Positions 1 to 20,020 of a stretch of 20,020 nt of DNA are shown here, piece by piece; position 1 is the first letter of the stretch; each line of letters opens with the position of its first letter. The stretch covers positions 1 to 20,020 of IMG/VR virus record IMGVR_UViG_3300042549_000003. One strand, given 5' to 3'. The notes under the pieces are model-generated. The model worked only from the letters and a program-made list of their open reading frames with translations, ran no database searches and was not told where the DNA came from. Made by a program: the position numbers and the translations under genes. The stretch comes from a virus.

Positions 1-1
1 G

Positions 2-763
2 TCATATCACTACGTCGATAACCTTGCCCGCGCTATCCGCTACGTCACGCGTCAACTCGTGGACTTGATTCCGAAGATTTACGATACCCAGCGTATCGCC
101 CGAATCGTCGGCATCGACGGTGAAACGGGTACGGTGCGGATCGACCCGATGCAGCAAGAGCCTGTCCGCAAGATCGTGGATCAGGCTGGCATTGTCATCG
201 AGAAAATCTACAACCCGTCTGTCGGTAAGTACGACGTAGCGGTAACGACTGGCCCGTCCTACCTGACCAAGCGTCAGGAAGCGATGGAGGCCATGTCGCA
301 AATCCTGCAAGCCAACCCGAACCTTTGGCAGGTGGCTGGCGACTTGTTCGTTAAGAACATGGATTGGCCGGGCGCCCAAGAGATCGCTAAACGTCTGGCT
401 AAGACGATTGACCCCAAACTCCTTGCTGACCCGGATGAAGACCCGGCGTTGCAGGCTGCTAACCAGCAGATTGAAGTCATGGGTCAGGAAATGCAGATGA
501 TGCAGGAAATGCTTCAGCGCGTCGGTCAGTCGATGGAAGCGACCGAACTGCGTATCAAGGAGCAGGAAGCCTCGATCAAGGCCTATGACGCCGAAACCAA
601 GCGCATTGGCACTATGCAGGCTGGTATGAGCGAGGAACAGATACAAGATATAGTGATGGGGACGATTAGCGGGATGCTCTCCTCTGCTGACCTCGTAGCG
701 CCTGTTTCACGTGAAACCGAAATGATGCCACCTGAAATGGGCATGGAGTTACCGCCGCAATGA
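2..763 (+). CDS. Portal protein, P22 gp1-like (C-terminal part, 5' end outside window)
   Basis: The reading frame is open from base 2 and ends at TGA 761-763, so this is the C-terminal part of a larger protein; a GTG at 59 is internal, because good family sequence (YHYVDNLARAIRYVTRQL) is encoded upstream of it. That segment, with LVDLIPKIYDTQRIARIVG after it, is what I know from the P22 portal family, the dodecameric ring at one capsid vertex through which DNA is packaged and ejected. The last third is very rich in Gln, Met and Glu and looks like a long helix or coiled coil (about bases 440-680), comparable to the C-terminal helical barrel of P22 gp1. The end overlaps the next gene by ATGA at 760-763, so translation is probably coupled. 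Family assignment is from recalled sequence similarity and from the P22-like genes downstream. Confidence 0.85.
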   Translation, partial: SYHYVDNLARAIRYVTRQLVDLIPKIYDTQRIARIVGIDGETGTVRIDPMQQEPVRKIVDQAGIVIEKIYNPSVGKYDVAVTTGPSYLTKRQEAMEAMSQILQANPNLWQVAGDLFVKNMDWPGAQEIAKRLAKTIDPKLLADPDEDPALQAANQQIEVMGQEMQMMQEMLQRVGQSMEATELRIKEQEASIKAYDAETKRIGTMQAGMSEEQIQDIVMGTISGMLSSADLVAPVSRETEMMPPEMGMELPPQ

Positions 764-1122
764 CCTGCGAAGTCTTTATCGGACGGCTGTTTCTGGCTCG
801 GGATGTGACCCACAGCACCCACCTGAATACCCGTAACTACGCCAAGCACAAGGCGCTGCAAAAGTTCTACGAGGGCATCATTCCCTTGGCAGACACGTTT
901 GCAGAGGCGTATCAGGGTCGGTACGGCCTAATTGGCCCGATTGCGCTGGCATCTGCCCAGAAGTCAAACAACGTACTTGACTTTTTGGAGAAGGAACTTA
1001 AGGAACTTGAGGAAATGCGGTATAAAGTCGTCTCTAAAGACGACGCTACCCTGCAAAACCTGCTGGACGCGATCTTCGAGTTGTACCTGTCCACTATCTA
1101 CAAATTAAAGTTTTTGGCTTGA
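760..1122 (+). CDS. Small helical protein with Dps/ferritin-like metal-site spacing
   Basis: A 120-residue protein predicted by eye to be almost all helix: about residues 3-22, 28-54, 58-82 and 86-117, which would make a four-helix bundle. His18, His30, Asp45 and Glu49 have the same spacing as E. coli Dps His51, His63, Asp78 and Glu82 (H-x11-H-x14-D-x3-E), and the local string DTFAEA resembles DTMAER of Dps; the fifth Dps ligand, Asp67, is replaced by Gln34. It is shorter than Dps (about 160-167 residues). It may belong to the phage family called DUF5856, recalled and not searched. The start overlaps the portal stop (ATGA), with GGAG at 745-748 as ribosome site. Function is unproven: a ferritin-like metal-binding protein is an inference, and a purely structural helical bundle is the alternative. 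Confidence 0.8.
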   Translation: MTCEVFIGRLFLARDVTHSTHLNTRNYAKHKALQKFYEGIIPLADTFAEAYQGRYGLIGPIALASAQKSNNVLDFLEKELKELEEMRYKVVSKDDATLQNLLDAIFELYLSTIYKLKFLA

Positions 1123-1132
1123 GGTATAGACA

Positions 1133-1435
1133 ATGGAATTACTGAATCCGCTTAACGACAGCCTGTACCCGGCCAGAACTGCGGCCTACACAGGCACCGC
1201 TGGCTCTACGGCTACTTGGGACCCAGGCCCGGAAGGCGTCGTCGTGTGGTGTACGTCCGATGCGTATGTGTCAGTTGGCGTTGGCGTTACTGCCACGACC
1301 AGCAGCACCCCGGTTCCGGCTAACACGCCGATCCCGTTTAAAGTCCCGCAGGGAACAGGCGCTCCGTGGCGCGTGAGTGCTATCCAAGTGTCGGCAAGCG
1401 GCACTGTCTACGCAAAGCCCATTAACCAGAACTAA
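1133..1435 (+). CDS. Small beta-rich phage structural protein, unknown function
   Basis: A 100-residue protein rich in Thr, Ser, Val, Ala, Gly and Pro, with no long hydrophobic segment and no Lys-rich or DNA-binding stretch. The composition and alternating small/beta-branched residues suggest a compact beta domain such as a decoration or fibre-accessory protein. The start ATG has GAGG at 1121-1124 eight bases upstream, and that GAGG overlaps the previous gene's TGA stop. It opens the adsorption cassette. I do not recognise a named family. The final residues (TVYAKPINQN) look like an exposed beta strand end. Confidence is high that the gene is real and low about any role. Confidence 0.8.
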   Translation: MELLNPLNDSLYPARTAAYTGTAGSTATWDPGPEGVVVWCTSDAYVSVGVGVTATTSSTPVPANTPIPFKVPQGTGAPWRVSAIQVSASGTVYAKPINQN

Positions 1436-1440
1436 AGCCG

Positions 1441-2331
1441 ATGGCTCGCTATTACGGCGTACCGCTTCGCAACGGCTTGCCTATAGGGCTTGGGTCAGTA
1501 TTGTCTTTGCGAAAGCCTGGCGCTAGTGGCCCTGCCGCTGGCCCTCCAGTTGAATACCTTGTCGTTGCTGGTGGCGGATCTGGCGGCGTCGTGTTTAACA
1601 ATACTCGTGGCGGTGGCGGTGGCGGTGCGGGTGGATTCCGTACTGGTACTAACTATGCGACTGTAAAAGGTACTGCGTATACCGTTACTGTTGGTGGTGG
1701 CGGTTCGTTCCTTTCTTCAGGTAGCAACTCTGTTTTTGACACCATCACTTCTGCTGGTGGCGGTAAAGGCGCATCAAGTGATGCCACGACTCCAAACGCA
1801 GCGGGCGGTAGCGGTGGCGGTGGTTGTGCGGGTTTCGGCCCTTCTGCGGGAGCCGCTGGCAATACTCCGTCTGTTTCGCCGTCTCAAGGTAATGCTGGTG
1901 GTACTTCCGTAACAGGTACTACAAATGGTGGTGCAGGTGGTGGCGGTGCTAGTGCCGTAGGTTCTGCAAACAGTGCTGGTACTGGCGGTGCTGGTGGTGC
2001 TGGTACAGCCTCTTCAATTACAGGTACGTCTGTAACTTACGCTGGTGGTGGCGGTGGCGGTGGCGGTAACGTCGCGGGTGGCCCCGGCGGAGCCGGTGGC
2101 GGTGGTAACGGTAGTACGACTCTAGGTTCACCGGGAACTGCAAATACTGGAGGCGGTGGCGGTGCGGGCGGTATATCCGAACCGGGTGGTTCTGGTGGTT
2201 CAGGCATCGTAGTTATCCGTTATGCAGACACATTCGCTGCTGCTACTTCGACAACCGGCTCCCCGACATACACGGTCGCTGGTGGATACCGCATCTACAA
2301 GTTCACCGGTTCCGGCTCGATTACTTGGTGA
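1441..2331 (+). CDS. Glycine-rich phage tail/adhesin-like protein
   Basis: A 296-residue protein. Residues 1-35 form a short lead-in (MARYYGVPLRNGLPIGLGSV), residues about 38-45 read VEYLVVAGGGSGG, and from there to about residue 258 the protein is dominated by Gly runs with Ala, Ser, Thr and Asn, including eight consecutive Gly codons at 2044-2067. The C-terminus (GGYRIYKFTGSGSITW) is the closing beta strand that I associate with glycine-rich phage tail proteins. By analogy with the polyglycine-II adhesin gp38 of phage S16 the glycine-rich part could fold as packed polyglycine helices bearing receptor-binding loops; this is inference. No strong ribosome site is seen before the ATG, which lies five bases after the previous stop, so expression probably depends on coupling. 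Confidence 0.85.
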   Translation: MARYYGVPLRNGLPIGLGSVLSLRKPGASGPAAGPPVEYLVVAGGGSGGVVFNNTRGGGGGGAGGFRTGTNYATVKGTAYTVTVGGGGSFLSSGSNSVFDTITSAGGGKGASSDATTPNAAGGSGGGGCAGFGPSAGAAGNTPSVSPSQGNAGGTSVTGTTNGGAGGGGASAVGSANSAGTGGAGGAGTASSITGTSVTYAGGGGGGGGNVAGGPGGAGGGGNGSTTLGSPGTANTGGGGGAGGISEPGGSGGSGIVVIRYADTFAAATSTTGSPTYTVAGGYRIYKFTGSGSITW

Positions 2332-2334
2332 TAT

Positions 2335-2592
2335 ATGGCGCACTACGCACAACTCGATGAGAACAACGTCGTCACGCAGGTAATTGTGGTGAGCAACGAC
2401 GTATTGATCGACAACGGCGTCGAGCGCGGTGAACTGGGCGTTCAGTTCTGCGAGAGCCACTTCGGCGGCAAGTGGGTGCAGACCAGTTACAACGGCAACT
2501 TCCGTGGGAAGTACGCAGCCATTGGTGATACCTACGATGCGGTAACGGATCAGTTCGTTGCTCCGCCGCCCGTTCTTCCTGATTCGGAGTAA
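2335..2592 (+). CDS. Small phage tail-cassette protein, unknown function
   Basis: An 85-residue protein starting MAHYAQLDENNVVTQVIVVS, followed by an FCESHFGGKWVQTSYNGN segment and a GKYAAIGDTYDAVTDQFV segment, then a Pro-rich tail. I know proteins of this pattern from environmental tailed phages, where they lie among tail fibre genes; no biochemical role is established to my knowledge. Aromatic and Asn/Gly residues are consistent with a small beta domain. Its position directly after the glycine-rich protein and before a long fibre gene suggests an accessory or assembly role in the adsorption apparatus. The upstream gene ends three bases before the ATG. Confidence 0.8.
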   Translation: MAHYAQLDENNVVTQVIVVSNDVLIDNGVERGELGVQFCESHFGGKWVQTSYNGNFRGKYAAIGDTYDAVTDQFVAPPPVLPDSE

Positions 2593-2595
2593 GAC

Positions 2596-3993
2596 ATGGC
2601 CGACACTAAAATCAGCGCATTAACTTCTGGCGCTCCGGCACAAGGCACGGATGAGACGGTTATTGCTCGCGGTGGCGCGAACTACAAACTGACGGTTGCC
2701 AATATCGTTGGTTATTTGGGAAGCCCGGTTACAGAGGCTAATGGCGGCACGGGCGAATCTACCTATTCCAACGGCCAGTTGCTCATCGGCAACGCTTCTG
2801 GCGGCTTGACCAAGGCGACGCTGACTGCTGGCTCAAACGTCACGATTACAAACGGCGACGGCGCAATTACGATTGCAGCCACGGGCGGTGGAGGCGGTGG
2901 CGGCGATGTCGTTGGCCCAGCCTCTGCGACGGACAACGCGCTGGCTCGATTCGACAGCACGACCGGCAAACTGATCCAGAACAGCACATGGACTGTGGAC
3001 GACTCGGGCAGCGTCACGGTGACTGGCACCGGGCTGCGTTTCTACGCTGACTTCAGCAATGCGACTTCGGCCAGCCGATTCTGCTTCCAAACTTCGACGG
3101 CGAACTCCTCGACCGGCGTCTTTGCGATCCCGAGCGGATCAGGCACGGGCGCAACGTGGAGAGCGTTCAACGCTGCTGACCCTGACAATGCCGGGTACAT
3201 CGACATCCTTGCAGGCTCGACCGCGCACGAGATCCGTGCCAGCAAGAACGGTTCTGGCAGTTACCTGCCGCTGCTGTTTAAGACGAACAACGCAACGCAG
3301 ATGCGGCTCAACGTCGATGGCAACTTCGGTATTGGTCAGACTGCTGATGCGAACGTCAAACTGCAACTCGGTGGAACGCTGGCTGTAGACTCGGGCGCGT
3401 CAGTACACCAGAGCGCGAACGGCACGATTGCAAGTACCGCAACGACCTCGGCGACCGGCTACCAGTCGATCCTCAACACGCAGGCTGCGTCGTTCACGCT
3501 GCCCTCTTACTCGCACTTTGTCGCCAAGCAGGGAACGCTCGGCGCTGGCTCAACGGTCACGACGCAGTACGGCTTCTTTGCTGACTCTGGCTTGACCGGA
3601 GCGGGTACGAACTGGGGCTTCTACGGCGCGGGTTCTACGAAGGCGTACTTCGGTGGTGGCGTCGAGGATGCCAGCGGCAAGGTTCGCGCTATCCCAAAGT
3701 CGGGTTCTGCGAAGACGACCAGTTACTCGCTGGCTACAACTGACGTTGGCCTCTTCATCGAGGTTGGCTCTGGCGGCTCCATCACAATCCCTGATGCAAC
3801 GTTCTCCGCTGGCGATGTGGTGTCGATCTTCAACAACACCTCAAGCAGCGCGACGATTACTTGCACGATCACGACCGCTTACATTGCGGGTACGGATTCG
3901 GACAAGGCGAGTGTGACTCTGGCAACGAGAGGCGTGGCGACGATTCTGTTTATCAGCGGCACGGTCTGTGTAATCAGCGGCAACGTGAGTTAA
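2596..3993 (+). CDS. Tail fibre protein
   Basis: A 465-residue fibre-type protein. Residues 1-40 ([12 protein letters not shown] and onward) form an N-terminal module shared with the beta-helix tailspike at 6320-7963 and probably dock the fibre to the virion. Residues about 45-95 contain the [20 protein letters not shown] motif common in phage fibres, followed by a seven-Gly hinge near residues 97-103 and a [20 protein letters not shown] segment. The middle is a Ser/Thr/Gly-rich repetitive beta region with no recognisable enzyme motif. The last 95 residues or so form a beta module resembling the end of the 266-residue protein at 14012-14812. GGAG at 2586-2589 precedes the ATG. Role: receptor binding or fibre shaft; the receptor is unknown. 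Confidence 0.85.
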
Positions 3994-3996
3994 TCG

Positions 3997-5985
3997 ATGA
4001 GCGGGATTATGAATCTGCTGCTGGGCGCTGTCCCACAGGTAGTGCCTGACCCGTACTTTGAGTACACGACTCTGCTGCTGCCCGGTAACGGCACGAACGG
4101 AGCGCAGAACAACACGTTCCTCGATAGCAGCACCAACAACTTCACGATCACACGCAACGGCAACACGACGCAGGGTACGTTCTCACCGTTCTCGCAGACG
4201 GGGTGGGGGAACTACTTTGATGGGACGGGTGATTACCTGACGGTTGGAACCAGTACAGCGTTCTCGTTTGGCACAAGCGATTTCACCATTGAGTTTTGGA
4301 CTTATAAAACTTCGTCTGCTAACGGAGTTATTGTAGATGGACGCGTTGCTGCGACGGCAACGCCTTGGAGCATTGCAATCAACGGTTCTGCGTTTCCGTT
4401 GTTTTATGACGGAGCCACGGAACACACTTCGTCAATAGCAGTTACCCTTAACGCATGGAATCATGTTGCTATTGCTCGTTCTTCTGGCACGTTAAAAATA
4501 TTTGTTAACGGCGTACAAGGCTTTTCAAGCACCGTTACGACCAATCTTGACAGAACCGCTGGACTTGTTATTGGCGCAAGAGCCGCAGTATTCGACAATC
4601 TTTATCTTGGATATTTATCTAACTTGCGTATCGTCAAAGGCACGGCTGTCTACACTTCTGCCTTTACGCCTCCGACAACCCCGCTCACCGCAATCACCAA
4701 CACCTCGTTGCTGACCTGTCAGAGCAACCGCTTCATCGACAACAGCACCAACGCCTTTGCCATCACCCGCAACGGTGACGTATCGGTACAGGCTTTCTCG
4801 CCGTTCAACCCCACGGCTGCTTGGTCTGCCTCGACGAATGGCGGCAGCGGGTATTTCGATGGGAGTGGGGATTATTTAACGATTGCTCGAAACACAGCCT
4901 TTATTCCAACAACAGGAGACTTTACTGTTGAGGCATGGGTGTATGTAAGTTCCTTGCAAGACTCAATAATTTGTGGGTTGCAAGAAACCGGGGTAGCAGC
5001 CGATTGGTCTTTTGCTTTGTTTAATGATGGAAGGATTACGCTTTTTATTGGCTCTACAGTAACAAGTTACTTTTCAACGGCAACATATAAAGTCAATCAA
5101 TGGAACCATATAATGGCTTGCCGTTCTGGAAGCACTTTATATCTTGGCGTTAATGGAGCCGCAAACAGTACAACTGCAACAGGAAGCCTTGATAACTCAA
5201 GAACATATCCGCTTGCCATTGGGTCAGATCAAAACGGAGACGAATCCGTATTTTCTGGGTTTATTTCTGGATTGCGCTTCATAAAAGGGTCGGCTGCATA
5301 CGCAAGCACAACCTATACTGTTCCGACGGCACCCCCAACTGCTATCACCAACACCTCGCTCCTGCTGAATTACACCAACGCAGGCATCTACGACGCTACG
5401 TCCAAGAACGATCTGGAGACGGTCGGCAACGCGCAGATCAGCACGACGCAGAGCAAGTTCGGCGGCTCGTCGATGTTGTTTGACGGGACGGGGGATTATT
5501 TAAAGTTCTTGTCAACTGCAAATGTGCAGTTTGGTTCTGGAGACTTTACGGTTGAAGCGTGGATTTACCCATCAACACTTGCAAGCACATACTATGCAAT
5601 AGCCGGGCAGAGAACTGGTGACACTACGGCGACCATTGGCTGGGCCTTGTATATCAACGCTTCAAAAGCCAATTTTGATTTTTCAAATGGCACATCATCA
5701 TTTACTGCGGCAAATTCAACAACTCTTTTGACAAATACTTGGCAACACATTGCCGTGACAAAATCTGGCAACAGCGTAACGGTATATGTCAATGGAAGTG
5801 GCGGTACTGCTGCAACCGTAAGCGGGGCAAACTCTGTGCCGGGGTCTTTAGTGTACGTTGGGTTTTTTTCTGGGTCGATTATTTCTGACTTTAACGGCTA
5901 CATCCAAGACCTTCGCATCACCAAAGGCTACGCCCGTTACACTAGCACCTTCACGCCACCGACTGCGGCGTTCCCGCTTCTGTGA
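3997..5985 (+). CDS. Triple LamG/concanavalin-like domain tail protein
   Basis: A 662-residue protein with three repeats of a laminin-G/concanavalin-like jelly roll, at about residues 70-225, 283-450 and 490-662. Each repeat has YFDG/LFDG-x-GDYL (residues 73, 286, 494), then DFT-[IV]-E-x-W, then W-[NQ]-H-[IV] and a closing LR-[IF]-x-KG-x-A-x-Y strand. LamG domains usually bind carbohydrate or protein, so this is a candidate cell-surface-binding protein. Residues 1-20 are a short hydrophobic lead-in (MSGIMNLLLGAVPQVV) that might be a docking peptide and not a signal peptide. The inter-domain linkers also repeat (STNNFTITRNG, STNAFAITRNG). Linkers are clearly richer in GC than the domain cores, as described in the findings. 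It lies between a fibre gene and a small accessory gene. Confidence 0.88.
   Translation: MSGIMNLLLGAVPQVVPDPYFEYTTLLLPGNGTNGAQNNTFLDSSTNNFTITRNGNTTQGTFSPFSQTGWGNYFDGTGDYLTVGTSTAFSFGTSDFTIEFWTYKTSSANGVIVDGRVAATATPWSIAINGSAFPLFYDGATEHTSSIAVTLNAWNHVAIARSSGTLKIFVNGVQGFSSTVTTNLDRTAGLVIGARAAVFDNLYLGYLSNLRIVKGTAVYTSAFTPPTTPLTAITNTSLLTCQSNRFIDNSTNAFAITRNGDVSVQAFSPFNPTAAWSASTNGGSGYFDGSGDYLTIARNTAFIPTTGDFTVEAWVYVSSLQDSIICGLQETGVAADWSFALFNDGRITLFIGSTVTSYFSTATYKVNQWNHIMACRSGSTLYLGVNGAANSTTATGSLDNSRTYPLAIGSDQNGDESVFSGFISGLRFIKGSAAYASTTYTVPTAPPTAITNTSLLLNYTNAGIYDATSKNDLETVGNAQISTTQSKFGGSSMLFDGTGDYLKFLSTANVQFGSGDFTVEAWIYPSTLASTYYAIAGQRTGDTTATIGWALYINASKANFDFSNGTSSFTAANSTTLLTNTWQHIAVTKSGNSVTVYVNGSGGTAATVSGANSVPGSLVYVGFFSGSIISDFNGYIQDLRITKGYARYTSTFTPPTAAFPLL
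4204..4671 (+). repeat. LamG-like domain repeat 1
   Basis: First of three homologous domain-encoding segments in the 662-residue protein. Landmarks are YFDGTGDYL at residue 73, SDFTIEFW, WNHVAIA and LRIVKGTAVYTS. The boundaries are approximate. Confidence 0.7.
4843..5346 (+). repeat. LamG-like domain repeat 2
   Basis: Second homologous segment. Landmarks are YFDGSGDYL at residue 286, GDFTVEAW, WNHIMAC and LRFIKGSAAYAS. Its core is markedly AT-rich (the line 5041-5100 is about 32% GC by hand count). The boundaries are approximate. Confidence 0.7.
5464..5982 (+). repeat. LamG-like domain repeat 3
   Basis: Third homologous segment. Landmarks are LFDGTGDYL at residue 494, GDFTVEAW, WQHIAVT and LRITKGYARYTS. 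It is closest to repeat 2 around the DFTVEAW motif. The boundaries are approximate. Confidence 0.7.
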
Positions 5986-5993
5986 GGTAGATC

Positions 5994-6320
5994 ATGGCAC
6001 TCTATAGTTTCAAAGGCCACTACCCCGTCGAGCAGATCGACAACAACAAGGGTTGGTACGAGGTTCCCGCCAAGCCGGAAGCGGTAGAAGGTAAGGAAGT
6101 CGCGTGGCTTAACGGCGAGTGGGTGGTGCGTGACCCGAAGCCGGAAGACCGACCGGGTTTCCAATGGAACTGGAACCACGGCGAGATGGCTTGGGTAGAA
6201 TGCGAATATGCGGTAACGCTGCCGGATGGCGAGATGCCTGTCCCAGCGCCGCCTGTAGATACGCAGCCGTCTGTAGCGGTTGCGGGTGCCCCTATTACGA
6301 TTGATGGAGTGCCTGTGTAA
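5994..6320 (+). CDS. Small Trp-rich tail-cassette protein, possibly fibre-accessory
   Basis: A 108-residue protein with many aromatic residues, including WLNGEWVVRD and FQWNWNHGEMAWVE, and a Pro/Val/Ala-rich C-terminal tail. Its size, the W-x-G-x-W pattern and its place between two long receptor-binding protein genes recall small fibre-accessory or assembly proteins, but I cannot assign a family and do not claim chaperone activity. GAGG at 5984-5987 lies six bases before the ATG and overlaps the TGA stop of the LamG gene. The stop TAA overlaps the ATG of the tailspike gene by one base, so the two are probably translated together. Confidence 0.8.
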   Translation: MALYSFKGHYPVEQIDNNKGWYEVPAKPEAVEGKEVAWLNGEWVVRDPKPEDRPGFQWNWNHGEMAWVECEYAVTLPDGEMPVPAPPVDTQPSVAVAGAPITIDGVPV

Positions 6321-7963
6321 TGGCTGACACAATTAAGATTTCTCAATTAACGGCAGCAACCGACCCAATTCTTGGGACTAGCGTTGTTCCTGTCGTTGAG
6401 AATGGCGTTACCGTTAAAGCAACGGTTCAGCAGATTCGCACCTTTTTAACGCCGGAAGATTACGGCGCTGTGGGTAACGGATCGGCAAACGACACTGCCG
6501 CGCTACAGGCTGCGCTTAATGCCATGGCCTCCGGCGACACGCTGGAGATGAACGGCAACTATCTCATTAACGCTAGTTTAACCATTACCAACAAAACCCG
6601 TATTCGCATTACCGGTAAGGGTCGAGTGTTGCTAGGCACTGCCCCATCCGGCGCGTACATTTTTCAGTTAGTCGGCACTTGCGATGAAATTGAGATTGAT
6701 GGGCTGACGCTAGTTGGTGAAGCCAACGCGGCTTATACGCAAACGGCTATTGGTTGCGACTCCGGGCAAACCATTAGCAATACCCGCTTCCATGACCTCA
6801 ACATTAGCGACATCAACGTCGGAATAGCGCACAACGCAAACTTAAGCGGCAGTTGGACCAAAGGTTTTTGCTATTCCAACACGTTTAAGGACATTCTTGG
6901 CACTGTTTCCGGCAGCGGCTACGGCGTGTTAATGGCAAAGGCTACGCGTATTGCGGTTACGGAAAACGTGTTTGACAACTGTGGTCGCCACTCGATCTAT
7001 CAAGGCGCTGGCCTCAACTGCAACAATGTCATCGCTAACAACATTGTGATCAATCACCGAAGCACGGTGGCTGATGGAAGTTTCCGCGCTGCGGCTGTAA
7101 TCGCTCGTTCTAGCGATGTGACCTTTACGGGCAACAAGTTCTACAACTGTTACGACTGTTGCCTTGAGATTTCGCACGTCACCTCGGACGCTGCAAACTG
7201 CACAAACGTTCTTGTTGAGGGGAACTCCTTTACTAACCGTGGCAACGCGGTGCACACAATCCTGATTGGCGAACAATTAGCGCCAACCTCATACTCAACC
7301 AGTTTTATAAACATCTTCAACAACACGTTTGACGATGACTTGGCCGTCACCGCTGCGTTGCCGCCAAACATTTACATTCTTAATGGCACTAACATCACCA
7401 TTGAGAACAATCGTTTTGTGCGCCGCAACGTTACCAGCAGCCTCTCGTCGTGCATCCTGTATGGTGACAACACCTACTTGAGTAGCAGTGCCCAGTTGAA
7501 CAACTTGGTAACGCGCAATAACACGGCGACTTCGGACGCAAACACAGGGACAAACGGATTTATTACCGTTTGCTCCACGGCGGCTACGGGGTCTAACTAT
7601 TACTGGGTAAAAGACAATTACGCCCAGAACTGGCCGAAATTGATTGCTTGGGATGCAACCCCTACCAACGTCAATTCGTTCCTTAAATTCCGTATCAATG
7701 TCACGTATAACTTTGGGTCAATTTCGGCTAACTCGGGAGCGGTCTACGCCGCAACCGTCGATGGTTGCAAACCCACCACAACGGTTTGGGGGCGACCGGT
7801 CTATTCAACCAACCCGTCTTCACAGAGTTATACGTTCTACGCCAAGGACGATGCGGTTAACGCCGCAATCATCCAAGTGGTCAACGTCTCAACCAGCCCC
7901 AGCGACCCGGACAACCAAACGTTTGTCCTGACGCTAGAAGACATCGAGCCGTATTATGGCTAA
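6320..7963 (+). CDS. Tailspike, parallel beta-helix (pectate-lyase-like fold)
   Basis: A 547-residue protein. Residues 1-42 (MADTIKISQLTAATDPILGT and onward) match the N-terminal docking module of the fibre at 2596-3993. From residue 46 comes EDYGAVGNGSANDTAALQAA, the entry sequence of the Pectate_lyase_3-type beta-helix found in many phage tailspikes. Residues about 85-410 then show repeated short strands with Asn-rich turns (VLVEGNSFTNRGN, ITIENNRFVRRN), typical of right-handed parallel beta-helix coils. Residues about 450-547 form a separate C-terminal beta domain, probably for trimerisation or receptor contact. Such spikes usually bind and cut surface polysaccharide; no catalytic residues can be named from sequence alone, so substrate and activity are unknown. 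It is the last gene of the cassette. Confidence 0.87.
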   Translation: MADTIKISQLTAATDPILGTSVVPVVENGVTVKATVQQIRTFLTPEDYGAVGNGSANDTAALQAALNAMASGDTLEMNGNYLINASLTITNKTRIRITGKGRVLLGTAPSGAYIFQLVGTCDEIEIDGLTLVGEANAAYTQTAIGCDSGQTISNTRFHDLNISDINVGIAHNANLSGSWTKGFCYSNTFKDILGTVSGSGYGVLMAKATRIAVTENVFDNCGRHSIYQGAGLNCNNVIANNIVINHRSTVADGSFRAAAVIARSSDVTFTGNKFYNCYDCCLEISHVTSDAANCTNVLVEGNSFTNRGNAVHTILIGEQLAPTSYSTSFINIFNNTFDDDLAVTAALPPNIYILNGTNITIENNRFVRRNVTSSLSSCILYGDNTYLSSSAQLNNLVTRNNTATSDANTGTNGFITVCSTAATGSNYYWVKDNYAQNWPKLIAWDATPTNVNSFLKFRINVTYNFGSISANSGAVYAATVDGCKPTTTVWGRPVYSTNPSSQSYTFYAKDDAVNAAIIQVVNVSTSPSDPDNQTFVLTLEDIEPYYG

Positions 7964-7964
7964 T

Positions 7965-7980
7965 GTTGCATCGGCGCAAC
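7965..7980. repeat. Inverted repeat GTTGC-N6-GCAAC
   Basis: Perfect 5-base arms at 7965-7969 and 7976-7980 around a 6-base loop, starting one base after the tailspike stop. It is too short, and lacks a following U-tract, to be a convincing terminator. Confidence 0.4.
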
Positions 7981-7994
7981 TTGTAAGTTAAAGT
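7966..7994 (+). promoter_or_regulatory. Weak sigma70-like promoter candidate before scaffold/coat
   Basis: TTGCAT at 7966-7971 and TAAAGT at 7989-7994 are separated by 17 bases, an acceptable sigma70 spacing, but each box matches consensus only partly. Support comes from position: this is the only intergenic gap of note and it precedes the scaffold and coat genes, which need high expression. It could be chance. Confidence 0.25.
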
Positions 7995-7999
7995 TTAAC
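7987..7999. repeat. Palindrome GTTAAA-G-TTTAAC
   Basis: Perfect 6-base arms around a single central G. The AT-rich dyad overlaps the candidate -10 box, which is how an operator would be placed, but no regulator is visible in the window. Confidence 0.45.
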
Positions 8000-8003
8000 C
8001 GTA

Positions 8004-8020
8004 CTGGTGCGTTTCACCAG
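8004..8020 (+). repeat. Hairpin CTGGTG-N5-CACCAG in scaffold leader
   Basis: Perfect 6-base arms at 8004-8009 and 8015-8020 with a 5-base loop, ending 18 bases before the scaffold ATG. In RNA it would form a stable small stem just ahead of the ribosome site AAGGAAGG. It could protect the message end or mark a processing site; it lacks a terminator-like U-tract. Confidence 0.5.
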
Positions 8021-8038
8021 GTTTCCGTAAGGAAGGTT

Positions 8039-8821
8039 ATGTCGGACGAAAATGTAGTCCCTGAAGTCGTAGCGGAAGTTTCCGCGCCGGAACCGGCGGT
8101 CACGGCTACCCCGGAACCCGAAGTCGTTGCAGAAACGCAACAGCCGGAGGAAAAGCCAGCCAAATCGTTCTCTCAAGAAGAGTTGGACGCGATGGTCGGC
8201 AAGAGGCTTGCACGGGAACGTCGCAAGTGGGAAAGAGAGCAGGCGCTAAAGGCCACGCCGTCACAGGCTGAAGCCGCTGCCCTGCCGAGCAGAGACGAGG
8301 ACCCGGACGCATACGCAGAGGCTTTGGCCGAGCGTAAGGCTACCGAACTCCTCGCCCGACGTGAGGCAGAGCGGGAGCAAATGGCTCTCCTAGAGGCTTA
8401 TCACGACCGCGAAGAAGCAGCGCGTGACCGTTACGAGGACTTTGAGCAAGTCGCGTACAACAACGCTCTGCCTATCACGACTGTGATGGCTCAAACGATT
8501 CAGGCTTCGGAATTAGGACCCGATATTGCATATCACTTGGGTTCTAACCCCCGCGAGGCTGAACGTATTTCCCGCCTGTCGCCGTACTTGCAGGCAAAAG
8601 AGATCGGGAAGATTGAGGCCAAGTTGGCCGACAGTCCCGCCCCGGTGAAGAAAACAACCAGTGCGCCCCCGCCGATTAAGCCTGTCACGGCTAAAGGCGC
8701 TGGCACTCCGGTCTACGACACGACAGACCCACGGTCAATTTCGGCCATGAGCGCGTCAGAGTGGATCGAGCGCGAGCGTCAGCGACAGATTAAGCAGTGG
8801 GAAGCGCGTCGTAACCGCTAA
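8039..8821 (+). CDS. Capsid scaffolding protein
   Basis: A 260-residue, highly charged, largely helical protein directly before the coat gene, the place of P22 gene 8 (303 residues). Residues 1-42 are acidic, Pro/Val/Glu-rich and probably disordered. Residues about 44-140 (SFSQEELDAMVGKRLARERR and onward) are rich in Glu, Arg and Ala and likely form coiled coil. The segment around residue 200-235 is Pro/Lys/Thr-rich, and the last 25 residues (SEWIERERQRQIKQWEARRN) form a basic helix, comparable in position and charge to the coat-binding C-terminus of P22 gp8. Such proteins guide coat assembly and then leave the procapsid. A strong AAGGAAGG precedes the ATG. The call rests on context and composition more than on direct similarity. 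Confidence 0.85.
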   Translation: MSDENVVPEVVAEVSAPEPAVTATPEPEVVAETQQPEEKPAKSFSQEELDAMVGKRLARERRKWEREQALKATPSQAEAAALPSRDEDPDAYAEALAERKATELLARREAEREQMALLEAYHDREEAARDRYEDFEQVAYNNALPITTVMAQTIQASELGPDIAYHLGSNPREAERISRLSPYLQAKEIGKIEAKLADSPAPVKKTTSAPPPIKPVTAKGAGTPVYDTTDPRSISAMSASEWIERERQRQIKQWEARRNR

Positions 8822-8829
8822 CTTCTTTT

Positions 8830-8835
8830 AGAGGA
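8830..8835 (+). promoter_or_regulatory. Ribosome binding site deciding the coat GTG start
   Basis: AGAGGA lies eight bases before GTG 8844, which supports that codon over the internal ATG at 8871; the later start would remove the conserved N-terminus MANTLLTID. Confidence 0.7.
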
Positions 8836-8843
8836 CATTTAAA

Positions 8844-10049
8844 GTGGCTAATACACTTCTTACTATCGACATGATTACGCGGAAGGCGTTGGAGATTCTT
8901 GAAAACAATCTCGTGCTGACCCGTAATGTTAACCGCCAGTACGACGACTCCTATGCCGTCGAAGGCGCCAAGATCGGCACCACGCTGCGTATCCGCTTGC
9001 CGGACCGCGCTCTCGTGACCGACGGTGCTGCCCTTCAGGTGCAGGACGACAACGAGCAGTTCACCACGTTGACGGTTGCTTCGCAGAAGCACATCGGCGT
9101 GAACTTTACGACTGCCGAAATGACCATGCAGTTGGACGACTTTGCCGAGCGCGTGCTGAAGCCGCGTATCAGCCAGTTGGCCGCCAGCATCGACGCCGAC
9201 GTTGCTAACTCGTTCCTGAACATGTTTCAGTCGGTTGGCACCCCCGGCACGACCCCCAGCACGACCGCTGTTCTTCTCGCTGCCCAGCAGAAGTTGAACG
9301 AGTCTGCCGCTGTGATGTCGCCGCGTTATGCCACCGTGAACCCGGCTGCGAACGCCGCGCTCATCGAGGGCATGAAGGGTCTCTTTAACCCGGTCAGCAC
9401 CATCTCGTCGCAGTTCAAGAACGGCATGTTTGGCGAAGGCATCCTTGGGTTCGACGAACTCAACATGTCGCAGTCGATCAAGCAGTTCACGACTGGTAGC
9501 CGCACGGGCGCTCACACCGTCACCACGACTGTCTCGGCTCAAGGTACTTCGACCATTGCCATCACCGGCACTGGCACGCAGACCATCAAGAAAGGCGACG
9601 TGTTCACGATCAACGGCGTGTTTGCTGTTAACCCGCAGACCCGCGAATCGACTGGCTCGCTCCAGCAGTTCGTGGTCACTGAGGACGTGGCGGCTTCGGG
9701 TGGTGCCTACGCGGCTGTGAAGATCAGCCCGGCGATCTACACCTCGTCGGTTGCTCTGGCGACGGTTTCGTCGTTCCCGCAGGCTGGCGACACGATCACG
9801 TTCTTGGGCGGTGCGTCCACGCAGTACCCGCAGAACCTCGTGTACCATCGTGACGCCATCGCGTTTGCCACGGCTGACCTCCTGCTCCCGCAGGGCGTTG
9901 ACATGGCTTCGCGTCAGGTCCACAACGGTGTCTCCATGCGCGTTGTCCGTCAGTACGACATCAACAACGACCGTATGCCGTGCCGTATCGACGTTCTCTA
10001 TGGTTACTCGGTGATCCGCCCGCAAATGGCCGTCCGACTTTGGGGTTAA
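8844..10049 (+). CDS. Major capsid (coat) protein, P22 gp5-like
   Basis: A 401-residue protein (P22 gp5 is 430) that starts at GTG. N-terminal MANTLLTIDMITRKALEILE, the RIRLPDRALV segment near residues 49-58 and the C-terminal NLVYHRDAIAFATADLLLPQ (331-350) with YDINNDRMPCRIDVLYGY (371-388) are what I recall of the P22 coat family, an HK97-fold shell protein. Residues about 222-325, Thr/Gly/Val-rich and beta-like, are placed where P22 gp5 carries its telokin-like insertion domain, which stabilises the subunit and sets capsid size. It follows the scaffold gene and precedes small head proteins. The region is GC-rich (about 57% in one counted line) with strongly biased codons, as expected for a highly expressed gene. 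Confidence 0.92.
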   Translation: MANTLLTIDMITRKALEILENNLVLTRNVNRQYDDSYAVEGAKIGTTLRIRLPDRALVTDGAALQVQDDNEQFTTLTVASQKHIGVNFTTAEMTMQLDDFAERVLKPRISQLAASIDADVANSFLNMFQSVGTPGTTPSTTAVLLAAQQKLNESAAVMSPRYATVNPAANAALIEGMKGLFNPVSTISSQFKNGMFGEGILGFDELNMSQSIKQFTTGSRTGAHTVTTTVSAQGTSTIAITGTGTQTIKKGDVFTINGVFAVNPQTRESTGSLQQFVVTEDVAASGGAYAAVKISPAIYTSSVALATVSSFPQAGDTITFLGGASTQYPQNLVYHRDAIAFATADLLLPQGVDMASRQVHNGVSMRVVRQYDINNDRMPCRIDVLYGYSVIRPQMAVRLWG

Positions 10050-10053
10050 TAGC

Positions 10054-10368
10054 ATGAGTTACGTACTCGGCAATCTTCCAAAGCAGGCGGTCATCAGCGT
10101 TACGCTGTCACCCGCAGCCGTTTCCGCGAATACGTCTGCCGAGCAGACTTTCACGGTCAACGGTCTGTTGGCAGGAGATCACGTTGCGGTCAACAAGCCG
10201 AGCGCCCAAGCGGGCCTCGGTATTGTTGGCTGCCGTGTCTCGGCAGATAACACGCTGGCGATCACTTTCGGCAACTTCACCGGTGGCTCGATCACACCAA
10301 CGGCGAGCGAGGTCTATCGTGTCCTCCTCAGCCGCCCGGATCGGGTTATCACCGATGGCATCATTTAA
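10054..10368 (+). CDS. Small beta-rich head protein, decoration candidate
   Basis: A 104-residue protein with alternating hydrophobic and Thr/Ser residues throughout. The pattern VNKPSAQAGLGIVGCRVSAD followed by LAITFGNFTGGSITPTASEV is one I recall from uncharacterised proteins encoded next to coat genes in tailed phages. No membrane segment, charge cluster or enzyme motif is visible. It starts four bases after the coat stop, so it is co-expressed with coat. A capsid decoration or cement protein is the simplest guess, from position and size only; a minor tail component is the alternative. Confidence 0.83.
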   Translation: MSYVLGNLPKQAVISVTLSPAAVSANTSAEQTFTVNGLLAGDHVAVNKPSAQAGLGIVGCRVSADNTLAITFGNFTGGSITPTASEVYRVLLSRPDRVITDGII

Positions 10369-10381
10369 GAGGTAATTTAAG

Positions 10382-10777
10382 ATGGCACTTCCTAACGGTA
10401 CTAGTGGGTATCAGTACAATGCGGGCGCTCTTGGCGAGCCGTTGTTGTTTGTTCAGGGCGCTCCTGTCGCCCTGACGGCTGCTGCGACTGCAACGCCGGC
10501 TCAGTTGGCTAATGGCCTATTCACGTTCAACGGCACGGCGGGCAACCTGACGCTTCCGACTGTCGCTGACCTTGAGTTGGTTGTTTCGGCTGACAAGCCG
10601 GATGTGGCGTTTGACTTCTTCGTCGTGAACATCGACGCGGGTGCGGACGCCATCACGGTGGCAGTGGGCACGGGCTGGACGCTCGTGGGCGCTGGCGCTG
10701 TGTCGGCGGGTACTTCGGGTCACTTCCGCGCTCGTAAGACGGGCGTGGGTGCGTGGACCTGCTACCGCATTAGTTAA
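10382..10777 (+). CDS. Small beta-rich structural protein, decoration candidate
   Basis: A 131-residue protein. Residues 1-36 carry a short Gly/Tyr/Ala lead; residues about 43-131 form a beta module (LFTFNGTAGNLTLPTVADLE, then FDFFVVNIDAGADAITVAVG, then FRARKTGVGAWTCYRIS). This plan, with strand, LP turn, a VVNI/VSIFN-like strand and a closing W strand, resembles the last 95 residues of the fibres at 2596-3993 and 14012-14812, so the same fold may be used on head and tail. It could be a trimeric capsid decoration protein or a head fibre. AGAGGTAATTTAAG lies just before the ATG and supplies a ribosome site. The family name is unknown to me. Confidence 0.83.
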   Translation: MALPNGTSGYQYNAGALGEPLLFVQGAPVALTAAATATPAQLANGLFTFNGTAGNLTLPTVADLELVVSADKPDVAFDFFVVNIDAGADAITVAVGTGWTLVGAGAVSAGTSGHFRARKTGVGAWTCYRIS

Positions 10778-10782
10778 TTGAT

Positions 10783-10986
10783 ATGCCGAATATCTTCCTT
10801 CGTCACCCCAAGCATGGGGAGAAAGTAGCAATCTCGGTGCTTGAAGCGCGGGAAGATATGGAGCATGGGTGGGAGGAGTTTGACCCCTCTAGCCCAGATG
10901 ATTCAGAATCCCCGGTGTCGGCAGGCTTGTCGGCATCGGGGACTTCTGATAATGCACTAAGGGCGCGACGACGACGCCGGGAGTAA
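10783..10986 (+). CDS. Small charged protein, unknown function
   Basis: A 67-residue protein starting MPNIFLRHPKHGEKVAISVL. An acidic middle (EEFDPSSPDDSESP) is followed by an extremely basic end (RARRRRRE). Short proteins beginning with this LRHPKHGEKVA pattern occur in phages between coat and head-tail connector genes in my recollection, without known function. The opposite charges at middle and end and likely disorder suggest a linker that binds nucleic acid or an acidic partner, which is speculation. It ends three bases before the gp4-like gene. Confidence 0.75.
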   Translation: MPNIFLRHPKHGEKVAISVLEAREDMEHGWEEFDPSSPDDSESPVSAGLSASGTSDNALRARRRRRE

Positions 10987-10989
10987 TAC

Positions 10990-11703
10990 ATGGCAACCAC
11001 CGCTGCTGACCAGATCAACGGTGCGCTGCGTCTGATCGGGCAATTAGCAGAAGGTGAAGTGCCTTCGGCAGCCACGTCTCAAGACGCCCTCGCTGCCCTT
11101 AACCAGATGCTTGACTCTTGGAGTACGGAGCGTCTGGCGGTCTACTCGACCCAAGATCAAATCTACAACTGGCAGCCGAACGTCCGGTTCATCACCATGG
11201 GACCGACGGGTACGTTCGTTGCCGAGCGTCCGATCCTCATGGACGACGCCACCTATTTCCGTGACGCCTCGACCAACGTGTCGTATGGCATCAAACTGAT
11301 CAATAACGAGCAGTACAACAATATTGCCGTTAAGACGGTTACCTCGACTTATCCACAGTTGATGTGGGTCAATATGACCTACCCGGACGTGGAGATTTAC
11401 ATTTACCCAGTGCCGACCAAGGTGCTGGAGTTCCACTTTGTGTCGGTGCGTCCGCTGGCTCAACCGGCCACGCTAGACACTAACCTTGCGTTCCCGCCTG
11501 GATACCTGCGTGCGTTCCGTTTCTGCTTGGCCTGTGAACTTGCAGCCGAGTTCGGTGTCGAGCCGTCTCCGCAGGTGCAGCGCATTGCAATGACCAGCAA
11601 GCGCGATCTGAAGCGCATCAACAACCCGGATGACTTGATGGCAATGCCAGCGGCACTGATCGTCAACCGTCCGCGCTTTAATATCTTTACCGGAAACTTC
11701 TAA
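10990..11703 (+). CDS. Head-tail adaptor, P22 gp4-like tail accessory factor
   Basis: A 237-residue protein. Residues 1-50 (AADQINGALRLIGQLAEGEV, then DALAALNQMLDSWSTERLAV) are the signature that I know for the P22 gp4 family: helices that pack beneath the portal ring and extend the DNA channel once packaging ends. Residues about 55-160 are beta-rich (FITMGPTGTFVAERPILMDD), and residues 165-215 are helical again (FPPGYLRAFRFCLACELAAE). It is longer than P22 gp4 (166 residues), as in many environmental relatives. P22 gp4 has also been reported to have muramidase activity; I see no basis to claim that here. It directly precedes the gp10-like gene, the same order as in P22. Confidence 0.85.
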   Translation: MATTAADQINGALRLIGQLAEGEVPSAATSQDALAALNQMLDSWSTERLAVYSTQDQIYNWQPNVRFITMGPTGTFVAERPILMDDATYFRDASTNVSYGIKLINNEQYNNIAVKTVTSTYPQLMWVNMTYPDVEIYIYPVPTKVLEFHFVSVRPLAQPATLDTNLAFPPGYLRAFRFCLACELAAEFGVEPSPQVQRIAMTSKRDLKRINNPDDLMAMPAALIVNRPRFNIFTGNF

Positions 11704-13308
11704 GTGAAGACGCCGATCTTAGGGTCGTCGTACGTCATCCGGTCGGTCAATGCTGCCGACAACCGGATGGTAAACTTGTATCCAGAAGTGGTGCCAGAGG
11801 GCGGCAAGGAGCCTGCCTATCTGCAACGCTGCCCTGGCTTGCAATATAAAGCCGAAGTAGGTGAAGGCCCTATTCGCGGGTTATGGACGCTTGGTAATTA
11901 CCTGTATGTCGTGTCTGGCGATAAGTTTTATCGCCTTAACCAAGATTTTGAAACTTCAAGTTACTTGTTGCTTGAAGACGGGTTTCGCATTTTGCTGGAA
12001 GACGGCGACGACATTCTGTTAGAAAACGCGGGCGTTAATTACATCGGTTTGGTGTCTGGCACTGGTCCGGTGTCCATGGCGGATAACGGCACGCAGATAT
12101 TTATTGCGGCCAATCCCGATGGGTATATTTACAACAGCGTTACGGACGCTTTCCAACAGATCACTGACCCGGATTTCCCCGGCGCTGTTACGGTAGGTTA
12201 TCTTGACGGCTACTTTGTGTTCAACGAACCAAACTCGCAGAGAGTATGGGTCACAAGTCTATTGGATGGCTTGTCCATTGACCCCTTGGATTTTGCGAGC
12301 GCGGAGGGTTCGCCAGACGGGCTAGTCTCTCTGATCATTGACCACCGTGAAGCGTGGCTCTTTGGCACGAACTCGGTGGAGGTCTGGTACAACTCGGGCG
12401 ACCCTGACTTTCCTCTCACCCGCATCCAAGGCGCTTATAACGAAATCGGCTGTATTGCCCCCTATTCGGTCGCCAAGATGGATAACTCTGTCTTTTGGCT
12501 AGGCGCAGACGCTCGCGGTCAGGGTATCGTCTATCGAGCCGACGGCTACCAAGGAGTGCGTGTATCTACCCATGCCGTAGAGTTTGCCATTCAGGGTTAC
12601 AGCAACTTGGCCGATGCGGTGGGCTACACCTACCAGCAGGACGGCCACACGTTTTACGTGTTGAACTTTACGGATGCTGACACCACTTGGGTGTTTGACG
12701 CTGCAACCGGCGCATGGCATGAACGTGCAGGATTCCGCAACGGCGACTTCAAGCGTCACCGTGGAAACAACCATGCTCGCTTTAACGGAGAGCCGATTGT
12801 AGGCGATTACCAGAACGGCAAATTGTATGCGTTTGATTTAGACGTATACGCCGATGACGGGCAAACGCAAAAGTGGCTACGCCGCTGGCGTGCATTGCCG
12901 ACTGGCGCTAATGACCTAAAACGCACCGCGCACCACTCGCTTCAGATTGACTGCGAAACTGGCGTGGGGTTGCAAGGCTATTCGTTTGACCAGATTCAGT
13001 ACCTAGGTTCTGAGTTGCTGCAAATCCTGCAAACCGAATCTGGGCAGAACATCATTCTTGACTTGGATTACACGGTAGGCGCTAATCCGCAGTTGATGCT
13101 GCGTTGGTCGGACGACGGCGGTCATACGTGGAACGGTGAGCGGCAAACCTCGATGGGGCGCGTTGGTCAATACGGCACTCGCGCTATCTTCCGCCGCCTT
13201 GGTATGACGCTAAAACTGCGTGACCGTGTGTACGAGGTCAGCGGCACCGATCCCGTCAAGGTTGCCATTATGGGCGCCGAACTTCAGATTAGTCCGACGG
13301 CATCGTAA
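11704..13308 (+). CDS. Tail hub, P22 gp10-like packaged DNA stabilisation protein
   Basis: A 534-residue protein starting at GTG immediately after the previous stop (TAAGTG). N-terminal residues 7-50 (GSSYVIRSVNAADNRMVNLY, then PAYLQRCPGL) and the later beta-propeller-like sequence (PYSVAKMDNSVFWLGADARG, FWLG/WVFD strands) fit the P22 gp10 family, which forms the hexameric hub below gp4, holds the tailspikes and seals packaged DNA. P22 gp10 is 472 residues; part of the extra length is an insertion at residues 88-108 made of an eight-residue repeat (LLEDG-x-x-I). C-terminal residues about 400-530 are beta-rich. The stop overlaps the next ATG as TAATG. Confidence 0.88.
   Translation: MKTPILGSSYVIRSVNAADNRMVNLYPEVVPEGGKEPAYLQRCPGLQYKAEVGEGPIRGLWTLGNYLYVVSGDKFYRLNQDFETSSYLLLEDGFRILLEDGDDILLENAGVNYIGLVSGTGPVSMADNGTQIFIAANPDGYIYNSVTDAFQQITDPDFPGAVTVGYLDGYFVFNEPNSQRVWVTSLLDGLSIDPLDFASAEGSPDGLVSLIIDHREAWLFGTNSVEVWYNSGDPDFPLTRIQGAYNEIGCIAPYSVAKMDNSVFWLGADARGQGIVYRADGYQGVRVSTHAVEFAIQGYSNLADAVGYTYQQDGHTFYVLNFTDADTTWVFDAATGAWHERAGFRNGDFKRHRGNNHARFNGEPIVGDYQNGKLYAFDLDVYADDGQTQKWLRRWRALPTGANDLKRTAHHSLQIDCETGVGLQGYSFDQIQYLGSELLQILQTESGQNIILDLDYTVGANPQLMLRWSDDGGHTWNGERQTSMGRVGQYGTRAIFRRLGMTLKLRDRVYEVSGTDPVKVAIMGAELQISPTAS
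11968..12027 (+). repeat. Eight-residue tandem repeat LLEDG-x-x-I in the gp10-like protein
   Basis: Units at residues 89-96 (LLEDGFRI), 97-104 (LLEDGDDI) and a partial 105-108 (LLEN). Codons differ between units (CTT GAA GAC versus CTG GAA GAC), so the copies are old or maintained at protein level. Confidence 0.75.
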
Positions 13309-14015
13309 TGGCACAAAACATCACGCAAATCCCTGCGCCGCGTGTTCCGTTTATTGACGAACGGACCGGCCTTATTTCGCGTGAATGGTTCCGCTTCCTT
13401 AACAATCAGTACCAACTGACGGGCGGCGGCACTACGTCTACTTCTATTGCCGACCTTGAGATTGCGCCGTCGTTGGCCGCTAACGTTGAGGACGAAGTTG
13501 CCGTACTGCGTACCCAAGTTGACGATTTGCAAAAAGGACCGCCTCGCTTTGAGCCGGGTCTAATTAACTACGGGTCGTTTTTCTCAACGCAAACGCAAGC
13601 CGCCACCGTCATTAACACGGCAAAAGCCATTACGTATAACAACGCCGACCCGGCTTATGGCGTGTACCGCGACCCTGCTGATAGCAGCAAAATTAAGGTT
13701 ACTCGCCCTGCTATCTACAACGTACAGTTTTCTATTCAAGTTGATAAAACTTCGGGCGGTACGGGGCGGTTGTACATTTGGCCTGCCATTAACGGCACGG
13801 CTGTGGCTAACTCGGCGTCGTTAATTCAGATTCAAGGCAACAACGCTGAAATTTTTTCGGCGGCTAACTTTTTCTTACCGCTGTCAAACGGCGACTACTT
13901 TCAGTTGTACTTTTCCGTAGACGCCTTGGACGTGCAGTTGCAGCAATTTGCCGCTGCTGCGCCCGTTCCAGCCATACCTTCTATCATTTTGACCGTTATG
14001 CAGGTGTATGTATGA
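13308..14015 (+). CDS. Candidate tail needle or short fibre with coiled coil and beta knob
   Basis: A 235-residue protein in the position of P22 gene 26 (tail needle, 233 residues), directly after the gp10-like hub. Residues 1-36 (PAPRVPFIDERTGLISREWF) are an N-terminal motif widespread in phage tail proteins. Val60, Val64, Leu67, Val71 and Leu74 fall at a/d heptad positions, giving a short coiled coil. Residues about 85-235 are a beta domain, with YNVQFSIQVD and DYFQLYFSVDAL strands, that looks like a C1q/TNF-type jelly roll. The Sf6 tail needle ends in a TNF-like knob, so a needle with a short shaft is possible. The coiled coil is much shorter than in P22 gp26, so a short receptor-binding fibre is a real alternative. 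Confidence 0.82.
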   Translation: MAQNITQIPAPRVPFIDERTGLISREWFRFLNNQYQLTGGGTTSTSIADLEIAPSLAANVEDEVAVLRTQVDDLQKGPPRFEPGLINYGSFFSTQTQAATVINTAKAITYNNADPAYGVYRDPADSSKIKVTRPAIYNVQFSIQVDKTSGGTGRLYIWPAINGTAVANSASLIQIQGNNAEIFSAANFFLPLSNGDYFQLYFSVDALDVQLQQFAAAAPVPAIPSIILTVMQVYV

Positions 14016-14812
14016 CCGTTTACCTTTCAGCCTTTGCTGGCGCCGGAGCGCAGTTCTTTACCGACGACAACGAAGTGCTGTCGGGCGGAAAGATTTACAC
14101 TTACGCCGCTGGCACCACGACCCCGCAGACGACTTACACGTCGGTGCTAGGCACGTCTGCTAATGCCAATCCCATCATCCTTAACTCTGGCGGCAGACTG
14201 CCGGAGGACATGTGGCTGTCGGAAGGCGTGCTGTATCGGTTTGTATTGAAAGACGCCAACGACGTGCAGATTGGCGAATACGACGACATCGGCGGCGTTA
14301 ATGACATTTCCACTGAGTCAGTAGCCTGGTCAACTATTACCGGCACACCGACGACGCTGGCTGGCTACGGGATTACTAATGCGTTGACTTCAACGCAGAT
14401 TGCCTCCACTTATGCCCCGATTGCCTCGCCCACGTTTACCGGCACGCCGTTAATTCCTGATAACGCCACGACTAGCGTTAATTACGCCGTAGGCTATCGA
14501 GAGGCTCCGCAGAACAGCCAAACGGCTAACTACCAGTTGGTGCTGGCAGATCGCGGCAAATCCATCCTAATGAACGGCTCGTCGCTGACGCTGACCATTC
14601 CGGCTAACTCGGCTGTCGCGTTCCCGGTTGGCACGGTAGTTATTATCGTCAACCTCAACGCTACGGCGCTCTCGATTGGCATTACGACCGACACGCTGAC
14701 GCTGGCTAACAGCACGACGACCGGCACTCGTACCCTCGCGCAAAACGGCTTGGCGACCTGCGTCAAGATTGGCTCAACCTCGTGGCTGATCAGCGGAGCG
14801 GGACTGTCCTAA
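14012..14812 (+). CDS. Tail fibre with P22-tailspike-like head-binding domain
   Basis: A 266-residue protein. Residues about 10-95 (GAQFFTDDNEVLSGGKIYTY, then NPIILNSGGRLP, then YRFVLKDANDVQIGEYDDI) follow the plan of the P22 tailspike head-binding domain (GKIY, P-x-x-x-N-x-x-G, DANG-x-x-x-x-Y). Residues about 105-150 contain TPTTLAGYGITNAL and TYAPIASPTFTGTP, the classic phage tail fibre repeat signature. The last 95 residues are a beta module resembling the end of the 465-residue fibre. No beta-helix or enzyme follows the head-binding domain, so it may act as an adaptor to which other receptor-binding proteins attach. The start overlaps the previous stop (ATGA) and the end overlaps the next ATG (TAATG). 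Confidence 0.85.
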   Translation: MTVYLSAFAGAGAQFFTDDNEVLSGGKIYTYAAGTTTPQTTYTSVLGTSANANPIILNSGGRLPEDMWLSEGVLYRFVLKDANDVQIGEYDDIGGVNDISTESVAWSTITGTPTTLAGYGITNALTSTQIASTYAPIASPTFTGTPLIPDNATTSVNYAVGYREAPQNSQTANYQLVLADRGKSILMNGSSLTLTIPANSAVAFPVGTVVIIVNLNATALSIGITTDTLTLANSTTTGTRTLAQNGLATCVKIGSTSWLISGAGLS

Positions 14813-15468
14813 TGGGCGGCGCTACCCTAGCAGCAGCGATTGCAGGCACGACCGGAGGGTCTGGTGGTGTCTTTGACTTTGACTCCGGGTCAGGGTCGGT
14901 AGCCATTCCCACTGGAGCCACAGGCGCAACCATTGAGGTATGGGGCGCAGGTGGTGGCGGCGGCTACGGGACGGTAACCAACATCTTTGGTGAGTTCGCC
15001 TACGAGCCGCAGGAGAACCCCGGTGGCGGTGGTGGTGGGGGCGCTTACTGCAAAGTTGTGTTGGTGCTGACTGGTGCGGATACCAATAAAACTATCCTGT
15101 ACACTGTCGGCGTGGCTGGCGCAGGTGGGTCACTTGGCGATGCGGTAGGCGGCGCTGGCACTCAGTCAGTGGCGTATGCCGGAACGTATGCGCTGCCCGA
15201 GATGATCGCAACGGGGGGGTTTGGAGGCTACGGTGGCATCGGTATTTACGGCAGCCAGCAAGGCGCTGGCGGTACGGCGATATTTACGTCGCCTGCGACG
15301 GGTTCTAATGGTAACGGCGGAGCGGCTTTTACGCAGACAGGTGCGGCTGCAATCGCTGGTGTGGGTAGCCTTACTGGTGGCGCTGGCGGTGACGGTGGCG
15401 ATCCGGTAGAGGGCGGTGCTGTTGGCCTGCCTGGGTCTAATGGCCGCGTCCGAATAGTATTTACATAG
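14812..15468 (+). CDS. Second glycine-rich tail protein
   Basis: A 218-residue protein. I choose ATG 14812, which overlaps the previous stop as TAATG like other junctions here; the GTG at 14782 would add ten residues overlapping the fibre's end. Residues about 20-50 read VFDFDSGSGSVAIPTGATGA followed by TIEVWGAGGGGG, a beta strand pair that opens a glycine-rich region; further Gly-rich loops alternate with short strands (KTILYTVGVAGAGG) to the end (GSNGRVRIVF). This fold type is found in phage and bacterial surface proteins and probably contacts the cell surface. A run of seven G at 15213-15219 lies inside the gene. It is distinct from the glycine-rich protein at 1441-2331 in its opening and ending. 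Confidence 0.82.
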   Translation: MGGATLAAAIAGTTGGSGGVFDFDSGSGSVAIPTGATGATIEVWGAGGGGGYGTVTNIFGEFAYEPQENPGGGGGGGAYCKVVLVLTGADTNKTILYTVGVAGAGGSLGDAVGGAGTQSVAYAGTYALPEMIATGGFGGYGGIGIYGSQQGAGGTAIFTSPATGSNGNGGAAFTQTGAAAIAGVGSLTGGAGGDGGDPVEGGAVGLPGSNGRVRIVFT

Positions 15469-15475
15469 GTGACAC

Positions 15476-15811
15476 ATGGCAGTTAACGTCAAAGTCCTGA
15501 TCCCCGCAAAGATTGCGGAGAACACCCAAGTAACTCAATACACCGCCCAGAACGTGTCGGCCATTATCGACAAGTTCACGGCGACCAATTACAGCGCTTC
15601 GGCGGCTACCCTGTCGGTTAACCTCGTGACGCAGTTTGACTCGTCGGGCAACCAGAACTTGATCATTAAGAACAAGACGCTGTTGCCAAGCGAGACGTAC
15701 ACGTTCCCCGAACTGGTCGGCCACGTCCTGCAACCGGGCGGGTTTATCTCGACGATTGCCGGTACGGCGTCGGCTATCAACATCCGTTCGTCGGGGCGAG
15801 AAGTCTCGTGA
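15476..15811 (+). CDS. Small beta-rich tail-region protein, unknown function
   Basis: A 111-residue protein (MAVNVKVLIPAKIAENTQVT, then FTATNYSASAATLSVNLVTQ, then NLIIKNKTLLPSETYTFPEL). The strands and the LLPSETY turn suggest an immunoglobulin-like or jelly-roll sandwich, as in small phage virion proteins. No known family is assigned. The ATG has AGGTGACAC just upstream, giving a usable ribosome site. The last codons overlap the next gene as GTGA at 15808-15811, so both are probably made together. A role as accessory virion protein is inferred from location only. Confidence 0.8.
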   Translation: MAVNVKVLIPAKIAENTQVTQYTAQNVSAIIDKFTATNYSASAATLSVNLVTQFDSSGNQNLIIKNKTLLPSETYTFPELVGHVLQPGGFISTIAGTASAINIRSSGREVS

Positions 15812-16257
15812 CGACTGCCGAATACTGGCTGACGGAGAACTTTAGGGAACTCGGGCTACCGCCTGACGCGGCGGCTTGGCTGCTAGACCTATGGAAAGTA
15901 ACGCAGGTATTTGACGACGTGGCTGACGGCGATCCGGTAGACCGGGCTGCGCTGGACAACACCGTGTGGCGCTGCCTCGTCAACATGCCTGCAAACAGTT
16001 TCTTTATGGCTAATGCTAGTCAGTTATTGCCTGCATTGGCTACGTCAATTTGTAAGTGGAAAGCGTCGGATGACGCTGAGCGGTCGGGTCGGGCGGACGA
16101 GAAATCGTTTGTCTGGCGTGCCGCCTATTACGACATTGTGTTGTTAACGGTGCTGTTGTGTCTTGGCCGTGAGTCTGCTATGGAAAAAGCAGGTGCGGTA
16201 ATGGCACTATACGGCGAAGATTTTGCGAAGTATCGCGAGGAATTCCCTCATGCCTGA
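15808..16257 (+). CDS. Helical protein with Asp-rich motif, at the position of P22 gene 14
   Basis: A 149-residue, almost wholly helical protein that starts at GTG inside the previous gene's stop. Residues 36-42 read DDVADGD, preceded by a helix (AAWLLDLWKVTQVF) in a way that recalls the DDxxD Asp-rich motif of class I isoprenoid synthases. The second half (residues about 100-135: FVWRAAYYDIVLLTVLLCLG) is a hydrophobic helix. At 149 residues it is far too short for a typical isoprenoid synthase (about 300), so an enzyme is unlikely unless it is a remnant. Position between tail genes and the gp7-like gene is that of P22 gene 14, which is needed for DNA transfer; no sequence similarity to gp14 is claimed. 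Confidence 0.8.
   Translation: MTTAEYWLTENFRELGLPPDAAAWLLDLWKVTQVFDDVADGDPVDRAALDNTVWRCLVNMPANSFFMANASQLLPALATSICKWKASDDAERSGRADEKSFVWRAAYYDIVLLTVLLCLGRESAMEKAGAVMALYGEDFAKYREEFPHA
16237..16241 (+). promoter_or_regulatory. Ribosome binding site deciding the gp7-like start
   Basis: GAGGA is eight bases before ATG 16250. A longer frame could begin at TTG 16223, but that codon has no such site and would add nine residues read in overlap with the preceding gene. Confidence 0.7.
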
Positions 16258-16987
16258 ACCATCAATCGCTATAACAGCAGGCTCTAGCGTCCTTGGCGGC
16301 GCAATGAGTTCTCGCGCATCCAGCAAGGCTGCTCGCGCTCAACAACAGGCTGCCGATCAAGCAGCGCAACTTCAGCGCGAAATATTCCAAAAGCAGACTG
16401 AACTGCAAGAGCCTTTCCGTCAGGCGGGAATTTCGTCGCAAAACGAATTGATGCGGCTGCTTGGGATCGGCGGTGACGCTGCGGCAGCCGACTACGGAAT
16501 GTTGACCCGTCAGTTTGGCGAGAAAGACCTTCAGATGGACCCCGGTTACGGCTTCCGCCTGCGTGAGGGCGAGAAGGCATTGGAGCGTATGCAGGCTGCT
16601 CGCGGCAATCTGCTTTCTGGTGGAGCAATCAAAGCCGGTCAGCGGTTCGGGCAGGACTTGGCCTCGCAAGAGTACATGAACGCCTTTAATCGAGCGCAAG
16701 CGCAGTTGGGTACGCGCTTGGGAACGCTTGGCAGCCTGTATGGTGCTGGTCAGGCTGCCGCACAGCAGGTCGCTGGACAGGCCGGACAGATGGGCGCCAA
16801 CGTGGGCGACCTAATGACGCAAGCCGGGCAGGCTCGCGCCTCTGGTTACTTAGGTCAGGCTAATGCGCTGAACCAAGCCCTTGGCGGAGTTTCGGGCGCC
16901 TTTGGTCAATATTATGGCAGCGGTTTGTCGCGTGGCGCTTTGGATGAAATTCTTCCCGGTGTGACCGTTACGGGTCGCAAGTACTGA
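16250..16987 (+). CDS. Ejection protein, P22 gp7-like DNA transfer protein
   Basis: A 245-residue protein. ATG 16250 overlaps the preceding gene by eight bases and has GAGGA at good spacing. Residues 8-20 (ITAGSSVLGGAMS) form a short Gly/Ala helix, followed by an Ala/Gln-rich helix (residues about 20-60: ARAQQQAADQAAQLQREIFQ) leading to FRQAGISSQNELMRLLG, a pattern I know from phage DNA transfer proteins annotated as gp7/p32-like. Residues 85-120 include DPGYGFRLREGEKALERMQA and the rest is Ala/Gly/Gln-rich helix. In P22, gp7 is packaged in the capsid and injected first to help build the envelope passage. It is the first of three ejection-type genes in P22 order. P22 gp7 is 229 residues. Confidence 0.85.
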   Translation: MPEPSIAITAGSSVLGGAMSSRASSKAARAQQQAADQAAQLQREIFQKQTELQEPFRQAGISSQNELMRLLGIGGDAAAADYGMLTRQFGEKDLQMDPGYGFRLREGEKALERMQAARGNLLSGGAIKAGQRFGQDLASQEYMNAFNRAQAQLGTRLGTLGSLYGAGQAAAQQVAGQAGQMGANVGDLMTQAGQARASGYLGQANALNQALGGVSGAFGQYYGSGLSRGALDEILPGVTVTGRKY

Positions 16988-16995
16988 GGTGACGT

Positions 16996-18180
16996 ATGGC
17001 GGTTATTGGAGCAACTCAAATACAGCCCGTAAACTTTCTGGAAGAATATGCCAGAGGGTCGCAAATTGGTGCTGCTCGCCGCGAGGTAGAGCAACAACAA
17101 GTTGATCGCATAAAAGCAACCCAACAACAGGATTTTTTGAATTCGCTTATTAAAAGCGGATTCGCTGAAACACCAGAAGGCCGAAACGCGTTGGCGCGTA
17201 TTCCCGGTGGTTTTGGAATTCTTAAATCTTATGGCGAGTCGCAAGAGCAACTTGGCAAAGGATTAGAGGCTCAAACCAAGGGCTTGTCTGATAGGTTGCA
17301 ACTTTGGAAGCGAATGTTACCTTCTGACGCTGCGGGCGCCGCCCGATGGGTTCAGTCTGCTTATGCCGATCCAATCGTCGGCCCGGAATTGGCAAAGTTG
17401 GGGACCAGAGAAGAAGTCATTGCTGGAATTCCTACTGATCCTGCTAAATATATGGAATGGGCAGAAGGCGTATCGATGTTTGCGGATGAGTACGCAAAAC
17501 GCCGAACTATGACTGCTGAACAGTTATCTACGACAGAAACCGCCCGTCGCGGCCAAGATATTACGGCTGCTACTGCCCGCCGTGGTCAAGATATTGAAGA
17601 TGCCACCAAGCGCCGTGGTCAAGACCTTGAAAAAGATACTAAAGAGCGTCAGCAAAATCTTGAAACGTTCTTTGGTAAAGATAAAACCGGAAAGGAAGCG
17701 GCTAAGGATGTTGCTGGTGCTGAAGCGTTCCAAGGTGTTATTGATGAAATGCGAACCGCTTACAATGAGTTGGATCGTTTGAACGCTATCCCCAGCAGCC
17801 AAAGGCGCACGGCTGCGGAAAACCTTGGCATTTATGCCACAGAGACTAGCGGTCTTGCTCAAATGGCTGGTCGAGCAACGGGAACGCCTGCTCAGTCTTT
17901 GCGTAATCAAGTTCAAAGCGCTCGATTGCGTTTGTTGCAAGGCATTAAAGCGGCAACAAACATGTCTGCTCAAGAGTTGAACAGCAACGTTGAACTCCAG
18001 CAATGGCTTGATGCTGTTACCAATCCGGCAAATGACATTGAATCCAATATGGCCGTCTTAAATAGCATTGAAAACTTTGTTGCTACAAAGTCTGGTAAGC
18101 AAATGTCTGCGAAGCCGAAGCCAAAACCGGAGGCGCCTCCGTCATCATCAATCGACGCGCTGCTTGAAAAATACAAGTAG
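16996..18180 (+). CDS. Ejection protein, gp20-position coiled-coil protein
   Basis: A 394-residue, mainly helical, Gln/Ala/Lys-rich protein between the gp7-like and gp16-like genes, the place of P22 gene 20 (471 residues). Residues 1-45 (QIQPVNFLEEYARGSQIGAA, then RREVEQQQVDRIKATQQ) form a lead helix. Residues 182-225 hold four 11-residue repeats (TARRGQDITAA type), a hendecad coiled-coil pattern. Residues about 235-370 are a further helical domain, and the tail is Lys/Pro/Ser-rich (KPKPKPEAPPSSS) before a final helix. Such proteins leave the capsid with the DNA and form part of a channel. TGAGG, with the stop of the previous gene inside it, lies at 16985-16989, before the ATG. The gp20 name is by position; I see no diagnostic motif. 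Confidence 0.82.
   Translation: MAVIGATQIQPVNFLEEYARGSQIGAARREVEQQQVDRIKATQQQDFLNSLIKSGFAETPEGRNALARIPGGFGILKSYGESQEQLGKGLEAQTKGLSDRLQLWKRMLPSDAAGAARWVQSAYADPIVGPELAKLGTREEVIAGIPTDPAKYMEWAEGVSMFADEYAKRRTMTAEQLSTTETARRGQDITAATARRGQDIEDATKRRGQDLEKDTKERQQNLETFFGKDKTGKEAAKDVAGAEAFQGVIDEMRTAYNELDRLNAIPSSQRRTAAENLGIYATETSGLAQMAGRATGTPAQSLRNQVQSARLRLLQGIKAATNMSAQELNSNVELQQWLDAVTNPANDIESNMAVLNSIENFVATKSGKQMSAKPKPKPEAPPSSSIDALLEKYK
17539..17670 (+). repeat. Four tandem 33-base units encoding 11-residue repeats
   Basis: Units at 17539-17571, 17572-17604, 17605-17637 and 17638-17670, encoding residues 182-192, 193-203, 204-214 and 215-225. The core is T-[AK]-R-R-G-Q-D-[IL] in three units and degenerates in the fourth (TKERQQNLETF). 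The 2nd and 3rd units share the DNA string CGCCGTGGTCAAGA, consistent with a fairly recent duplication. Confidence 0.85.
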
Positions 18181-18192
18181 TAGGGGCTAATC

Positions 18193-19731
18193 ATGGCAAC
18201 TACCGAGCAACTTGAAAACGCCCTTCGTAAGGCAGATGCGGCAGGAAACACTGCGGACGCAAAAGCGTTAGCAGCAGAGTTGCGCCGTATGCGTTCTGAA
18301 GCGCCATCGGAAATTCCGCAGCGCCGAAGTTTTGTCCAAGATGTTGCTGGCGAATTGACTCGCGCAGCCGTTCCTTACGTTGCGGCTACTGGTGTTGGCG
18401 CAGCCTTGGGCGGGCCTTATGGCGCTGTTGCCGCTCCCTTGGCGTTGGCAGCCGGTGACATTTTGGTTGGTGGCGTATATAACCCCGTTTTTAGAATGAT
18501 GGGAGCGCCTACCGCGCCCACTCCATCGGAGTCGTTTCAAAGCCTTGCAGAAAGAGTTGGAATTGGCGCTCGCGGGCAAACTTCAACAGCCCGTACAATC
18601 GGCGCCGTCACGCAAGGCGTCTTAGGTGGCGGTGCTGGCGCATTGTCGGCTCGTGGATTGTCCGCTGCGGCTGAATCGCCTTTTGCTCGAAATGTGCTGC
18701 AACAGATGTCTACTCAGCCACGTATGCAAATGGCTGTGGGCGGTGCCGGTGCTGGCGCACCTCAAGTGGCCCAAGAACTCGGGGTTAAAGACCCGGCTGC
18801 CTTGGCTGCTACTGGCGCTGTCGCCGGTTTGTCTGCTGGCAGGCTTACGTCGCCCAAGCCGCCACCGAGAGCGATTCAGCAAGAGGCGTTGCAAACCCAA
18901 GTGGATGACGCTTACGCCAAGATTGATAAGGCTGGTGTTTCGTTTAAGCCGCAGGCTGTCAGTTCTCTTGCGACTAATGTGCGGGAGGCTCTTGAAAGCA
19001 ATCGCTTTAATGCTGTTCGCCATCCACAACTTGCAACCGCGTTGGCAGAACTTGAGTCTGTTGCAAACGACGCAGTAAAAAGAAACACGCCACTTAGCGT
19101 TAAGGACATAGACGTTCTTCGCGGCGTCATAAAAGGCGCCGCTGGTAGCGCAAAACAGCAAGAAAGCAAACTTGCTATGGATGCCTCCAAGATAATTGAC
19201 GACTTCGTTGACAGTGTTGTTCCCACAAATGTCAGCGCCAACCTGAAAGAAGCCAGAGCGCTTAACACGAAGTTGAGTCGATCTAAAGAAATACAGAAGA
19301 GAATTGACAAGGCCTCTCTTTCGGGAGCCGAGCCTGCTGTTGCGTTACGCAGGGAGTTTAGATCGCTTGCGAATAGCCGTTTAATGAGGACGTTTGAGCC
19401 TGAACAGAAAAACGCTATTAAAGCGCTCGCAAAAGGCAATAAAGTTCAAAACTCCTTGCTTACGTTGGCTAAGTTGGAACCTTCGCTTAATTTGCGCGGA
19501 TTGGCTGCTGGCTCGCTTGCTACCGCGCTTGGAATGACGGTTAACCCGTATGTCGGCGGAGCATTGGCTACCACTGGTATTGCTTCAAGAGCCATATCCA
19601 ATCGTTTGGCGGAGCAGCAGGCCAACCGTATTGCCGCAATGATGCGCGGTGGCCCATACGTTAAAGATTGGCGCGGTCAGCCAATCCCAGAAGCGCTTGT
19701 CCCTGTTGCCGCAACCGCGCTGCCGCAATAA
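18193..19731 (+). CDS. Ejection protein, P22 gp16-position membrane-active protein
   Basis: A 512-residue protein, third of the ejection block, the place of P22 gene 16 (609 residues). Residues 8-33 (NALRKADAAGNTADAKALAA) are a helical hairpin motif common in phage proteins. Hydrophobic Gly/Ala segments lie at about residues 59-98, 136-158, 203-215 and 436-468, each suited to entering a membrane. Between them, residues about 225-420 are a charged helical region (VDDAYAKIDKAGVSFKPQAV; DIDVLRGVIKGAAGSAKQQE). The design, soluble in the virion yet able to insert in the host envelope, is that of an ejection protein forming the DNA passage. No lytic transglycosylase or peptidase motif is visible. 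The assignment is by position, size and composition. Confidence 0.83.
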   Translation: MATTEQLENALRKADAAGNTADAKALAAELRRMRSEAPSEIPQRRSFVQDVAGELTRAAVPYVAATGVGAALGGPYGAVAAPLALAAGDILVGGVYNPVFRMMGAPTAPTPSESFQSLAERVGIGARGQTSTARTIGAVTQGVLGGGAGALSARGLSAAAESPFARNVLQQMSTQPRMQMAVGGAGAGAPQVAQELGVKDPAALAATGAVAGLSAGRLTSPKPPPRAIQQEALQTQVDDAYAKIDKAGVSFKPQAVSSLATNVREALESNRFNAVRHPQLATALAELESVANDAVKRNTPLSVKDIDVLRGVIKGAAGSAKQQESKLAMDASKIIDDFVDSVVPTNVSANLKEARALNTKLSRSKEIQKRIDKASLSGAEPAVALRREFRSLANSRLMRTFEPEQKNAIKALAKGNKVQNSLLTLAKLEPSLNLRGLAAGSLATALGMTVNPYVGGALATTGIASRAISNRLAEQQANRIAAMMRGGPYVKDWRGQPIPEALVPVAATALPQ

Positions 19732-19752
19732 AAGCATTTTCGGAGTAATAAC

Positions 19753-19977
19753 GTGGACGACATGCAGGTTCTTTTTAACATCATTCTAGGCGTGGCTGCG
19801 TTTCTTGGCGGCTGGACTGTCAATAACCTGACGCGCAGCATCGAGCGACTGGATAAAGACATCCGCAGTATGCCGTTGACGTATGTAACGCAAACCACGT
19901 ACCAGCGCGACATCGACGACATCAAGTCTATGCTCGGCAAAATCTTCGACAAACTAGACGAGAAGATGGACAAATGA
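19753..19977 (+). CDS. Small single-pass membrane protein with coiled-coil tail
   Basis: A 74-residue protein starting at GTG 19753, with GGAG at 19742-19745 seven bases before it; ATG 19762 would be an alternative start. Residues about 5-22 (QVLFNIILGVAAFLGGWTV) form one membrane segment, and residues 27-74 are charged and helical (LTRSIERLDKDIRSM, DIDDIKSMLGKIFDKLDEKM), ending in Lys. The predicted topology is an N-terminal anchor with a soluble coiled-coil tail. In phages such proteins often sit at the end of the structural genes next to lysis genes and may be holin-like or spanin-related, but no defining motif is present. The stop overlaps the next ATG as ATGA. Confidence 0.78.
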   Translation: MDDMQVLFNIILGVAAFLGGWTVNNLTRSIERLDKDIRSMPLTYVTQTTYQRDIDDIKSMLGKIFDKLDEKMDK

Positions 19978-20020
19978 GTGAAGACATCGAATTGCTGAAG
20001 GTGCAGATCAAGGCTGAACT
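19974..20020 (+). CDS. Start of an unidentified downstream gene (partial)
   Basis: ATG 19974 overlaps the preceding stop by four bases, the arrangement used at other junctions here, and the frame stays open to the window's end. Visible residues are MSEDIELLKVQIKAEL, an amphipathic helix. Too little is present to name it; a lysis or regulatory gene is plausible from position. Confidence 0.5.
   Translation, partial: MSEDIELLKVQIKAE

Follow-up and report, generated by a model that had tools for sequence, protein, structure and literature searches.

The 20,020-nucleotide stretch of viral DNA analysed here (the window; IMG/VR record IMGVR_UViG_3300042549_000003, positions 1 to 20,020) carries a gene that very probably encodes a hypervariable three-unit LamG adhesin, in which cassettes have been swapped between conserved frames and AT-rich replaced cores have given rise to a GC mosaic. 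In this gene and its homologues we observe the mosaic, the replacement of cores, position-specific frames, breakpoints at or within the edges, and a difference in composition between one widely shared core family and the other cores. The first strands of each unit (the edge), together with its last strand, would form a conserved, position-specific frame, and the approximately 130 residues between them would form the cassette.

A profile search with the predicted window protein matched PF13385 (Laminin_G_3) over three stretches (E = 3.9e-53; 180.1 bits against a curated cut-off of 27.6), and an AlphaFold2 model computed from an alignment of 88 homologues reached a mean pLDDT of 90.6 and a pTM of 0.90. 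The model and its structure matches predict a concanavalin-like jelly-roll beta sandwich, with similarity to AbnA arabinanase entry 5ho2 (VIA-align Z 21.7, 2.4 Å over 192 residues) and to the PTX3 pentraxin domain 7zl1 (VIA-align Z 21.1, 2.5 Å over 184 residues). Within the predicted fold, each unit opens with the strands of the edge (24-28, 50-54 and 58-60, for example), continues with those of the core and is closed by a last strand (204-214). The gene sits between genes for a portal-like and a P22-type coat protein and adjoins tail-fibre-like and tail-spike-like genes; some related profiles carry the labels baseplate wedge or virion structural. Because of this placement, a role as a virion adhesin is likely, and the product is probably a hypervariable, virion-borne adhesin for which receptor or glycan binding may be the selected function. 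The features of the gene, all on the + strand, are as follows.

3997..5985, +: LamG gene, with a predicted 662-aa product of three LamG_3 (concanavalin A-like) units (PF13385 match and AlphaFold2 model).
4060..4215, +: edge 1, the conserved frame made of the first strands of unit 1; GC3 0.88; 52 of 81 related loci align across 4150.
4216..4608, +: core 1, exchanged cassette beginning with the FDGTGDYL codons; GC3 0.40; 2 of 81 loci align across 4420.
4609..4854, +: last strand of unit 1 and edge 2; edge GC3 0.86; 38 of 81 loci align across 4640 and 42 of 81 across 4740.
4855..5256, +: core 2, exchanged cassette; GC3 0.32; closest relative at 44% aa; none of 81 loci aligns across 5070.
5257..5478, +: last strand of unit 2 and edge 3; edge GC3 0.90; 100% aa in L150 u6; 45 of 81 loci align across 5420.
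5479..5889, +: core 3, exchanged cassette; GC3 0.40; closest relative at 38% aa; none of 81 loci aligns across 5690.
5890..5982, +: last strand, conserved, with the C-terminal tail; alignments cross 5930 in 27 of 81 loci.
4216..4240, 4855-4879 and 5479-5503, +: FDGTGDYL codons forming the 5' seam motif; repeat family D3, with identities of 72% and 84% to the reference copy.

Longer repeats also occur in the edges (56 nt at 77%, 4105/4720; 53 nt at 74%, 4661/5312). Edge 1 is found at 100% aa in L011 and L012, and the nearest cores to core 1 are 61% aa, in L080 u1 and L068 u2; for the core 3 stretch 5500-5886, a search among named phages gave no match at E 1e-5. Two observations concern other genes of the window. 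For the gene at 18193-19728, the top PHROG match says major head protein, a label that is probably wrong, the coat gene being 8844-10049. The glycine-rich gene at 1441-2328 (PF21722) has a GC3 of 0.38, with a 40-codon minimum of 0.15, between adjacent genes at 0.65-0.69; the window and L001 align at 80% DNA identity up to 1509 and not again until 2586, and this gene may be exchanged too.

The alternation of GC along the LamG gene had been proposed from hand counts in an earlier note on this sequence, and measured GC lies near the counted values in all four regions: 0.575 at 4681-4800, 0.567 at 5341-5460, 0.404 at 4861-5100 and 0.367 at 5641-5700, with 0.492 for the gene overall. The contrast sharpens at third codon positions (GC3), where 30-codon windows give about 0.7-0.9 for edges and 0.23-0.5 for cores. 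The standard deviation of 40-codon GC3 windows is 0.188, against 0.076 +- 0.011 in 1000 codon shuffles that preserve the amino acids (z = 10.0; 0 of 1000 as large), and the mosaic is thus upheld by GC, GC3 windows and codon shuffles alike. The same shuffle test, applied to 15 of the 21 listed window genes (the six omitted being shorter ones), found no outlier among the 14 others, the lowest count being 99 of 1000. Automatic segmentation of the GC3 of the gene by BIC returned a single break, at 4215/4216, and fell short of the full alternation, for which the evidence comes from the sliding windows and from the profile of the homologues. The note had further held that a motif is kept between linkers at the DNA level; 15 of its 16 bases do recur in the second linker, but AATCACCAACACCTCG is exact only once (4692), the common part being the 15-base motif ATCACCAACACCTCG at 4693 and 5344.

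To place the gene among its relatives, we took as viral loci the best 80 matches from each of four scans, three of which were seeded by chosen family members. A first homologue set of 94 matches was reduced to 81 by removing genes under 340 bits and exact duplicates; a larger set of 417 genes was reduced to 353 (289 phage and 64 bacterial) by removing contained or identical unit DNA. Pair counts omit units with too few aligned codons.

Repeated replacement of cores between conserved edges, as the note had suggested, is seen directly in these homologues. Among 902 unit pairs whose edges are at least 90% identical at the DNA level, cores are below 55% identity in 690, at 55-70% in 0 and at 70% or more in 212, and such swaps involve 138 of the phage genes, out of 289. 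Single-linkage clustering of the cores of 972 units at 60% gives 718 families, of which 604 have a single member, and 44 core families are represented in the 46 units of the largest edge cluster. Alignments of window DNA extend across the three edges in 52, 42 and 45 of the 81 related loci and across the core midpoints in 2, 0 and 0; with L001, for instance, identity is 76-91% over the edge segments, and 4305-4608, 4875-5321 and 5504-5892 do not align. Around edge 2, DNA similarity returns at 4597-4641 in 46 listed alignments and ends at 4867-4896 in 25 (15-nt bins). Individual pairs show the same structure: L008 and L016 share a 3.2-kb stretch of 99.5% identity that ends at core 3, cannot be aligned in core 3 and are then 79.5% identical, L203 and L215 have different cores 2 and 3 on either side of an almost unchanged edge 3, and conversely L119 and L129 share an identical core 2 within edges that are 57% alike.

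The frames are also specific to their position. In three-unit genes, edges have a mean amino acid identity of 0.63-0.70 at the same position against 0.25-0.40 between positions, whereas the corresponding values for cores are 0.29-0.31 and 0.28-0.29. Cores and edges show no common history; a shared phylogeny of the two was not seen. The exchange of modules that the note envisaged must be narrowed, since pieces are swapped but each piece is most of a LamG domain rather than a whole module. Three further observations concern the frame and its surroundings. Edges align in 42-53 of the 81 loci and the adjacent upstream and downstream stretches in 2-8, and the frame itself seems mobile between backbones. 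Edge 1 of L203 and L215 holds several tens of extra residues of another repeat type between conserved segments, so the frame tolerates insertions. A second homologous LamG gene is present on L010, L015, L018, L019, L039, L042 and L075, as a possible local exchange partner.

Surface-recognition domains often evolve fast, and the cores might have diverged in place, through very rapid evolution, strong positive selection or targeted mutagenesis by a diversity-generating retroelement. We regard this as extremely unlikely. Intermediates are missing, as the empty 55-70% class shows, and paired cores are unrelated along their length, with insertions and deletions, rather than altered by point substitutions at fixed positions. 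Fifteen pairs combine near-identical cores with strongly differing edges and a change of position, neither a template repeat nor a graded series of cores within one edge lineage was seen, and no reverse transcriptase was found in 25 related records, which are possibly fragments and do not include the window.

Where the exchanged segments join can be read from pairs that share one part and differ in the other. Among the 327 pairs whose edges are shared and whose cores differ, the similarity of the edge stops at profile columns 58-69 in 315 and clearly resumes in 273, at columns 191-206 in 254 of the latter. Of the 1377 similar-core pairs in three-unit genes, 106 span different positions, as do 19 of the 114 core families with more than one member; among the relocated close pairs, 9 of 15 start at columns 56-64, at the FDG motif. 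Such narrow limits might point to programmed site-specific recombination of shufflon or invertase type, swapping cassettes at a fixed site. We nevertheless hold it to be very unlikely, because the zone at 58-69 is where homology ends and is expected under homologous recombination too, and because the 5' breakpoints of pairs with shared cores and different edges are spread over columns 15-102 (23 of 49 at 41-50), revealing no fixed exchange site. Moreover, serine recombinases (Resolvase) and tyrosine recombinases (Phage_integrase) were each found in 0 of the 25 related records, again possibly fragments and exclusive of the window, and a DNA search of the 20-kb record revealed no silent second copy of the LamG gene.

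The breakpoint pattern fits recombination in matching edges for exchange at the same position and use of a short common motif for the shifts, and homologous recombination inside the edges is the likeliest route. Counting against this route, general recombinases are rare in the 25 related records, possibly fragments (RecT in 1, the RecA family in 2). A scan of five replication proteins of DSL-LC04, the nearest named phage, yielded one exonuclease family and no annealing protein. The GC-richness of the edges appears dispensable. Swaps make up 82 of 86 pairs at a mean flank GC3 below 0.3 and 345 of 503 above 0.6; they are at least as frequent in AT-rich phages without the contrast and so do not depend on GC-rich edges. 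The idea of seams at GC-rich edges therefore survives in its first half: changes between shared and unshared sequence lie at or inside the edges, but GC-richness is not needed.

The compositional contrast extends well beyond the window. Along a unit profile on 81 distinct homologous genes (290 units), pooled GC3 stays near 0.55 until the column preceding FDGTGDYL, falls to ~0.32 over the next few codons and rises toward the last strand; the limits of core, edge and flank were fixed after viewing this profile. The step at FDGTGDYL recurs in medium- or high-GC phage relatives. When deviations are corrected for amino acids and for the flanking genes of each locus, phage cores lie about 0.2 below their own flank at a flank GC3 of at least 0.5 (85 genes), about 0.1 below at 0.3-0.5 (139 genes) and about level with it below 0.3 (53 genes); phage edges exceed their flank by about 0.1 in all three classes (+0.08 to +0.12). 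Correspondingly, the slope on flank GC3 in phage genes is 1.07 +- 0.06 for edges and 0.49 +- 0.03 for cores, and edge GC3 exceeds core GC3 in 239 of 260 phage genes.

Heterogeneity within genes follows the same division. Within-gene variance of GC3 between cores is 2.0x the shuffle expectation, compared with 1.2x between edges. After loci with a flank GC3 below 0.4 and reading frames of <400 codons were dropped, z>3 heterogeneity was common in phage LamG genes (120 of 145) and less so in other phage genes (20 of 126), in bacterial LamG genes (7 of 36) and in the remaining bacterial genes (21 of 81). The alternation is thus not a general property of LamG genes: it is missing in bacterial LamG genes and in three Rhizobium phage isolates. 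Bacterial LamG cores at a flank GC3 of at least 0.55 show no dip, with +0.01 to +0.03 in most core bins (31 genes); at 0.3-0.55 they deviate slightly (-0.01 to -0.11; 19 genes), which makes the control imperfect. This control informs cores and within-gene heterogeneity rather than edges, because few edge columns align in the bacterial genes. As a separate observation, the LamG gene of Azospirillum sp. TSO22-1 (L322:4065, frame start) is a bacterial exception with a GC3 mosaic z of 9.5, and possibly belongs to a prophage. Tail-fibre-like or repeat-domain genes with frame starts at L040:2336, L144:843, L247:718 and L005:3116 have GC3 z of 5.7-7.1 and may hold swapped parts.

These data bear on whether exchange is needed for the mosaic at all, as codon choice in edge and core could be set by translation, co-translational folding or mRNA structure. 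Such an account, which we consider quite unlikely, would explain why the step falls at the same profile column across pooled phage genes and why C-ending codons are more used in edges than in their own flanks. However, an account of this kind does not sit well with the contrast between the 31 bacterial genes without a dip and the 85 phage genes at about -0.2, replacement is demonstrated independently by the 902 pairs, and cores of the same phage genes behave differently from one another.

This last point emerges from the largest core family, compared after exclusion of loci with under 400 flank codons. Its 71 units with enough flank have a slope on flank GC3 of 1.07 +- 0.13, compared with 0.44 +- 0.02 for the other 787 cores. 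Where one gene holds both kinds (63 genes), the deviation is -0.05 for the core of the shared family and -0.18 for the rest (Wilcoxon p = 7.6e-9, optimistic like our other p-values because the sequences are related, not independent), and at a flank GC3 above 0.6 (15 genes) the values are -0.01 and -0.32. A widely shared core thus agrees in composition with its genome, whereas its neighbours in the same gene are AT-rich, so that AT-richness goes with mobility, not with fold or slot, and the composition mosaic seems to mark mobility rather than fold. Counting against this reading, the shared family deviates as well in the flank class 0.4-0.5 (-0.09).

The offset could alternatively stem from GC-biased gene conversion, with edges recombining often and gaining GC and partnerless cores drifting to AT, which would leave the replacement itself unchanged. 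We see this as a possible, if somewhat doubtful, origin. It agrees with edges lying above their flank in all three classes and cores below it in two, and with the small offset of widely shared cores, which are able to find partners; by contrast, the variation of core GC3 within genes is easier to reconcile with independent imports than with one common equilibrium.

Under import, AT-rich donors may be the source of the offset, although the nearest-core comparisons did not favour AT-rich phages as sole donors. Core GC3 depends more on the own flank (beta 0.54) than on the GC3 of the nearest core (beta 0.16), and GC-rich singletons have their nearest core in phages of average composition (0.43 vs population 0.43). 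An AT-rich donor pool is consequently unproven, and among the cores compared no donor was caught in a recent transfer of an AT-rich core to a GC-rich phage. In favour of donors, the GC3 of cores in one gene varies beyond chance (the 2.0x given above), and core 1, alone among the window cores, has its two nearest cores in AT-rich phages (L080 and L068), although its third nearest lies in a phage with a flank GC3 of 0.57.

As the multi-unit genes compared, including that of DSL-LC04, are metagenome-assembled (PMC10611076 for the latter), and the multi-unit architecture was not encountered in any cultured isolate, the swaps could in principle be assembler chimeras formed at conserved edges. As a general explanation this is hardly credible. 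L026 equals L027 and L047 equals L048 across the gene, each pair coming from two different IMG/VR datasets, and the two types differ by a swap of core 2 (edge 0.99, core 0.46); the core combinations of L002, L003 and L004 and those of L120, L121 and L122 likewise recur across datasets. Such recurrence makes chimeras unlikely, though case by case still possible. In addition, edges are merely 85-95% identical in many swap pairs, and chimera formation would not make cores AT-rich relative to edges in every contig (edges have the higher GC3 in 239 of 260 phage genes). The three Rhizobium phage isolates carry one unit, with no mosaic (z -0.1, 1.4 and 1.0) and graded divergence.

Taken together, these patterns are best accommodated if single cassettes are exchanged for unrelated ones, which would occur mostly by recombination in the matching edges of a co-infecting relative, at the same position. 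By a rarer route, a cassette would shift to another position via short FDGTGDYL homology. Replaced cores would retain their AT-rich synonymous composition, while edges and long-shared cores would follow the resident genome, producing the GC mosaic. A broader proposition, which we judge evenly poised between right and wrong, is that freshwater and marine phages trade sub-domain LamG cores from a very large pool (718 families in 972 units), that a constant, position-coded frame takes essentially any of them, and that synonymous composition acts as a residence clock by which exchange history is readable from a single genome. The joint inside the domain, with its compositional mark, would give a rule for where such adhesins can be cut and rejoined, would let exchanged cassettes be found in a single genome without relatives, and would offer a test system for the trade of recognition parts between phages of different composition.

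Diversification of adhesins by recombination at conserved segments is already known; here it involves sub-domain LamG cassettes and a compositional marker of mobility. T-even phages are said, in work credited to Tetart et al. 1998 and Trojet et al. 2011, to exchange their gp38/gp37 adhesins through conserved motifs. The likeness lies in conserved segments that flank hypervariable ones in a host-recognition protein and act as places of recombination, and the LamG genes have both conserved segments around hypervariable ones and breakpoints within the conserved segments. The T-even motifs, however, are reportedly glycine-rich and the fold is not LamG, whereas here the frame consists of the first and last strands of three LamG domains, whole unrelated cores of ~130 residues are swapped, and exchanged cores differ from widely shared ones in a signature of synonymous composition. 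Diversity-generating retroelements likewise combine a constant frame with a hypervariable ligand-binding part; the LamG genes differ in that whole cassettes are replaced by unrelated sequence of different length, and in the lack of reverse transcriptase in the 25 records, possibly fragments. By sequence family and predicted fold, the window gene belongs with the PF13385 proteins of tailed phages, including cyanophage baseplate-wedge genes, and its mosaic sets it apart from bacterial PF13385 members and the single-unit Rhizobium phage genes.

A literature search that covered few subscription journals and sources in part returned no paper describing LamG core exchange in phages, which is weak evidence of absence. 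For Alteromonas phages, PMC10579305 describes whole host-recognition modules that different phage families share. Smug et al. 2023 (PMC10684548), whose main text does not contain the terms concanavalin, laminin or lectin, describe recently emerged domain mosaicism and ongoing fragment shuffling in phage receptor-binding proteins. In both systems the shuffling of adhesion proteins shows as one part of high identity beside others of unrelated sequence. Domain shuffling in phage adhesins is familiar ground, whereas in the LamG genes the cut falls inside the domain, three times per gene, with the same joint in hundreds of genes and a mark in base composition.
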